This document shows positions 1 to 64,000 of a stretch of DNA of 64,000 nt, in pieces; positions within the stretch are counted from its first letter, which is position 1, and every line of letters starts with the position of its first letter. Source of the DNA: Bdellovibrionales bacterium (GTDB lineage: Bacteria > Bdellovibrionota > UBA1018); the NCBI GenBank assembly GCA_016786465.1, contig JAEUWC010000016.1:1-64000 (forward strand), given 5' to 3'. Below the pieces are notes generated by a model. It ran no database searches, was not told the DNA's origin, and worked only from the letters and a program-made list of their open reading frames with translations. The position numbers and the translations under genes are program-made.

Positions 1-2
1 CG

Positions 3-3000
3 TCGGCTGCGACTTCGACCACTTTTACCAGCGGTTCATTTGCTTCAACAGGTACCGTCACCGTGACTGATAGTCTGGGTAACGTCGCTTCTTCGACCGT
101 CACCGTCACCCAAGGCGTTCCTGCTGCACCGACCTTGGGCGCTCCACAAACCGATTCTTTGACGTCCAGCCAAGTTCGTTTGAATTGGCAAAACGTTCCG
201 GATGCCACCGGGTACAAGGTTTCCTTGAACAACTTCAGTACGTATGTGGATGTTGGAATGGCGACTTCGTACCTATTCACGGGCCTGACCGGTGGAACGG
301 CCTATACCTTGTACGTTCGCGGCTACAACGCCGGTGGTGATGGCGCAATTACTTCGTATGGCATCACGACCTTAGCGGTGCCAGCCGCACCCACGATTAG
401 CGGTACGATTTCGACGGCTTCGACGTTGGATCTTTCATGGAATTCCGTTGCCGGCGCAACCAGCTACGAAGTTTCTACCAACGGAACGATTTGGACCAAT
501 GTCGGTGCGCTTCTGACGTACAGTTTCGCGGGCCTAAATTCGGGAACCAGCTACACACTTTACGTCCGAGCTGAAAACGTGGTCGGTGTCAGTACTGCTA
601 CGACGACGACGGTTTCAACACGTCCTGCGGCGCCGACGATTACTGGCGCCACACCGACAGCGACGTCGGTGAACTTGACTTGGTCGGCAGTAACCGGTGC
701 AACCGGTGGTTACTTTGTTTCAAACGACGGAAGTAACTGGAACGCTGTCGCAGGAACGACGTATAATTTTACAGGGCTTTCTAGCGGAACGACCTACACG
801 TTTTACGTGAAGGCCAACAACGGCGGCGGTGACAGCACAAATTCGACCACCAACGCAACGACGATTCCCGCAATGCCTTCGATTTCGGGCACAGTTCCAA
901 CCGTCAATTCGATTCAACTGTCTTGGGCAGCCGTAACCGGTGCAACCCATTATGAAGTCAGCATGGACGGTATCGTTTGGATCAATCCAGGTGCACTGAC
1001 CTATACATTTGCGGGGCTTTCGTCCGGAACATCCTATACGCTTCAACTTCGCGCGCACAATGCATCTGGAACAAGCACGGTCGCATCCACTGGCGCAGTC
1101 TTTACGCTGCCAGCAGCTGTCACGATCACGGCTGCAACACCCACCACCACTACCGTTGCCATGAGCTGGAGCGCATCTACCGGTGCAACCAGCTATTCAG
1201 TTTCATCCAACGGCAGTACCTGGAATAGCACTGCTTCGACGAACTACACTTTCACAAGTTTGGCATCTGGAACCAACTTTACGTTGTACGTGAGACCTTC
1301 GAACCCCAGCGGATTTGGTTCAACCACGACCACGACAGTGTGGACCGTCCCTGCGACACCCGTTGTGACACTTGGAACGTACACGACCAATTCCGCACCC
1401 ATCACTTGGGCTGCAGTAACTGGTGCCGTTTCGTATGACGTTTCCAAAAACGGCACGACTTGGACCAACGTCGGAACCGCGACTTCTTATACCTTTACCG
1501 GACTTTGGGAAGGCACCAGCTATACCCTTTACGTTCGTGCCAACGGCTCGACTAGCGTCAGCGCTTCTGGATCTTCGGGTTCATTTACAACATTATATAA
1601 TTCCATCGGCACGGGCTGGTCATCTTCAAGCACCGGAAACGCTGCTTGTGGTCTTTTGGGCAAGAAATGCATTGCCGCTTACAATTCCAGCGGTACTGCA
1701 ATCAGTTGCGGTGACCTGACTTCAAGCGCTTCAGCCACTTGCGACAGTTCCGGAATTTCGCTTGGATGGTCATCCTCCAGCACCGGCTATGAAAAATGCG
1801 GCGCAGTGGGAATGTCCTGCACCCAGGCTTACAATTCCAGTGGAACGCCAATTAGTTGCGGAAATCTGACTTCCAGTGCTTCAGCCGTTTGTGATCCGAC
1901 CGGAATTTCTGTGGGATGGTCTTCTAGTTCTACGGGGAACGCACAATGCGGAAGCGTTGGGAAAAGCTGTGTCCAGGCTTATAATTCCAGCGGAACCGCG
2001 ATCAGCTGTGGCGACTTAACTTCCAGTGCTTCGGCCGTTTGCGACGGTTCCGGACGTTCTGTGGGCTGGTCATCCAGTTCGACTGGATATGAAAAGTGTG
2101 GGGCCGTTGGAATGACCTGCGCGCAAGCCTACAATTCAAGCGGCACTGCAATCAGCTGCGGCAATCTGACTTCAAGCGCTTCAGCCAAGTGCGACAATTC
2201 GGGGATTTCGGTGGGTTGGTCGTCATCCAGCACCGGAAACGCGCAATGCGGTACCGTCGGTATGAAGTGTGCCCAGGCTTACAATTCAAGCGGCACCGCA
2301 ATCAGCTGCGGTGATTTGACTTCAAGCGCTTCAGCCGTTTGCGACAATTCAGGTGTATCAGTCGGCTGGTCGTCATCAAGCACTGGAAACGCATCTTGTG
2401 GTCTGTTTGGAAAAAACTGTGTGCAAGCATTTAATTCCAGCGGCACCCCGATCAGCTGCGGCGACTTGACTTCAAGCGCCTCGGCAACCTGCGACGGTAC
2501 AGGGATTTCTGTGGGTTGGTCTTCATCCAGTACCGGTAACGCACAATGCGGCACCGTCGGAATGAAGTGTACTCAAGCCTACAATTCAGGCGGTACGGCA
2601 ATTAGCTGCGGTGATTTGACTTCCAGCGCTTCAGCAAAATGCGATAACACCGGGGTATCCGTGGGTTGGTCTTCTTCTAGCACCGGTAATCAGGCGTGCG
2701 GCAGTTTCGGAAAAAATTGTGTCCAAGCTTATAATTCCAGCGGAACTGCAATCAGCTGCGGTGACCTGACTTCCAGCGCATCCGCCGTTTGCGACAGTTC
2801 CGGCCGTTCAGTGGGCTGGTCTTCTAGTTCGACGGGATACGAAGTATGTGGTTCCGTCGGAATGACTTGCACTCAGGCCTACAATTCCAGCGGAACCGCG
2901 ATCAGCTGCGGTAATTTGACTTCTAGCGCATCTGCCAAGTGCAACAGTTCCGGAATTTCTGTGGGATGGTCTTCGTCCAGCACTGGGAACGCACAGTGCG

Positions 3001-4157
3001 GAAGCGTAGGCCGTGCCTGCGTTCAGGCCTATAATTCCAGCGGCACCGCGATCAGCTGCGGCAATCTGACATCTAGCGCTTCGGCAACCTGCACCGGAAC
3101 AGGGGCCGCTTTAGCACCCACCATCTTGGTTGGAGCTTTGACGAACACCAGTGCATCGGTGACCTGGGATCCAGCCGTGAACGCAGACGAATACGAAGTT
3201 TCAAGCGATGGCGGTACCACTTGGACTTCTGTTGGAACCATGACCGGCTACACCTTCAGCAACCTGACTCCCTGGACGATTTACACATTCAGCGCACGCG
3301 CATTGAATTCGGGAAGTCCTAGCATGTCAACGGATGTGCAGGTCTTTACCAGCGAAACTCCTTACAGTGAATCGAACTACCTTTCGACCTTCAATAATTA
3401 CGCAACGGACACGCAGGTTGCTTGCTTCCGAACCGTTTCAAACGCTCTGCTGGCCACCGGCGCTTCGAATACCTATTCGCAACCGGTTTCAACCTGTGGA
3501 TCGCCTTCGACTACCGACCAAACAGCCGCATGTTACAAGACCGTAGCAAAAGCGACTGGTTCGTATCCGGCTTCAAATTCTTATACACATCCGATCAGTC
3601 AGTGCGGCAATCCGTCTAATTCTACTGAAAAAATGAACTGCTACTTTTCGGTGGCTGCAGCAACGTCGAGCTACTCGGCGTCGAATGCTTACTCGCATCC
3701 GATCAGCCAATGCGGAAGTCCTGCAAATTCACCGGAAAAACTGACTTGCTACACCGCTGTCGCTGTCGCTGCTGCCAGCTATTCAGGCAGCAGCAATTAC
3801 AGTTTACCGACCAGTCAGTGCGGCAGCCCAAGTGGGTCGACTGAAAAAATGGGTTGCTACAATGCTGTTGCCCTGGCGGCAGCTTCCTATTCTTCATCGA
3901 ACAATTATTCGCTTCCACGCAGTCAGTGCGGCAACCCAGGTTCTTCGTCGGAAAAGATCGCCTGCTACCGTGCAATTGCAGATGCGACGCGTTCGTATCC
4001 GACAGACACCAATGCGTATTCCCGTCCTGTTGCTGAATGTGGCTTGCCATCTGGAACCCTTGAAACCATCGCCTGCCGCGATGCCGTCGCATGGGCCAAT
4101 GGCTTGAATACGGGCGACAGCAACGCTGCGACGCGACCTTTCAGCCAGTGCCCTTAG
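3..4157 (+). CDS. Giant repetitive surface/adhesin-like protein (5' end outside window): FN3 domains, Cys-rich tandem repeats
   Basis: The frame is open from the first base, so the N-terminus and any signal peptide lie outside the window; an internal GTG at 63 is not a credible start. Visible order: six fibronectin type III-like domains of about 81 residues (roughly 119-1590, each opening with PAAPT-like residues and containing an SYTLYVRA-like strand); ten near-identical 50-residue repeats starting GWSSSSTG, each with four Cys (1614-3113); a seventh FN3-like domain (about 3115-3355); and a tail of about seven 37-residue repeats of the type SQCGxP-EK-CYxAVA (about 3360-4154). There is no anchor motif at the C-terminus. 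It is probably an exported adhesin or surface fibre with disulfide-linked repeats. The function is inferred from architecture only; the next gene is another giant surface protein. Confidence 0.85.
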   Translation, partial: SAATSTTFTSGSFASTGTVTVTDSLGNVASSTVTVTQGVPAAPTLGAPQTDSLTSSQVRLNWQNVPDATGYKVSLNNFSTYVDVGMATSYLFTGLTGGTAYTLYVRGYNAGGDGAITSYGITTLAVPAAPTISGTISTASTLDLSWNSVAGATSYEVSTNGTIWTNVGALLTYSFAGLNSGTSYTLYVRAENVVGVSTATTTTVSTRPAAPTITGATPTATSVNLTWSAVTGATGGYFVSNDGSNWNAVAGTTYNFTGLSSGTTYTFYVKANNGGGDSTNSTTNATTIPAMPSISGTVPTVNSIQLSWAAVTGATHYEVSMDGIVWINPGALTYTFAGLSSGTSYTLQLRAHNASGTSTVASTGAVFTLPAAVTITAATPTTTTVAMSWSASTGATSYSVSSNGSTWNSTASTNYTFTSLASGTNFTLYVRPSNPSGFGSTTTTTVWTVPATPVVTLGTYTTNSAPITWAAVTGAVSYDVSKNGTTWTNVGTATSYTFTGLWEGTSYTLYVRANGSTSVSASGSSGSFTTLYNSIGTGWSSSSTGNAACGLLGKKCIAAYNSSGTAISCGDLTSSASATCDSSGISLGWSSSSTGYEKCGAVGMSCTQAYNSSGTPISCGNLTSSASAVCDPTGISVGWSSSSTGNAQCGSVGKSCVQAYNSSGTAISCGDLTSSASAVCDGSGRSVGWSSSSTGYEKCGAVGMTCAQAYNSSGTAISCGNLTSSASAKCDNSGISVGWSSSSTGNAQCGTVGMKCAQAYNSSGTAISCGDLTSSASAVCDNSGVSVGWSSSSTGNASCGLFGKNCVQAFNSSGTPISCGDLTSSASATCDGTGISVGWSSSSTGNAQCGTVGMKCTQAYNSGGTAISCGDLTSSASAKCDNTGVSVGWSSSSTGNQACGSFGKNCVQAYNSSGTAISCGDLTSSASAVCDSSGRSVGWSSSSTGYEVCGSVGMTCTQAYNSSGTAISCGNLTSSASAKCNSSGISVGWSSSSTGNAQCGSVGRACVQAYNSSGTAISCGNLTSSASATCTGTGAALAPTILVGALTNTSASVTWDPAVNADEYEVSSDGGTTWTSVGTMTGYTFSNLTPWTIYTFSARALNSGSPSMSTDVQVFTSETPYSESNYLSTFNNYATDTQVACFRTVSNALLATGASNTYSQPVSTCGSPSTTDQTAACYKTVAKATGSYPASNSYTHPISQCGNPSNSTEKMNCYFSVAAATSSYSASNAYSHPISQCGSPANSPEKLTCYTAVAVAAASYSGSSNYSLPTSQCGSPSGSTEKMGCYNAVALAAASYSSSNNYSLPRSQCGNPGSSSEKIACYRAIADATRSYPTDTNAYSRPVAECGLPSGTLETIACRDAVAWANGLNTGDSNAATRPFSQCP
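1614..3113 (+). repeat. Ten in-frame 150-bp tandem repeats encoding a 4-Cys 50-residue module
   Basis: The period is exactly 150 bp, with GW-encoding codons at 1614, 1764 and so on for ten copies. Each unit encodes GWSSSSTG, then an xCGxxGxxC segment, AYNSSGTAISCG, LTSSASAxC and a short linker. Copies differ mostly at synonymous sites and in the segment after GWSSSSTG (NAQCG versus YEKCG types alternate). All copies keep the four Cys. An in-frame array like this can gain or lose copies without a frameshift. Confidence 0.95.
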
Positions 4158-4342
4158 TCCATTTCTACTAGCCCACTTAACAATTTCAGCTCCCACCCTT
4201 AATTGCATGAAACAAAAGGGGTTTTTAGGTTGCCAAGAATTCTCCCATCCTTTCCAATATCTGACAAAATTGATAAACTATAAGTTGGGTGGGTTAAGTC
4301 CGATGGGGGGCTTTCCCGATAAGACAGCGAGGGGGAATCGCT
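4158..4342. other. Intergenic region between two giant surface-protein genes
   Basis: This 185-bp AT-richer gap probably carries the promoter of the downstream lipoprotein gene. I see TATAAG at 4279-4284 but no well-spaced -35 box. A GGG-x7-CCC hairpin (about 4304-4316) lies in the probable leader. A purine-rich GAGGGGG stretch at 4329-4335 is a plausible ribosome binding site for the TTG start at 4343. I do not see a clear rho-independent terminator. Confidence 0.4.
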
Positions 4343-7300
4343 TTGATTTGGAAGGGTTTTTCCAAAATTTCGACCGTCGCAGCGTTGGCTAGCCTTGCCG
4401 TCGCACTGGTGTCTTGTACCCCACGCCTAAACGGAACCATCGGCGTATCCAGCCAGATCATTTCCAACGAGCTTCGCTTTGTTCCGACTTCAAAAGTGAT
4501 GACCGCAGGAAACCAACTTCAAGCCTTGGTCGCGGGCGGTTCTGAACCGTACACGCTTTCCAAAACCAGCGGACGCGGGACTTTCAATCCTGCGACTGGA
4601 ATCTACGAAGCTGAAATGGATGTCATTCGTGCAGTCCCCACGGATCAGGGCGAATTCGTTACGTTACAGGTCGTCGATAGTTTAGGCGCAACCGCCACCA
4701 TGAATATCGTGATTGTTGAAACGATCGCATTCACGACTCCGACGATTTCAGTTGGCCAGGGAATGACTCACGCGTTCGGAGCGACGGGAGGAATTCCTCC
4801 TTATGCGTTCTCCATTTCTTCGGGACTTGGCAGTGTCAATGCAAGCACGGGTTTTTACACTGCCCCCGCGGTTGCGGGTACGGCAGTCATCCGAGTCCGC
4901 GATTCGGAAACCAATGAAGCGTTTGCTTTTGTGAACGTGATCGCTGGATTCGGAGGATCGACACTGGATGAAGTCCTTCCAGTCGGAAATACATTTTTGT
5001 TGGCACCTGCGGGCGGCCAAGCGCCTTACACCTTTAATTTTGCTTCCGTCCCTTACGGAAATATCACTTCTCCAAGCGGAACTGCGTCGGCCTATGTAGC
5101 GCCAGCGACAGTACCAGGGGGCGCGGACAACCCCGTCCACATTTTGGTGCAAGACAACTTAGGCCAACAAGTGACTTACCGGTTCCAAATCGTTCCCGGT
5201 GTAGCGATTAGCCCAACCACGAAGTACCTGGCCTATAACCAAGCCTTCAATTTTTCAGCTTCAGGCGGCGTAGGCCCCTACACTTTTTCAATGGGCGCTG
5301 TTTCGCCAAGCGGTTCTGTGACGAATCCCGGTACTGGAGAATTTACCGCGACGACTACGTCGGGAACTGCAGTGGTCAATGTCATGGACAGTCGCGGGAA
5401 CGTTTCCAGTGCGACGGTACACGTATTCCCACCCCTTTCGATTACCCCTCCTTCTTATGATTGGCAGATCGGTTCGGCTGCGATTCCGTTCAGCGCAAAC
5501 GGAGGCGATCAAAGTGCCGCTTACACCTGGACGCGCACGGGCGCTGGAACACCGGCGTCTGGTTCGGGACCCAGTTTCAATTACACACCTTCGTCCACCC
5601 ACGGTGCCATCGAAACCGTTACGGTTCACGATGCAACGGGCGTGAATACGGCTACTTCGACGATTCGGGTCTACGCGCCACTCATGACTCCGCCCAGCGT
5701 TCTGCTGGCACAAGGAAACCAACTGACGTTGACTCCTAGCGGGGGAATCGGACCTTTCACCTTTACGCTGAACGCAGGGACGACCATCGGAAGCATCAAC
5801 AATCCTTCGGGAAGTGACACCACCTATTCCGCCCTTGGCGCCGTCGGCTCGCAGACTTTGACCATCACGGATTCGATCGGAAATACCGCGACGACAACGA
5901 TCAATGTCAACGCTCCGCTTGCCCTTTCTCCAAGTTCAGGAAGCATCGCCATCAACGGCGCGGGTACCAGTTGTCCAGCCGCTCCTTGTAATAAGATCGA
6001 TTTTTCGGCAACCAACGGTGTCAACACCACCTATAATTTTTCTGCTAGCTGCGGAACCATCACGGCAGGTGGCCAGTACACGGCACCTGCCACGGTGGGT
6101 GGCGGAAGCTGCACGGTCACCGTCACCGACGGCCATACTCCGACGCCAAATTCAGTCAGCACGGTCTTGAGCATTCGCCCTGCTTTGAATCTTTCCGCAA
6201 GTTCGACCAGTATCAATTTGCAAGAACAAATGACCCTGACCGCTAGCGGCGGGGTACAGAACTACGTGATCTCAAGGGTCAGCGCCGCGCCTCCGGCTGG
6301 TACTTTCACTTTCGCAGGCGGGGCCGCAACCACCGCAACCTTCAAAGCTGCAAACCAAGCCGGCCCCGTTACCTTCCGTTTGACGGATTCCGTAGGATCG
6401 GTGCCATTTTCGGAAGTCACGATCAACGTTGCTTCACCGCCTACGATTACTCCATCGCCTACGGGTCCGCTTGTACTTGCTGCCGGAAACTCGCAGGCAT
6501 TTACGATTACCGGTGGAATTCCGCAGTTCGATGCAACGACTCCATTCACGGTCACCGTTTCCAGTGGCCCCATTACACTGTCAGGTTGCACAGGTACTGC
6601 GACTTCCTGCACGGTCAATTATGGAAGCGGATTTACAGTAACCGGGTCAGCTGTCGGAACTTCGACGCCTGCGGAAGTCAATATTTCAGACGGTTCGACC
6701 AACACGACGGTTTCTTTTACGATCAACCCGGTTGTTCAAATCACTCCGTCCACTTGGGCGATTTCCGTCGGCCGAAGTAAAACTTTTTCAGCCGTTTCTG
6801 GAACCGGCGTCCCCCCCTATCAGTATTCGATCAGTCCGGCAAATGGTACGATCGGTTTAACGGACGGGCTTTATACGCCTTCATCTGCGGGCACTGTCAC
6901 TGTCCGTGTCACCGATCGCGCAGGCACCGGCCAAACTGCTGATTCAACCGTCACCGTGTATCCCGCATTGGACGTGGTCGTTGGATCGAGCACGCCGACA
7001 GCTGGCGGCACGACCAGTGTCACTGCTAGCGGCGGCGTGATGACATCGAACTACAACTTTGCAATTACCGCGGGATCCTGCGGTAGCCTGACATCATCCA
7101 CTTCAAATCCGACCACACTGAACGCTGCGGTCGGTGGTGGATCTTGTACAATCACGGTCAGCGATAATTATCCTGAAGGCGGCGCTTCGACAGATACGGT
7201 GAACGTCACCGTCGACGTACCCGTCCCATCGGCACCGACTGCGCCCTATGTGGACAACCTGACTTTGACCAGCGCACGTTTGAACTGGACGCCTTCTGCG

Positions 7301-8788
7301 ACGCCGGCTTACGTGAACCGTTACGAAGTTGAAATCAACAATAGCGGAACCTGGATCAATGCCGGGGTCGCCAGCAGCTATAACTTCACCAGTGGAATCA
7401 GCTTGGGCGTGATGAATACTTTTAGGGTGCGCGCCGTGAATTCTGAAAGTGAAGCTTCCGGTGTTGCAACCACAACCCAAGTCATGTGCAACGTGGATAC
7501 CGTTCTTAGCGGCGGCGTCTGTGTCGCTTGCACCAGCGGCCAGTATTCGTCCGGTGTGACCTTCGGTCCGACTTGCAATTCGTGCACCTATTCAGCGACC
7601 GGAGTCTTTTCAACCACATTCAGTTCAACCGGGGGTGGCATCGACAACTGTTCGCTGGGATCGGTCACTTGTTCTGCAGGCTATCGCCGTCCGACGGTAA
7701 CGACTTGCAGTGCTTGTGGCACTGGCCAGTATCAGCCTACGAACGGAACAACTTCGTCGACTTGCACGGCTTGCACGGGTGTAACGGGCGCGACGGTTAC
7801 CAATTTTGCGGGTTCAAGCGCTTTAACCGCTGACATTTGTCCTGTTTCCAGCGTGACTTGTAACGCAGGAAGATACGTCAGTGGCACTTCATGTCCTCAG
7901 TGCGGAACCGGAACTTACCAGCCTTCGAACGGCTTCACCGGCGGAAGCTGTACGGGTTGCACACCAGTGACTGGCGCGACCACAACCAATTTTTCTGCGA
8001 CTTCCGGATTGACCACGGATTCCTGCCCAGTCAGCAGCGTCAGCTGTAATGCGGGACGGTATGTCAGTGGCACATCTTGCCCGCAGTGCGGAACGGGTAC
8101 TTATCAAAGTTCAAGTGGATACACGGGAACCTCGTGCACCAACTGTTCAAACGCAGCCAACGGCCAGTACTATACAAGCAGCACGGGTGGAACATCGGCT
8201 ACCTGTCCGGTAGGAACCTGCAGCGGCGCCGCGACGGGCTTTTATTGGACTAGCAGTGGTGGAACCAATAGCGCAGGCTGCACGCAAGGCGCGTGCACAA
8301 ATGCCGGAATCGGCGAATACTACACGGGTCACGGTGGCACATCATCCACGGGTTGTGCAAAGACATCTTGCGGAACTGCCGCTGTGGGTAAGTACTACAG
8401 CACCGTCAATTCCTGCGCCGAAGCCAATTGCACGAACAAGCCCGCATCGAATTCAAGCTACACATCACCGGGAACGCCTGGCAACAACAACTGTTCTTGG
8501 ACCTGCAACGCTGGATGGACTGGCGCAAACTGCGATCTTCCTATCGTCAACGGCGGCTGGAGCGCTTGGAGTGGCTGGAGCGCGTGCAGCGCGACTTGCG
8601 GTATCGGATCACAAAGCCGTAGCAGAACTTGTGACAGCCCTGCCCCGCAAAACGGCGGGGCCGATTGCTCGGGTTCAGACACCGACTGGCAATCATGCGG
8701 ATCGCCTCCTCCGACATGTACTGGCGGAGAAACTCTGGATATGGGCACCTGCAGCTGCTACTGCGCACCCCCTGGCCCGTGCGCTTAG
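4343..8788 (+). CDS. Giant lipoprotein: Ig-like repeats, FN3, Cys-rich repeats, EGF-like and thrombospondin type 1 modules
   Basis: 1481 residues from a TTG start chosen because GAGGGGG lies just upstream and the protein opens with a lipoprotein signal peptide (hydrophobic stretch ending LVSC, predicted lipidated Cys near residue 25). Residues about 40-970 form some ten Ig-like repeats of the type GGxxPYxFS-G-TGxYTA. An FN3-like domain follows (about 975-1050). Residues about 1055-1370 are Cys-rich repeats ([20 protein letters not shown] type), like growth-factor-receptor or GCC2/GCC3 modules. Next come an EGF-like [10 protein letters not shown] and a TSP1-like domain with the canonical [17 protein letters not shown] core at residues 1404-1452. 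It is an outer-membrane lipoprotein probably exposed on the surface, and a role in adhesion is inferred. Animal-type extracellular modules are uncommon in bacteria. Confidence 0.85.
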
Positions 8789-8830
8789 GCCTGTCGTTAA
8801 GATATTGCCGCTGATTTCCGAATAGATGGC

Positions 8831-9178
8831 GTGGAATACCGCCTTTTATTGAAAGCGCTTCTGGCACTGGGTCTGATTGAATCACCGGCATTCGCGGGTA
8901 ACGAACCCGTGATTACGGCCAAGCTTTCAGCTCCCGCCGATTGCAAGGCCGGCCCCGCACAGGCCTGGCTTTCGATGGATTCTATCCTGATCTACCAGGT
9001 GGAAGTCCCTCCTACGGGTGAACTGGAAATGCACGTCAAACCCGGCAAGTACCACTTGGTGATTACCCACCCCAAGGGATGCTTTGCTGAAAAACCCATC
9101 GAAGTGAAGGCCAGCCAAACGCTGAATCTTGAAATTGCTTTGAATGCTGCGAAAGAAAAGAAAGGGATGAAGAAATGA
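8831..9178 (+). CDS. Small exported protein of unknown function
   Basis: 115 residues from a GTG start. The N-terminus (about 20 residues, ending SPAFAG) is a Sec-type signal peptide. The mature part is a small predicted beta domain with PGKYHLVITHPKGCFAEKP, which resembles a PEGA- or carboxypeptidase-regulatory-like sandwich that places a short extension on a surface; that fold is a guess. It ends in a Lys-rich tail. Its stop overlaps the start of the next gene by 4 nt (ATGA), so the two are translationally coupled. I do not recognise a named family. Confidence 0.7.
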   Translation: MEYRLLLKALLALGLIESPAFAGNEPVITAKLSAPADCKAGPAQAWLSMDSILIYQVEVPPTGELEMHVKPGKYHLVITHPKGCFAEKPIEVKASQTLNLEIALNAAKEKKGMKK

Positions 9179-10143
9179 AACGTCTGACCGCACTTGCCAT
9201 CCCTTTAATTCTGTTTCTGGCCGTAACTTTTGTTCAAAAATCCAATGCTCAGTTTCAGTGCACGACCGGAATGGAATACAACTGTCCTGGCCACCCCGCT
9301 TGGCAACAACGAACCTTACAGGGTTCGCGTTGGTGCCCCTATTGCGGAATGCAAGACAACACGATGATGGGACCGATGGGTTACGGAACACCTGGATTTT
9401 TCCCTAGCTATTACCCTTCTTGGTACGGATATGGCGCAATGGCTTATCCCAATTTTTTCTACCCAAGCCCCTGGATGGGATGGGGTGTGGATGGCGGCTA
9501 TTACCCCGGACACGGCGGTGGATACGCAGCAAAGCCCAACGTTTATGTCGAAGGGAAAGAGGGCTTAAGCGTCAAGATCCAGGTGCAACTTTCCAACGAC
9601 AGCACCTTGCTTGCTGCTGCGCCGATTCATGGAAACGACGGCTGGAAGGGAAGAATCCTGAAGGAAGGAAAGCTTGAATCTAAGGGATCTGAATACGGCT
9701 ACTTTTATTACGATTACCGCTTTGACGAAAAAATTCTTCAAGACCAGGCCGGATTCTGCGCGCTTCGTAAAGACGTGATTGAAAAAATGGCGGAAGGTTT
9801 GAACCAAGCGGGTTTCAAAGATCGAGAAATCGTGGACTTTGTGTCCCACTGGTCGATCAAAATACCGCCGATGAAGCGTTTTTGCGTTTTTCCGCAAGAC
9901 CAACGGACTTTGGACAAAGCTGCGAAGGTTCAGATCGAACCCAAGCCCAAGGCTTTTGTTCGCGTGCAATTCATCGTGATCCCAGAAGAGGGACTGAAAA
10001 AGTACGGCAGTCTTTTCGCATCTGAACCCAAGAAAGCTTGGGACTTTGTCGAACAAGGCAAGCCAGGTCGAATACCGGCGGCTGCCGGACAGTCTGACCT
10101 GATCGTCCGCGAATGGGGCGTAGGCTTCCTTCAGGGCAACTAG
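9175..10143 (+). CDS. Exported protein with heavy-metal-binding-domain-like motif and Tyr/Gly/Pro-rich segment
   Basis: 322 residues. A signal peptide covers residues 1-25 (hydrophobic, ending SNAQ). Immediately after it, YNCPGHP followed about 12 residues later by CPYCGM resembles the YxCPMHP-CPxCGM signature of the HMBD heavy-metal-binding domain, although Met of the CPMHP core is Gly here. Residues about 60-125 are very rich in Tyr, Gly, Pro and Trp. The C-terminal 190 residues are a soluble domain I do not recognise (KIPPMKRFCVFPQDQRTLD region). It is coupled to the small exported gene upstream by ATGA, and its TAG stop directly abuts the 11-bp satellite array. Metal binding outside the cytoplasm is inferred from the motif only. 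Confidence 0.75.
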   Translation: MKRLTALAIPLILFLAVTFVQKSNAQFQCTTGMEYNCPGHPAWQQRTLQGSRWCPYCGMQDNTMMGPMGYGTPGFFPSYYPSWYGYGAMAYPNFFYPSPWMGWGVDGGYYPGHGGGYAAKPNVYVEGKEGLSVKIQVQLSNDSTLLAAAPIHGNDGWKGRILKEGKLESKGSEYGYFYYDYRFDEKILQDQAGFCALRKDVIEKMAEGLNQAGFKDREIVDFVSHWSIKIPPMKRFCVFPQDQRTLDKAAKVQIEPKPKAFVRVQFIVIPEEGLKKYGSLFASEPKKAWDFVEQGKPGRIPAAAGQSDLIVREWGVGFLQGN

Positions 10144-10144
10144 C

Positions 10145-10557
10145 TGTCGGATCCGTGTCGGACTTGTGTCGGATCCGTGTCGGATCCGTGTCGGACTTGT
10201 GTCGGATCCGTGTCGGATCCGTGTCGGATCCGTGTCGGATCCGTGTCGGACTTCACCGGGCGTCCCCACCCGGGGACTCTCTGTGCAGCTGTCGGACTTG
10301 TGTCGGATCCGTGTCGGACTTGTGTCGGACCTGTGTCGGATCCGTGTCGGATCCGTGTCGGATCCGTGTCGGACTTCACCGGGCGTCCCCACCCGGGGAC
10401 TCTCTGTGCAGCTGTCGGACTTGTGTCGGACTTGTGTCGGACTTGTGTCGGACTTGTGTCGGACTTGTGTCGGACTTGTGTCGGATCCGTGTCGGATCCG
10501 TGTCGGACTTCACCGGGCGTCCCCACCCGGGGACTCTCTGTGCAGCTGTCGGACTTG
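10145..10557 (+). repeat. Satellite of 28 tandem 11-bp units (TGTCGGATCCG / TGTCGGACTTG) in blocks separated by identical 35-bp spacers
   Basis: The invariant core is TGTCGG, followed by ATCCG or ACTTG (one ACCTG at 10323; the last unit of each block ends ACTTC). Block 1 is 10145-10254 (10 units), block 2 is 10290-10377 (8), block 3 is 10413-10511 (9), and one unit is at 10547-10557 with a partial unit after it. The three spacers, 10255-10289, 10378-10412 and 10512-10546, are identical in sequence and contain a CCGGG-x8-CCCGG dyad and end in TGTGCAGC. Because 11 is not a multiple of 3 and the units lack stops, long open frames arise on both strands by chance; I regard the region as non-coding. 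It lies between convergent genes. Confidence 0.95.
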
Positions 10558-10613
10558 TGTCGGAAATCAGGGTGACAGCCAAGGACTTGCGCCCAACACG
10601 ACTTCTTTTGTGG
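10558..10613. other. Unique core between the two oppositely oriented repeat arrays
   Basis: This stretch of about 56 bp separates the plus-oriented 11-bp array from the minus-oriented composite repeats. It starts with a decayed unit (TGTCGGAAATC) and otherwise shows no recognisable gene, promoter or terminator. Confidence 0.6.
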
Positions 10614-10804
10614 AAACCCGACATACTTCCGACAACTGCACAGAGTGACCCGAGGGGCGCAGGCTCTGCAAACCCGACATACTTCCGACAACTGCACAGG
10701 ATGACCCGAGGGGGCACAGGCTCTGCAAACCCGACATACTTCCGACAACTGCACAGGGTGACCCGCGGGGCACAGGCTCTGCAAACCCGACATACTTCCG
10801 ACAA
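10614..10804 (-). repeat. Inverted-orientation copies of the same element: three 56-57-bp composite repeats plus a partial copy
   Basis: Copies begin at 10614, 10670, 10727 and 10783 on the plus strand. Read on the minus strand each holds two 11-bp units (TGTCGGAAGTA, TGTCGGGTTTG) followed by a GC-rich segment of about 34-35 bp that ends TGTGCAGT before the next TGTCGG. This is the same architecture as the left array (11-bp units, then a spacer ending TGTGCAG), in opposite orientation. Copies differ by small substitutions and one indel, so they are more diverged than the left spacers. The array stops a few bases before the end of cysN. Confidence 0.9.
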
Positions 10805-10817
10805 ACGAGCCTAGCGC

Positions 10818-12041
10818 CTAAACTCCCAGAAAAAACCCTGCCGCAATCGTGCCCCCAGTTTCCAAGGACAAAAGCACAAAGCGACCCAGATCGCCTTGGC
10901 CTGAAAAGTCTCGGGTGTCTGTCGCGAAATCTTCGGCAAATTCCAGAACCGCTTCCTGAATTTCATTCTGCGCAAAACCGCCAGGCGTCGACGTAGCCCG
11001 GGGCAGAACCCGCACTTTCTTTTCCGCTAGCAAAGTCCGTAACCAAAATTCCTTCCCGGAAAGATCCAGATTTTCCAAAAGCGGGCAAATTTCGACTTTC
11101 CACCGGCGTGCCGACAACGGCCCCTTTTCAGGCAAGGTCAATAAAGTCCCAGCCGCTACTTCCCGATCCAGTTTTAGAAAAACCGGATCACCTGGAAGCG
11201 CATGATTCGTGACCTGATCGCCAATTTGAATTTCAAGAACCTGAACCAACCCAGAAACTTCGGGCGTTTGCAGACAATCTTCGCGCTGAAGCCGACCCGA
11301 ATGAATCACGGCCAGGGTTCCCGCTTCGTCACTGCCCGCACCCAAGACCCTTCCCTGGATTGAAAGCCTTAACGAAGCATCTTCGTGTCCAAAAACCGAA
11401 GATCCTGGTACTTGCTTTAGCCAATCCAAAAGACTGGGGCCACGAAACCACGAAAGCGGACTGCCTGCGAAGCTTAGAATTCCATGACCTTCGAGCGCGC
11501 AAGCCGGAATCACCGTAATTTCGGCCATCCCGGCTTCTGATTCGATTTCCTGTTTCCGCTTCAGGAAAATTTCCTGGGAAAATCCACAAAGGTCCATCTT
11601 ATTCACAACCGCAAGAATCCTAGGAATCTTCATCCACTGAGCAATTTTCAGATGCCTGCGGGTTTGTTCTTTCAATCCAGAATGGCCTTCAAGCAGCAAA
11701 ACCACTGCGTCGACCTGCGAACATGCCGTCACCATGTTCCGCGTGAATTCAAAATGCCCCGGAGCATCTGCAACCACCAAGCGGCGCCCGGCCATATCCA
11801 AATACCGGTATGCAACGTCAATGGTGATCCCATTTTCGACTTCAGACCGCAGGCCATCCGTGAAGTAAGCCAGATTCACGACCCCTGATTTCTCACGTCC
11901 AGTAGCATTCTTCTGGGAAGCCTTTTCAATCGTTTGAACTTGATCGGATTTGATCTGCCCCAGTTCGTGAAAGAACCGACCGACCAGGGTACTTTTCCCA
12001 TCGTCCACGCTTCCGCAGACCATGATTCGAAGCTGGTCCAT
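10818..12041 (-). CDS. cysN: Sulfate adenylyltransferase subunit 1 (GTPase subunit)
   Basis: 407 residues. CysN hydrolyses GTP to drive APS formation from ATP and sulfate by CysD. Visible GTPase motifs: G1 GSVDDGKST (residues 10-18), G3 DAPGHFEFTRN (about 92-102) and G4 NKMD (about 147-150), followed by the EF-Tu-like beta-barrel domains. It is slightly short for the family and has no C-terminal CysC fusion; APS kinase is a separate gene here. The start overlaps the cysD stop by 1 nt (TAATG), so it is coupled to cysD in the order cysC-cysD-cysN. Its 3' end faces the 11-bp satellite. Confidence 0.95.
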   Translation of the reverse strand: MDQLRIMVCGSVDDGKSTLVGRFFHELGQIKSDQVQTIEKASQKNATGREKSGVVNLAYFTDGLRSEVENGITIDVAYRYLDMAGRRLVVADAPGHFEFTRNMVTACSQVDAVVLLLEGHSGLKEQTRRHLKIAQWMKIPRILAVVNKMDLCGFSQEIFLKRKQEIESEAGMAEITVIPACALEGHGILSFAGSPLSWFRGPSLLDWLKQVPGSSVFGHEDASLRLSIQGRVLGAGSDEAGTLAVIHSGRLQREDCLQTPEVSGLVQVLEIQIGDQVTNHALPGDPVFLKLDREVAAGTLLTLPEKGPLSARRWKVEICPLLENLDLSGKEFWLRTLLAEKKVRVLPRATSTPGGFAQNEIQEAVLEFAEDFATDTRDFSGQGDLGRFVLLSLETGGTIAAGFFLGV

Positions 12042-12973
12042 TAGAAATAGCCCTCTTTCTTGCGGTCTTCCATGGCTGCGTCGCTGGTTTGATCGTCGAC
12101 CCGGGTTCCACGTTCACTGGTTGGAAGCTGGGCATTTTCCACCAGGCATTCTTCGATGGTTTTAGCCGACGAAAATACGGGCGCCGTGCAGGTCATGTCC
12201 CCCACCGTTCGAAAACGAACCATCCGTTCTTCAATCACGCAATCCGGTGTCGGAAACACATACGGCGACATCGCAAGCCAGTTTCCGTCGGGTCTTCGCA
12301 CGCACCGGCGCGTATGTGCGAAATAAAGCGAAGGCACTTCGACTTTCATCCGCGAAAGCCCATGCCAAACGTCGTTTTCGGTCCAATTGTTCAGCGGAAA
12401 AACCCGCATCTGTTCGCCCGCGCCCGAACGCATCCGTCCGTTCAAGATTCGCCAAAGTTCAGGGCGCTGGTTTTTTGGATCCCAAGCCCCGGCCGAATTC
12501 CGAAGACTAAAAAACCTTTCTTTGGCGCGTGATTTTTCTTCATCGCGCCTGGCCCCGCCGATGGCGGCATCAAAACCAAATTCGGCCATCGCATCCATTA
12601 AAGTCACCGACTGCTGACGGTTGCGGCTGGGAAAGGGGCCCGTTTCGTCGACCGCACGACCCGCGCGAATCGAGTCTTCGACTTTTCGGACAATCAGATT
12701 TTCACCTAAGTCCGCCATCAAACGGTCGCGAAATTCCAAGGCTTCCGGAAAATTGTGTCCCGTATCGATGTGCAAAATCGGATACGGAAAACGACCCCCA
12801 CCCTTGCCCGGGCGAAAGGCTTTGACCGAAAGATGCATCAGTAAAAGAGAATCTTTACCGCCTGAAAAAAGCAGGACGGGCTTCTTGAACTGACGTGCGG
12901 TTTCGCGAAGAACGTAAATCGATTCTTTTTCAAGATCAGAAAGATGGTCCCGCATGCTCATCGCTACAACCAT
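12041..12973 (-). CDS. cysD: Sulfate adenylyltransferase subunit 2
   Basis: This is the catalytic subunit of ATP sulfurylase in the PAPS reductase/CysD fold. The PP-loop motif FSGGKDSLLLMHL is at residues about 36-48; HIDTGHNFPEALEFRD and GGARRDEEKSRAKERFFS are also typical of CysD. Length is about 304-310 residues, usual for the family. Start candidates are the ATG at 12973 and in-frame ATGs at 12961 and 12955 (MSMRDHL); the downstream ones fit the family better, while 12973 overlaps the cysC stop (4 codons shared) and implies coupling. No cysH or sulfite reductase lies beside it, so APS/PAPS here need not be for cysteine synthesis. Confidence 0.95.
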   Translation of the reverse strand: MVVAMSMRDHLSDLEKESIYVLRETARQFKKPVLLFSGGKDSLLLMHLSVKAFRPGKGGGRFPYPILHIDTGHNFPEALEFRDRLMADLGENLIVRKVEDSIRAGRAVDETGPFPSRNRQQSVTLMDAMAEFGFDAAIGGARRDEEKSRAKERFFSLRNSAGAWDPKNQRPELWRILNGRMRSGAGEQMRVFPLNNWTENDVWHGLSRMKVEVPSLYFAHTRRCVRRPDGNWLAMSPYVFPTPDCVIEERMVRFRTVGDMTCTAPVFSSAKTIEECLVENAQLPTSERGTRVDDQTSDAAMEDRKKEGYF

Positions 12974-13707
12974 TGCCTTAGGGAAGGCACCTTTTCACGA
13001 AGCTCGGCAACCAAAAGATCGACGGTTTCATCCACCGACTTAGACGATGTGTCGATCGTGATTTCGGGATTGACCGGTGCTTCAAAAACGTCGGACACGC
13101 CGGTGAACTGCTGGATTTCTCCCGCACGGGCCTTTACATACAGGCCCTTTGGATCGCGCGACTCACAGACCGCCAAAGGTGTTGAAAGATAGACTTCGAT
13201 AAACTGCTTACAGGAAGTGCGAAGCAGCTGGCGCGCTTCTTCATAAGGCGTAATGAAAGACGCAATGACAAATGTTCCTGACTTTTCAAGTTCAGACGCC
13301 ACAAAGCCCATTCCCGCTAAGTGCCGAAGCCTTTCGGCCCTGGAAAATCCTGAATCCTTAAAAATTGAACGAACCACGTCCCCGTCCAAAAGTTCAGTCG
13401 AAAGGCCCGCATCGCGAAGCCGCGACAAAAGGATCTGAGCAATCGTGGTTTTCCCGGCACCCGAAAGCCCCGTGAACCAAATCACCGCCGGGATGATGTC
13501 TTTTTTGCCCCAATTGATTCGGTTCCAAAGGCGCTCGTGAAAAAAGAACAAAAAGATCTTCAAAACAAAGTCCATTGCGCCGGTCCCGAAGCTGATGGTC
13601 CATTCGTGGGTCGCGATAAAGACCACCACGACCGTCGCGCACGACCCTAAGAATCGGTAGGTCACCGATTTCACCAAAGATCGAGCTGGGGACTCTAGGG
13701 TGCGCAT
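12964..13707 (-). CDS. cysC: DUF2061 membrane domain fused to adenylyl-sulfate (APS) kinase
   Basis: About 247 residues from the ATG at 13707 (the frame is open to 13818, but that part overlaps the divergent gene). Residues about 8-68 match DUF2061: RSLVKSVTYRFLG, two hydrophobic segments, and HERLWNRINWG. The rest is APS kinase: P-loop GLSGAGKTT, DGDVVRSIF, GFSRAERLRHLAGMGFVA, FITPYEEARQLLR and KGLYVKARAGEIQQFTG. The kinase converts APS to PAPS, the sulfuryl donor. The fused membrane domain would place PAPS synthesis at the cytoplasmic membrane; this placement is inferred. It is first in the cysC-cysD-cysN operon and divergent from the exporter gene. Confidence 0.9.
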   Translation of the reverse strand: MRTLESPARSLVKSVTYRFLGSCATVVVVFIATHEWTISFGTGAMDFVLKIFLFFFHERLWNRINWGKKDIIPAVIWFTGLSGAGKTTIAQILLSRLRDAGLSTELLDGDVVRSIFKDSGFSRAERLRHLAGMGFVASELEKSGTFVIASFITPYEEARQLLRTSCKQFIEVYLSTPLAVCESRDPKGLYVKARAGEIQQFTGVSDVFEAPVNPEITIDTSSKSVDETVDLLVAELREKVPSLRQWL

Positions 13708-13810
13708 GCCCCTTAATAGAGCCCAAGGGTGCGTTAAACTCAAGAGCACAGCGGGAACAGATTCTACTCGGAGCGTCACCGATTCCGGTATGCTAAATCC
13801 TAGGTCAAAC

Positions 13811-16048
13811 ATGTTCATCGCCTTCGAAGTCTTCCTGCTTAAAGCCCAGCGGCTTGTGCTGCGCTATCCCCGCTTGACCCTAGGCCTTTTTGCCTTGGTT
13901 CTGGGCTTGGCCGTCAGCCAGCTTAAGGCTGTCCGCATCATCCTTTCGACCGAAGACATGGCGGGCGAAGGGATCGAATCGGTTGAGAACCTAAAAAAGA
14001 CCCGTTCGACTTTTAATGATGGTTACCAATCCATCGTTTTCCTGATTCCACCGCAGGGCCGTACGGACTTTAGTCGCAGGGAAGTTTGTGAAATCTGGCG
14101 CTGGCTTGCCCACGAAAAACTGAAGCACCCGGAACTTCAAAGCAGTTTTTCAACCTTTGAAGCCTTGGAAGTGAAGCGGGCCGATCCAAAATTTCTGACC
14201 TATGGCCGAATCTTTGATGAATCCAAATGTTCAGACGATCTGGCCTTGGCGGATCCGGGCCCCGTGCCGGAATTGTCCCGGTTTGATCAAGGACCTTGGC
14301 CCATGTTTCGAGCCAGGAATTCGCAAGGTCAACCGATTCGAAGTCTGACCGTGAATCTGACGTTTCGATCCAATGAAAATTCACGATTCGGGACCTTTGA
14401 CCCCGGCGTCTTGGACGAATACCGCGAACGCGTGAAATCGGAACTGCCAGCGCTGGTTCCGGGATTGGGAATTCATTGGGCCGGCGAAGCCGATTACCAG
14501 TGGTACGTGCTGCAAGGGATGAATCGCGCAAAGACCATTAACCTGGTCATGGCTTTGGTCATGCTGATTCTCATCGCAACCGTATTCCGCAGTTTTCGAG
14601 TCTCGTTTTTATTCATCGGCTCGATGATCGCCGCAGGATTGATCATTTACGGTTGGAAAGCATCGATTCATTCGCCCTTTGACCTTCTTTCGACATCCCT
14701 TTTCGTCTTCCTAGGGGTGGCCACCTTGGAAGATTTTGTATTCGTCGCGGCTGCGCATCGATCTGGAAAAACCCTTCTCGGAGCGCTCAGAGGCTTGATC
14801 GTGCCGGCGTTCTTCACGTCTTTGACGACTTTCATTGGCTTTGCAAGCTTAGGTATTTCAGATGTGGCCATGGTTCGAAGTTTCGGTCTTTGGGCCGCTG
14901 CGGGCGCTGCACTGGAATGGTTCATCGTCTTTTTGATCATCCCTCCGTTTTGGAAGGTCTTCTTTAAGGGAAAACGCCTTTGCCCGGTTGCCATCCAGAC
15001 TTTGAATCCGCGAATCAGAAAGGCGCTCGATTGGCGCCCTTCCATTTGGGTCTCACGCCTAGCCATTCTTGCACTTCCACTGGCTGTGTTTTCGGCATTG
15101 AATTTTAAAGTTCAGGATTCTCCGGAAAGGGTCTTTCCTCCCGGCCATGACTATCTGGTGGATCTAAAAACGCTTCAGTCCATTCACGACTGGAAGGGAC
15201 ACATCTATCTGGTTTTCCCGTCTGAAACTTCTGAAGATTTGGAAAGAAAGGTTCTGACCGAAGTCGAAGGCCCCCGCTTTTCAAAATGGGTTTCTGATGT
15301 TGAAAGCCTAGAAAAAAGCGCTGCTTTCATTGCTCGCAATTTGACCGCCGAAGACCGAAAGCTAGTCATGGACGAAGCCAGACACCCGTCGGTTTCTAAG
15401 CGATTTCGCGCCGAAGAATTTCTAAGCCAACCCGCTTGGCGCAGAAGCATCCTTTATGTCCGCGATTACGACGTAAATTCGATTCTTCAGCTTGAAAAAG
15501 GGATACGCGACCTTTGCCCCGCCGAAGCATGCTTTTTGGCGGGTAGTTTGGTCGCCTTTGCCGATTTTTCGGGGAAGATTTCAAACACCTTGTTTGAAAG
15601 TCTATTTGTATCGGTGGGCTTGGTCACCGCGACTTTGGCGCTTTTGGCTTACAGAAAACGACAGCTGAAAAACCTGGCTCCCATCGTGCTCAGCTCGATT
15701 TGGGGTCCCGCGGTCATGCTGTCGGTGATGGCTTTCTTCAAAATGCCGATCAATTTTTCGACCTGCATCTTCTTAAGCATCCTGGTCGGACTGACCGGCG
15801 ACAACGCCATTCAGTACCTTTACGGCGACCGAAAAGGGGATCTGCAAAGCGGCGTCGACCAAAAAGCCTGGGCATCCATCGCCACAGCCTGGGTTATGGC
15901 GATGTCTTCCCTGGTTTTTTTAGGAGCGTACTTCGCTCCACCTAAGAAGCTCGGTATGCTCTTATTTTTTGGCCTACTGATTTCGCTGTTCGGCGATCTT
16001 TGGCTATTAAAGGGCTTACTTCACAAACCCGAAAAGGCCGCTGGTTAA
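13811..16048 (+). CDS. RND/MMPL-family exporter
   Basis: 745 residues from the ATG at 13811; the frame is open to 13700 but the upstream part looks untranslated. Layout is two homologous halves: one TM segment near residues 18-40, a large periplasmic loop to about residue 235, five TM segments (about 240-400), TM7 near 415-435, a second loop, then five TM segments to the end. The conserved acidic sites ATLEDFVFV and GLTGDNAIQYLYG lie in equivalent TMs. The family exports lipids and other hydrophobic compounds (MmpL, HpnN types). It is divergent from the PAPS genes and close to three lipid desaturase/hydroxylase genes, which suggests a lipid substrate. The last 33 nt overlap the convergent gene. 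Confidence 0.85.
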   Translation: MFIAFEVFLLKAQRLVLRYPRLTLGLFALVLGLAVSQLKAVRIILSTEDMAGEGIESVENLKKTRSTFNDGYQSIVFLIPPQGRTDFSRREVCEIWRWLAHEKLKHPELQSSFSTFEALEVKRADPKFLTYGRIFDESKCSDDLALADPGPVPELSRFDQGPWPMFRARNSQGQPIRSLTVNLTFRSNENSRFGTFDPGVLDEYRERVKSELPALVPGLGIHWAGEADYQWYVLQGMNRAKTINLVMALVMLILIATVFRSFRVSFLFIGSMIAAGLIIYGWKASIHSPFDLLSTSLFVFLGVATLEDFVFVAAAHRSGKTLLGALRGLIVPAFFTSLTTFIGFASLGISDVAMVRSFGLWAAAGAALEWFIVFLIIPPFWKVFFKGKRLCPVAIQTLNPRIRKALDWRPSIWVSRLAILALPLAVFSALNFKVQDSPERVFPPGHDYLVDLKTLQSIHDWKGHIYLVFPSETSEDLERKVLTEVEGPRFSKWVSDVESLEKSAAFIARNLTAEDRKLVMDEARHPSVSKRFRAEEFLSQPAWRRSILYVRDYDVNSILQLEKGIRDLCPAEACFLAGSLVAFADFSGKISNTLFESLFVSVGLVTATLALLAYRKRQLKNLAPIVLSSIWGPAVMLSVMAFFKMPINFSTCIFLSILVGLTGDNAIQYLYGDRKGDLQSGVDQKAWASIATAWVMAMSSLVFLGAYFAPPKKLGMLLFFGLLISLFGDLWLLKGLLHKPEKAAG

Positions 16049-17707
16049 GAAGCGGGCTCCGCAAGTCCTAAGAAGAATGCGCTGATAGTCGTCCACTTGG
16101 TCTCCGCTAGGAAGACCTGGGAAAAGCTTGGCGTAAACGGCCTTGTTCCAACCGATCGCGCGACCTTTCGAATAATCGCGGTACTGAGTTTCCTTGCCAT
16201 CCACTTTCACGGTGACCCAGCCGCCTTTGTCGGATTTTCCTGCGCCTGCATCAAACTGGGTTGGGAAAAGTTCCGTCAGGTTCCTTGGTGGGTGATAGTA
16301 GAAGCCCTTCACGTCGACGACGATCTTTCGGCCGCCCGAAAGATCATGAAGCGTGTAAGGAGCCTTCGTAGCCGTGTCTTTGGCTACGACTTCTGGAATC
16401 ATGGCACGCATGGTTTTCAAAGCGTCTTTGATCTGGTCTTTGCGTCCCGCAAACAAAGCAGGATCGATGACACTCAATGCGCCTTCATCTTTCGATTCGG
16501 CAACCATGGCGTCAAACGCACTTTGTCCGTAGGTCACAGCGGCCGACAGATGCTGATAAGCGGCCTTAGACTGTTGCTCGCCAAAAACAACCTTGGACGC
16601 TCCGTCGACCCAAAACGGAAGGGTGACCCAAGCCGGTCCAAAAGGCGTTGGGTTTGGGAACCCAGCAGGTACTTTGATTTTCTTTACAGAAACCACAGCC
16701 GAATCCAGCGGGAAGCTGTACCGCTTTGCGATCGCAGTACGGGTCTTGCGATCCAGACCGGCGATGTCCGCGCCCGTGACTTCACCCTTGACCACGTCAA
16801 AGCCCAGCTTTTTCGCAATCGTCTGACGGAACGGAATGAAGTCATTTAGGTCATAAGCGGTGAAAAGAAGAAGGTTCGAAGCACGGCGATGCAGGCGCGC
16901 CAACATAGCGAAGCGTTCGGCTTCACCCACCCACTTGTAACGGTGGTGGGACTGAGTGATCGTCGCTTCTTCATCGCCAAAGCGAAGAGCCGTATCAAAA
17001 ACAATCGGCTCTTTTTTCAAATCAATGGCTTCCAATTTTTTGATCGACGAAATGATGGCCGGATAAAGCTTAGCCATGACCAGTTTGTCTTGAATGTCGG
17101 AAACAGTTTTGAATTGTTCCGTGTCCCCTGCCTGAGGCTGGGTCATGTATTCAAAGACCACTTTGTTCTGAGCATCCGGAAAACGAATGTCCAATTGTTC
17201 GTACATGCCACGAAGCATGCCCGCTGCAACTTCCTGAGCCATGCGGGTTTTTTCGATCAATGGAATCATCTTCCAAATCACGCCGCCTAGGGACTTGATC
17301 ATCAACATCCGAGCAGCGAAGAACTTCGTGTCGTTTTCTTTCAGCTTTGAGTAATTGGTGTTCAGATCGTCAATCAGGTCGACCAGTTCCGAGGTTTTCT
17401 TCGCGCCCAAATAACGGTCACGATACCCCTTAAATTCTTTCGAAATCAGACTTTCAGAGGGGCTCCCTGCTGCTGCAGCAGGCGAACGCTTGCTTTTGAC
17501 CCAATCAATGCTGTCTTTCGTAAACTTTGCGATTTGTTCTTGGGAAGCAATCTCGTCGGTGTATTCAACGGCGAAGGTCGCCTTTGGGTTGGCCACCGGC
17601 GCGAACTTTTCTTCGGCGAAAGCAGGTGCCGAAACCGTGTAAGCCGAAAAAACGGCGACGCTAAGCGTTGCCAACGAGACGAAAAAAGATCGTACTTGAA
17701 ATTTCAT
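16016..17707 (-). CDS. Large exported protein of unknown family
   Basis: 563 residues with a clear Sec signal peptide (MKFQVRSFFVSLATLSVAVF, ending APAFAEE). The mature protein is mostly predicted alpha-helical and lacks internal membrane segments. It has a long N-terminal helical part (residues about 60-260), then an AWVTLPFWVDGAS region and a C-terminal part with GGRKIVVDVKGFYYHPPRNL and a KAVYAKLFPGLPSGDQVDDY segment. I recognise no family or catalytic motif. It is convergent with the exporter gene, whose 3' end it overlaps by 33 nt, and divergent from the desaturase operon with only 50 bp between. It is probably periplasmic. Confidence 0.75.
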   Translation of the reverse strand: MKFQVRSFFVSLATLSVAVFSAYTVSAPAFAEEKFAPVANPKATFAVEYTDEIASQEQIAKFTKDSIDWVKSKRSPAAAAGSPSESLISKEFKGYRDRYLGAKKTSELVDLIDDLNTNYSKLKENDTKFFAARMLMIKSLGGVIWKMIPLIEKTRMAQEVAAGMLRGMYEQLDIRFPDAQNKVVFEYMTQPQAGDTEQFKTVSDIQDKLVMAKLYPAIISSIKKLEAIDLKKEPIVFDTALRFGDEEATITQSHHRYKWVGEAERFAMLARLHRRASNLLLFTAYDLNDFIPFRQTIAKKLGFDVVKGEVTGADIAGLDRKTRTAIAKRYSFPLDSAVVSVKKIKVPAGFPNPTPFGPAWVTLPFWVDGASKVVFGEQQSKAAYQHLSAAVTYGQSAFDAMVAESKDEGALSVIDPALFAGRKDQIKDALKTMRAMIPEVVAKDTATKAPYTLHDLSGGRKIVVDVKGFYYHPPRNLTELFPTQFDAGAGKSDKGGWVTVKVDGKETQYRDYSKGRAIGWNKAVYAKLFPGLPSGDQVDDYQRILLRTCGARFLTSGLFGFVK

Positions 17708-17757
17708 GGATTCCCCCTCAGGAATTTTTACTGCTCAAATGGTACCAAGAACGATTG

Positions 17758-18858
17758 ATGAGTAAAGGAATGATTTCTAAAACTGCGCCCCTTTCCTACG
17801 CCGCTGCGACACCGGGCGAAGAAGCGTTTTTCCGTGCGCTTCAAGCCCGCGTGCAGACCGAAATTCAACGCTCGACGCGCGCGGGAACGCTTTTCTATCA
17901 CTGGTTTCGAGCAGTTTTATACCTTGGACTTTATTGGGGAATTTGGTGGGCGCTCAGTTTTCACGGTTCGTCATTTGGGGCAAGCACTGCCTTAGCGCTT
18001 TGCCTAGCAATGGGGTTCGTGGGCACCGGTGTTGCGCTAAACCTGGGACACGAATCTACGCACGGCGTCTTTGGCCCTAAACCCTTGAATCGATTCATCC
18101 TATGGCTGGGATTTTCATCCATCGGCATCGACGCCTGGATCTGGGAATCTGGACACTTAGAAAGTCACCATCGCTACGTGAATCTGGAAGGGCGCGACAT
18201 CGGAACCGACGGCGGAAAGCTGCTGCGCCTGACACGCCACCAAGCGCCGTCAAAATTTCAGCGCTACCAGCACCTTTATGGGCCGTGGATCTACTTCATC
18301 TACACGATCAATTGGCTTTTGGTCCGCGACTTTAAGATTTACGCCCACGGCAGTCAGGCGGGATCGGTCGTCAAAAAAACACCACTTCGATTGCTGAATC
18401 TGATCGCCGTGAAAGCGGTTTACTTCATTTTGACCCTTTGGATACCCTATCGGTACTCGGGTTTCGGGTTTGCTGAAATCCTGACCGGTTGGGTGGCTAT
18501 GCATTTCGTGATTTCGCTTTATACCGCGGTAAGCCTTTTCACCTCGCACATCAACGCACGCGTTTCATTTCCGCGCGGATCTTCAGGAACGCTTTCCGTT
18601 TCCTGGATTCGCCAGCAGCTTTCGTCGACATTCGACATTCACCCGACCAGCACTTTTTTGAATTTTATCTGGGGAGGATTCAATGCCCACGCGATCCATC
18701 ACCTTTTTCCCCAGGCTTCGTCACACCTTTACCCGCGCTTAAGCCAAATCCTTCGCGAAGAAACCCAGAAGCATGGGATGCCGTACCACTGGGGCAGCTT
18801 GTTTGAAGCAACGAAGCTTCACCTTCAGCACTTGAAAGAACTGGGGGCGAATCCATGA
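17758..18858 (+). CDS. Membrane fatty acid desaturase (first of desaturase operon)
   Basis: About 366 residues from the ATG at 17758 (M-S-K-G-M); the upstream in-frame part from 17668 overlaps the divergent gene and is not used. The three histidine boxes of membrane di-iron desaturases are present: HESTHG, HLESHHRY and HAIHHLFP. Hydrophobic pairs flank the first box and precede the third. The family inserts double bonds in membrane lipid acyl chains (or front-end in fatty acids) using O2. The architecture is close to that of the third gene of the operon, which suggests paralogy. It overlaps the next gene by ATGA. Confidence 0.9.
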   Translation: MSKGMISKTAPLSYAAATPGEEAFFRALQARVQTEIQRSTRAGTLFYHWFRAVLYLGLYWGIWWALSFHGSSFGASTALALCLAMGFVGTGVALNLGHESTHGVFGPKPLNRFILWLGFSSIGIDAWIWESGHLESHHRYVNLEGRDIGTDGGKLLRLTRHQAPSKFQRYQHLYGPWIYFIYTINWLLVRDFKIYAHGSQAGSVVKKTPLRLLNLIAVKAVYFILTLWIPYRYSGFGFAEILTGWVAMHFVISLYTAVSLFTSHINARVSFPRGSSGTLSVSWIRQQLSSTFDIHPTSTFLNFIWGGFNAHAIHHLFPQASSHLYPRLSQILREETQKHGMPYHWGSLFEATKLHLQHLKELGANP

Positions 18859-19880
18859 TTCTGGCCCTACCTTTTTTCTTTGGCCTGATCTTGATCGAAT
18901 ACTTGTATTCACGACGGCTTGGCCTTGAAGTCTATCGTCGCGGAGAAACCCTAAGCAATCTTTTGAACGGCGCCGGCCAAGGCGTGATCAATCTGGTTTG
19001 GTTTGGTTTCATTGTCGTTTTCCACGACTGGCTTTTTACCCATTACGCCCAAATCAGTTGGGACCCCAATCGGTGGACCAGCTGGTTGATTTTGGCCGTT
19101 CTGATGGACTTCTGCTGGTACTGGGCCCATCGTTGCAGCCACCGCGTGAATCTTTTTGCAGCGTCGCACGTGACCCACCATCACGCCGCCGAATTCAACC
19201 ACGCCAGTGCCCTTCGACAAAGCTGGACCAGCCGACTTTTCATTTATGTCTTTTTTGCGCCTTTGGCTTTTTTGGGATTTGACGCCAAATGGGTGGTATC
19301 CGCGCAACTGATCAGCGGCGCATTTCAGTTTCTGACCCATAATGGAATTCACAGAAAAAAAATTCCCGGCATCGACCTTCTTTTCGTCATTCCTAGAACC
19401 CATTATGTTCACCATGGCATCCACTTTCCTTATTTGGACAAGAATTTCGGAGGAACGCTGATCATTTGGGACCGGATCTTTGGAACCTACCAGGACCTTG
19501 ACGAAAAAATCCCGATCACCATCGGAACCCACGAACGATTCAATTGGTTGAATCCTTTTTCTTCAAACCTGATTTACTTTCGGCAATTGGGAAAAGCGAT
19601 GGCGGCGGTGCCTGGAATCTTTTCGAAGTTGGCTTTGCTTTTCGGGACGCCCGAAGAACTGGCAGCGATCCTTGAAAAACTGCCCAAAGAAAAAACAAGA
19701 ATTGGCAAGCCCCGCGACCTGACTTCAGCGCAACGTTGGCAACTTCGTTTTGCAGGTGCGGGCGTGTTGGCGCTTTCAATCGCGACCCAAGTGACGCCTG
19801 ACTGGGGAATCTTGCGCGTCGCCCTTGGCCTTTCGGTATTCGCTTCTATTTTCTTTGTCGCAAGATTGGGGTTCGCATGA
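18855..19880 (+). CDS. Sterol desaturase/fatty acid hydroxylase superfamily protein
   Basis: 341 residues with several TM segments. It has the ERG3/FAH histidine clusters: WYWAHRCSHR, ASHVTHHHAAEFN and THYVHHGIHFP, which together ligate a di-iron centre. This superfamily includes sterol C5 desaturases, ceramide and fatty acid hydroxylases and alkylglycerol monooxygenase. The HVTHHHAAEFN plus NHASALRQS arrangement is typical of the bacterial alkylglycerol-monooxygenase-like branch, but the substrate cannot be told. A C-terminal hydrophobic pair (about 290-335) is extra. It is coupled by ATGA overlaps to desaturase genes on both sides, so the three enzymes probably act on one lipid class. Confidence 0.88.
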   Translation: MILALPFFFGLILIEYLYSRRLGLEVYRRGETLSNLLNGAGQGVINLVWFGFIVVFHDWLFTHYAQISWDPNRWTSWLILAVLMDFCWYWAHRCSHRVNLFAASHVTHHHAAEFNHASALRQSWTSRLFIYVFFAPLAFLGFDAKWVVSAQLISGAFQFLTHNGIHRKKIPGIDLLFVIPRTHYVHHGIHFPYLDKNFGGTLIIWDRIFGTYQDLDEKIPITIGTHERFNWLNPFSSNLIYFRQLGKAMAAVPGIFSKLALLFGTPEELAAILEKLPKEKTRIGKPRDLTSAQRWQLRFAGAGVLALSIATQVTPDWGILRVALGLSVFASIFFVARLGFA

Positions 19881-21094
19881 AGTACGTGAAGCCTTTTCTT
19901 TATGATTCTTCAGTGTCTGCCGAATTTCAGGAAAAGCTGAAGCAAAGGGTTCAGGATCATTTTCAGATTCACCGAATGACCACCCACGGTGGCCCGATGA
20001 TGTTTGTAAAATCGGCGCTTTTCGTGGCGACCTATTGGTGGATCTGGTCGCAGATCGCATTGAAGCCTCATTCTTTCTGGGTCAGCTTTGCCCTGCTGAT
20101 TGGCTTGGCTCTGACTACGATTTTGGTCGCGTTTAACGTCAGCCACGATGCGGTTCACGGATCCTTGACCCCAAGCCGCCGCTTGAATTCGTGGATCTTC
20201 AACCTGACGTTTAATCCCTTGGGGCCGAATGCCTATCTTTGGAAAATTCGTCACCTGAACGCGCATCACTTTTTTGTCAATATTCCTGGATCGGACATGG
20301 ACATCGAAGCAACGAAGGTACTTCGGGTCGCGCCCCATGTACGCTGGTATCCGGCTCATCGATTTCAGCATTACTATTTCGTGCTGGCCTATTCGCTTTT
20401 TACGATGAACTGGATCTTCATCAAGGATTTCCAAATTTTTCGAATGAAGACCTTCGGCGGGGTCACCGATCTGAAACATTCGCCTTGGCGATTTGTTGAA
20501 CTAGTCGCCTGGAAAGTGGTCTATGTAGGCCTGATGATCGGAATTCCAGCCGCAGTTCTACCCTACAAACTATCGACGGTCTTGACTGCGTTCGTGCTTT
20601 TCCACATGTTTCAGTCCGCAGTTCTTCTGATCCTTTTTGCGGCCTCGCATATTTCGGAAAAATCCCATTACGTCGTTCAAGAAGAAAACGGCTACATTCC
20701 CCATTCTTTTATTGAACACCAGCTTCTGACATCAGTGGATTACGCGCCCAGAAGTTTCTGGATGGGAATCCTTTTTGGCGGATTCAATGCTCACGTCGCG
20801 CATCACATTTTTCCAAACACGTGTTCGACCCACTATCCAGAAATTTCCAGGATCATCAAAAACACGGCGCTGGAATACGGGCTGCCTTACCAAGAAACGA
20901 CATTCTTTGGGGTCATCGCTTCGCACTTCCGAATGATGAAGCGTCTGGGGGAAAAACCGGGAAGCTGCCAGGAATTCGTGATCCGCGCCCCCGAGGAAAA
21001 GGCTTATGTCACTGAAGGAGCGACGTCTTCGGCGGTGAACCACTTGCCCAATTCTGCTTTCACTTCCGAAATATCTTCGGAAGTGAATTTGTAG
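19877..21094 (+). CDS. Membrane fatty acid desaturase (third gene of desaturase operon)
   Basis: 405 residues. Histidine boxes: HDAVHGS, HLNAHHFF and HVAHHIFP, with QHYYFVLAYSLFTMNWIFIKDF between TM pairs, matching the FADS-like DesA group. It resembles the first gene of the operon over most of its length. The C-terminal tail of about 50 residues after MMKRLGEKP has no obvious motif, and its last 91 nt are antisense to the sulfotransferase coding end. Starts at an ATG overlapping the stop of the hydroxylase gene. Confidence 0.9.
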   Translation: MKYVKPFLYDSSVSAEFQEKLKQRVQDHFQIHRMTTHGGPMMFVKSALFVATYWWIWSQIALKPHSFWVSFALLIGLALTTILVAFNVSHDAVHGSLTPSRRLNSWIFNLTFNPLGPNAYLWKIRHLNAHHFFVNIPGSDMDIEATKVLRVAPHVRWYPAHRFQHYYFVLAYSLFTMNWIFIKDFQIFRMKTFGGVTDLKHSPWRFVELVAWKVVYVGLMIGIPAAVLPYKLSTVLTAFVLFHMFQSAVLLILFAASHISEKSHYVVQEENGYIPHSFIEHQLLTSVDYAPRSFWMGILFGGFNAHVAHHIFPNTCSTHYPEISRIIKNTALEYGLPYQETTFFGVIASHFRMMKRLGEKPGSCQEFVIRAPEEKAYVTEGATSSAVNHLPNSAFTSEISSEVNL

Positions 21095-22122
21095 CGATCG
21101 CGGTTCTGACCGTGTTTTTCGCCTAGAAACTTTTGAATCGAAGCCCTTGCCTGCGGTGTCAGTTCCAGTTCCCATCTTTTGTACATGGCTTCGACCTGAC
21201 CCATCGGATCCTTCAAAAGGTCTTCGTAAGTCATTTCATAAAGGTCGTTTGGGGCAAGCGAACCTTTTTGCGCTTCGTAAGCTTCAAAAATCTTATTCAT
21301 CGACCAAAAGATATTCGCCTTGGCTTGGTCGCGCGTGAAATCTTCCAAATTGTGTTCAAGAAAAGTTTGCCAAAGTTTTTGATTCGACTTCACCACATAA
21401 TGAAGATTGCGCCGGATGTAGACAAACTTCGCGCGGGGATAAAGGGTTTTCAAATAGCAGATTCTGGCCGTATGAAGCGGGCTTTTCAAAACCAGCTTCT
21501 TCTTTTTGTTCGCAAGCCAAATGCGACGAACATAATCCAGGTAGGCTTCTGTGAACGTCCGTTTTTCTTCTTCCGTGCAGGTTTCAAAAAAGACGAACTT
21601 GTTGAAATAGTTTTTGAACTGACTAGGAATCAACTGCCCCCAGCTGGCCGCGTATCGAAACCCTGACGCCACCATGCCGACGTCTTCTTCGCCCAAAAGA
21701 TCGAACGTGAACGGCACCTGGTGCGCAGGATGCTTATAACGGACAGCTGTCATGATGATTCCAAAAACTTTTTTGAAGATCCGCGACGTCAGATTGAAAG
21801 CATTGGCAAAGTAGGTTTCGTAGAAATCCATGTGGGTCTGGTTTGGGTCTTGGACCAGAATTTCGTGCAGGTGTGTGGTTCCCGTTCGGTAGTACCCCAA
21901 AACAATGATGGGATCGTCCAGCAAAACTTCGTTCTTGTAGAACGTGTTTAACCAAAGCTTTTCAAGCTGACGCCAGGGTTCGAAGAAACTGAACTTGAAT
22001 GCGAAAATAAAGATCTTAAACCAGAACTTGGGACGAGGCCTGTTCTGGCCCACCAACCAAAAGAAGTCGACCAAAGGCGCGAAAACGTGAAACTTTTTTG
22101 GAGTGGTTCGGTACGGGTCCAC
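21004..22122 (-). CDS. PAPS-dependent sulfotransferase family protein
   Basis: 372 residues from a GTG start. The 5'-phosphosulfate-binding loop GYYRTGTTHLHEIL lies near residues 76-89, and a 3'-phosphate-binding segment VYIRRNLHYVVKSNQ lies near 235-250; both fit the Sulfotransfer_3 type group. It has no signal peptide, so it should act in the cytoplasm, though the N-terminal FFWLVGQ-FKIFIFAFKFSFF stretch could associate with the membrane. It transfers sulfate from PAPS to a hydroxyl or amine, and the PAPS-forming genes are 8 kb away. Acceptor unknown; the neighbouring lipid hydroxylase and desaturases make a lipid plausible. The 3' end overlaps the convergent desaturase by 91 nt. Confidence 0.85.
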   Translation of the reverse strand: MDPYRTTPKKFHVFAPLVDFFWLVGQNRPRPKFWFKIFIFAFKFSFFEPWRQLEKLWLNTFYKNEVLLDDPIIVLGYYRTGTTHLHEILVQDPNQTHMDFYETYFANAFNLTSRIFKKVFGIIMTAVRYKHPAHQVPFTFDLLGEEDVGMVASGFRYAASWGQLIPSQFKNYFNKFVFFETCTEEEKRTFTEAYLDYVRRIWLANKKKKLVLKSPLHTARICYLKTLYPRAKFVYIRRNLHYVVKSNQKLWQTFLEHNLEDFTRDQAKANIFWSMNKIFEAYEAQKGSLAPNDLYEMTYEDLLKDPMGQVEAMYKRWELELTPQARASIQKFLGEKHGQNRDRYKFTSEDISEVKAELGKWFTAEDVAPSVT

Positions 22123-22164
22123 ACCAGGTGCTTACCGTAAAGCATTGTGTTAGGCCAGTGGCAC

Positions 22165-23352
22165 ATGCTTCCCGAAAGACGGCATTTTCTGAAAACCTTG
22201 GCCACGACCTGGGTCGCGTCCAGCTTGTGGGGTCGTGCCTTAAGGGCGGCTGCCACCGTGACCCTGCCCTTTGAAAATGGAATTCGGGACCTGGTCCAGT
22301 ACCCCGGCAAGCGAAAGCTGATTCGACTGACCTCGCGCCCGCCACAATTGGAAACTCCGTTTCAAAACTTTAACGAAGGCTTGGTTACTCCGAACGACGC
22401 TTTTTTTGTGCGTTACCACCTAAGCGGTCTGCCCACTGAAATCGATGTTCAAAAATTTCGCCTGGAAGTCAGGGGCAAGGTGCAAAACCCGCTTTCGCTG
22501 ACGCTAGCTGCACTAAAGTCCCAGTTCAAATCTTTCGAAATTTGCGCCGTCAACCAGTGTTCGGGGAATGGGCGCGGCTTTTCAAACCCCCGCGTGGGTG
22601 GCGGGCAATTGGCAAACGGCGCAATGGGCAACGCTGTCTGGAAAGGTGTCAGGTTGGCGGACGTTCTAAAGAAGGCGGGACTGGATTCAAAAGCAACCCA
22701 CGTCAGTTTTGATGGCCTGGATCGTCCCCTGATGCCTGCGACCCCAGATTTCGTGAAAGCGCTGACCGTTGAACACGCCAATCGGCCCGAAGTTCTTTTG
22801 GCCTACCAGATGAACGGACAGGACCTACCCTATTTGAATGGATTCCCCTTGCGACTGGTCGTTCCAGGATATTTCGGAACCTACTGGGTGAAGCACCTAA
22901 ACCAAATCGAAGTCTTGGATCATGAATTCGACGGATTTTGGATGAAGACGGCGTACCGAATTCCGGAGGCGCCGGGTTCTGAAAGAACCAAGCCCATCGG
23001 AAAGATGGTGATCCGATCATTTTTGACTAGCCACCTGGATCAAGCCGAAATTTCCGTTGAAAAGAAAACCCGGCTTCGGGGTATCGCTTTTGATGGTGGC
23101 ACTGGAATTCGTGAAGTTCGAATTTCTACCGACCAAGGAAAGTCGTGGACAAAAACCAGCTTGGGAAAAGACCTTGGACCTTTTTCATTTCGTGAATGGA
23201 CCTGTGAAACGACCTTTTCCGAAAAAGGCGAAAAAGAAATTTGGGTTCGGGCAGAAAGCATGGCTTCGGAAATTCAACCCTTAGAAACGGTTTTCAACAA
23301 ATCGGGTTACCAGCGAAATGGCGTCGAAAAAACGAAGGTGAAAATTGTATGA
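22165..23352 (+). CDS. sorA: Sulfite dehydrogenase, molybdopterin subunit (SorA-like)
   Basis: About 395 residues from the ATG at 22165 (a GTG lies in frame at 22147). A Tat signal is visible: ERRHFLKTLATTW with the twin Arg. The sulfite oxidase fold follows, with the molybdenum-ligating Cys in NQCSGNGRG (about residue 135), GGQLANGAMGNAVWKGVRL, and a C-terminal Mo-co dimerisation domain (IRGIAFDGGTGIREVRIST type). It oxidises sulfite to sulfate in the periplasm and passes electrons to a cytochrome c. The cytochrome gene follows with an ATGA overlap, the known SorAB layout. It is divergent from the sulfotransferase with a gap of about 40 bp. Confidence 0.9.
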   Translation: MLPERRHFLKTLATTWVASSLWGRALRAAATVTLPFENGIRDLVQYPGKRKLIRLTSRPPQLETPFQNFNEGLVTPNDAFFVRYHLSGLPTEIDVQKFRLEVRGKVQNPLSLTLAALKSQFKSFEICAVNQCSGNGRGFSNPRVGGGQLANGAMGNAVWKGVRLADVLKKAGLDSKATHVSFDGLDRPLMPATPDFVKALTVEHANRPEVLLAYQMNGQDLPYLNGFPLRLVVPGYFGTYWVKHLNQIEVLDHEFDGFWMKTAYRIPEAPGSERTKPIGKMVIRSFLTSHLDQAEISVEKKTRLRGIAFDGGTGIREVRISTDQGKSWTKTSLGKDLGPFSFREWTCETTFSEKGEKEIWVRAESMASEIQPLETVFNKSGYQRNGVEKTKVKIV

Positions 23353-23627
23353 TCACAGTCGCTTTTGCAGCGACTGCGGTCGCCACCTTGAATCTTCCGC
23401 AAGAAACTTCGCGCTATATCGACGGTAAGAATTCCCACCTGGTTCAGGCTTACTGCCTTTCTTGCCATTCTGCGGACTATGTCACCACCCAACCGCGGGG
23501 CCAGCCGCGCGCGTTTTGGGAAGCGGTTGTCCAAAAGATGAAGAAAGCCTATGGCGCAGAAATTCCCGACAAAGAAATACGGACGATCGTCGATTCTTTG
23601 ACGGAAACCTACGGCCGCAAGAATTAA
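23349..23627 (+). CDS. sorB: Monohaem cytochrome c subunit of sulfite dehydrogenase (SorB-like)
   Basis: 92 residues from the ATG at 23349, overlapping the sorA stop. One haem-binding CLSCH motif (residues about 37-41) follows a short hydrophobic N-terminus that can act as a signal peptide, although it is short and weakly charged. Residues YVTTQPRGQPRAFWEAVVQKMKKAYG and the following helix are typical of SorB-like and related small cytochromes; distal Met is not obvious, which is worth noting because the sixth ligand cannot be assigned by eye. It accepts electrons from SorA in the periplasm. Confidence 0.85.
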   Translation: MITVAFAATAVATLNLPQETSRYIDGKNSHLVQAYCLSCHSADYVTTQPRGQPRAFWEAVVQKMKKAYGAEIPDKEIRTIVDSLTETYGRKN

Positions 23628-23710
23628 GTAAATGTCAGAAATATTCGTATAAGATTTTTTATCGCCAGCACCCCTTTACTGGCCACTTTGCCCCAATCAT
23701 ACTTTTGTCT

Positions 23711-25033
23711 GTGCCAAAAATCATGGTGGTCGACGACAACCCCCAGATGCGAATGGCTTTGAAGCAGATTTTGGAAGCCGAAAAGCATCAGGTTGTCGAA
23801 GCTGAAAACGGAAAAATCGCACGAGAACTGATTCCGTTGGAATCGCCCGATATCATCATTTCCGATTTCCAGATGCCCTTTCTGGACGGTTTGGAACTGC
23901 TGCGATGGGTGAAGATGAATCAGAAAACGCCCTTTATTCTGATCACAGCTTTTGGACACATCATCGAAACTCAGCAGGCTTTCAAAGACGGCGCAGACGA
24001 CTTTTTGACCAAGCCTTTTAAAAAGGCTGACATCTTGGCTGCGATTCAAAAAATCTTAAGCGCCCAGACCCCCGAAACACCCAAGAATCTGGATCAAGAA
24101 TTTTGCAGAATCCCGATCGACGATTTCATTTCCAACGACGGAATTCGAATCGGGATTCACATCAGACTTTCCCCTGAAAAATACCTGCGTGTCGCGCACC
24201 AGGGCGACGATATTCAGGCTGAAAGGGTGGATCATTACAAGTCCAAGGGCGTTGATTACCTTTACGCGAAGAAAGACGAATTCGCGCTCTTGGTGGGATT
24301 CAATATCAAGCTGGCCAAGATGGTGAAGTCCAGCACGGCGCTGGATTTCGAAAAAAAGACCAACTTCCTTCGCTACACGACTGAAACCGTCATGGAAAAC
24401 ATGATGGTCAACGGCGTCCACAAAACTTCTTTTAATCATGCCAAAGAATGCATGAAGACCTATGTGTCTTTGCTTTCTGAAAGCGAATCCATTTTTCAAA
24501 TCATGAGCGCGCTGAATTCTCACGGGAACTGGCTTTACGGCCACAGTTTGGGCGTCAGCGTGTATAGCATCATGATCGGAAAAAAGCTGGGTTGGACATC
24601 GACCGTGACCTTTTTCAAGCTGGGGATGGCAGGACTTTTTCACGATATCGGTTCTAAAGAAATCGATCTGCGGATTTTGGAAAAGGATCGTCTTTTGATG
24701 AACAACGAAGAAAGAACGACCTACGAAACCCATCCCTATCGGGGTAAAGAAATCCTGGAAAGGCTTCCGGAGGTTTCGGGTGAAGTCGTTCAGATTGTTT
24801 ACGATCATCACGAAAACTGCACGGGCCAGGGTTACCCAAGGCATATTTCCAAAGACAAAATTCACCCCCTGTCCAAAGTCATCGCCGTGGCCGACCACTT
24901 CTGCTATCAGGCTTTGAAAAGTCCCTATTCGACCGGCGCGCAACCGCGCGAAATCGTCGACAAAATGATTCAGATCTATTCGCAAGAACTGGATGGACCG
25001 GCGCTTCACGCCTTAGGCGCCCTTTGCATGTAG
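23711..25033 (+). CDS. Response regulator with HD-GYP-type output domain
   Basis: About 440 residues from a GTG (MPKIMVVDDNP); an ATG at 23723 and a TTG at 23705 are alternatives. Residues 1-120 form a receiver domain with DD, the phospho-acceptor Asp in IIISDFQMP and a TKPFKK Lys site. A middle region (about 140-270) has no domain I recognise. The C-terminal part is an HD-GYP phosphodiesterase domain with HDIGSKE, HPYRGKEIL, DHHEN and GQGYP. The family hydrolyses cyclic di-GMP to pGpG or GMP. The motif residues look intact, so activity is likely. No partner kinase lies beside it. The 83-bp gap upstream probably holds its promoter. Confidence 0.9.
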   Translation: MPKIMVVDDNPQMRMALKQILEAEKHQVVEAENGKIARELIPLESPDIIISDFQMPFLDGLELLRWVKMNQKTPFILITAFGHIIETQQAFKDGADDFLTKPFKKADILAAIQKILSAQTPETPKNLDQEFCRIPIDDFISNDGIRIGIHIRLSPEKYLRVAHQGDDIQAERVDHYKSKGVDYLYAKKDEFALLVGFNIKLAKMVKSSTALDFEKKTNFLRYTTETVMENMMVNGVHKTSFNHAKECMKTYVSLLSESESIFQIMSALNSHGNWLYGHSLGVSVYSIMIGKKLGWTSTVTFFKLGMAGLFHDIGSKEIDLRILEKDRLLMNNEERTTYETHPYRGKEILERLPEVSGEVVQIVYDHHENCTGQGYPRHISKDKIHPLSKVIAVADHFCYQALKSPYSTGAQPREIVDKMIQIYSQELDGPALHALGALCM

Positions 25034-25058
25034 TGGCGAAACCCCCTATAGTTTTGAA

Positions 25059-25757
25059 ATGATAATTCTAAGACTTTGGGCCTTCGGCCTGCTTTGCGCT
25101 TCACCCACATTTGCAGCATCAAAGGCTGTAGAAAACCCGGTTTTTGCGTACACCCACCTTCTTCCTAGCCCCTACACGATGCCGGCTGGACGCCTGGTCT
25201 TGGGAACGGATATCGCCTTCGGACTTTTCGATTCAGTTCAAGTCAGCTCGAACGTGATTCGCGACATCTACAAAACTTACAACGCCCAGATCAAAGTTCA
25301 GGTTTATGATTCTCACCCCTTCGCGCTGGCCGTGACGGGTGGATGGGAATTCTACAACCTTCGTTCGTTGGATAGCGGAAACCCAGATCTAGACATTACC
25401 ATCCTAAGCCCTGGCCTGGTTGCTGCCGTGGGTTTAGGAGATTCGGTCGCTTGGTTTGTGGGCGGGAACAAAAGTATTTTTAACGTACCGGTGAATTTCA
25501 GCGGGGTCACTTCATCTTCGTTCCTTCGCGGCACGGTCGCGCAGTCGGACTTAACCTGGGCCTACCTGGCTTCTGGAAAAAAGGGCATCAGCAACGTGGT
25601 TGCGGTCGGAGCCAGCTATGACGTCGACTACAAACTTCTAGGCGTGGGCTTAAGCCATTACTGGGGTGGTTTCCGGGTCGGCTTCCATTACTATCCGAAG
25701 GCGGAATCCAACCCTGTCCTGCCGTTGATCACGGGCAGCACGGTCGTGAATTTATAG
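25059..25757 (+). CDS. Exported outer-membrane beta-barrel-like protein
   Basis: 232 residues with a signal peptide (MIILRLWAFGLLCASPTFAA). The mature part is rich in alternating hydrophobic and polar strands with terminal aromatic residues (VAVGASYDVDYKLLGVGLSHYWGGFRVGFHYYP) and resembles a small outer-membrane beta-barrel of 8-10 strands. No named family recognised. It starts 25 nt after the HD-GYP gene stop and may share its transcript. Confidence 0.65.
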   Translation: MIILRLWAFGLLCASPTFAASKAVENPVFAYTHLLPSPYTMPAGRLVLGTDIAFGLFDSVQVSSNVIRDIYKTYNAQIKVQVYDSHPFALAVTGGWEFYNLRSLDSGNPDLDITILSPGLVAAVGLGDSVAWFVGGNKSIFNVPVNFSGVTSSSFLRGTVAQSDLTWAYLASGKKGISNVVAVGASYDVDYKLLGVGLSHYWGGFRVGFHYYPKAESNPVLPLITGSTVVNL

Positions 25758-25806
25758 TTCCTTAAAAAAATTCGACACGACCTAAATCCGGCGCTAGCCT
25801 GAATTC

Positions 25807-26604
25807 ATGCACATGCACACGACGCCCGCGCTGATGGTCCGTGCCGATGTTTCAATCGGTGATTGCCTGCGCAGGATGCGGGAACATGAAAGCTCGTTTT
25901 GCTTAATCATCAACGACACGGATGTGGGTCCCACAGAACTGGTCGGAGTTTTTACGACCGGGGACTTAATGAAACACATCATTTACATCAAACACGGCGA
26001 CCATTGGTCCCACCCCGTTCGAACCGTGATGAGCCGCCCGATCGTTTCGTTGGACGTTTCTGAAATTCACCGCGCCGGAGAATTGATGTTGGAACACGAA
26101 ATCCGACACATTCCGATCGTTCATTCGCCCGAAGTGGGAAAACGCGAAGTTCTTGGCTTGGTATCGATGCGCGATTTGTTCCGCATTCAGATGCAGGAAC
26201 GTCGCGATCTAAAGTGGACGGGACTTACTTTGAAAATCGGCGTTTTAACCGACAAGAATGAACCGCTTGAAGCGCATTCCGGAAAAATCTTTTCTTTGAT
26301 GAAGGTCACTTTGGTTAAGGTTCCGGTGATTGAAGGAAAGTTTGAATTAAAGGAACGCGTCGATGGATTCTTTGTCGACCTTGACACCCTGGAACCCGGC
26401 GCCTGGCAGAAAATTTTGAAACAATTGAACCAAGCCAATGACCTGCCCAGAACCTTGGTCATCTTTGATCCTTACCAACACAAACCAGAAGTCGTCACCA
26501 CTTTGCAAAAACTGAAGGGCGCGACCAAGTTCGCGATCTTTGAAAAACCCATCAATCTGACCGAATTTTTACAAGAACTGGGTCAGACCCCGAAGCTCAG
26601 CTAG
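25807..26604 (+). CDS. CBS-domain protein with C-terminal receiver-like domain
   Basis: 265 residues, soluble. Residues about 1-125 form a tandem CBS pair (Bateman module): TTPALMVRADVSIGDCLRRM, VFTTGDLMKHI, VRTVMSRPIVSLDVSE and IRHIPIVHSPE-VLGLVSMRDLF. Such modules bind adenosyl nucleotides and regulate attached or partner proteins. The C-terminal half (about 140-260) reads like a receiver fold, with a VDLDTLEPGAW segment, TLVIFDPYQHKPE and a FAIFEKPIN ending similar to the receiver KP(x)N loop. No clear phospho-acceptor can be assigned, so it may be a pseudo-receiver. Its 3' end overlaps the convergent gene by 4 nt. Confidence 0.75.
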   Translation: MHMHTTPALMVRADVSIGDCLRRMREHESSFCLIINDTDVGPTELVGVFTTGDLMKHIIYIKHGDHWSHPVRTVMSRPIVSLDVSEIHRAGELMLEHEIRHIPIVHSPEVGKREVLGLVSMRDLFRIQMQERRDLKWTGLTLKIGVLTDKNEPLEAHSGKIFSLMKVTLVKVPVIEGKFELKERVDGFFVDLDTLEPGAWQKILKQLNQANDLPRTLVIFDPYQHKPEVVTTLQKLKGATKFAIFEKPINLTEFLQELGQTPKLS

Positions 26605-27911
26605 CGCTTCCAGGTAAACCGATTCGATAACACCGTCTGCACCATCACTTCGCCACTGTAGCTTCCGCCGTATCGGTAAAAGCCCAAGGTTTCAAAGCGT
26701 GCGCACTCTTCGGTGATCAAGCCCTTAAAGGTCGGGGCTGACGCAACCGGTGTTGAAGAAGACTGAAGCCGGAAAAGCGGATAGATCATTTCCCAGTCTG
26801 TGATTTTGCATTCCAAGTTTCTGGGGTCCGTAGCCGTTGGCGTGATGAACTTGCAGGCGACCTGACCGCGGCCTGGAAGAAGCGGAATGCCAGAAGCCTG
26901 AAAAATTTCCGGGCTGACCCATCGGATCGGATAGGTCAGGTCGCCCGGCGTATAGCTAGGTGACAAGAAGAAGCGATTGTCCTTCCAAATGGGAAGATCA
27001 AAGCCATCTGTCCAGCCCGGGCTGCAGGCTTGCGATCCCGCGATGCATGAAACTTCTTTTTCGCGCTTCGAAACCTTAAGCTGCCCTAAATTCGCCATGA
27101 CCTGGCCCGTTCCGTAACGATCGAAAACATCTTTTTCCGTCAACGCATAGCCCTGGCAGCTGTCAGGACTGAAAGGGTCGGCTGCAATGCCCGGAATCGT
27201 CAAACCCATTCCGCTAAGCGCCGTCTGAACCTGTGCGGCCGTCATCGTTTCAATATCGCGCGAATGCAGAAAGCGATTGATTCGGCGATTTCTTTCGACG
27301 TTTGTGCTTAAATCCCAAAGCCATTCGTGCACCATCAAAAATGAAAGCTGAACCGGCGCCTGCCGGTCAAGGTCGGCAATGACTTGTGGGAAGTACCTGT
27401 AGACCAAATAGCCGGGTTTGGATCCCGAAAACGACTGATAAAGCCGAATGATCGCTTGAATCACTTGAATCTTTGCAGGCGTACCGGCGGGTGCGCCCTT
27501 GGGCGCGGGCACCATGCAGTTGGGCGGAATCAGTGACGCGATTTTCTGGTCATTCAGGTCCGTCAATCCAAACGGGGCCGCTTCCCATACACGGGTCAAA
27601 GAATAATCCGTGTTGAAAACCAAACGTGTGAATTCTTGAAAAGAAGACACCAGCCCCGGGACTTTCGTTTGCAAGATCTTCAAAATTCTTTGTGAAGAAT
27701 CCTGCCAGCTTTTTACGACCGCTAGCCCATCATCGCCCTGGGCGGCCGTCCGGGTCAAAACATAGTCCAAAGCATAGGTTCCGTTCAGATCGTTGTCCGG
27801 GCTTGCGGTGCAAACGATTCCATCCCCACCGTTACCTACATAACCGCCTGCCCAAGCGGGTGAAGAAGCAGTCATCAGAAAAATCCAAGTCAGGGCGGTT
27901 CCAATTTTCAT
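26601..27911 (-). CDS. Exported protein with GGYVGNGGDG N-terminus (Bdellovibrio-type secreted family)
   Basis: 436 residues, with a signal peptide ending SPAWAGG directly followed by GGYVGNGGDGIVC. I recall this opening as common among secreted proteins of Bdellovibrio relatives. A central VHEWLWDLSTNVERNRRINRFLHS segment is also characteristic of that group; its HE could belong to a metal site but that is only a guess. Several Cys (about seven) in the mature part suggest periplasmic disulfides. It follows the TIGR02147 regulator with an ATGA overlap, so the two form an operon. Confidence 0.75.
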   Translation of the reverse strand: MKIGTALTWIFLMTASSPAWAGGYVGNGGDGIVCTASPDNDLNGTYALDYVLTRTAAQGDDGLAVVKSWQDSSQRILKILQTKVPGLVSSFQEFTRLVFNTDYSLTRVWEAAPFGLTDLNDQKIASLIPPNCMVPAPKGAPAGTPAKIQVIQAIIRLYQSFSGSKPGYLVYRYFPQVIADLDRQAPVQLSFLMVHEWLWDLSTNVERNRRINRFLHSRDIETMTAAQVQTALSGMGLTIPGIAADPFSPDSCQGYALTEKDVFDRYGTGQVMANLGQLKVSKREKEVSCIAGSQACSPGWTDGFDLPIWKDNRFFLSPSYTPGDLTYPIRWVSPEIFQASGIPLLPGRGQVACKFITPTATDPRNLECKITDWEMIYPLFRLQSSSTPVASAPTFKGLITEECARFETLGFYRYGGSYSGEVMVQTVLSNRFTWKR

Positions 27912-28834
27912 AGGCGATCAGGACTTTCGGTCTTGGGTTCAGAATCGATCCGGTAAAGTTGCACGGCCAGGTGATAAACCGCGTCAGCGTCGGCGGTCGA
28001 CATCAGCTGATTCATTTCCGTGTTAAAGCGCCGAATCAGCGCCTTCGCGCGCGGAATTTTTTTGAATTCGATGGCCATGGTCGTTCCAGAAAAATCCCGG
28101 ATCGAAGGATCTTGAGCATCTAAAGCTTTTTCAGCTTTGCGAAGGTGCTGTCGATGAAAGCCACGAATCGCTTCTGATGAAGTGGACGTCATTCGGAAAT
28201 TGTCACTGCTGCGTTTGAATTTTCCTTCTTCCAACCGGAAAAGTTCAATCGCTACCAAACGCATCAAAGCGGCTTTTGCGTCTGCGACCGAAACACCCAA
28301 TCGGTCCGCGACCCACTTCGGTGTCCCATCAAAGTCTTTATAGGAAGCCATTTCGAAAATGGCTAAATGGACCCAATCGGATACGATTTTGAATTCATCG
28401 TGGTTGATCCGCTTAAAGCCGGCTCGGTGCTTAAAGGTGCCGGCGCGAAGAAGAAGGCCGCTGATTTCATCCGCCGCAGCAGATCGAAGTTCGGGCGTTT
28501 TTAAAGTGCCGTATCGAACCAGACGAAGGAACAGGGTCTTCTTCCACTTGGGCCAGGAAAGCTGGGTTGAAATTTGAAAGGCGCGATCTTCGCTTAAAGC
28601 ACGCGATCCGGAAACAACCTGTGAAAGATAGGCCGGCGAAACTTTCAGGTCCCTGGCCATCGCGCGCGCCGAATAGGACCGGTTTCGCTTCTGTCGAGCG
28701 ACCAATTCCTCTTTCAGAAAGTTTCGGTAGTCGGGAAGATTCACTGGGCCTAAATAGCCCATTTCGCGAAGCTGTAAAGCCTGTATTCGGTTGGGAATGC
28801 AGAAATGGGTGACGAATCCAGGCAGTTTCGCCAC
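27908..28834 (-). CDS. TIGR02147 (DUF4423) family DNA-binding regulator
   Basis: 308 residues from a GTG; an in-frame ATG at 28762 (MGYLGPVNL) is an alternative start that would drop 24 residues. The N-terminal part has an XRE-like helix-turn-helix (ARAMARDLKVSPAYLSQVVSGSRALSEDRA). The C-terminal half matches the TIGR02147/DUF4423 family (WVADRLGVSVADAKAALMRLV, a second winged-helix-like part, and SGTTMAIEFKKIPRAKALIRRF). The family is common in Bdellovibrio and Fibrobacter and its role is transcriptional control with unknown ligands. It is translationally coupled to the secreted protein gene downstream. A perfect 7-bp inverted repeat in its upstream region (28891-28907) may be its operator. 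Confidence 0.85.
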   Translation of the reverse strand: MAKLPGFVTHFCIPNRIQALQLREMGYLGPVNLPDYRNFLKEELVARQKRNRSYSARAMARDLKVSPAYLSQVVSGSRALSEDRAFQISTQLSWPKWKKTLFLRLVRYGTLKTPELRSAAADEISGLLLRAGTFKHRAGFKRINHDEFKIVSDWVHLAIFEMASYKDFDGTPKWVADRLGVSVADAKAALMRLVAIELFRLEEGKFKRSSDNFRMTSTSSEAIRGFHRQHLRKAEKALDAQDPSIRDFSGTTMAIEFKKIPRAKALIRRFNTEMNQLMSTADADAVYHLAVQLYRIDSEPKTESPDRL

Positions 28835-28890
28835 TCTGTCTATTTGACCTGCATTTCCCTTTCAATTCCCATAGATAGACCTGCCTGAAT

Positions 28891-28907
28891 GTTTGCAGCA
28901 TGCAAAC
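28891..28907. promoter_or_regulatory. Candidate operator: perfect 7-bp inverted repeat with 3-bp centre
   Basis: GTTTGCA-GCA-TGCAAAC, 57 bp upstream of the TIGR02147 regulator start and 73 bp upstream of the divergent pilT-like gene. A dyad of this size in a divergent promoter region next to a regulator gene is typical of an autoregulatory site. I found no other copy by eye. The rest of the 145-bp intergenic region is AT-rich with no clear -35/-10 pair. Confidence 0.4.
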
Positions 28908-28979
28908 GGTCTTTACCGGATAAGGATCTTTTCATCCCGTTTTAACGTGTTTTTCAGCCCAGCCTGACAAAGTCAGTGC

Positions 28980-30143
28980 ATGCAGGATTTGAAATCTTGG
29001 GTTCGTTTGGGGAAAGAAAAATCGGCCAGTGACATTCACCTGGAAGCTGGGACGCATGCCGTGTTTCGGATTCGAGGCGAACTGGTCGCCGTCGATTCGG
29101 TGGCTTCGCCAGCAAGTTTGCGGCAGATGGCACAAGGGCTTTTAAGTGATGACGGCTGGCAGGATTTCTTACAACGCGGGTCGGCGGATCTTTCCAGAAC
29201 CCTTTCCGGAGTCCGCTGCCGGATTCATATCTTCCAAACGAATCGCGGGATCGGCTTTGCGATCCGGCTTTTGTCTTCATTTCAAAACAGTCTGTTGGAC
29301 TGCAATCTTCACCCCGACTTTCAGGACCTGGTTAAAAGACGCACCGGTCTGATTCTGATTTCGGGTCCTACCGGAAGCGGGAAGTCGACAACGCTTGCGG
29401 CGCTGATCGAAGAAATCAACCAAACCCAAGCTCGCCATGTTGTGACTTTAGAAAGTCCGATCGAATACTTTTTTTCCAACCGCCGTTCCTACATCCGCCA
29501 ACGTGAAATTCCCACGCACAGCCCAAGCTTTGATCAAGCCATAGTCGATTCGATGCGTGAAAACCCGGATGTCTTGGTGATCGGAGAAATCAGGACGCCC
29601 GAGGCGATGCGCTTAACCCTGAATGCCGCCGAAACCGGACACCTAGTGATCGCGACTTTACATTCTGCCACGTCTGCCGAAGCACTTTCCCGAATCTGCA
29701 TGTCGTTCCCTTCCGAACTTCAGGCTTCCATACGAGCCCAGCTGGCAGACTGCTTGATTGGCGTGATTTGCCAGCGTCTGACTTTTCATCCGGCTGCGCA
29801 GCTACGCGTTCCGGTCTGCGAAGTTCTAATGGCCAACACAGGCGCAAAGACACTGATTCGAAGCGGACAGTTTAGCCAAATCCTTTCCGTCCTTCAGGCC
29901 GGTGGCGAAGAAGGAATGTGGACTTTCGAGCGCTACCAAAAGTGGATCGAACAGAAGAAAACTTGGATTCGCCCTGCGGACGCCCGCCCCTTGGAAGACA
30001 CTGTTGAACCATCCGCCCAAGAACGCACCGTCCGAAGGCGACCGCTGCCGAATACGCAGAATGAAGAAAAGGCTGACGATGGTTCGCTTGAAATCGGGTC
30101 GATTGAAGATGATCTTGAATCGCTGGCGAAACGAATCCGCTAA
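28980..30143 (+). CDS. PilT-like twitching motility ATPase
   Basis: 387 residues. The N-terminal PAS-like part (KEKSASDIHLEAGTHAVFRIRGEL) precedes the GspE/PilT ATPase core: Walker A GPTGSGKSTTLAALI (about residues 128-142), an Asp box around VTLESPIEYFF, Walker B with VLVIGEIRTPEAMR, and a His box AAETGHLVIATLHS. The family powers retraction of type IV pili at the inner membrane. The C-terminal extension (about residues 320-387, acidic and Arg-rich) is longer than in typical PilT. No other pilus gene is next to it. The ATG at 28980 has no strong ribosome binding site. It could be PilU or another PilT paralogue, so I give no symbol. Confidence 0.88.
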   Translation: MQDLKSWVRLGKEKSASDIHLEAGTHAVFRIRGELVAVDSVASPASLRQMAQGLLSDDGWQDFLQRGSADLSRTLSGVRCRIHIFQTNRGIGFAIRLLSSFQNSLLDCNLHPDFQDLVKRRTGLILISGPTGSGKSTTLAALIEEINQTQARHVVTLESPIEYFFSNRRSYIRQREIPTHSPSFDQAIVDSMRENPDVLVIGEIRTPEAMRLTLNAAETGHLVIATLHSATSAEALSRICMSFPSELQASIRAQLADCLIGVICQRLTFHPAAQLRVPVCEVLMANTGAKTLIRSGQFSQILSVLQAGGEEGMWTFERYQKWIEQKKTWIRPADARPLEDTVEPSAQERTVRRRPLPNTQNEEKADDGSLEIGSIEDDLESLAKRIR

Positions 30144-30169
30144 AAGACTTTTCCTGGAATTTTGGGATT

Positions 30170-30257
30170 TGGTGCCGAAGGAGAGACTCGAACTCTCACA
30201 CCCTTGCGGATACTGGATTTTGAGTCCAGCGCGTCTACCATTCCACCACTTCGGCAC
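30170..30257 (-). tRNA. tRNA-Leu (anticodon CAA)
   Basis: Read on the minus strand, the acceptor stem GTGCCGA pairs with TCGGCAC, followed by an encoded CCA. The anticodon stem-loop is CTGGA-CTCAAAA-TCCAG with anticodon CAA (reads UUG). The T arm GAGAG-TTCGAGT-CTCTC is intact. There is a long variable arm (class II), as in tRNA-Leu. Length is 88 nt with CCA. Confidence 0.95.
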
Positions 30258-30347
30258 GAATTGGGATGAGTTAACGCTTATAAACCGAGTCGATACATCC
30301 GTCTACTGACGTGTCGGTTTTCAGACAAAAATGATGCATAGCATCCC

Positions 30348-30367
30348 AAAAGGGGGTCAGACACCTT
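30348..30367. repeat. Isolated AAAAGGGGGTCAGACACCTT motif
   Basis: The core GGGGTCAGACACC resembles the conserved sequence I associate with REP/RAYT-type repeats in proteobacterial genomes. It sits between tRNA-Leu and the 3' end of the Kelch lipoprotein gene. I find no second copy in this window and no transposase gene. Confidence 0.25.
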
Positions 30368-30387
30368 CCGAGACCTTCCGATGCACC

Positions 30388-32928
30388 CTAAGGGATGGTC
30401 ACATCAATGGTCGACGTGCCGCCGTTTTGGTCGACCACGCGGATCCGGGTGGTCGTGCTTCCGGCCCCACCCACGGCGCTAAAGTCCGAATACTGGGGCA
30501 CGTAAAGCTTTGAATTTGTATAGAAAGTCCCGATTCCAGAAAACAAATCAAAGGTGTGAGCCGAATCCCAGCCCCCGACCGCCGAAGCGCCTAATGTCGT
30601 CACAAAGGAATAGATTTCCGTGGTCCGAACGCCGCTGCCCGTTCCTGAAATCAGGACCCGGCCATCGTCCAGCTGGGTTGATAGACTTGAACTGTAGCGA
30701 AGGTCTGCGCTTTGGCTGACTCCGATTGCCGTAATATTGGTCCAACTGTTGCCAACCGTATCGTAACGACGAACTTCCGTGGTCGGAGTGCCCCCCGACA
30801 CTGAACCCAACTGACCGCCGAAGACATAAATAAAGCGGTTCGCGACAAAGGCCGTTCCCATCCCCCAGCGTCCGCTGGCAATCGCGGTGCGACTGGTCCA
30901 GCTATTCAAGGTCACATCATAGTATTCGTTTACGGTCGTTGTGCTTCCGCCCCCGCCTGTGAAACCCGCGATGACATAGATCCGTTCGTTGGCACCCGTA
31001 CCTGTGTGGACGAAAGAAGGTGCCCCGTGTGCCGCCGTAGACGAAGTCACGGGCGTCCAGGTGTCACCGGTTGGGTCGTAAATTTCAGCGCTTGTATTGG
31101 TTGTCGCACCGCTAAAGCCTCCGTGCGCAAAAACTCGGCCGTCGTTCAAAAGGACGAATACGTGATTGCCCCGATTCGCGTTCATCGTGCCTGCGTTGGA
31201 CCAAGTTCCACCCGCGATTGAATACTTCTGAGCATTCGTAAAATATGTTCCGCCCGTCGTTGCGCCGTTATTTCCGCCGGCGATCAATACAGTTGCACCG
31301 TCTGAAAGCAAAATCGCCCGGTGGTGACGTCTTGCGTTGGTGAAGCTTCCCGTCGCCGTCCAAGTTCTGGTTGAAGCATCATAGATTTCCGCGGTGTTGG
31401 TGACCGTGTACGAATCGTCGATTTCTCCGCCAGCAGCCAAAACGTTTCCGCTAGGAAGCACGGTCATTGTGAAATCTTTTCTAGGCGTCGTCATCTTGCC
31501 GACCGTGTCCCAGTTTCCGGTGGAAGGATTAAATAGGAAACAATCGGCAATCGTCGCCCCCACCAGGGTTGAATATCCGCCGCACTTCAGGACTTTCCCG
31601 TCGGCCAACTTCCGAGCCACGTAGTTTTCAGTTTGAATGTGAAAATGACCGGTTTCAGCCCAAGATCCTGGCGAACCCTGCGTATAAAGGAAATTTTTCG
31701 GCAAGGATTCTAAGCGGGTCGACGCCGTTCCACCGGCGCAAAGAATTTTGTTATTCGAAAGCAATACGGCAACGTGACTTCCCCTGCCCGCTGGGATCGA
31801 AGCTTTGGCCGTCCAAGCGTTTGCAGAAAGATCGTACTCTTCAACGCTGGATGCGTTCGCTGCGCCGGTGATTCCGCCAACACGAAGAAATTTATCCCCA
31901 CCCACGGCCACGATCTGGGCAGTTCCAACGCTGGTGCTCATCGTGGCCATTGAATTCCACACACCGGTGTCTAAGCGAAGCCGTTCAACGGTATTGTTGG
32001 GCGACATCCCGGTTCCGTAACCGCCGCCGAAAATCAAAATCGAATCATAGCCCAGTCCCGAATCGGCAGATGAAACAAAGTGAACTGCGCCCTTCGGGTG
32101 TGCGCTGACCATCGAATTCACGCCATCGGTCCAGGTACCTGCCAAAGGATCGTAAAACCCGTAGGAAAGATTATTTCCGCCGTTTAGGCCCGAACCCACA
32201 AATACCCGACCATCAGGAAGCGTCACCGACGCCGCATCAGACCTAGGCGTCGTCATCGTCGGACCATTGGACCAAGTGTCGCGAGCCGGGTCGTAAATAT
32301 AAATGGTATCCACAGTCGTAGCGGTATTCTGTTTTCCACCAATCACTGCAATTCGGTCCAGTCCATCGCTAGCTGTGAAATGTGCGACCGCAAATCGATA
32401 CAAGTCAAAAGGCATGTCGGCGCGCTTGGTCCAGGTGTCCGTAGCCGGGTCGTAAATTTCAGTGGTCTTTAAATAGCTATGGGCCCCGTTCACCCAGTTC
32501 AAACCACCACCCACCCAAATCCGGCCATCGGAAAGTTTGACCGTACCGAAAAGGGTTCTGGCTTGATTCATGGGCGCCATCGACGTCCACTGCTCGGTGG
32601 TTGGATCATAGCGATGAACTTCTTTCATCGCGTTCATTCCCGAAGTGTCGCCCACGTCGTCGTAGAATCCGCCGATGACATAAACCTTGCCGTCGGACGC
32701 GACCACCACGTCCATGTCCGCACGCGCGCTTGAAATACGCGATACCGTGTTTGAAAGCGCGGCCGTCCAGGTCGGTGGACTTGCCGTCAATGTTCCGTGA
32801 AAAAAGCTGGGCGCTTCTGAAGAAGTGCTGGTGCTTGCGGATCGATTTCTAAAAACAACGCTGCACGCGCTCGAAGATACGAGCACCAGAACAAGCAAAA
32901 GCTGGGTTCCCCTAAATCGGCAAATCAT
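30388..32928 (-). CDS. Kelch-repeat lipoprotein
   Basis: About 846 residues from the ATG at 32928 (GTG at 32940 is in frame). A lipoprotein signal peptide runs through LLLVLVLVSSSAC, with the lipidated Cys near residue 22. The rest is a long series of about 14 Kelch motifs (xYVIGG or ILIFGGG strands followed by EYDPxxxxWxxxxxM), enough for two beta-propellers. The last 80 residues (YSDFSAVGGAGSTTTRIRVVDQNG) read like an Ig-type domain. Probably exposed at the outer membrane and involved in binding; ligand unknown. Direct and inverted TAGGT repeats lie upstream. Confidence 0.85.
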   Translation of the reverse strand: MICRFRGTQLLLVLVLVSSSACSVVFRNRSASTSTSSEAPSFFHGTLTASPPTWTAALSNTVSRISSARADMDVVVASDGKVYVIGGFYDDVGDTSGMNAMKEVHRYDPTTEQWTSMAPMNQARTLFGTVKLSDGRIWVGGGLNWVNGAHSYLKTTEIYDPATDTWTKRADMPFDLYRFAVAHFTASDGLDRIAVIGGKQNTATTVDTIYIYDPARDTWSNGPTMTTPRSDAASVTLPDGRVFVGSGLNGGNNLSYGFYDPLAGTWTDGVNSMVSAHPKGAVHFVSSADSGLGYDSILIFGGGYGTGMSPNNTVERLRLDTGVWNSMATMSTSVGTAQIVAVGGDKFLRVGGITGAANASSVEEYDLSANAWTAKASIPAGRGSHVAVLLSNNKILCAGGTASTRLESLPKNFLYTQGSPGSWAETGHFHIQTENYVARKLADGKVLKCGGYSTLVGATIADCFLFNPSTGNWDTVGKMTTPRKDFTMTVLPSGNVLAAGGEIDDSYTVTNTAEIYDASTRTWTATGSFTNARRHHRAILLSDGATVLIAGGNNGATTGGTYFTNAQKYSIAGGTWSNAGTMNANRGNHVFVLLNDGRVFAHGGFSGATTNTSAEIYDPTGDTWTPVTSSTAAHGAPSFVHTGTGANERIYVIAGFTGGGGSTTTVNEYYDVTLNSWTSRTAIASGRWGMGTAFVANRFIYVFGGQLGSVSGGTPTTEVRRYDTVGNSWTNITAIGVSQSADLRYSSSLSTQLDDGRVLISGTGSGVRTTEIYSFVTTLGASAVGGWDSAHTFDLFSGIGTFYTNSKLYVPQYSDFSAVGGAGSTTTRIRVVDQNGGTSTIDVTIP

Positions 32929-32939
32929 ACCAAGATCCA

Positions 32940-33000
32940 CTATTTAGGTTACCCGTAAAAACCCTGATTGGCAGCCCTATTTAGGTAAAATTAAACCTAT
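32940..33000. promoter_or_regulatory. Upstream region of the Kelch gene with CTATTTAGGT direct repeats and an inverted copy
   Basis: CTATTTAGGT occurs at 32940-32949 and 32977-32986 (37-bp period), and an inverted ACCTAT follows at 32995-33000, forming TAGGT-x8-ACCTA. The region is very AT-rich. It could hold the promoter and a regulator site for the minus-strand Kelch lipoprotein gene. Confidence 0.3.
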
Positions 33001-33033
33001 TTTATTCTTTATTTTCAAATACTTATAGACTTT

Positions 33034-34068
33034 TTATACCGTCTTAACGATTAGGCGATCCCCTTGGATTTGGGCGCTGACATTCAGGGGTAGCGGGCGC
33101 GATCCGCCCCCATGCCCAATGGGCAGTCCGACGGCCACAGGGATTCCAGATTCCAAGATCGGTTTGAACACGACTTCCAAGGATCTTCGGCCTGCGACTT
33201 TGGGACGCAATGGTTTCATCTGGGGTTTTTTCTTAGACGCATCTTTTTCGGTTTTCAGAACTTGAAAGACGCGATCTTCAAAACCCGTCATCGTACCGAC
33301 GACCACGGCTTGAACACCTTTCAAGCCGCCGGACGCGACCAATTGATTCACCAGGCGATCCACGCGATACGGGGCTTCGTCGATTTCTTCTAAAAAAAGG
33401 ATTCGGGTTTCACCCGGGGCAGGTTCTACAGGCGCAAGGGGCGTTCCAAAAAGGCTAAGCCAAACCGTTAGATTTCCACCCACCAGTTTTCCTGAAATGC
33501 CTGAAGTCGGCACGCTTGCTTTGGGCGAAGAAAGCCAAGTCAGGCGATCTTTTTCTAACCCCGTTTCCGTCAAATAGGCGTCTGCACCCTGAACGGCTCG
33601 AACCAATCGATCAAAATCCTTTTCCGGCATCGAAGAAAAATCGCGGGTCCCTGCCATCCATCCGTGAATGGTTCGCCAGCCCCACCGCGGTCCGACGTAA
33701 CTGTGCAAAGCGGTGACGTCACTGTAGCCCACCAGTGTCTTTTTCTTTCTAGGTCCTTCAGCCATCCCCTTTTCCTTCGCCATACGATCCAGAATCTGCA
33801 TCATGCGAAACGCGCCATAACCACCGCGCGCGCACCAGATCACGTCAATAGAATCATCCATCGCCAAATCCCAGAAAGCTTGCGCACGATCCGGATCGGT
33901 GCCGGCGCAAAAATCAGGACCTCGTTTTTTGGTTTGTGGGTGAACGAAAACTTCGAAACCTGCATCGCGAAGCCTGCGCACGCCTAGCGCAAGTTCGACC
34001 TGCCCGCAGGGCGCCGATGGCGCCATGATCCCTACGCGGATTCCTAGGCTTTTCTTTCCGTCACGCAT
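33034..34068 (-). CDS. LD-carboxypeptidase (peptidase family S66)
   Basis: 344 residues. Family S66 (LdcA/MccF type) trims the terminal D-Ala from murein tetrapeptides in peptidoglycan recycling. The catalytic Ser lies in VGYSDVTAL (about residue 124), preceded by CARGGYGAFR. The Glu-His partners are in LFLEEIDEAPYRVDRLVNQL and LPIGHGG. There is no signal peptide, so it is cytoplasmic like LdcA. A Lys-rich insertion (KKKTL; later DASKKKPQMKPLRPKVAGRR) is longer than usual. The start overlaps the end of engB by 25 nt on the same strand, so the two are cotranscribed. S66 peptidases are also used by bacterial predators to handle wall peptides, but this one has no export signal. Confidence 0.9.
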   Translation of the reverse strand: MRDGKKSLGIRVGIMAPSAPCGQVELALGVRRLRDAGFEVFVHPQTKKRGPDFCAGTDPDRAQAFWDLAMDDSIDVIWCARGGYGAFRMMQILDRMAKEKGMAEGPRKKKTLVGYSDVTALHSYVGPRWGWRTIHGWMAGTRDFSSMPEKDFDRLVRAVQGADAYLTETGLEKDRLTWLSSPKASVPTSGISGKLVGGNLTVWLSLFGTPLAPVEPAPGETRILFLEEIDEAPYRVDRLVNQLVASGGLKGVQAVVVGTMTGFEDRVFQVLKTEKDASKKKPQMKPLRPKVAGRRSLEVVFKPILESGIPVAVGLPIGHGGGSRPLPLNVSAQIQGDRLIVKTV

Positions 34069-34709
34069 TGCCGAATTTCTCCCTTAAGTTCATCCAGTCC
34101 AGTTCCTTCACCCTGGGTCGACGTCCAATAAATTCTTCGATCATCCGGAAATCCCAATTCCGAAAGCTGCGCACGAACTTCCTTTTGACGGGCGGACCGA
34201 TCTTTCTGGGTTTTGATTTGATCGGATTTAGTCATCACTGGAATCAAGTCAAAACCAAATTTCAGTAAAAACTGAATCGCTTCAACATCGTTCGCAGTCG
34301 GACCGTGACGACCATCCAACAGAACCAAAGCTGCCGCGATTCCCGGATCGGTCTTCAAATAGAATTCAATGAATTGTGCCCAACGTTCGCGATCCGAATG
34401 CGACGTTTTTGCGTAACCATATCCAGGCAAATCGACCAAGACGACCGAAGGATTCTTTTCCCCACCCAGTGCCGGCCAAAAGTACGCATGGATAGCGCGG
34501 GTTTTCCCAGGTTCGGCGCTGGTTTGTGCCAGTCCCGCTTTCAAAAGCGAATTGATCAGCGAACTTTTTCCCACATTGGAACGACCGACCACAGCTAGAC
34601 GTGGTTCACGATGGCCGTGCAGGAATCCTTGGGTCAGTTCTTTTTTGATCTGGTCCGGAGTAGCCAGGGTCACGACCCAGTGTGGGCGGGACAGGTCCTT
34701 TGTAGTCAT
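34044..34709 (-). CDS. engB: Ribosome-biogenesis GTPase EngB (YsxC/YihA)
   Basis: About 221 residues from the ATG at 34709 (MTTKDLSRPHW); the frame is open to 34817 and an ATG at 34727 is also possible, but the further part overlaps the divergent gene. GTPase motifs: G1 GRSNVGKSSLIN, G2 PGKTRAIH, G3 DLPGYGYAK and G4 MTKSDQIKT. Acts in assembly of the large ribosomal subunit and is normally essential. It overlaps the LD-carboxypeptidase gene. Confidence 0.93.
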   Translation of the reverse strand: MTTKDLSRPHWVVTLATPDQIKKELTQGFLHGHREPRLAVVGRSNVGKSSLINSLLKAGLAQTSAEPGKTRAIHAYFWPALGGEKNPSVVLVDLPGYGYAKTSHSDRERWAQFIEFYLKTDPGIAAALVLLDGRHGPTANDVEAIQFLLKFGFDLIPVMTKSDQIKTQKDRSARQKEVRAQLSELGFPDDRRIYWTSTQGEGTGLDELKGEIRQCVTERKA

Positions 34710-34803
34710 TCCCCAACAGCTTAGCATCAAATGCCGTCTGAAACGCTTTCTATTCGTCTTGAGTAACGACCTAGCCTTGCATGGAACTTGCTGAATCGTC
34801 CGC

Positions 34804-36150
34804 ATGAAAAAATCCAATTCCGTATTTCTGAAGATTCAAGATCCATCCGGTGAAACCCGCCGCGTCGAAATTCCTGCCCATCGCTTCCAGCAGCCCGAAC
34901 CGGTCTGGATTGGGCGCGATTCCAGTGCTTCGATTCCCCTTCGCGATCCAACCGTTCCAGTCCGCTTAGGTCGATTGATTCGCGAAGATTCAGGTGAAAT
35001 TTGGATTGATACCCAAGTATCCGGATTCCCGCTGCGCCTGGGTGACCTAAGCACCCGCCTGACACATTGGGCAGAAGGCGTTCCGGCCCGCGTGGGGGAA
35101 ACGACCTTGACGCTCTCGCAAGCCAGAAATCAAGACTTGGGCCTTCCTCAGGCTCCTAGTGGAATTCGAAGCTGGCAGACCTTCGGAAAGCTGGGGCGCG
35201 ACCTGCTTTGGATGGTCAAAAAATCAGCCTCGACGCCATTGTCGGTCTATCTGGCCGGAGAAACCGGAACTGGAAAAGAAGTTCTGTCCCAATTGATTCA
35301 CGCCTGGAGCGATCGCGCTTCGGGTGCGTTCGTTCCGTTGAATTGCGCGGCCTTGCCGCTTTCTTTGGCCGAAAGTGAACTTTTTGGTCACGTAAAAGGA
35401 GCATTCACGGGCGCCGCTTCACATCGAGCGGGAGCACTGATGCAAGCCCATAACGGCACTCTTTTTTTGGATGAAATCGGTGATCTTCCGATGGAACTGC
35501 AAGTGAAGCTGCTTCGCTTTTTGGAAAACGGAGAAATCCGTCCTGTGGGATCCGATCGATCGTCCCACGCCAATGTTCGTATCATCTGCGCGACCCACAA
35601 ACCCTTGGAAACCCTAGTGGAAGAAGGAAAGTTTCGGCGCGACTTGTACTTTCGTTTGGCTTCGATTTCGATTCAGATTCCTGCGCTTCGAGAAAGACCC
35701 GAAGACATCGAAGCCTTGGCCAGGATCTTTGCCAAGGAACTGAATCGAACGCTGACCCCTCAGGCGATCGAAAGATTGAAGTTTCACGATTGGCCCGGAA
35801 ACGTTCGCGAACTGCGACACGCGATCGAACGAGCCTGCGGATTTTCGGGGGCGTTTCAAGAAATCATCCCGGAATCGGCGTTTGATTTCTTGGCGCCGAA
35901 AAGTCCGGATGCCTTGGCTAGACCTAAACCCGGCCCTGATGGCGCACCCGGCGTGATGAAGCTTGCCGAAATGGAAAAGATCCTTCTGCTTCGCGCCCTA
36001 AATGTGTCGCGCGGCAATCGAGCCCGCGCGGCCCGGTCGCTGGGGATTGCGCGAAGTACTTTGTTCGAAATGATTAAACGCCACCGGATCTGTGGGCCAA
36101 GAAGCGGCGATTTTTGGTTGGCCGATCTTTCTTCGCGACAACAAGCTTAG
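34804..36150 (+). CDS. Sigma-54-dependent transcriptional activator with N-terminal FHA-like domain
   Basis: 448 residues. Residues about 5-100 look like a degenerate FHA domain (VWIGRDSSASIPLRDPTVPVRLG). The AAA+ core has Walker A GETGTGKE, GAFTGA for sigma-54 contact, Walker B TLFLDEIGDLP, and HDWPGNVRELRHAIERA. The C-terminus has a Fis-type helix-turn-helix (NRARAARSLGIARSTLFEMIKRH). It activates sigma-54 promoters by ATP hydrolysis; FHA-type N-termini usually respond to phosphothreonine, but the His/Ser ligands are not clear here. Target genes unknown. It is divergent from engB, and its last 77 nt overlap the convergent FliL-like gene. Confidence 0.9.
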   Translation: MKKSNSVFLKIQDPSGETRRVEIPAHRFQQPEPVWIGRDSSASIPLRDPTVPVRLGRLIREDSGEIWIDTQVSGFPLRLGDLSTRLTHWAEGVPARVGETTLTLSQARNQDLGLPQAPSGIRSWQTFGKLGRDLLWMVKKSASTPLSVYLAGETGTGKEVLSQLIHAWSDRASGAFVPLNCAALPLSLAESELFGHVKGAFTGAASHRAGALMQAHNGTLFLDEIGDLPMELQVKLLRFLENGEIRPVGSDRSSHANVRIICATHKPLETLVEEGKFRRDLYFRLASISIQIPALRERPEDIEALARIFAKELNRTLTPQAIERLKFHDWPGNVRELRHAIERACGFSGAFQEIIPESAFDFLAPKSPDALARPKPGPDGAPGVMKLAEMEKILLLRALNVSRGNRARAARSLGIARSTLFEMIKRHRICGPRSGDFWLADLSSRQQA

Positions 36151-37042
36151 TGACATAGACCTGATCCACGCGTCCCCGCGGAAGCCAGGTATTGATCCGA
36201 TCCATCACGGCTTTGCGTACTTTCTTTTTTCCGTCACGGGACAGAAGTTCTTCGCGTTCGATGTTGGAAAGTGCGTTCAATACGTGATTTCGGACGATGG
36301 GGATCTGTTCTTCCAAGATCTGGCAGGTTTCCTTGGCGTCGCATTCGGCCATCAAGGTGACAACGGCCATGCCAAAAACGCCCTTGGGCTTGGGTTCGTC
36401 CGGTCTGTGCTTCACGTCAAAAGTGAATTCACCTAAATCAATGGTCGAAGCCTTGCGCCTGGCAAATTCAGCCTGACGATCCAGGAAATCGCCGACTTCT
36501 TCGCTTCCGGCCTTTCCTTCTTTGGGTTTTGGGGACGTCAGGACCTTCACCGCGGTCCAGGTGATCGAAATCGCGGTGAAAGAAGCCAGGTAAAAAAGCA
36601 GTCCCGCTCGTCGTGTCGGAACATCCGGAGAAACGATCGAAGTCAAAAGGTACATCATCGGGCCGTTCGCCTTCAGGCGGTCGGTCAGATCCTTGAATTT
36701 CTTGGCCGCTTGGCTTGCGGTGTCTTTTGCTGCGTTCTTCGCGGCTTCGGCCGCATTTTCAATGGCCGCTTTTCCAGCTTGGGCGGCATTTTTTGCCGCG
36801 TCGACGGCGGCGTCGACTGTTTTTGTGTCGACCGGAGGTTTCTGCGCCGGAGCAGGCGGTCCGCCCAACCCCCCAAGCGCTCCACCCAATGCGCCCAACG
36901 CATCGGCTGCAGCGCCTTCGATTGCGTCGACGCCTTGAGGCTCTGGGCCGGCGTCAGCGGGCGCGCCACCACCTGCGGCAGCTGCCGCGGCGTCCGCTGC
37001 TGCTGATGCATTTGGATCTGTTGCTGGGGTTTCGTCCGCCAT
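36074..37042 (-). CDS. FliL-like protein with long Ala-rich N-terminal region
   Basis: 322 residues. Residues 1-130 are Ala/Pro/Gly-rich with an amphipathic AAKNAA-AAKNAAKDTASQAAKKF helix stretch. One TM segment follows (about 148-170, LLFYLASFTAISITWTAVKVL). The C-terminal part matches FliL: VRNHVLNALSNIEREELLSRDGKKKVRKAVMDRINTWLP then VDQVYVTKLVV. FliL surrounds the flagellar stator and supports torque. No flagellar gene lies next to it, so this may be a paralogue with a different partner. The N-terminal length is unusual (FliL is usually near 150-180 residues). Convergent with the sigma-54 activator, with a 77-nt coding overlap. Confidence 0.75.
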   Translation of the reverse strand: MADETPATDPNASAAADAAAAAAGGGAPADAGPEPQGVDAIEGAAADALGALGGALGGLGGPPAPAQKPPVDTKTVDAAVDAAKNAAQAGKAAIENAAEAAKNAAKDTASQAAKKFKDLTDRLKANGPMMYLLTSIVSPDVPTRRAGLLFYLASFTAISITWTAVKVLTSPKPKEGKAGSEEVGDFLDRQAEFARRKASTIDLGEFTFDVKHRPDEPKPKGVFGMAVVTLMAECDAKETCQILEEQIPIVRNHVLNALSNIEREELLSRDGKKKVRKAVMDRINTWLPRGRVDQVYVTKLVVAKKDRPTKNRRFLAHRSGGV

Positions 37043-37095
37043 AACTTTTCTATTTTAGCCTACAGATTTTCTTTGCGCACCCCGATGAATCAGAT

Positions 37096-37536
37096 GTGAA
37101 GACGAAATATTTTCAGAAAGTCGTGTTTGTCAGTGGGTTGACGGTTGCGATCGCAGGTTGCGCGGGCATCGAATTCAATCAACAAGAATACGTCGACCCG
37201 ATTGTCGAATCGGCAAGGCTTCTTCGCGAAGGACGTTCGCCGGCATCCGCCCAAATGGCGTCGCATGCTTCAGGGGATCCAGATGAAATTCAAACCCGCG
37301 CCGCTTCGATTCAACGCGCAGTGGATGTGCGAGACCTGGCCATCGGGATGAGCATGGAACAAGTTCGGGCTTCTTGGGGTGAACCCCGAGACGTCGCTAT
37401 CGCGGGCAATCCCGATCACGGGAACCAACGCTGGACTTACCGCGAAGTCGCATCGCGTTATTTTGGTGGCCAATCCGACCGGACCGTCTATTTCGAAGAC
37501 GGTAAAGTCGCAGGTTGGAAAACACGAAAACCCTAA
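37096..37536 (+). CDS. Small lipoprotein with BamE/SmpA-like fold
   Basis: 146 residues from a GTG. The lipoprotein signal ends in TVAIAGC (lipidated Cys near residue 22). The C-terminal half reads VRDLAIGMSMEQVRASWGEPRDVAI then NQRWTYREVASRYF and TVYFEDGKVAGWKTRK, the G-M-xxxxV-xxxWGxP plus W-Y pattern of SmpA/OmlA-like domains. A BamE-like role at the outer membrane is possible but unproven. It is the first gene of the accA-yicC-gmk-rsh run and its end is close to or overlaps the accA start. Confidence 0.7.
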   Translation: MKTKYFQKVVFVSGLTVAIAGCAGIEFNQQEYVDPIVESARLLREGRSPASAQMASHASGDPDEIQTRAASIQRAVDVRDLAIGMSMEQVRASWGEPRDVAIAGNPDHGNQRWTYREVASRYFGGQSDRTVYFEDGKVAGWKTRKP

Positions 37537-37556
37537 TTCGTGCTAAAAAGAAGGAA

Positions 37557-38669
37557 ATGGAAGCCTTCTTTGAATTTGAAAAGCCCATCGTGGCTTTGGA
37601 AAAAAAGCTGCAAGATCTTAGGGACATCGCCAAACAAGAAGGCGTCGATTTCGGTAACGAGATCAAGCTATTAGAAAAAAGGGTCGCGGCTTTGATTGAA
37701 GAAACCTACGCGAACCTGGGCGCTTGGCAGCGCGTTCAACTTTCACGTCACCCCAATCGCCCCTACGCGCGCGACTACGTCGACGCGATTTTTCCGGACT
37801 TCCAAGAAATCTGTGGCGACCGGACTTTCGGCGATGACCCCGCAATTCTGGGTGGCGTGGGTACGTTCAAAGGTGTTCCGGTCATGATCCTAGCCAACCA
37901 AAAGGGCCGCACCACAAAGCAAAAGATGGAACGCAGTTTCGGGATGGCCAAGCCCGAAGGTTACCGCAAGGCGATTCGCCTGATGAATTTGGCCAAGCGT
38001 TCGCGGATGCCCATTTTGACTTTGATTGATACCCCTGGTGCCTTTCCAGGAATCGAAGCCGAAGAACGCGGCCAAGCTCAGGCCATTGCTGAAAGCATTC
38101 GCACTTTGTTCGAAGTCGACGTTCCCGTTTTCGCGCTAGTCATTGGCGAAGGTGGATCGGGCGGCGCACTGGCACTTGGAGTCGCTGATCACGTAGCCAT
38201 GCTTGAATATTCGACTTATTCCGTGATTTCTCCGGAATCCTGCGCAGCCATTCTTTTCAGTGATTCGTCGCAAGCGGAAAGCACGGCTGAAAAAATGCGC
38301 CTGACCCCGCCTGACCTGATGAAATTGGGCGTGATTGATTCGGTGATTGAAGAACCCTTGGGTGGTTCACACCGCGACTGGGAAGCGACTTTCAAACTGG
38401 TTTTGAAAGCTTTGGAAAAAAGCTTCGCCCCGCTGATCGACGGTTTTGCTTCTGAAAAACCTGCCGCCAAGGTCGCAAAAACCAGTAAGGCATCTAAGTC
38501 GAAGGCGAACAAAGCCCCAAAGGCTGCAAAAAAGACAGTGGATTTGCGCGACAGTCGCTTAGAAAAATTTCGAAAGATTGGGAAATTCGCCCTAGCCCAC
38601 ACCCCGGCTTCGGGCTTTGACGATTCCGCCGAAATTGGCCCAGACGGTACTGGGGACGGCAACGCATGA
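37557..38669 (+). CDS. accA: Acetyl-CoA carboxylase carboxyltransferase subunit alpha
   Basis: About 370 residues from the ATG at 37557 (MEAFFEFEKPIVALE), which fits the family start; the frame is open from a TTG at 37515 that overlaps the upstream lipoprotein gene. AAGAAGGAA just before the ATG is a ribosome binding site with very short spacing, so the start is not certain. The alpha-subunit hallmarks are present: GDRTFGDDPAILGGVG, KPEGYRKAIRLM, LIDTPGAFPG, EGGSGGALALGVAD and SVISPESCAAILF. It transfers carboxyl from carboxybiotin to acetyl-CoA. An unusual Lys/Ala-rich tail (about 65 residues, KASKSKANKAPKAAKK) extends beyond the family. The beta subunit gene is not here. Confidence 0.95.
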   Translation: MEAFFEFEKPIVALEKKLQDLRDIAKQEGVDFGNEIKLLEKRVAALIEETYANLGAWQRVQLSRHPNRPYARDYVDAIFPDFQEICGDRTFGDDPAILGGVGTFKGVPVMILANQKGRTTKQKMERSFGMAKPEGYRKAIRLMNLAKRSRMPILTLIDTPGAFPGIEAEERGQAQAIAESIRTLFEVDVPVFALVIGEGGSGGALALGVADHVAMLEYSTYSVISPESCAAILFSDSSQAESTAEKMRLTPPDLMKLGVIDSVIEEPLGGSHRDWEATFKLVLKALEKSFAPLIDGFASEKPAAKVAKTSKASKSKANKAPKAAKKTVDLRDSRLEKFRKIGKFALAHTPASGFDDSAEIGPDGTGDGNA

Positions 38670-39580
38670 AAATTCAGTCCATGACGGGTTACGGTTCCGC
38701 CGAAGGCGAAATCGCAGGACGAAAATACAGAATCGAAATCCGAACCGTGAATCACCGAAGCCTGGATTTGAAGCTTCGAATTCCCCGTGAACTTTTGGCA
38801 GTTGAAAATTCGCTTCGCACTTTTCTTCAAAACCAGTTCGCCCGCGGTTCAATGGAATTTCGCATCGACCGGGTTTCAGAATCTGAATCAGGGTCTAGCC
38901 CGATGATGGGCGAAATCAACCTGGAACTGGCGCAAGCCTATCTTGCCAAGATCGAAGCCATGGGAAAGAAACTGGGGCTTTCTGAAAAGCCATCCTTAGG
39001 TTTGATCCTGGGACTTCCCGAAGTCATGACCCGAACGCAGACGGAAGTCGCGCAGGAAACGGCGTGGAAAGAACTGGAACCGATTGTTTCGAAAGCCGCG
39101 ACATCGTTGCGGTCAGCGCGCGAACACGAAGGTCAGGCTTTGGTCAAAGTCTTGATGGGCGCGATTTCTGATTTGGAATCAGCGCTGGTTTCTTTAAGAA
39201 AACGCCGCGGCGAATGCGAATCCGAATTGAAAGAAAAGTTTTCGGAACGGGTCAAAAAAGTTTTTGAGGCCTACCCCCTTTCGACCGAATCCGTTCAAGC
39301 GGTTTTGGAATCCCGGATCGCGCAGGAACTGGCTTTGATTTTGGAAAGAACCGACATCGCCGAAGAACTGGATCGGTTTCAAGGGCACCTGGATCATTTG
39401 AAAAAGACCCTAGGCGGTTCAGGGCCCATCGGTCGTAAACTGGACTTTTTACTTCAGGAAACCAATCGCGAAGCCAATACCCTTTCGAACAAAGCTCAGG
39501 ATCTGGCCATGAGCACTGAAGCCGTTCAAATCAAACTGCGTTTGGAACAGCTTCGCGAACAATCCATGAATTTGGAATAG
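38666..39580 (+). CDS. yicC: YicC/YloC family endoribonuclease
   Basis: 304 residues, starting at an ATG that overlaps the accA stop by 4 nt. Opening SMTGYGSAEGEIAG and VEIRTVNHRSLDLKLRIP are family signatures; the C-terminal LDFLLQETNREANTLSNKAQD is also diagnostic. YicC is a metal-dependent endoribonuclease family. It precedes gmk, as in many bacteria. Confidence 0.93.
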   Translation: MKIQSMTGYGSAEGEIAGRKYRIEIRTVNHRSLDLKLRIPRELLAVENSLRTFLQNQFARGSMEFRIDRVSESESGSSPMMGEINLELAQAYLAKIEAMGKKLGLSEKPSLGLILGLPEVMTRTQTEVAQETAWKELEPIVSKAATSLRSAREHEGQALVKVLMGAISDLESALVSLRKRRGECESELKEKFSERVKKVFEAYPLSTESVQAVLESRIAQELALILERTDIAEELDRFQGHLDHLKKTLGGSGPIGRKLDFLLQETNREANTLSNKAQDLAMSTEAVQIKLRLEQLREQSMNLE

Positions 39581-39592
39581 GACCCTTCAACC

Positions 39593-40183
39593 GTGAAAGC
39601 GCCCCACTACCCCAAGCTTTTTGTGATATCGGCGCCCAGTGGGACGGGCAAATCCACGCTTTGCACCCGGCTTTTAAAGGAAGTTCCTAATTTGGTACTT
39701 TCGATTTCAACCACGACCCGAAAGCCACGGGGCCAGGAGAAACACGGGGTCGAATACTTTTTTGTATCGACTGACGAATTCAAAAAAATGATTTCTGAAA
39801 AGAAGTTCGCCGAATGGGCCGAAGTTCACGGAAATTATTACGGCACATCGCACGCAGTACTTCGGGATTCAATGGCCGCTGGAAAAAGTGTTCTTTTGGA
39901 CATCGACGTACAAGGCGCCGAACAATTGCGCCAAGCGTACCCGGATGACTGCTATTCGATCTTTATTACTCCGCCCAGCCTTGAAGTTTTGCTGGAAAGG
40001 TTGAAAGGTCGCGGCACCGATTCGGATGAAAGCATCCAGAAGCGCATGAAAAATGCCAAAGATGAAATGAAGGAAATTCCTAAGTTTCATCAGACCGTCG
40101 TCAACGATCAGTTGGAAAGCGCGTTTCAGGAACTGAAGAAGTCCGTCGAAAAAATGGTGAAGACCCAGAAAGTGGGGTCATAA
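39593..40183 (+). CDS. gmk: Guanylate kinase
   Basis: 196 residues from a GTG start. P-loop SAPSGTGKST (residues 12-21), GMP-binding S-STTTRKPRGQEKHGVEYFFV, and lid-region GRGTDSDESIQKRM. It phosphorylates GMP to GDP. There is no rpoZ between it and the next gene, only 4 nt, although rpoZ often follows gmk. Confidence 0.96.
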   Translation: MKAPHYPKLFVISAPSGTGKSTLCTRLLKEVPNLVLSISTTTRKPRGQEKHGVEYFFVSTDEFKKMISEKKFAEWAEVHGNYYGTSHAVLRDSMAAGKSVLLDIDVQGAEQLRQAYPDDCYSIFITPPSLEVLLERLKGRGTDSDESIQKRMKNAKDEMKEIPKFHQTVVNDQLESAFQELKKSVEKMVKTQKVGS

Positions 40184-40187
40184 GAAG

Positions 40188-42386
40188 ATGGCCAAGTACA
40201 AAGAAGCCAATCTTCAAACCGTCATTGACACGATTCGTTCGTACTATCCCGAAGGAAACCTGGACATCGTTCGAAAAGCCCATCAATTTGCCGAAAAAGC
40301 GCACGAAGGCCAGATGCGATCCAGCGGCGATCCCTACATCATTCATCCGACCGACGTCGCGCAAACGCTTGCCGAACTTCACCTGGATTTGCCTAGCGTG
40401 ATTACCGGCTTTCTTCATGACACTGTTGAAGACACGGGCGTCACCCTGGAAGTCGTCGAAAAAGAATTCGGAAAAGACGTATCTGAACTGGTCGATGGCG
40501 TCACGAAACTGAACAAGATCACCTTCCGTACTTCGGAAGAAAAGCAGGCTGAAAACTTTCGAAAAATGTTCATGGCCATGGCCAAGGACATTCGCGTGAT
40601 TCTGGTAAAGCTTGCAGACCGCTTGAACAATATGCGGACGCTGGAACACATGCCGAATCACAAGCAGCGTGCGACGGCCCAGGAAACCCTGGATATTTAC
40701 GCGCCCATCGCCAATCGCCTGGGTATCAGCTGGATCAAAATCGAACTAGAAGACCTTTGCCTGCGCTACTTGCACCCGGATATTTACTACCGGCTGGCGC
40801 AGACCATTTCCAAAAAGAAACGCGAACGCGAAAGCTACATTGAAACCGTCTGCCATATTTTGGAAGAAAAGCTGAAAGAATACGAAGTTCAGGCCAACGT
40901 CACTGGGCGTGCGAAACACTTTTATTCGATTTACAAAAAGATGGAGCGTCGCCAGGTCGAACTGGACGACATGTTCGACATCTTCGCGTTTCGAATCATC
41001 GTCGACAATATTACCGAATGTTATAAGGCCCTGGGCGTGATCCATGCGACCTACAAGCCGGTGCCTGGGCGTTTCAAGGACTACATCGCCATGCCCAAGG
41101 CGAATAATTATCAATCCCTTCACACCACCGTCATCGGCCCAAGCGGCGAACGCGTTGAAATTCAGATTCGGACCCAAGAAATGCATTCGGTTGCCGAACA
41201 GGGAATCGCGGCCCACTGGCGCTATAAAGAAGGCAAATTCGACATGCGTTCGCGCGACAATGTCGACTGGGTCAATCGCCTGCTCGAATGGAACAAAGAC
41301 CTAAAGGATCCGAACGAATTCTTAGAAACCGTCAAAATCGATCTTTTTGCCGAAGACGTTTTCGTGTTCACGCCCAAGGGTGAAGTCAAAGAACTTTCCC
41401 ATGGTGCGACACCGCTGGATTTTGCGTACGCAGTTCACACGGATGTCGGCAATCGATGCGTGGGTGCGAAGGTCAACGGACAAATTGTACCGCTGAAGCA
41501 CCGTTTAAAGTCCGGCGACACCATCGAAGTCATCACCAGCCCATCACAAACACCATCTAAAGACTGGCTCAAAATCGCCAAGTCTTCACGCGCGAAAGCG
41601 AAGATTCGGGCCTTCATCAAGACTCAAGAACGCGTCCGCGCCTTGGAAATCGGCCGTGAACTTTTGGATAAGGCGCTTCGGCCCTATGACCGTTCGATTT
41701 CGAAAGTGGAAAAGTCGGGCGATTTGCTGAAAGCCGCTCAAGACCGCGGATTAAGAACGGCCGAAGAACTATTTGTGGGTCTGGGTTATGGCCGATACCA
41801 CGAAGAACACCTGATCCCGCTTCTGGTTCCTAAGGAAATCCTGGAAAAGAAGGCCAAAGAAGCCAGTGACGGAACGCCCCCCGCAGAAGACAGCTTCTTA
41901 AAGAAGGTATTCAAGTCGGCCACGCGCCGAAGCGAATCACGAAATGCCATTTCGGTCGCAGGACTGGATGACGTACTGATCCGTTTTGCCAAGTGCTGCA
42001 ATCCGCTTCCGGGCGACAGCATCGCGGGCTTCATCACGCGCGGCCGCGGCGTGACGGTCCACTTGGCCAATTGCCCAAAAGCGATCGACAGTGATGGTGA
42101 TCGCAAGGTGGATGTCCGTTGGAACCTGTCTCAGAAAACACCGTTTAAGCGCCAGGTGCGCATCCGGATCCTTTCCATGGATGAACCGGGGCTTTTGGCG
42201 ATCATGTCTCAGGCCATGAGCGCTTTGGGCGTCAACATCACTTCGGCAAATATTCGAACCACCAAGGACAAAAAGGCCGTCGCACTTTTTGATGTAGAAG
42301 TGAACGATCTGGCCCATTTGCAGAAAATGACTTCGACCCTGGAAGGTAAAAAGGGCGTTATTTCAGTCGAACGACTGCGGTCATAA
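40188..42386 (+). CDS. Bifunctional (p)ppGpp synthetase/hydrolase (RelA/SpoT homologue)
   Basis: 732 residues. HD hydrolase domain with HPTDVAQTLAEL and FLHDTVEDT (about residues 53-85) plus LVKLADRLNNMRTL; synthetase domain with FAFRIIVDNITECY, GRFKDYIAMPKANNYQSLHTTV and QIRTQEMHSVAEQGIAAHW; a TGS domain (FTPKGEVKELSHGATPLDFAY); a zinc-finger/helical region with CCNPLPGD and a C-terminal ACT domain. It makes and degrades (p)ppGpp during starvation. It closes the operon after gmk. The HD motif looks complete, so I favour a SpoT-type bifunctional enzyme. Confidence 0.95.
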   Translation: MAKYKEANLQTVIDTIRSYYPEGNLDIVRKAHQFAEKAHEGQMRSSGDPYIIHPTDVAQTLAELHLDLPSVITGFLHDTVEDTGVTLEVVEKEFGKDVSELVDGVTKLNKITFRTSEEKQAENFRKMFMAMAKDIRVILVKLADRLNNMRTLEHMPNHKQRATAQETLDIYAPIANRLGISWIKIELEDLCLRYLHPDIYYRLAQTISKKKRERESYIETVCHILEEKLKEYEVQANVTGRAKHFYSIYKKMERRQVELDDMFDIFAFRIIVDNITECYKALGVIHATYKPVPGRFKDYIAMPKANNYQSLHTTVIGPSGERVEIQIRTQEMHSVAEQGIAAHWRYKEGKFDMRSRDNVDWVNRLLEWNKDLKDPNEFLETVKIDLFAEDVFVFTPKGEVKELSHGATPLDFAYAVHTDVGNRCVGAKVNGQIVPLKHRLKSGDTIEVITSPSQTPSKDWLKIAKSSRAKAKIRAFIKTQERVRALEIGRELLDKALRPYDRSISKVEKSGDLLKAAQDRGLRTAEELFVGLGYGRYHEEHLIPLLVPKEILEKKAKEASDGTPPAEDSFLKKVFKSATRRSESRNAISVAGLDDVLIRFAKCCNPLPGDSIAGFITRGRGVTVHLANCPKAIDSDGDRKVDVRWNLSQKTPFKRQVRIRILSMDEPGLLAIMSQAMSALGVNITSANIRTTKDKKAVALFDVEVNDLAHLQKMTSTLEGKKGVISVERLRS

Positions 42387-42403
42387 GCGCGCTGGTTTAC
42401 GAC

Positions 42404-42979
42404 CTAGCACTGATTCGGAAACCAAAGGTCGTCAGATGGACGGACTTTCTTCTGCAGATCAGCTTCGAAGGCTTTCGCCCTTTCTTCTAAGTCTTTTTTG
42501 CAAGCCGCACGCTTGTCTTCCTGGTCCTTCTTGTACTTGGCGCGGTCTTCTTTTTGTTCGGTGTCCAGGATCTTGCGTCTGGCTTCGCGATCCTTCACGT
42601 AAGATCGACGTTCGGCCCCGCTGGACTTTTCTTTCCAAATTTCTCGACGCTTTTCTTTTTCAGCCTTGTTCCATTCGGACCATTTCGCTTTTTGGGCAGC
42701 TTCCAAGGCTTTCAGATCCTGCTTCTGGCTATGTTCCAATGCCTTCTTGTAAGAATTCTGGGCACGCGAAAATTCCCGATGAAGAATCTTGATTTCGTCT
42801 GGCGTCAGGTTTTCTTGCGCGGTTTTTGGGATTTGGATGCTGTCCGCTACGGCTTGGCTGGTGCTTGGGCTTGGGGACGGGCTTTGCGCCCAAAAAATCA
42901 TCCCTGCGATCGTCACAGGAAGTGACACCAAGATCGAAGCAAGCACGGTTACAGGAAGTTTTTTCATCAGATCTTTCAT
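42404..42979 (-). CDS. Membrane-anchored charged coiled-coil protein of unknown function
   Basis: 191 residues. One TM segment or uncleaved signal is near residues 9-30 (VTVLASILVSLPVTIAGMIFW). A Ser/Pro linker (SPSPSPSTS) follows, then a long Lys/Glu/Arg-rich helical region that should form a coiled coil (KWSEWNKAEKEKRREIWKEK). One Cys near the C-terminus lies in WFPNQC. No named family. It is the last gene of the long minus-strand run, 22 nt after recJ. Confidence 0.7.
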   Translation of the reverse strand: MKDLMKKLPVTVLASILVSLPVTIAGMIFWAQSPSPSPSTSQAVADSIQIPKTAQENLTPDEIKILHREFSRAQNSYKKALEHSQKQDLKALEAAQKAKWSEWNKAEKEKRREIWKEKSSGAERRSYVKDREARRKILDTEQKEDRAKYKKDQEDKRAACKKDLEERAKAFEADLQKKVRPSDDLWFPNQC

Positions 42980-43001
42980 TATGATTCAACCCAAGCCCGA
43001 T

Positions 43002-44864
43002 TCAAAGCAAGGATGTCGGTTTCCGATCTTTGACGCGGAAAGTGGGCGTCACGCGTCCATTGAAACGGTTCAACTCGGCAACTCCGGCCCATTCGGCGGG
43101 TTCGGAAAGGGTAGCGGCTTCGACATCCTTGGCCGCGTAGAACCAAATCGATTCCATCAATGACCCTGCCGTCAAACTTAAGTCGCGTGGCGAAGCCGAC
43201 TGCGACACCAACTGAAACTTGTAGTGGCGTTCTTTCAGAACTTTGACTTGCCTTGCAGACGCGGTCACTGAAAACACGGGTTCCGGATTTCCAGGACCAA
43301 AGGGGCCAAGCCTTTCAATTTCTTGAAGAACTGAAAAACGCAGATCTTCCAGGCGAACCTTCGCGTCCAGTTTCAAGGGCTGAAGCGCCAGGGCTTCTGG
43401 GTCTTCGACACCGGCGATCCCCAACGTTTCGGGCGAAAGTGCTTCGTTGAAGGCCGTTTGAAATTCCGCCAAGTTTTCAACCGAAAGGTTGACCCCGGCA
43501 GCATGGCGATGGCCGCCAAATCCATTTAGGTGAACGGCGCACTTGCGAAGAGCTTCCAAAACGTCTTTTCCTGCATAGGTGCGAACGCTCCCTTTGGCGT
43601 GGTCACCGCGGAACGAAAGAACGACAGCAGGACGATGAAAGGTTTCAGTGACCCGCGATGCAACGATCCCCACTACGCCTTCGTGCCAGGTTTCGTCACC
43701 GACGACGATCGCATTTTGAAATTTGCCTTCGGCTAATCCTTGTTCAACGACTTTTTTGACCTGGTCCCAGATCTGATTCTGGATTTCCATTCGCTCTTTG
43801 TTCAACTTTTCGATTTCCAACGAAAGTTCAGTCGCCTGAACCGGATCTTCGGTTGAAAGAAGCGATAGCGCAATTCCGGCAGTTTTCAAGCGGCCCGAAG
43901 CGTTAATTCTGGGTCCGATCGAAAAGCCCAGGTGACTGGGGCTTAAGTGATCCGCTTTTTCGCTGATCCCGCAAACGTCCAAAAGTGCTCGGACACCCGG
44001 CTTTTTTGTGAACTTCAGAACTTCTAGGCCGTGACGGGCCAGAATGTGGTTGTCGCCCATCAATGGAACCATATCGGCGGCTGTGGCCATGACGACCAGA
44101 TCCAGGTGGCGCTTCAGATTCGGTTCCTGCCCAAGCGTCCACCAACCGTCTTGCTTTCCGCGGGTGCGAAGCGCGCGCAAAAGATAGAATCCCAAGCCAC
44201 ATCCGCAAAGCATCTTTAAACCGCTTTCGCAGTCCGCGCGCTGAGGGTTCAAGATCGCAGTGGCTTTCGGCAAGCCTTTTTCGGGATCCACTTGATGGTG
44301 ATCCACCACAATCAAGTCCATTCCCAATTCACTGGCACGCTGAGCCGCCGCGAAACTGGTAATGCCGCAATCAATCGTCACAACCAGGCGAATCCCCCGC
44401 CCATGCGCCGCTTCGATCGCCCCGACGTTCAGTCCGTAACCATCTTTGAATCGGTCCGGTTGAACGGCTTCGTACTGAATCCCGAAGTCCCGAAACCCCC
44501 AACTTAAAAGCGCAGCACCCGTCGTCCCGTCGACGTCATAGTCGCCAAAGATCAGAACCCTTTCGCCTTCGCTTCGTGCCTGAACCAGGCGATCGACTGC
44601 AATCGTCATGTCCCGAATCTTGTAAGGATCCGTCAGACCTTCAAGGCGCGGGGAAAGAAAAGCCCGAACTTGATCTGCCGATTTTAAGCCACGCTGAACG
44701 CAAACCTTCGCGGTGAGCAAACTTAAACCCGTTTCGCGCGAAATCGCTTCCGCCGGATTTTCCGCCCGATCTGCCAATGTATCGGGCGCTTCTGAAACAT
44801 ATTCCCAGGGCCTTTGTTTCAAGTGGCGCCAGGCGACTCCAGAAGTGGTGGAATTGGCATTCAT
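43002..44864 (-). CDS. recJ: Single-stranded-DNA-specific exonuclease RecJ
   Basis: About 620 residues from the ATG at 44864 (MNANSTTSG); the frame is open to 44930 but that part reads through two hairpin repeats. DHH-family motifs: IFGDYDVDGTTGAAL (motif I), VTIDCGITS, VDHHQVDPEKGLPKA (DHH motif) and IGPRINASGRL. The DHHA1 GGHRHAAGVNLS motif and an OB-like C-terminal part follow. It degrades 5' ends of single-stranded DNA in recombination and repair. It is separated from secF by two tandem hairpins. Confidence 0.95.
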   Translation of the reverse strand: MNANSTTSGVAWRHLKQRPWEYVSEAPDTLADRAENPAEAISRETGLSLLTAKVCVQRGLKSADQVRAFLSPRLEGLTDPYKIRDMTIAVDRLVQARSEGERVLIFGDYDVDGTTGAALLSWGFRDFGIQYEAVQPDRFKDGYGLNVGAIEAAHGRGIRLVVTIDCGITSFAAAQRASELGMDLIVVDHHQVDPEKGLPKATAILNPQRADCESGLKMLCGCGLGFYLLRALRTRGKQDGWWTLGQEPNLKRHLDLVVMATAADMVPLMGDNHILARHGLEVLKFTKKPGVRALLDVCGISEKADHLSPSHLGFSIGPRINASGRLKTAGIALSLLSTEDPVQATELSLEIEKLNKERMEIQNQIWDQVKKVVEQGLAEGKFQNAIVVGDETWHEGVVGIVASRVTETFHRPAVVLSFRGDHAKGSVRTYAGKDVLEALRKCAVHLNGFGGHRHAAGVNLSVENLAEFQTAFNEALSPETLGIAGVEDPEALALQPLKLDAKVRLEDLRFSVLQEIERLGPFGPGNPEPVFSVTASARQVKVLKERHYKFQLVSQSASPRDLSLTAGSLMESIWFYAAKDVEAATLSEPAEWAGVAELNRFNGRVTPTFRVKDRKPTSLL

Positions 44865-44871
44865 TATTTTT

Positions 44872-44949
44872 AATCGGGGCGATCCCATTACGGCTCGCCC
44901 GGTCCATATTCTAAATCGGGGCGAGCCCATTACGGTTCGCCCGGTCCAT
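44872..44949 (-). repeat. Two tandem 36-bp hairpin repeats between secF and recJ
   Basis: Copies at 44872-44907 and 44914-44949 (42-bp period), 34/36 identical. Each contains the stem GGGCGAxCC / GGxTCGCCC with loop CATTAC. In the second copy all nine stem positions can pair (one as G-U); the first has one mismatch. The second copy reaches the last base of the secF stop codon. No U tract follows, so these are not typical rho-independent terminators. They would form two strong hairpins in the secF-recJ mRNA. Confidence 0.85.
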
Positions 44950-45905
44950 TACGCCCTTGCGGTCTTGCGGCTGCCCGAAGTTCCCATGGCAATGGCGCGC
45001 GCCTTCGCAAGACGGCGTTCTTCCATGTAAAGAATCATTGGGTTAGCGACGAAGATGGTCGACGGAACTGAAACGCTAAAGCCGATCAAAAGCGGCAAAG
45101 CGAAGTCTTCCAAAACCGGTCCGCCCAAAACGTACATGCTGACCACCACGAATAGCGTGCAGGCGGTCGTCAAAACGGTACGGCCTAAGTTCAGGTTGAT
45201 CGAACGATTGATCGCCTTGGCCAAGTCCCAATCCGGGTGCGCCTTGGTGTAATCGCGAATCCGGTCATAAATAACGATCGTGTCGTTACAGGAATAACCG
45301 GCAATCGTCAGAATCGAAGCCAGAACGGTCAGGTTAAATTCACGGCGAAGCAAAACCCAAACGCCCAAGGTCAGAACGACGTCGACCAGCAACGCGCGAA
45401 GAACGCCCGGAGCATAACGAAAGTCGAATCGGAAGGTGATGTAGATCACAATCGCGATCAACGAATAAAAGATCGACAAGAACGCGGTGTAACGAAGGCT
45501 TGCACCGGCGGCAGGGCCGACGACGTCGTTTCTCATGATTTCAAACTGCTTGGCGTCTAGCTTGGCGCCCAAAGCTTTCGAAACGTCAGCGCTGACTTGG
45601 TTCAACTTGTCGGGCGCCGCTTGAACTTTGACTAGAAATTCGTGGTCCGTCGGCTGACCGATCTGAACCACGTTCGGGTCTTTCACCCCCCCTGCGGTCA
45701 GTTCGCTACGAACCTTGGAAATGTCCCAGTCGGCAGGAACCTTGATCTGCACTTCGGCGCCACCGGTAAAGTCGATGCCGTAGTTCAGACCTGGGGTCCA
45801 AAGGCTGACGACACTTGCGATCGCAGCTGCGGTCGAGAGCCAAACGAAGGGCTTACTTTTGCCCAAGAAATCGATGTTCAGATTTGGACTGATCAAATGA
45901 AACAT
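44949..45905 (-). CDS. secF: Protein translocase subunit SecF
   Basis: 318 residues. Six TM segments are expected. Typical SecF segments: NYGIDFTGGAEVQIKV in the N-terminal part, RNDVVGPAAGASLRYTAFLSIFYSLIAIVIYITFRFDFRYAPG, and TIAGYSCNDTIVIYDRIRD, then RTVLTTACTLFVVVSMYVLGG. With SecD it uses the proton motive force to assist late protein translocation. It is 19 nt after secD on the same strand. Confidence 0.96.
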   Translation of the reverse strand: MFHLISPNLNIDFLGKSKPFVWLSTAAAIASVVSLWTPGLNYGIDFTGGAEVQIKVPADWDISKVRSELTAGGVKDPNVVQIGQPTDHEFLVKVQAAPDKLNQVSADVSKALGAKLDAKQFEIMRNDVVGPAAGASLRYTAFLSIFYSLIAIVIYITFRFDFRYAPGVLRALLVDVVLTLGVWVLLRREFNLTVLASILTIAGYSCNDTIVIYDRIRDYTKAHPDWDLAKAINRSINLNLGRTVLTTACTLFVVVSMYVLGGPVLEDFALPLLIGFSVSVPSTIFVANPMILYMEERRLAKARAIAMGTSGSRKTARA

Positions 45906-45924
45906 GGTTGGTCCTTTGTAATTA

Positions 45925-47688
45925 TTAAATGCTCAATTTTTTCAAATCAGGTTTAGCCGACAGATAGCCGTCGAAGATCAACTTCGCGACGGTCACTGCG
46001 CAGAACAAGGTCGTGAAAATGCCGATCAAAAGGCTCATGGCAAATCCGCGAATCGGTCCCGTTCCGTAGGTCATCAAAATCACAGCGATGATTCCGTGAG
46101 TGATGTTGGCGTCGAAAATCGCGCTAAACGCTTTTCCGAAGCCCGCTTCCACGGCAGCCAAAACGCTCTTTCCTTCAGAAAGTTCGTCTCGAATCCGCTC
46201 GAAAATAATAACGTTACTGTCGACGGCCATGCCGATCGTCAACGCGATCCCGGCAATACCCGGAAGCGTCAGCGTGGCTTCGATTCCCACCAGGATTGCG
46301 AAAATGAAAAGCGCGTTCAAAAGAAGCGAAAACGCCGCGACCATTCCGCTTCCGCGGTAGTAGAAAATCATGAAGATGAAGATAGCTAAGATCCCGACGA
46401 TGCCTGCCTTAGCCCCTTTTTGAATCGAATCTTGTCCCAGGGACGGTCCAACCACCCGCTGTTCCAAGAATTCCAATTGGGCAGGCAAAGCACCGGCACG
46501 AAGGACGATCGCCAAGTCTTTTGCTTCGCGAAGTACGTCTTCTTGGTTTCCTGCACCCAAAGTAATTTGACCGCGGCCCCCCGGAATGGGCCCGTTGATT
46601 CGGGGTGCCGAGTGAACGATGTTGTCCAGAACGATCGCCAAGAAATCATTGACGTGTTCGGTGGTCAGCTTGCCGAAGGTTTCCGCACCCCGTGGATTCA
46701 ATGAGAACGAAACGTTCGGCATTCGGTCTTCTTGGTTAAAGGAAACCTGTGCGTCTTCCAGGTCATCCCCGGTCACGTCCGCGCGCGAGAACAAAAGATA
46801 AGGCGTGTAGGTTGCGCCAGCGTCTTTGTCTTTCGCCTTTGCTGGGGTTTCGCCGCTACGTGCCCGCGCCAATTTTTCCATCGACGAAATTTTTTCGAAC
46901 GCGATTTCGCTATCGGCGGGAATCTTACCCTTCGCTTTTTCGTTGATCAGACGAACATAGTCCGAAAACTTCGATCCTTCTTTATACGAAATCCCGTGTT
47001 CCTTTTCGATCGACGCAACCAATTCAGCAACCTTGCCTGGATCCATCGCCTTGGTGTTGACGATGCGGAATTCCAGTTTCGCAGTTCGGCCGATCAGATC
47101 CTTTGCGCGATCGATGTCTTTCACGCCCGGAAGTTCGACCACGACACGGTCCGAACCTTGTGAAGAAATCACGGGTTCTGCCACGCCGAATTCGTCGATT
47201 CGGTTACGGATGACTTCGATGGACTGATTGATCGTCGTGTCGCGAACTTCTGCGCGGTATTCCGTGCTTAGTCCCAATTCAAAAACGCCTGGCTTTTCAG
47301 CGGCCAGACGCAGGGTCCAGTAGCTTTTCTTGATTAGATCATAAAGCTCGGTGCGCTTGGCTGGATCGAATTCCAGAATCAATCGTGGATCTTCCACGGC
47401 GCTTTCTTTCAAGAACTCGACTCGCTTCGGGGTGATGCCTTTGTCTTTCAAGCCATCGCGAAGACTAGTGACTTGGCGAGAAACAACGTCTTTGAAGACT
47501 TTATTAAAGTCGACACCCAAAACCAGATACAGGCCGCCTTGAAGGTCCAAGCCCAAGTTGATCTTTTGCTTGAACGGGAACTTCGATTTCTCGACGTCCA
47601 TGTTCGACAAAGTTGGATAGACGTAAACGCCCGCCATCCCAATGAAAAAGGTTAGAACAACGAGCTTCGCCCACCATGCTTTGGTCAT
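45925..47688 (-). CDS. secD: Protein translocase subunit SecD
   Basis: 587 residues. N-terminal TM segment (residues 8-27), LGLDLQGGLYLVLGVD, the periplasmic P1 domain including VIRNRIDEFGVAEPVISSQGSDRVVVELPG, and C-terminal TM segments with TIGMAVDSNVIIFERIRDEL and YGTGPIRGFAMSLLIGIFTT. It works with SecF, and YajC is encoded upstream in the order tgt-yajC-secD-secF. Confidence 0.96.
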   Translation of the reverse strand: MTKAWWAKLVVLTFFIGMAGVYVYPTLSNMDVEKSKFPFKQKINLGLDLQGGLYLVLGVDFNKVFKDVVSRQVTSLRDGLKDKGITPKRVEFLKESAVEDPRLILEFDPAKRTELYDLIKKSYWTLRLAAEKPGVFELGLSTEYRAEVRDTTINQSIEVIRNRIDEFGVAEPVISSQGSDRVVVELPGVKDIDRAKDLIGRTAKLEFRIVNTKAMDPGKVAELVASIEKEHGISYKEGSKFSDYVRLINEKAKGKIPADSEIAFEKISSMEKLARARSGETPAKAKDKDAGATYTPYLLFSRADVTGDDLEDAQVSFNQEDRMPNVSFSLNPRGAETFGKLTTEHVNDFLAIVLDNIVHSAPRINGPIPGGRGQITLGAGNQEDVLREAKDLAIVLRAGALPAQLEFLEQRVVGPSLGQDSIQKGAKAGIVGILAIFIFMIFYYRGSGMVAAFSLLLNALFIFAILVGIEATLTLPGIAGIALTIGMAVDSNVIIFERIRDELSEGKSVLAAVEAGFGKAFSAIFDANITHGIIAVILMTYGTGPIRGFAMSLLIGIFTTLFCAVTVAKLIFDGYLSAKPDLKKLSI

Positions 47689-47721
47689 GAAGATTTCCTA
47701 TTTTTTCTGCCGGGCCGTGAC

Positions 47722-49346
<1,625 letters not shown>

Positions 49347-50015
49347 TCAGCTTAAAAAGGGATTCTGTTTCTTTTCGGTTCCAATCGTCGAATCGGGACC
49401 ATGGCCTGGGCAAACCTTCGTATCGCCATCCAGGGTCAGGATTCGGCTGCGGATCATTTTAAACATCAGATCCCCGTCAGCGCCCCAAAGGTCGGTACGC
49501 CCAACCGACAGGTAAAAGAGAGTGTCACCGGTGTACAACTTTTCAGAAGCACCCGTTGCGCTGTCTTGATGAAGTCTTAGGCAAACGCTTCCGGGTGAAT
49601 GTCCCGGCGTATGGACCACATCCAATTTCAAATCCCCAAGCGTGATTCGTTCTTCATGTTCAATCCGCTTTTCAATCGGATCCGGATCGCCGTAAGGCAG
49701 TCCAAAAAGACCCGCTTGCATCTTCAACTGCTGATACAAAGGTTCGTCATCCCCATGAATGGCGATCACCGCTTCAGCGCCCAGCTTGGCCTTCAAATCC
49801 TTGGTGGCAGCGATGTGGTCCAGGTGCCCATGGGTGTGCATCAAGTACTTCACTTGAATCTTTTTTTTCAGATCGGCTTCCGCTTTTTCGATCTCGCGAA
49901 GAATCTTTTGCGATTCATCGCCCGGATCCAAAACCATCGCGTGCCCCGTGTTTGGGCAAACCAGAATTCGGCAATTGCACTGAAATGGGCCGACGACGAC
50001 CTTTCTTTCTAACAT
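49347..50015 (-). CDS. Metallo-beta-lactamase-fold hydrolase (glyoxalase II-like, YcbL type)
   Basis: 222 residues. Metal-binding motif HTHGHLDHI (residues about 60-68), then HTPGHSPGSVCL, GDTLF, and CPGHGPDSTIGTEKKQNPF at the C-terminus. This pattern fits the short glyoxalase-II-like group (YcbL), which hydrolyses thioesters. It sits 9 nt after the SpoIID-domain gene and 27 nt before tgt. Confidence 0.9.
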   Translation of the reverse strand: MLERKVVVGPFQCNCRILVCPNTGHAMVLDPGDESQKILREIEKAEADLKKKIQVKYLMHTHGHLDHIAATKDLKAKLGAEAVIAIHGDDEPLYQQLKMQAGLFGLPYGDPDPIEKRIEHEERITLGDLKLDVVHTPGHSPGSVCLRLHQDSATGASEKLYTGDTLFYLSVGRTDLWGADGDLMFKMIRSRILTLDGDTKVCPGHGPDSTIGTEKKQNPFLS

Positions 50016-50024
50016 GCCGATCGC

Positions 50025-51317
50025 CTACCAAAACTTTCGTAAAGTCGCATCGGGGTAATACAGCGAAAGAATTTCGGACATCTTCTTTCCTTTTTCGGCC
50101 ATGACCTTTGCTCCCCATTGGCACATTCCCACACCGTGGCCGTTGCCTAAGCCTTTAAAGAAGTATCCGTTGGGTTTTGCGGTCATTGAAAATGCAGTGC
50201 TGCGAATCTGGTCAGGCCCCATCCACATGCGAAAAGTATGGGCGGAAAGCGGGACGATCTTTCGCCCCCCTTTCCAACGCCACGTCAGAATCAGATCATC
50301 CAAGCGGTGATTCTGTGCCGGATGGTTTGCGCCAGAAACCGCAACATTTTCAAGCCTTGCTGATTTTGAAAATTCTTCGGCCGAAGAAATGACTTTTTCC
50401 CAGTCACGAGGAAGGCCTTCTTTTTTCATCGCGTCCAAAATCCGCTTCTGAAGATCGGAAAGCGAAACCGAAAGGCTCCAAGAAAACCGGGGCGAAGACT
50501 TACAATGCTCGCAACGGACGCGACTGTGGAACCCGGGTTCAGAAGACCCCCAAACCTTTTCAGGAAGTTCGGTCAAGCCACCACAAGTCGAATGGTAGAA
50601 CGCCTTCATCGCCTTTGAAGAAAAGCGCGAAGCGCTAAGAACCATTCCGCGAGTCGCAGAAACCAGCCTTGTGGCTTCGGCGTCTTCTTTCAGCATCCCG
50701 CCGTAAACCTGGTCCTTCACGGTTGATTCGATATCAAAGTGCTTGGCCGGATTGGCCTTGGCGGCGTGGATCTGAAAAAGAGCGTAACTTCGGGCGGCCA
50801 CGATTTGGGCCATCACGGCTTCACTGCTCCACTTGGCGGAAAATTCGGCGTTCACCAGGCCTTCCAAGTATTCTTCCAAATCCATTTCATTCACGACTTC
50901 GCAGCCGCGGGACAAGCCCTTGGCATGATAAATAACCAAGCGGTCGCGATGGGGAACGTTTTCCAAGCGGACCACGCCCGTCGCGGATTCAATCTGAATT
51001 TTTTCAGGCAAGAGCGCGATCCCGGTTTTCCCAGGATCCAAACTTTGGACTTTCAACTGGTCACCTGAACAATGAACCCGAATCGTACTTTTTGAAACGG
51101 CAGATTGCCCGGCGACCGATCGACCCCGATGATCCGTGATCTTCAGTTGAAAACCGGAAAGATCGAAGCTTTCTTTTTTAGCTTCCAGCCGAACGCGGAT
51201 TCGCGGCGCAACGGGGTGCCCCAGCCGGGCAGCCATTCGCGCTCCTGCGCTTGCGGTCGTGCTCCAGTCGGTCATTCCCAGCAAGGCGATTGAAAGAATT
51301 AACGAACGCTTTAGCAC
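50025..51317 (-). CDS. SpoIID/LytB-domain peptidoglycan protein
   Basis: 430 residues with a signal peptide (MLKRSLILSIALLGMTDWST). The SpoIID domain has EYLEGLVNAEFSAKWSSEAVMAQIVAARSYAL, including the conserved catalytic Glu, then YHSTCGGLTE and GLGNGHGVGMCQWGAKVMAEKG near the C-terminus. SpoIID is a lytic transglycosylase acting on denuded glycan strands in Bacillus; non-sporulating bacteria carry homologues. A CEHCKS pair lies in the middle. Remodelling of cell wall in the periplasm is the likely role; in a predator it might act on prey wall, but nothing here proves that. Confidence 0.9.
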   Translation of the reverse strand: MLKRSLILSIALLGMTDWSTTASAGARMAARLGHPVAPRIRVRLEAKKESFDLSGFQLKITDHRGRSVAGQSAVSKSTIRVHCSGDQLKVQSLDPGKTGIALLPEKIQIESATGVVRLENVPHRDRLVIYHAKGLSRGCEVVNEMDLEEYLEGLVNAEFSAKWSSEAVMAQIVAARSYALFQIHAAKANPAKHFDIESTVKDQVYGGMLKEDAEATRLVSATRGMVLSASRFSSKAMKAFYHSTCGGLTELPEKVWGSSEPGFHSRVRCEHCKSSPRFSWSLSVSLSDLQKRILDAMKKEGLPRDWEKVISSAEEFSKSARLENVAVSGANHPAQNHRLDDLILTWRWKGGRKIVPLSAHTFRMWMGPDQIRSTAFSMTAKPNGYFFKGLGNGHGVGMCQWGAKVMAEKGKKMSEILSLYYPDATLRKFW

Positions 51318-51346
51318 TGCTTCATTCTAGGCAAGAAGACCTAGAA

Positions 51347-51901
51347 CTAGAAGTAGAATCGCACCCCGCCGGATACGGCGTTCTGGTACTTGACCAAGCT
51401 CAAGGCCGCTTCGCCGTAAAACTTCAATTTATTGGAAATGGGGATCGAAACGCCTGGAATCGCGCCCATTCCAAAGACCGAAGACCCACTGCCAAAAAAC
51501 AGACTGACGATGGGCCCGAAATAAAGTTCAAACTTCGGAAAGGCGTGGCTCATGATCAAAGCGCCTTCTAATCCAAAACCCGACTGAATTCTGGCGCCCG
51601 CCCAAAGGGCAATATTCACCAAATCGGTGCTCAAAAAGTGGTGCTTAAAGTAGCCGCCCAGAGCTGCGGAACCATCACCCGCGCTTAATCGCAGTTCACC
51701 TTGGGCTTTTGATCCAAAGCCATAGATCCCTTGGGCCGTGACTCGAAAATTCGATGGGCTAAAGCCAATCGTGCCAAATGCGCCGGCTACGAATTCTTTC
51801 GGACGAACTTGATTGGCACCCTGCCAAAGTTCTGCATGAACAGCAGGAGAAACGAAGAAAACCAATGTAGCCGCAAACCAAATACGATTCAGATTTTTCA
51901 T
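51347..51901 (-). CDS. Exported outer-membrane-like beta protein
   Basis: 184 residues, signal peptide ending AVHAEL. The mature part has repeating beta strands rich in Gly and aromatic residues (QGIYGFGSKAQGELRLSAGDGSAALGGYF) and ends in a C-terminal Phe (VRFYF), a feature of outer-membrane barrels assembled by Bam. Starts 2 nt after the slipin stop. No named family recognised. Confidence 0.7.
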   Translation of the reverse strand: MKNLNRIWFAATLVFFVSPAVHAELWQGANQVRPKEFVAGAFGTIGFSPSNFRVTAQGIYGFGSKAQGELRLSAGDGSAALGGYFKHHFLSTDLVNIALWAGARIQSGFGLEGALIMSHAFPKFELYFGPIVSLFFGSGSSVFGMGAIPGVSIPISNKLKFYGEAALSLVKYQNAVSGGVRFYF

Positions 51902-51903
51902 TT

Positions 51904-52656
51904 TCAGCTTTTTCCTAAGAAGGGTTTCAAGATGTCGATGGGAAAAGGAAGAATGGTCGTTGTCGTGCGTTCGTTGGACATTTCGCGCATCGTCTGCAAA
52001 TAGCGAAGCTGCAAAGAAATTGGGCTTTTGGCCATGACTTCCGCGGCTTCAGCCAATTTCTGGGACGCTTGAAGTTCACCTTCGGCAGCGATGATCTTGG
52101 CGCGGCGTTCACGTTCGGCTTCTGCCTGGCGAGCCATTGCCCTTTGCATTTCGACCGGCAAGTCGATTTGCTTCACTTCGACGTTTGAAACCTTCACACC
52201 CCAAGGTTCGGTCTGACCATCCAAAATCGTTTGCAACCGTTGATTGATCGAATCGCGAGACGCAAGAAGTTCATCCAATTCAACTTGCCCCAGAACCGAT
52301 CGCAAAGTGGTCTGGGCCAGCTTGGAAGTAGCCATCAAAAAGTTTTCCACTTCGATCACGGCTCGGTTCGGTTCGACCACCCGGAAATAAACGACTGCAT
52401 TTACCTTGATCGTCACGTTATCGCGCGAAATCACGTCTTGTGGAGGAACATCCATCGTCACGGTTCGCATGTCGACGCGAACCATCCGATCCAACATTGG
52501 AAAAAGAAGAATCAAACCCGGGCCTTTGGCACCGATGATTCGTCCCAAGCGAAAAACGACACCTCGCTCGTACTCGTTCAACACCTTGACACTCATCAAG
52601 ATGAAGAAGCCCGCCATGATCAAAAGAAAAAGCATCCCGCCGCTCATGATTTCCAT
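51904..52656 (-). CDS. Slipin (stomatin-like SPFH protein)
   Basis: 250 residues: N-terminal TM hairpin (about 8-25) followed by the SPFH domain, with [34 protein letters not shown] and [10 protein letters not shown] coiled-coil stretch [27 protein letters not shown] follows and the C-terminus is LPFPIDILK. Slipins form membrane rings and usually pair with an NfeD partner encoded next to them; here the nfeD gene is 3.5 kb away beyond four other genes and on the other strand. It is 20 nt downstream of the oxidoreductase gene. Confidence 0.92.
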
Positions 52657-52676
52657 GACTGGAATGTAACCTGACC

Positions 52677-53723
52677 CTACTTCCAGAGCAAAGCGACTTT
52701 TCCAATCGACCCGCGAGATCCCAAACGTTCATGGGCTTGCGCGATATCGATGGCGGGGAAGGCTTCTGCCTTCAAGACCCGAAGTTTGCCCTGCGCAGTC
52801 ATTTCGACCACATTTTTCATACAGCGCGCCAAAACGTCTGGGCGATCATCGGCAAGGCGAAGCATGTTGATCCCGATCAGGCCTTTAGAATTCATCATCA
52901 TCTGGATCGGGTGCAAGAACCCAAACCCCAGAACGACTTTCAGCATTTGGACCGGGTTTTTACGGTCAGACGACATCTGTGCCGCACCAAAGCAGACCAT
53001 CCGTCCGCCAGGCCCCAGGATCGAAAGCCCTTTCTTCACCGCCGAACCGCCGATCGAATCGAAAATCAAATCCATTCCTTTTTTTCCGCGCTTTTGAAGC
53101 TCGCGACGGCAGGCGACTTCAAAGGGTTCCTTTGCGTAGTTGATCGGAACATCCAGCCCGAAAGGTCGAAGCGCTTCCAGCTTTTCCGTCGAACTTGCGG
53201 TCCCGTAAACGGTCGCGCCCCGAAGCTTCGCTAACTGAACCAAGAAACTGCCAACGCCACCTGCAGCGGCTTGAACCAGAACCTGATCGCCCGGCTGAAT
53301 TCGGGTCATTTCTTCAGCCGCATAATAGGCCGTGCAGGCCTGGGTCGCCAGCGCAGTGGCTTCTGCAGCAGGAATTGAATCAGGAATTGGAACCGCGACT
53401 TCGGCCGGAACCACGACGTGGGAAGCGTATCCACCGAAACGAGTAAACGCCAAAACCCTTTGCCCCAACGGCAAGCGCGCGTTTTTCGACCCCACTACCT
53501 TGCCGACCACTTCGTACCCGACCACACAAGGCATGGGCGGCGCTTCCTGATACAGACCCTGACGGGCCATAATGTCCGCAAAGTTCAAACCCGACGCTTC
53601 TACTTCGATCAAAACTTGATCTTCTTTAAGCGATTCTGACTGCGGTATTTCGATGGGACGCATTTCAAAAGCGCGATCCGCTGATCCGTGACGCACAAGA
53701 TACAAAGCTTGAGGAGAATTCAT
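52677..53723 (-). CDS. Zinc-type/quinone-oxidoreductase-like medium-chain dehydrogenase
   Basis: About 348 residues from the ATG at 53723 ([21 protein letters not shown]). MDR family: [32 protein letters not shown] and the Rossmann motif [27 protein letters not shown]. No structural-zinc Cys cluster is visible, so it belongs to the zinc-independent quinone reductase or VAT-1-like branch that uses NADPH. Natural substrate unknown. It is the first gene of the long minus-strand run and lies divergent from the sphingolipid-desaturase-like gene, separated by 59 bp. Confidence 0.88.
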
Positions 53724-53782
53724 ACTTCGGAACCTAGCACCCAATAGACATTCCTGCCAAAGCCGTTTAGCTTAAGCGCCCT

Positions 53783-54811
53783 ATGCAAGACATTTATGCT
53801 GGATTTCAAAAGGTCGATTACGCAGAACCCCATATCGGTCGCGCAAAGCAGATGCTTCAAAAGTATCCCGAACTGAAGACGCTTTTTGGGAACACACCCA
53901 GCACGATGTTTCACATTCTACTTTTAGTCGGACTTCAGCTGACTTTGGCCTTCTTGCTGAAAGAACAACCGTGGTGGGCGATCTTGGGCGTAGCCTGGTT
54001 CGTCGGCGCACTTTTGAACCACGCTTGTTTCGTGATGATTCACGATGCGACTCATAACTTGGTTTTCAAGGGAACGATCGCAAATCGGTTCGCAGGAATG
54101 GTGGCGAACCTTCCGATTATTTTTCCCGTTTCTCAGGGTTTCCGAACCTTCCACCTTTTGCACCACCGCTACCAAGGTGAATTTGATCGCGATGCTGATC
54201 TTTCCGGACCGACTGAAGCCAAGGTCGTTGGAAATTCCACAGTGATGAAAATCCTTTGGCTTCTTTTCTTTTTTGTCATCGAAGGCGTCGTTCGCCCCGC
54301 CCGTTTGAAAAACGTGAAAGTGGTCGATTCTTGGGCCCTGGTCAACGTCACAACCCAAGTTCTTTTCACCGCCGCGGTCGCGTACACTTTGGGCTGGAGT
54401 GCTGTCGGTTACCTGGTGCTTTCAGCTCTTTTCTCGGTGGGATTGCACCCTGTCGGAGCCCGTTGGATCCAAGAGCACTACACGACTTACGGAAACCAAG
54501 AGACCTATTCTTACTATGGTCCTTTGAACTACACCTGTTACAACGTCGGCTATCATAACGAACACCACGATTTGATGATGGTGCCTTGGTCGAAACTGCC
54601 CAAGGTTAAGGCGATGGCGCCCGAATTTTACAACAGCCTTCACAGCTATCAGTCCTGGACTGCTCTTCTTTTCAAGTTCCTTTTTTCAAAGGACCTGACT
54701 TTGTATTCGCGCGTCGTTCGTCCAAGCCGCGAAGAAAGAAGTTCAATCGCAGCGACGGCCGTGAAAATGGCTCAGGCTGAAAAGGTCGAAGACCGCATCG
54801 CCATCGTTTGA
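53783..54811 (+). CDS. Sphingolipid Delta4-desaturase (DES1/DEGS-like)
   Basis: 342 residues. Histidine boxes: MIHDATHNL (HDATH), FHLLHHRYQG (HLLHH) and VGYHNEHHDL (HNEHH). Segments QEHYTTYGNQETYSYYGPLNYTCYN and VPWSKLPKVKAMAPEFYNSL resemble the eukaryotic DES1 family strikingly, including ETYSYYGPLN. DES1 places a 4,5-trans double bond in dihydroceramide. The start (MQDIYAGFQKVDYAEPHIGRAKQML) fits the family. Several TM segments are present. It should act on a ceramide-type lipid in the inner membrane, provided the cell makes sphingoid bases; no serine palmitoyltransferase lies in this window. Convergent with a hotdog thioesterase gene (10-nt gap). Confidence 0.9.
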   Translation: MQDIYAGFQKVDYAEPHIGRAKQMLQKYPELKTLFGNTPSTMFHILLLVGLQLTLAFLLKEQPWWAILGVAWFVGALLNHACFVMIHDATHNLVFKGTIANRFAGMVANLPIIFPVSQGFRTFHLLHHRYQGEFDRDADLSGPTEAKVVGNSTVMKILWLLFFFVIEGVVRPARLKNVKVVDSWALVNVTTQVLFTAAVAYTLGWSAVGYLVLSALFSVGLHPVGARWIQEHYTTYGNQETYSYYGPLNYTCYNVGYHNEHHDLMMVPWSKLPKVKAMAPEFYNSLHSYQSWTALLFKFLFSKDLTLYSRVVRPSREERSSIAATAVKMAQAEKVEDRIAIV

Positions 54812-54821
54812 TACGGCGGCT

Positions 54822-55325
54822 TTAGAAAGCTTGTGGCAGCTCGCGTGCCCGTTTCTTCAAGTAAACCGTGTTGCTGACTTCGGCAATCAAGGTTCCCTTA
54901 CGGTCGCGGTAGTCAAAGCGAAAAGTGTGCGTAGCCTTTTGATAGGTTTCGATCTGCTTTCGAATTTCTTTGATGTCTTCATCGGTGATTTCAATTTTCA
55001 TGAAAACGCGCGATCGGGCGGGCTTTTTAAACTCGACGCTGCAGACCTTGCTCCAAACATCTAGGTCTCCGATGATTCTTCCGCACATCAGTGCAGGAAA
55101 TGGATCAGCTGCGGCGCAAAGGTGCCCTCCAAACATCGTTCCGTGAAGGTTCTTGGAATACCAACGAAGCGGAAGGCTGGCGACTAAGGTTCGATAATCC
55201 CGGGTGATACTTTCGATCCGGACGCCCATAAACCAAAAAGGCGGATAATATTCGATCAACCAAAATGGGATATCCAGGTGGTATCGACCTCGCAAAAAGC
55301 GCAGCACTTTCAAGAAGATGGCCAT
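54822..55325 (-). CDS. Hotdog-fold protein (DUF4442/PaaI-like thioesterase)
   Basis: 167 residues, no signal peptide. NLHGTMFGGHLCAAADPFPALM is the helix-containing segment of hotdog thioesterases, followed by the strands VCSVEFKKPARSRVFMKIEIT and HTFRFDYRDRKGTLIAEVSNTVYLKK. The family hydrolyses acyl-CoA thioesters; substrate not known. The first 45 residues (KVLRFLRGRYHLDIPFWLIEYYPPFWFM) are aromatic-rich. It is convergent with the DES1-like gene, so a link to lipid metabolism is plausible. Confidence 0.8.
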   Translation of the reverse strand: MAIFLKVLRFLRGRYHLDIPFWLIEYYPPFWFMGVRIESITRDYRTLVASLPLRWYSKNLHGTMFGGHLCAAADPFPALMCGRIIGDLDVWSKVCSVEFKKPARSRVFMKIEITDEDIKEIRKQIETYQKATHTFRFDYRDRKGTLIAEVSNTVYLKKRARELPQAF

Positions 55326-55415
55326 GTGTTTTCATCATGCCAAAGGTTCTTTCACTAGGCAATTAATGACCGTTTAGAAAACCCAAACTCACACCGAAGC
55401 GTTCTTTGCGAGGTG

Positions 55416-55664
55416 ATGAAAGTGAACCGCGAACTTGAAAACGACAACGAAGAAGAAATGAACCAGAAGTTTGCGTCCGAAACATTCACTGAATTTTTCG
55501 GAAAGGCCGAGGAAATGATCAAGCGCCACAACCACTGCGTGATCTGCCAGGCCCGACTTCACTTCACGCATTTGACTGACTTTCACCGAAATTTAACTGA
55601 AGAATCCGCTCGCTGCCCCGAATGTGGAAACAAGGCGCGACGCATCCTTCATCGACTTCAATAG
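55416..55664 (+). CDS. Small zinc-ribbon-like protein
   Basis: 82 residues from the ATG at 55416 (a GTG lies one codon upstream). Two CxxC pairs, CVIC (about 43-46) and CPEC (about 70-73), suggest a single zinc site. The N-terminus is acidic and helical (MKVNRELENDNEEEMNQKF). No named family; a role in nucleic acid or protein binding is possible. Confidence 0.65.
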   Translation: MKVNRELENDNEEEMNQKFASETFTEFFGKAEEMIKRHNHCVICQARLHFTHLTDFHRNLTEESARCPECGNKARRILHRLQ

Positions 55665-55731
55665 GTTAGCTTGGGCAAATCTTGCCCATTCTCTACTCGC
55701 CCGAAGCGGCAGCATCCGGTATATACCGACC

Positions 55732-56136
55732 ATGCTTCAAGCTTCGGGCGATTCCCCCTTTAAAGACTTTCTCCCTGATCCCACCTGGATCATCGTCGAA
55801 TCTCCAAGCGCTGTTGCCCCTTCCTTAAGAAAACTGAAGGTCGCTTTTGTGGGAGCACCCCTGACCGATTCAGCGGTGCAGGAACTTTTCTTGAAATTAA
55901 CCCAGGCCATGGGCTTAAGCCCGGACGACTTTACTTGGATCGATCCGACCGCGGGCCCCGCTGAAAAGATTCTGGAACTTCAGCCGCTTACCATCGTGGT
56001 GATGGATGAAAGCCTCGAGCTTGCGGGTTCCGTCCGCACCCTGCATCCTTCCCAGATTCTTCGCTCGGCAGATCCTGCGCGGGAAAAAAGAAAAGTTTGG
56101 AATGACCTACAACCCATCATTCAACGGATTAAATAA
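55732..56136 (+). CDS. Hypothetical protein upstream of nfeD
   Basis: 134 residues from the ATG at 55732 (MLQASGDSPFKDF); the frame is open to 55624 but overlaps the zinc-ribbon gene. It is soluble and probably alpha/beta (WIIVESPSAVAPSLRKLKVAFVGAP, QPLTIVVMDESLEL). No family recognised. The stop codon directly abuts the nfeD start, so the two are coupled and it may take part in the same process. Confidence 0.65.
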   Translation: MLQASGDSPFKDFLPDPTWIIVESPSAVAPSLRKLKVAFVGAPLTDSAVQELFLKLTQAMGLSPDDFTWIDPTAGPAEKILELQPLTIVVMDESLELAGSVRTLHPSQILRSADPAREKRKVWNDLQPIIQRIK

Positions 56137-57414
56137 ATGACCGCGATCCGCCTGGCTTTGGGGCTCTTTCTTTTGACAACCGCGGTTCAGGCCCAAGACG
56201 ATTGGGTCATGAAGATCGCAATCAAAGGAACGATCAACACCGGAACTTTAGATTTTCTGAAGTACGCACTGAAACAGTCACGCGAACAAAGGGCCAAGGC
56301 CTTGCTCGTGGAACTGGATACTCCGGGTGGACTAGTGGCATCCGTGAAAGAAATGGCCCAAGTCATTGACGCTTCTGAAATTCCAGTCGTGGTTCACGTG
56401 GTTCCAACAGGGGCGGCAGCGACTTCAGCGGGCGCCCTTCTGACTTTGGCCGCGCACCACGCCTTCATGGCTGAAGGAACCCACATCGGCGCGGCCCATC
56501 CGGTCGATTCTAGCGGAAAGGACATTCCCGGCGCCATGGGCGAAAAAGCGACCCAAGACACTGCGGCATTTGCGCGGGGGTTGGCTGAAAAGCGAAAGCG
56601 GAGCATCCCGTTTTCAGAGGCCATGGTTCGGGATTCGAAAAGTTTTTCAGCACAAGAAGCAATGAAGAATGGCTTAATCGACGGGTTGACGGCAAACACC
56701 GACGAAATTCTTCGCTTCTTGGAAGGAAAAAAGGAGATTTCAAACGCGGCCCAAACCCGGGTTGTGTCCCAGACGATGCCGCTTGCGCAGCGGATTCTTC
56801 AGTTTTTAGGCGACCCAAATATCGCCGGAATCTTGCTCTCCTTAGCGATGGCCTGCATCTATATTGAACTTTCGGCTCCTGGTGTTTCCTTGCCCGGAAT
56901 CGTCGGTGTGATTTCTTTGATCCTTTCTTTCATGAGCTTTCAGATGCTTCCCGTTCGAACCGGCGGCCTGATTCTTTTGGGCTTAGGGATCATCTTCTTT
57001 CTGGCCGAAGCACTGGTCACTTCGCACGGACTTTTGGCCGCCGGCGGCGCCGTTTCTTTTGTGCTGGGACTGATCTGGGTCGTCGACCCCGCCCAATCCG
57101 ACTGGGTCATCAGCCCGCAGGTTTGGATCCCTATTGGCCTGATCCTTTTTTCTGTCGCTGCGGGTTTTGGTTGGCTGGCTGGCCGCGCGAAAAAACTAAG
57201 CCTTCAGGCAAGGCAGAAAATCGGTGGCGGGGACGACTTGGGGGTTTTGGGTTACAACGCTGTTGTCGAAATCATCGAAGGCGACGGAAAATCGGGGCGC
57301 GTCCACGTACGCGGAGAATCTTGGGAATTTGATTCGGAAGTGCCCGTTCAGCCCGGACAAGCGGTTCGGATCACCGGCCAAAAAGGCTTTCGACTTCAAG
57401 TTTTGCCCAAATAG
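56137..57414 (+). CDS. NfeD family membrane protease-like protein
   Basis: 425 residues with a signal peptide (ending AVQAQ). The N-terminal ClpP-class serine-protease domain has KALLVELDTPGG (residues about 56-67), TGAAATSAGALLTLAAH with the candidate Ser nucleophile, and ALGHIG-type motif GTHIGAAHPVDSSG. Four or more TM segments follow (about 225-345), then the OB-fold NfeD domain GDDLGVLGYNAVVEI to the end. The family works with slipins, cleaving their C-terminus in archaea. Here it is not next to the slipin gene. Starts at the codon after the upstream stop. Confidence 0.9.
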   Translation: MTAIRLALGLFLLTTAVQAQDDWVMKIAIKGTINTGTLDFLKYALKQSREQRAKALLVELDTPGGLVASVKEMAQVIDASEIPVVVHVVPTGAAATSAGALLTLAAHHAFMAEGTHIGAAHPVDSSGKDIPGAMGEKATQDTAAFARGLAEKRKRSIPFSEAMVRDSKSFSAQEAMKNGLIDGLTANTDEILRFLEGKKEISNAAQTRVVSQTMPLAQRILQFLGDPNIAGILLSLAMACIYIELSAPGVSLPGIVGVISLILSFMSFQMLPVRTGGLILLGLGIIFFLAEALVTSHGLLAAGGAVSFVLGLIWVVDPAQSDWVISPQVWIPIGLILFSVAAGFGWLAGRAKKLSLQARQKIGGGDDLGVLGYNAVVEIIEGDGKSGRVHVRGESWEFDSEVPVQPGQAVRITGQKGFRLQVLPK

Positions 57415-57417
57415 TTT

Positions 57418-59034
57418 CTAAAGCTCAAAAGCGCCCACATCCGGGGTCGTCGTCGATCGCAGATTTTTCAAAAAGTCATCGGTCAGTTTCGTGGGAAAAG
57501 CAGTTCCCGTGTTCTGCGCGGGCGAACTTGGAAGAATTTGGAAATTTCCATTGGCGGCGTCCGCAAAAAAAGCGCCAGCAAGGGTGGGCAAGAAAATATT
57601 ACTGGTCGGTGCGTAACACGAAAAATTGTTTCCATTTGCGCCACGATCCGACGCATAACCGGCCGACAGGTTGTTCGCAATCACGACCCCACTTGTGACG
57701 GTGTTGTTGCAAAAAAGATAGATCGATTCGTTCACGCTACCGACCAGGGTGTTATTGTAAAATTCGGTCGGACCCGTGACCATCGAAAGATTGACATCCG
57801 TGTTTCTCAAAAACTGAATTCCGTTTGCAGCGCCGATCACCACGTTATTTGCGTACAAACTGTCGCCCAAACCCTGATGGGTTAATCCGGCACCATATGG
57901 GTTTGTATTTTCCAACCAGTTTCTTAGAACTGTAGCTTTCGTACCCGGATTCACCATGATTCCACCTGTATGCCCCCAGGCGTTCAAGGTCGCCCATTCC
58001 TTAATCACATTGTCCGCGATCAAGCATCCAGTGATGGCCCCCGCTACCTGAATGGCGTCTCGGCCTAATCGTTCAAGGCGGTTTTTTTCAACCCAACAAC
58101 CGTCGACATCGGCTTCTATCAGGGTGTCCATCACACTGTCGCCGTTACAATCGTAATTCTTGAACCCTGGATTGTAGCCACGCCCCGAAACTAGACCGTG
58201 GTGCGATTGTCCAATATAGAAGCCTTCGCCGTTTACGTCGTGAACGAAGTTGTCGTGAATTTTTACGTTAAGAATCGTGAAGCTTCCACGTTGGTAGTTG
58301 CTACAGGTCGGATAACTTCGAAAAGCGATTCCGGCGTATCCATTATTCGGATTTGGCCCAGATCCCGTCACCTCCACGTGATCGATTTCAACGTCGGAAG
58401 TTCCGGCGCTTAAATCCAAGTGACTTGATCCGCTACCCGCTTGACCGACATAAATTCCGTATTCGTACGCAGGGTCACCCGTGCCGGTCAGACGCAAGTA
58501 GCGACTTCCGTCAATCCGAAACGGGACGTTCGTCGTGGACGAAACTTTGACCTGTCCCCCGCAATTGATCAGAGTCGCCGGCTGACCCGCGGCGGCTTTC
58601 ACTTTATTAAATCCAATTCCACTGGTGTACGAACCTGCACGGATGCAAACCATCTTATTGTCATAGTAGCCTGCCGACTTTGAAGTGCCGTCTTCCCAAA
58701 TGGATCCACTTCCTGAACCCAAGATCAAGTCACAGGCCCCGCCAGCTGACTTCAGGGTGCACGCGACTGCGCTCGCACTAGCAGAAGGTGACGGCGATGG
58801 AGAAATCGAAGTCGACGGAGACGGAGACGGAGACGGAGACGGAGACGGCGATGGCGAAGGGGTCGCGCTGGGTGACGCCGAAGGTGATGGCACCACCGAC
58901 GGACTTGGACTTGCCCCAGTCTGCTGGCCGGTCACAGTCGCATTTTTGGATACCTTGAAATCGGGACGACAGCCCACCAGGACCAGTCCCATCAAGGGAA
59001 CTAGCCACCTAGTGAACGAAAGCACCATGGTCAT
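57418..59034 (-). CDS. Parallel beta-helix lipoprotein (paralogue 1)
   Basis: 538 residues; start ATG at 59034 (another ATG at 59028). Lipoprotein signal: VPLMGLVLVGC, with the lipidated Cys near residue 22 followed by RPDFKV. A Ser/Pro linker (residues about 40-90) comes next, coded partly by five copies of GACGGA-type hexamer. The rest is a right-handed parallel beta-helix (pectate-lyase-like rungs with repeated NNxI, EIDHVEVTGSG, NVKIHDNFVHDVNGEGFYIG). Probably surface-exposed and carbohydrate-binding; enzymatic activity is unknown. It is paralogous to the gene upstream, and the two overlap by 26 nt. Confidence 0.85.
   Translation of the reverse strand: MTMVLSFTRWLVPLMGLVLVGCRPDFKVSKNATVTGQQTGASPSPSVVPSPSASPSATPSPSPSPSPSPSPSPSTSISPSPSPSASASAVACTLKSAGGACDLILGSGSGSIWEDGTSKSAGYYDNKMVCIRAGSYTSGIGFNKVKAAAGQPATLINCGGQVKVSSTTNVPFRIDGSRYLRLTGTGDPAYEYGIYVGQAGSGSSHLDLSAGTSDVEIDHVEVTGSGPNPNNGYAGIAFRSYPTCSNYQRGSFTILNVKIHDNFVHDVNGEGFYIGQSHHGLVSGRGYNPGFKNYDCNGDSVMDTLIEADVDGCWVEKNRLERLGRDAIQVAGAITGCLIADNVIKEWATLNAWGHTGGIMVNPGTKATVLRNWLENTNPYGAGLTHQGLGDSLYANNVVIGAANGIQFLRNTDVNLSMVTGPTEFYNNTLVGSVNESIYLFCNNTVTSGVVIANNLSAGYASDRGANGNNFSCYAPTSNIFLPTLAGAFFADAANGNFQILPSSPAQNTGTAFPTKLTDDFLKNLRSTTTPDVGAFEL
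58814..58843. repeat. Hexamer repeat in the Ser/Pro linker (5 x GACGGA)
   Basis: Five tandem copies of GACGGA (plus strand), a sixth degenerate copy follows. On the minus strand this codes alternating Ser-Pro. Because 6 is a multiple of 3 the copy number can change without a frameshift, altering linker length in the beta-helix lipoprotein. Confidence 0.85.
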
Positions 59035-60706
59035 ACTGCCCTGTTCTGTTATTTCCGTCGTAGTCCTTATCCACGGTTCCTAACAAAGATTGGCCCGTAT
59101 TTGCAGCCGGGCTATTCGGAAGAAGGTGAAAATCCAGGTTTGCAGGATCGACAAACTTTGCAGCCGCCTGACTTGCATTCAAGTAGTTGGTTTGCGTGTA
59201 ATTTCCGATACACGAAATATTCGGACCTGTTCCCGTGTAGTACTGGGTTCCGTAGCCTGCGAAAATATTGTTTGTGAAATGAACCTGACCCAGACGCGTG
59301 CAATAGACGCTGATCGCTTCAGCTTCGATATTTGCGAAAGTGTTGTGATAGAAATAGGCGTGCCCCTGAGGCAGTCCCGCGACAATATCGGACTGACTTA
59401 AAAGCGCAACTCCCACACGAACGCCGGCGATCACGTTGTTGAGATAAGTCGTTCCATCCAGGCCCCCATGCTTAATACCTTGGGTGCGGTAAGCGACGTC
59501 GGCCGAAACCCAGTTTCGTTCAACCCAGCCCTTGGATCCCCCGCCAACTTGAATTCCGGTCGAGTGACTTTCGTCTCCGTTCAATCCAAAATTTCGGATG
59601 ATGTTATTTTTTACGACCAGTCCATCGACCACTCCACCGGCCTGAAATGCGTCGTTCCCGGTGTTTTCAATGATGTTATTTTCGACCACGACGTTTCGCC
59701 CACTGGCCTCGTAGTACTGAGGACAGTTTGGGAATCCGATCGAGAATCCCGTGGCAGGTACAAATCCCCAGTGGGAAGGTCCTAAGTACAGACCCTCTAA
59801 ACGAACCTCGTGAATGTAGTTATGATGAATCTTGATATTCTTCATTTCCCAGGTGTTGTACGCCCACTTACCGTCCGAACACCGCGGGTAGGTTTCAGCG
59901 GCAATTCCTAATCCACCTGACATCAAAGGCTTACCTTGGGCATCCCAAGTCAGCGGGACCCCGGCGACTTCGACGTGGTCAATTTCCGCATCCGAAGATC
60001 CGGGTTGAACAACAACGCCGTGACCTGATGCTTGAAGGGCCGGAGCCACGATCGTCTGTTGAACAAAGATTCCGTATTCGTGAGCCGACGATCCGGTTCC
60101 CGTCAAATGCACGTAACTGGATTGTTCAAAACTAATGACCGGACCATTAGTGTTCTTCTTAAATTCGACTTTGCCACCACAGTTTGTGACGGTGACGGGA
60201 CGATTCTCTTCGCCTCCCGTTTGGTACATCCAAAAATAAAGATAGGGTTGCGCACGCGAAGGAATACAAAGTTTCTTCCCCGCATAGAAGGTCGCACCAA
60301 TACTGCGCCCGTCTAGGTTAAATGCCCCGCTTGAATTCGGCGAAAGGATCACGTCGCAACCCGTTCCCGGTGCGACCGTACAAGCCAAGGTCGAAGAAGT
60401 CGGGCTCGGTGACGGAGAAGTGCTGGGTGAAGCACTCGGTGTGGCCGAAGCGCTGGGTGAAGCACTCGGTGTAGCCGAAGCGCTGGGTGAAGCACTCGGT
60501 GTAGCCGAAGCGCTGGGTGAAGCGCTCGGTGTTACGGACGGGCTTGGGCTTGCGGATGGCGACGCTGAAGCCGACGCTGCTGGCTCTCGTTCAGAACGCG
60601 CGATCTTGAAATCGGGCTTGAAGCACGCGCTCAACCCGCCTGTCAAAATTGCAGAAGTCGAAAGAACCCAAAAACCGCGGATTCCGCGTCCCCGGAAGTA
60701 CCCCAT
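59009..60706 (-). CDS. Parallel beta-helix lipoprotein (paralogue 2)
   Basis: 565 residues; ATG at 60706 with AGGGGA about 8-13 nt upstream. Lipoprotein signal: STSAILTGGLSAC, with the Cys near residue 28, then FKPDFKI, a PDFK motif shared with paralogue 1. A Ser/Pro/Ala linker (residues about 45-105) carries four 30-bp repeats at the DNA level. The C-terminal part is a right-handed beta-helix with rungs such as NNIIENTGNDAFQAGG, EIDHVEVAGVP, NIKIHHNYIHEVRLEGLYLG and NNIFAGYGTQYYTG. It likely binds or cleaves a polysaccharide at the surface; no catalytic set can be assigned by eye. It overlaps the start of paralogue 1 by 26 nt. Confidence 0.85.
   Translation of the reverse strand: MGYFRGRGIRGFWVLSTSAILTGGLSACFKPDFKIARSEREPAASASASPSASPSPSVTPSASPSASATPSASPSASATPSASPSASATPSASPSTSPSPSPTSSTLACTVAPGTGCDVILSPNSSGAFNLDGRSIGATFYAGKKLCIPSRAQPYLYFWMYQTGGEENRPVTVTNCGGKVEFKKNTNGPVISFEQSSYVHLTGTGSSAHEYGIFVQQTIVAPALQASGHGVVVQPGSSDAEIDHVEVAGVPLTWDAQGKPLMSGGLGIAAETYPRCSDGKWAYNTWEMKNIKIHHNYIHEVRLEGLYLGPSHWGFVPATGFSIGFPNCPQYYEASGRNVVVENNIIENTGNDAFQAGGVVDGLVVKNNIIRNFGLNGDESHSTGIQVGGGSKGWVERNWVSADVAYRTQGIKHGGLDGTTYLNNVIAGVRVGVALLSQSDIVAGLPQGHAYFYHNTFANIEAEAISVYCTRLGQVHFTNNIFAGYGTQYYTGTGPNISCIGNYTQTNYLNASQAAAKFVDPANLDFHLLPNSPAANTGQSLLGTVDKDYDGNNRTGQYDHGAFVH
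60421..60540. repeat. Four 30-bp minisatellite repeats in the linker of beta-helix paralogue 2
   Basis: Near-identical 30-bp units start at 60421, 60451, 60481 and 60511; the fourth diverges at its end. They encode the Pro/Ser/Ala linker PSASATPSAS. Thirty is a multiple of 3, so copy number changes only linker length. Confidence 0.9.
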
Positions 60707-60727
60707 AAAACATTTCCCCTACAGTTC

Positions 60728-60736
60728 ATTCTACCA
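60728..60736 (-). promoter_or_regulatory. Candidate extended -10 promoter for beta-helix lipoprotein
   Basis: On the minus strand the sequence reads TGGTAGAAT, an extended -10 (TGn-TAGAAT) lying 21 nt before the ATG at 60706 and leaving room for the AGGGGA ribosome binding site. The -35 match (TTCTTT, 16-17 nt away) is poor. Confidence 0.3.
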
Positions 60737-60810
60737 CCCTGAAATCGCGAAAGAACTGTGTCAGGTAGGACACGGAAATGCCTTGGATCTAATAAAGCGC
60801 AGAAGCTAGC

Positions 60811-62349
60811 CTAATGACTTTTTGAGCCTGGGCGGGTCCTAAAGCAAAAACCCCCTATAAAGGTAACGGCTGTTCCCGCCAAAATTCTCCATGGAAAAGC
60901 TAAAACCGGAACCCAGCTGGGCAAAGGAATTCCAGGGGGCCCCGTTAAAAGAAAAACCGTGATGATCGAAACCGAAACGGCCAGCCCGTTCCAACGATCG
61001 GATCCGCGATTCCGGGTCAGCATGGCCAAAAGAAAAACGCCCAACACACCTCCGTAGGTGTATCCAAAAACACCGATCGCAATTGGGATGATTCTGGAAT
61101 CGGGAATCCAAACCACAAAGCCCGCCGTAATGATCGCAACCACCAGCAAAATTCCTGAAATCGCCAGGGTCGCTACCCTTGCCGCCCGAACACTGGTGGT
61201 GTCGCTGTGAAAATCACGAACATAACTGGTCGCAAGCGCATTCAAAGCAGCGCTCAGCGATCCCATTGCAGTAGCCAACACCCCTGCGATCACTAGCCCG
61301 CGCAAAACCGGCGGCAAGCCAAACAAAATAAAGTGCGAAAAAACTTCGTTGGATTTCACCGGAAGGCTGGGGTCCGGAAATTTCTGATAAAAAACCCAAA
61401 GCAAAATTCCCAGTGCCGAAAAAACAAAGACAATCGGGATGTCCGCAATTCCTGAAACGATCAGGGACCAGCGCGAACGTTGAACATCCTTTGCCGTCAG
61501 CATCCGTTGAACCATGTCTTGATCGGTGCCATGGGTTGCCAGCGTCGTGAAAGTCGAACCAAAAATCGCAGCACCGACCGTGTACTTCGAAAGAAGAAAT
61601 TCTCTCCAGTCACTTGGGCCAAAATCCAGAAACGGAACCTTGTCCCAGCCCCCCAAAACTTCGCCGGCGCCTGCCCAGCCCCCTGGAATCTTCGACAAAA
61701 GGAAAAAGAAAGTCGCAACCGAACTGAAGACCATCAATGAAGCCTGGATGGTGTCGGTCCAAATCACCGCACGAATCCCCCCCAGGGTGGTGTAGATCGC
61801 CGTCAATACAGTCATCACGGAAATCGCGACCGCGTAAAGTGCCCATTCTTCCTCGGCGCTGCCGTGGCCGCCTCTTAAGGCGCGAAACCCCACCGCAAGC
61901 AGAATCGCACCGATGTACAACCTAGTCCCGCTGGCCAAGGTTCGGGTGAAAAGAAAAAGTCCGCTTGAAAGTTTTCGCGTGCGTGGACCAAAGCGGATTT
62001 CAAGATATTCGTAGATCGAATAAACTCCGGCTTTGTAAAAAGGTTTCAAAAAAAGAAATGCGATGATGATCCGACCCAAGACCAAGCCAAAGGCCAGTTG
62101 CAAGTAGGTAAAGTTTCTTGAAGCAAAACTTTCTCCGGGGGTCCCCAAAAAAGTGCCCGCACTGGTTTCTGCGGCGATGATCGACGCGATGACTGCCCAA
62201 AGTGGCATCTGACGATCGGCCAAACTGAATTCGCTGAGCGTTTCTTTCTTTCCACGCCCCTGGGCTAGGCGCCTGTCTTTTAGACCCACCCAAAGAATCA
62301 AGCTGATGTAGCCCAACACGATCAGCCCATCGACCATTGTCCAAATCAT
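60811..62349 (-). CDS. Sodium:solute symporter family transporter
   Basis: 512 residues with about 13 TM segments. SSF features: SLADRQMPLWAVIASIIAAETSAGTFLGTPGESF near the N-terminus, where E-T-S-A-GT is the conserved unwound TM1 region, GRIIIAFLFLKPFYKAGVYSIYEYLEIRFG, and AIYTTLGGIRAVIWTDTIQ. The family takes up sugars, amino acids, vitamins or similar with Na+. It is not possible to name the substrate. It starts 4 nt inside the end of uvrC, so the two are coupled. Confidence 0.9.
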   Translation of the reverse strand: MIWTMVDGLIVLGYISLILWVGLKDRRLAQGRGKKETLSEFSLADRQMPLWAVIASIIAAETSAGTFLGTPGESFASRNFTYLQLAFGLVLGRIIIAFLFLKPFYKAGVYSIYEYLEIRFGPRTRKLSSGLFLFTRTLASGTRLYIGAILLAVGFRALRGGHGSAEEEWALYAVAISVMTVLTAIYTTLGGIRAVIWTDTIQASLMVFSSVATFFFLLSKIPGGWAGAGEVLGGWDKVPFLDFGPSDWREFLLSKYTVGAAIFGSTFTTLATHGTDQDMVQRMLTAKDVQRSRWSLIVSGIADIPIVFVFSALGILLWVFYQKFPDPSLPVKSNEVFSHFILFGLPPVLRGLVIAGVLATAMGSLSAALNALATSYVRDFHSDTTSVRAARVATLAISGILLVVAIITAGFVVWIPDSRIIPIAIGVFGYTYGGVLGVFLLAMLTRNRGSDRWNGLAVSVSIITVFLLTGPPGIPLPSWVPVLAFPWRILAGTAVTFIGGFCFRTRPGSKSH

Positions 62350-64000
62350 GATTTCTTCCTTGTTTGGGAAGCCAAGCTTTTCTTTTGCCGAAGAAGTCGG
62401 TGGTAGCTGATCGCAAAGCGGTGCGCTTCGTCCCGCACGTGCACTAATAATTTGTAGGCTTCGGTGTGCGGCAAAAGATTCACCGGGTTCTTGCGCCCGG
62501 GAATGAAAATACGTTCATGGGACTGTTTGACTTCCGTCGCCTGAAAATCGCTTTCGGTTCTGGCCTTTGCCAACCCGACCACGCCCAATCCCTGAATTCC
62601 CAGTTCTTCCAAAATCGCGGTCGCCTGGGATAGCTGGCCTTTTCCGCCATCGACCACGACCAAATCCGGAAGTTCTTCATCGGTGTGGCTAAATCGCCTA
62701 GACAGAACTTCGCGCATCGTCGCAAAATCGTTTGCGCCTTCGACGGTTTTGATTTTGTAACGCCGGTAAAGATTCTTGTCCGGAGCCCCATCGATGAAAA
62801 CGACCCGCGAAGCGACCGCTTCTTCTCCCTGAATGTTCGAGTTGTCGTAACATTCGATTCGGCGAGGAAGGCGCGTCAGCTGTAGTTTTTCTTGGACTTC
62901 TTCCAAGGATTTCGCGCTGTGACCCCCTGCCCTCTTCGCGTTTTGTTCCAGGGCGTGCTGAGCATTGGTCGTTGCTACGCTGATCAGCTGCTTTTCACCG
63001 ATCGTTTCTGGGACTCGAACCTTGATTCCATAGGTTCGCTCTAAAAGTTCAGGGTCCGTGGGTGCTGATGCCAATAGCACTTCATTGGGTCTAGCCAAAG
63101 CAGGGCCACCGGGTTCAAAGCCCAAGCCCGATGCATGGGGCAAATCGGCTTGTCCAGCTGGCAATCCTTGTTCTGCTTCGGCTTGCGCACGGGAATTTTC
63201 GACTTCGGCCGCCTGGTCAGCCGCGGCATAATACTGGGCCAAGAAGTCAAAAAGAAGATCTGCGTCCGACTGCGATGGATCGGTGTTTTGAAGCTGATAG
63301 TGGCGCACGGCGACCATGCGACCACCCCGGATTTGCAACAAGGCCCCATGCGCTTCCAAATCCTTACGTGCCACTGCGGCCACGTCGCGATTTCGATCAC
63401 GACCGGCTTCGTCTGCCATCTGCGTCGCCGTCACGATTTCAAGATTTCGAATTCGATCACGAAGCGTCGCTGCTTCTTCGTATTCTTCCCGATCGGACGC
63501 GTCTTCCATCTGTTCTCGCATTTCGCGAATCAGTCGGTCGGACTTGCCTTCTAGGACATCCATCGCTTCGGCGATGGTGCTTCGATAGTCTTCTTTCGAA
63601 ATCTTGGTCACGCAAGGTGCCGTGCATTTGTCCATTTGGTACAGGATGCAGGGGCGGCTTCGGTGGCGAAAAGTATTGTCCGAGCAATCACGAAGGCGAA
63701 ACGATTCGTTCAGAAGTTCCATCACTTCACGAGCCGCATAAGCGCTGGGAAATGGCCCAAAGTACCTTGCCCCGTCGCGCTTCACGCGACGAATCCATTC
63801 GATCCGTGGAAAAGGGTCGTTCAAATTGATCTTCAAATAGGGGTAAGCCTTGTCGTCTTTCAGTCGAACGTTGAACTTGGGCCGATGCTTTTTGATCAAC
63901 GTGCATTCCAGAATCAACGCTTCGTCTTCCGTTTCCGTCAAAATCACGTCGAAGCGTTCAACCCGACAAACCAGCATTTCAATTCTGGGAATGGGATGAA
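62346..64000 (-). CDS. uvrC: Excinuclease ABC subunit C (N-terminus outside window)
   Basis: 543 residues are visible from an internal Met; the frame stays open to the window end, so the N-terminal GIY-YIG part of about 60 residues lies beyond it. Visible: the end of the GIY-YIG domain (VILTETEDEALILECTLIKKHRPKFNVRLKDDKAYPY), CTAPC segment, a UvrB-binding UVR helix (ASDREEYEEAATLRDRIRNLE) and the RNase-H-like C-terminal domain with RIECYDNSNIQGEEAVAS, LPDLVVVDGGKGQLS and HRFAISYHR. It cuts on both sides of lesions in nucleotide-excision repair with UvrA and UvrB. The HhH tail expected after YHRLLRQKKS is missing: the protein ends about 10 residues later. Confidence 0.93.
   Translation of the reverse strand, partial: HPIPRIEMLVCRVERFDVILTETEDEALILECTLIKKHRPKFNVRLKDDKAYPYLKINLNDPFPRIEWIRRVKRDGARYFGPFPSAYAAREVMELLNESFRLRDCSDNTFRHRSRPCILYQMDKCTAPCVTKISKEDYRSTIAEAMDVLEGKSDRLIREMREQMEDASDREEYEEAATLRDRIRNLEIVTATQMADEAGRDRNRDVAAVARKDLEAHGALLQIRGGRMVAVRHYQLQNTDPSQSDADLLFDFLAQYYAAADQAAEVENSRAQAEAEQGLPAGQADLPHASGLGFEPGGPALARPNEVLLASAPTDPELLERTYGIKVRVPETIGEKQLISVATTNAQHALEQNAKRAGGHSAKSLEEVQEKLQLTRLPRRIECYDNSNIQGEEAVASRVVFIDGAPDKNLYRRYKIKTVEGANDFATMREVLSRRFSHTDEELPDLVVVDGGKGQLSQATAILEELGIQGLGVVGLAKARTESDFQATEVKQSHERIFIPGRKNPVNLLPHTEAYKLLVHVRDEAHRFAISYHRLLRQKKSLASQTRKKS

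Follow-up and report, generated by a model that had tools for sequence, protein, structure and literature searches.

Facing arms of 11-bp-phased direct repeats at about eleven gene gaps of one bacterial genome, putative tandem-dimer protein sites

Several described systems bear comparison with the repeats reported here. The PhoP protein of M. tuberculosis recognises direct repeats of a 7-bp motif whose 4-bp spacing is strict, and cooperative extension to three and four repeats gives stronger binding (PMC4832192). Repeats of the REP/REPIN type are defined by a palindromic (hairpin) unit of 20-40 bp that carries a GTAG or CGTC tag at its foot. More generally, intergenic repeats that are private to a lineage are common in bacteria, and their role is hard to test because the copies are either recent, and hence show no drift, or decayed.

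The 64-kb stretch of DNA analysed here (the window) contains a 674-bp gap between a plus-strand ORF and a minus-strand cysN gene that is filled by two oppositely oriented arrays, as an earlier note on this DNA had claimed and as a direct count and Tandem Repeats Finder both bear out (Table 1). There are 29 copies of TGTCGG on the plus strand at 10145-10564, arranged in four blocks of 10, 8, 9 and 2, and 16 more on this strand in the remainder of the window. The description in the earlier note is thereby borne out apart from minor points, among them its count of 28 units. The right-hand array has 8 copies of CCGACA on the plus strand (17 occur elsewhere in the window), which form four composite minus-strand units at 10617-10803 that step by 56-57 bp, where three to four such units had been described. 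The left-arm blocks are separated by three identical 35-bp spacers with the 3' end CTGTGCAGC, again as described. Tandem Repeats Finder reports 11-bp arrays at 10145-10373 and 10413-10510, a 123/134-bp composite present 3.1 times, and a 56-bp repeat present 3.4 times at 10614-10804. The density of repeats at this locus is far beyond chance. Both neighbouring genes converge on the array, and cysN ends 14 bp past it.

There are other tandem repeats in the window. These are a 150-bp repeat at 1677-3082 (9.4 copies, 70% matches, with higher-order periods of 300 and 450 bp), two 42-bp copies at 44865-44949 with a hairpin-like GGGCGAGCC...GGCTCGCCC, a 30-bp repeat at 60417-60532 (3.9 copies) and a run of the GACGGA hexamer at 58814-58848 (5.8 copies).

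Table 1. Coordinates of the array in the window, of further loci of the same design and of Y1_Tnp genes in the same genome (C, contig; k, kb)
Feature	Position	Strand	Details
Left neighbour	9175..10143	+	322 aa, no Pfam match; stop codon directly before array
Left arm, block 1	10145..10254	+	ten 11-bp units TGTCGGA+N4 (TCCG/CTTG)
Spacer 1	10255..10289	+	35 bp, ends CTGTGCAG (10281-10288) + C
Left arm, block 2	10290..10377	+	eight 11-bp units
Spacer 2	10378..10412	+	identical to spacer 1; CTGTGCAG at 10404-10411
Left arm, block 3	10413..10511	+	nine 11-bp units
Spacer 3	10512..10546	+	identical to spacer 1; CTGTGCAG at 10538-10545
Left arm, block 4	10547..10564	+	innermost core TGTCGGACTTGTGTCGGA
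Gap between facing arms	10565..10616	no strand	
Right arm, innermost core	10617..10634	-	TGTCGGAAGTATGTCGGG; its CTGTGCAG, read on -, at 10636-10643
Right arm, core 2	10673..10690	-	56 bp from core 1
Right arm, core 3	10730..10747	-	57 bp from core 2
Right arm, outermost core	10786..10803	-	56 bp from core 3
Right neighbour	10818..12041	-	cysN-like GTPase (PF00009), converges on array
One core, sequence			CTGTGCAGTTGTCGGAACTGTGTCGGA
Further locus	C1:110.8k		
Further locus	C3:146.9k		
Further locus	C3:184.6-185.4k		
Further locus	C9:31.6k		
Further locus	C10:26.9k		
Further locus	C19:54.5k		
Further locus	C21:33.4k		
Further locus	C21:58.6k		
Further locus	C23:207.5k		
Further locus	C29:129.5k		
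Y1_Tnp gene	G000:C23:208061-208717		L084:2062-2718
Y1_Tnp gene	C5:57.0k		
Y1_Tnp gene	C21:94.2k		
Y1_Tnp gene	C21:109.6k		
Y1_Tnp gene	C23:8.0k		

When the window array is used to search its own genome (3.63 Mb in 30 unordered contigs, a single genome of one genus), matches are found on many contigs. Among the matches listed, an array search, a reading of the places and a pattern scan identify the same design at no fewer than 10 further loci, and additional weak copies may exist. The pattern CAGYTGTCGGAASTNTGTCGGA, at up to 3 mismatches, has 48 matches in this genome versus 0 for a control pattern. A typical element consists of two cores some 39 bp apart that point rightward, a centre of variable length, and two cores some 39 bp apart that point leftward, with two or three cores in each arm. 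Facing arms are found at 10 of the 11 loci, the C23 locus having one arm only. The left arm at C9 is formed by three overlapping 11-bp steps rather than by spaced cores, an additional outer core is set off by a 31-bp step at C10, the outer left core at C1:111k is degenerate, and the arms at C3:184.6k enclose an ORF of 199 aa that encodes an XRE-type helix-turn-helix. The C-terminal end of this ORF (L009:2136-2735; G000:C3) crosses the left arm, and the array thus encodes a repeated tail with RHTSDN. There are also two single decayed units, at C4:117272 and C13:38863.

Thus, the window copy is an enlarged version of a small element that is dispersed over about eleven gene gaps. Long 11-bp runs occur in this copy only, and C9 has a short run with a smaller set of 11-bp steps. 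The extra length of the left arm in the window is probably due to later 11-bp slippage and to 123/134-bp duplications. One alternative is that the window locus is nothing other than a neutral satellite, since slippage and segmental duplication typically leave such traces as blocks of 10, 8, 9 and 2 units with three identical spacers, and the run at C9 is a smaller case. However, neutral slippage leaves the ten other loci of two-arm design, the invariant cores and the drifted spacers of fixed length unexplained, and we regard it as very improbable. It is refuted for the family by the further loci and by the contrast of cores and spacers, and it is kept for the extra length of the window copy. 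The earlier note had also held that scattered copies would make this an ordinary dispersed repeat. The eleven loci do constitute a dispersed repeat family, but its design is unusually rigid.

The core TGTCGGA-N4-TGTCGGA is present at all eleven loci, usually with CTGTKCAGY before it, and both the core and CTGTKCAG are almost invariant, although the cores themselves served to find the loci and core conservation is therefore in part search selection. The first set of loci was found without recourse to the fixed length or the CTGT-CAG tail. Spaced cores step by 56-58 bp, and the 20 core-to-core stretches measured are 38-40 bp long (sd 0.58). In these stretches the CTGT and CAG positions hold 2.0 bits, whereas the middle columns hold about 0.1-0.95 bits each. 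The filling of ~27 bp is a nearly random sequence whose length is constant within 2 bp. Our main argument is drawn from this combination: near-invariant cores, a fixed distance and a near-random filling suggest that cores and spacing are read in trans. Drift has here served as ready-made mutagenesis, and it marks the features that were kept, namely the 7-4-7 core, CTGTKCAG, the 56-58 bp step and the facing arms.

The middles of spacers from different arrays have 38% identity, compared with 33% for shuffles and with 89% for the CTGTKCAG tail, and their mean alignment score of -2.37 is above chance (-3.88 for shuffles, sd 0.27). Because this residual similarity exceeds that of shuffles, the middles are best read as drifted homologues and not as independent captures. 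Within one array the spacers duplicate one another exactly or nearly so (88% identity), and comparison between arrays reveals no recently copied spacer common to any two loci. These patterns also bear on a CRISPR-like origin as repeat-spacer mini-arrays, which a repeat of about 30 bp, a spacer of about 27 bp and a period of 56-57 bp would superficially suggest. The copied spacers within arrays, the residual common descent between arrays, the facing arms, the presence of 11 loci of two or three repeats and the failure of the window array to match any phage or plasmid record make this origin hardly credible.

The genes that flank the loci are unrelated housekeeping genes without a common theme, including nrdB, valS and cysN and genes for an acyltransferase, a ClpA-like ATPase, a HAD hydrolase, a peroxiredoxin, a DTW protein, a QueG-like protein, a DEAD-box helicase and an HgmA-like protein. 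Flanking genes are convergent at the window locus, C21:58.6k, C29 and probably C3:147k, tandem at C9, C10 and C19, and divergent at C21:33.4k and at C1:111k (HgmA-like and metallo-beta-lactamase genes). Because unrelated flanks occur in convergent, tandem and divergent order, the element is neither a terminator nor the operator of one regulon.

Perhaps the elements act in RNA at the ends of the flanking transcripts, as a terminator, an mRNA stabiliser or a sponge for an RNA-binding protein. Many copies start shortly after stop codons, and the left array as RNA folds better than shuffles (z -3.4), although a palindromic 11-bp variant in the repeat can cause that. However, the two copies between divergent genes do not fit such a role, the arrays at C19 and C3:184.6k already have hairpin-plus-T-run terminators ahead of them as judged by eye, and the window array has no terminator-like site. 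Hairpins in the spacers are common by eye, yet the 21 spacers show no excess of folding over shuffles (Stouffer z -0.4 to -1.4), and no Rfam 15 family matches near its gathering score, weak matches such as SorX being far below. A function in RNA is accordingly improbable, and the structured RNA that had been put forward in the earlier note is not favoured.

A 701-bp DNA query has no match in 57 relatives. The search of related genomes for arrays that had been proposed at the outset likewise found none, in that the motif at up to 2 mismatches is absent from the 54 other genomes of the order. At up to 3 mismatches, there are only single 3-mismatch matches, in three other genomes of the family. 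Three scattered single matches in a scan of a genome collection and six in viral contigs are read as chance. As judged from these searches, the element family is private to this lineage. At the C10 site (L014, G000:C10:26.9k), the genes valS and acyltransferase are separated by less than 80 bp in three relatives, and other relatives have a thiN-like gene between them. The genome studied here has the array at this place and lacks the thiN-like gene, whereas no relative examined has an array there.

The main rival reading is that of a non-autonomous mobile element, similar to a MITE or a REPIN/BIME, whose unlike facing arms are the left and right ends for a transposase, perhaps of the HUH (Y1) type; cores would then be kept because only intact ends move. 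Whole complex elements are present at 11 unrelated gene gaps and therefore were copied, the two types of facing arm resemble left and right ends, and the C10 array occupies a site at which relatives have a short gap or another gene. In addition, there are five Y1_Tnp (RAYT-like) genes in this genome, one of which is some 0.5 kb away from the one-armed C23 array, with no array on its far side. However, the other four Y1 genes are without such arrays, and relatives that lack the motif commonly have Y1 homologues. These observations count against a RAYT as the cognate transposase. No two loci have a recently copied spacer in common, and few decayed copies were found, though selfish turnover should leave many. 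Inspection of the flanks by eye finds no target-site duplication at the outermost TGTCGG or CTGTGCAG and no fixed end, and the outer ends differ between loci. Thus, a mobile element explains the spread better and the scarcity of recent or dead copies worse, and we consider it possible but doubtful.

A short tandem repeat (GGATCGACCTTTTGAATC) comes after the Y1_Tnp gene at C23:208k and a 19-bp tandem repeat adjoins that at C21:94k, such that each gene may have a repeat of its own. Each of four single genomes (G002, G018, G025 and G035) matches the C23 Y1 transposase more than 20 times, which reveals an expanded HUH transposase family in the order.

We are evenly balanced on the reading that we prefer, in which these lineage-private, dispersed intergenic elements carry facing arms of putative tandem-dimer protein sites that are kept by selection on the cores. 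Protein binding is the best supported of the three ideas in the earlier note, to the extent that conserved 7-bp motifs, a 4-bp spacer (11-bp phase) and unconserved DNA between them can suggest it. Because a 7-4-7 direct repeat is the operator form of the OmpR/PhoB family, each core would carry a head-to-tail dimer of a sequence-specific DNA-binding protein, bound in the winged-helix manner of that family. The facing arms would give a bivalent nucleoprotein complex in the form of a bridged loop or of paired ends, and the sites would be kept by selection on this putative binding. Whole elements may have spread by copying, and the enlargement of the left arm in the window would have followed. With a PhoP-like binding mode, longer 11-bp runs would load more protein, although the importance of the window expansion is purely conjectural.

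The distances between the innermost left and right cores are 26, 29, 37, 38, 48, 50, 69, 70 and 98 bp, and they show clustering with a periodicity of 10.5 bp (R 0.71, p 0.007, or p 0.03 allowing for a scan of periods). Such phasing would be expected of two complexes that have to face one another on the DNA. At 9 of 10 two-armed loci the two arms have different N4 types by hand assignment (p 0.03, permutation), one arm having ACTG or variants of it that end in G and its partner AGTN or TGTT. Only the C3 locus that encloses a gene departs from this. Both tests are post hoc and small (9-10 loci).

A role in local DNA architecture or insulation at gene boundaries would best fit the placement of the elements. 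One more specific possibility is a new kind of chromosomal architecture site, in which a few bivalent elements, with non-identical facing arms whose tandem-dimer sites keep a fixed spacing and helical phase, allow a dedicated protein to bridge DNA at gene boundaries genome-wide. We consider this proposal unlikely, if still worth stating. The XRE-type protein encoded between the C3 arms is a candidate binder by position only, and it has distant relatives in the order (26-42% identity). XRE proteins usually bind palindromes. Against protein binding, conserved cores could also reflect recognition by a transposase, and a classical regulator would hardly be expected to bind between convergent genes. 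The kept features allow the putative binding protein to be fished for directly with a short bait, after which its role can be tested.

Compared with REP, BIME and REPIN sequences (GTAG- and CGTC-tagged; PMC3733652, PMC2817692, PMC3116915), the elements are likewise dispersed, intergenic and composed of units in opposite orientation, and RAYT-type genes are present in the genome. Dimers of unlike REP partners are reported as common, which resembles the unlike arms seen here. However, the unit is no palindrome, its cores being 7-4-7 direct repeats at a fixed 56-58 bp step, its spacers do not fold above shuffles, and its conserved columns include no GTAG or CGTC tag. There are about 50 units rather than the >100 usual for REPs, and no RAYT is flanked on both sides.

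The BrickBuilt MITE of Porphyromonas gingivalis (PMC4596501) similarly has 19 intergenic copies in one strain with a tandem minisatellite inside, but it is built of 23-bp units without spacers and has a leader and tail with small inverted ends, whereas the elements here have two facing arms, spaced cores and no defined ends. The TAACTGA repeats (PMC4679880) are also heptamer direct repeats between functionally unrelated genes and form long arrays in some species. Their units are contiguous with a 7-bp period, however, and in the best-studied genome most of them share one orientation and lie immediately 5' of start codons.

Operators of the OmpR/PhoB family, as exemplified by PhoP (PMC4832192), share with the cores a pair of directly repeated 7-bp motifs that stand 4 bp apart, and longer runs of them are bound more strongly. 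The known operators are located in the promoters of a regulon, whereas the elements described here lie between unrelated convergent, tandem or divergent genes and have facing arms and a fixed spacing.
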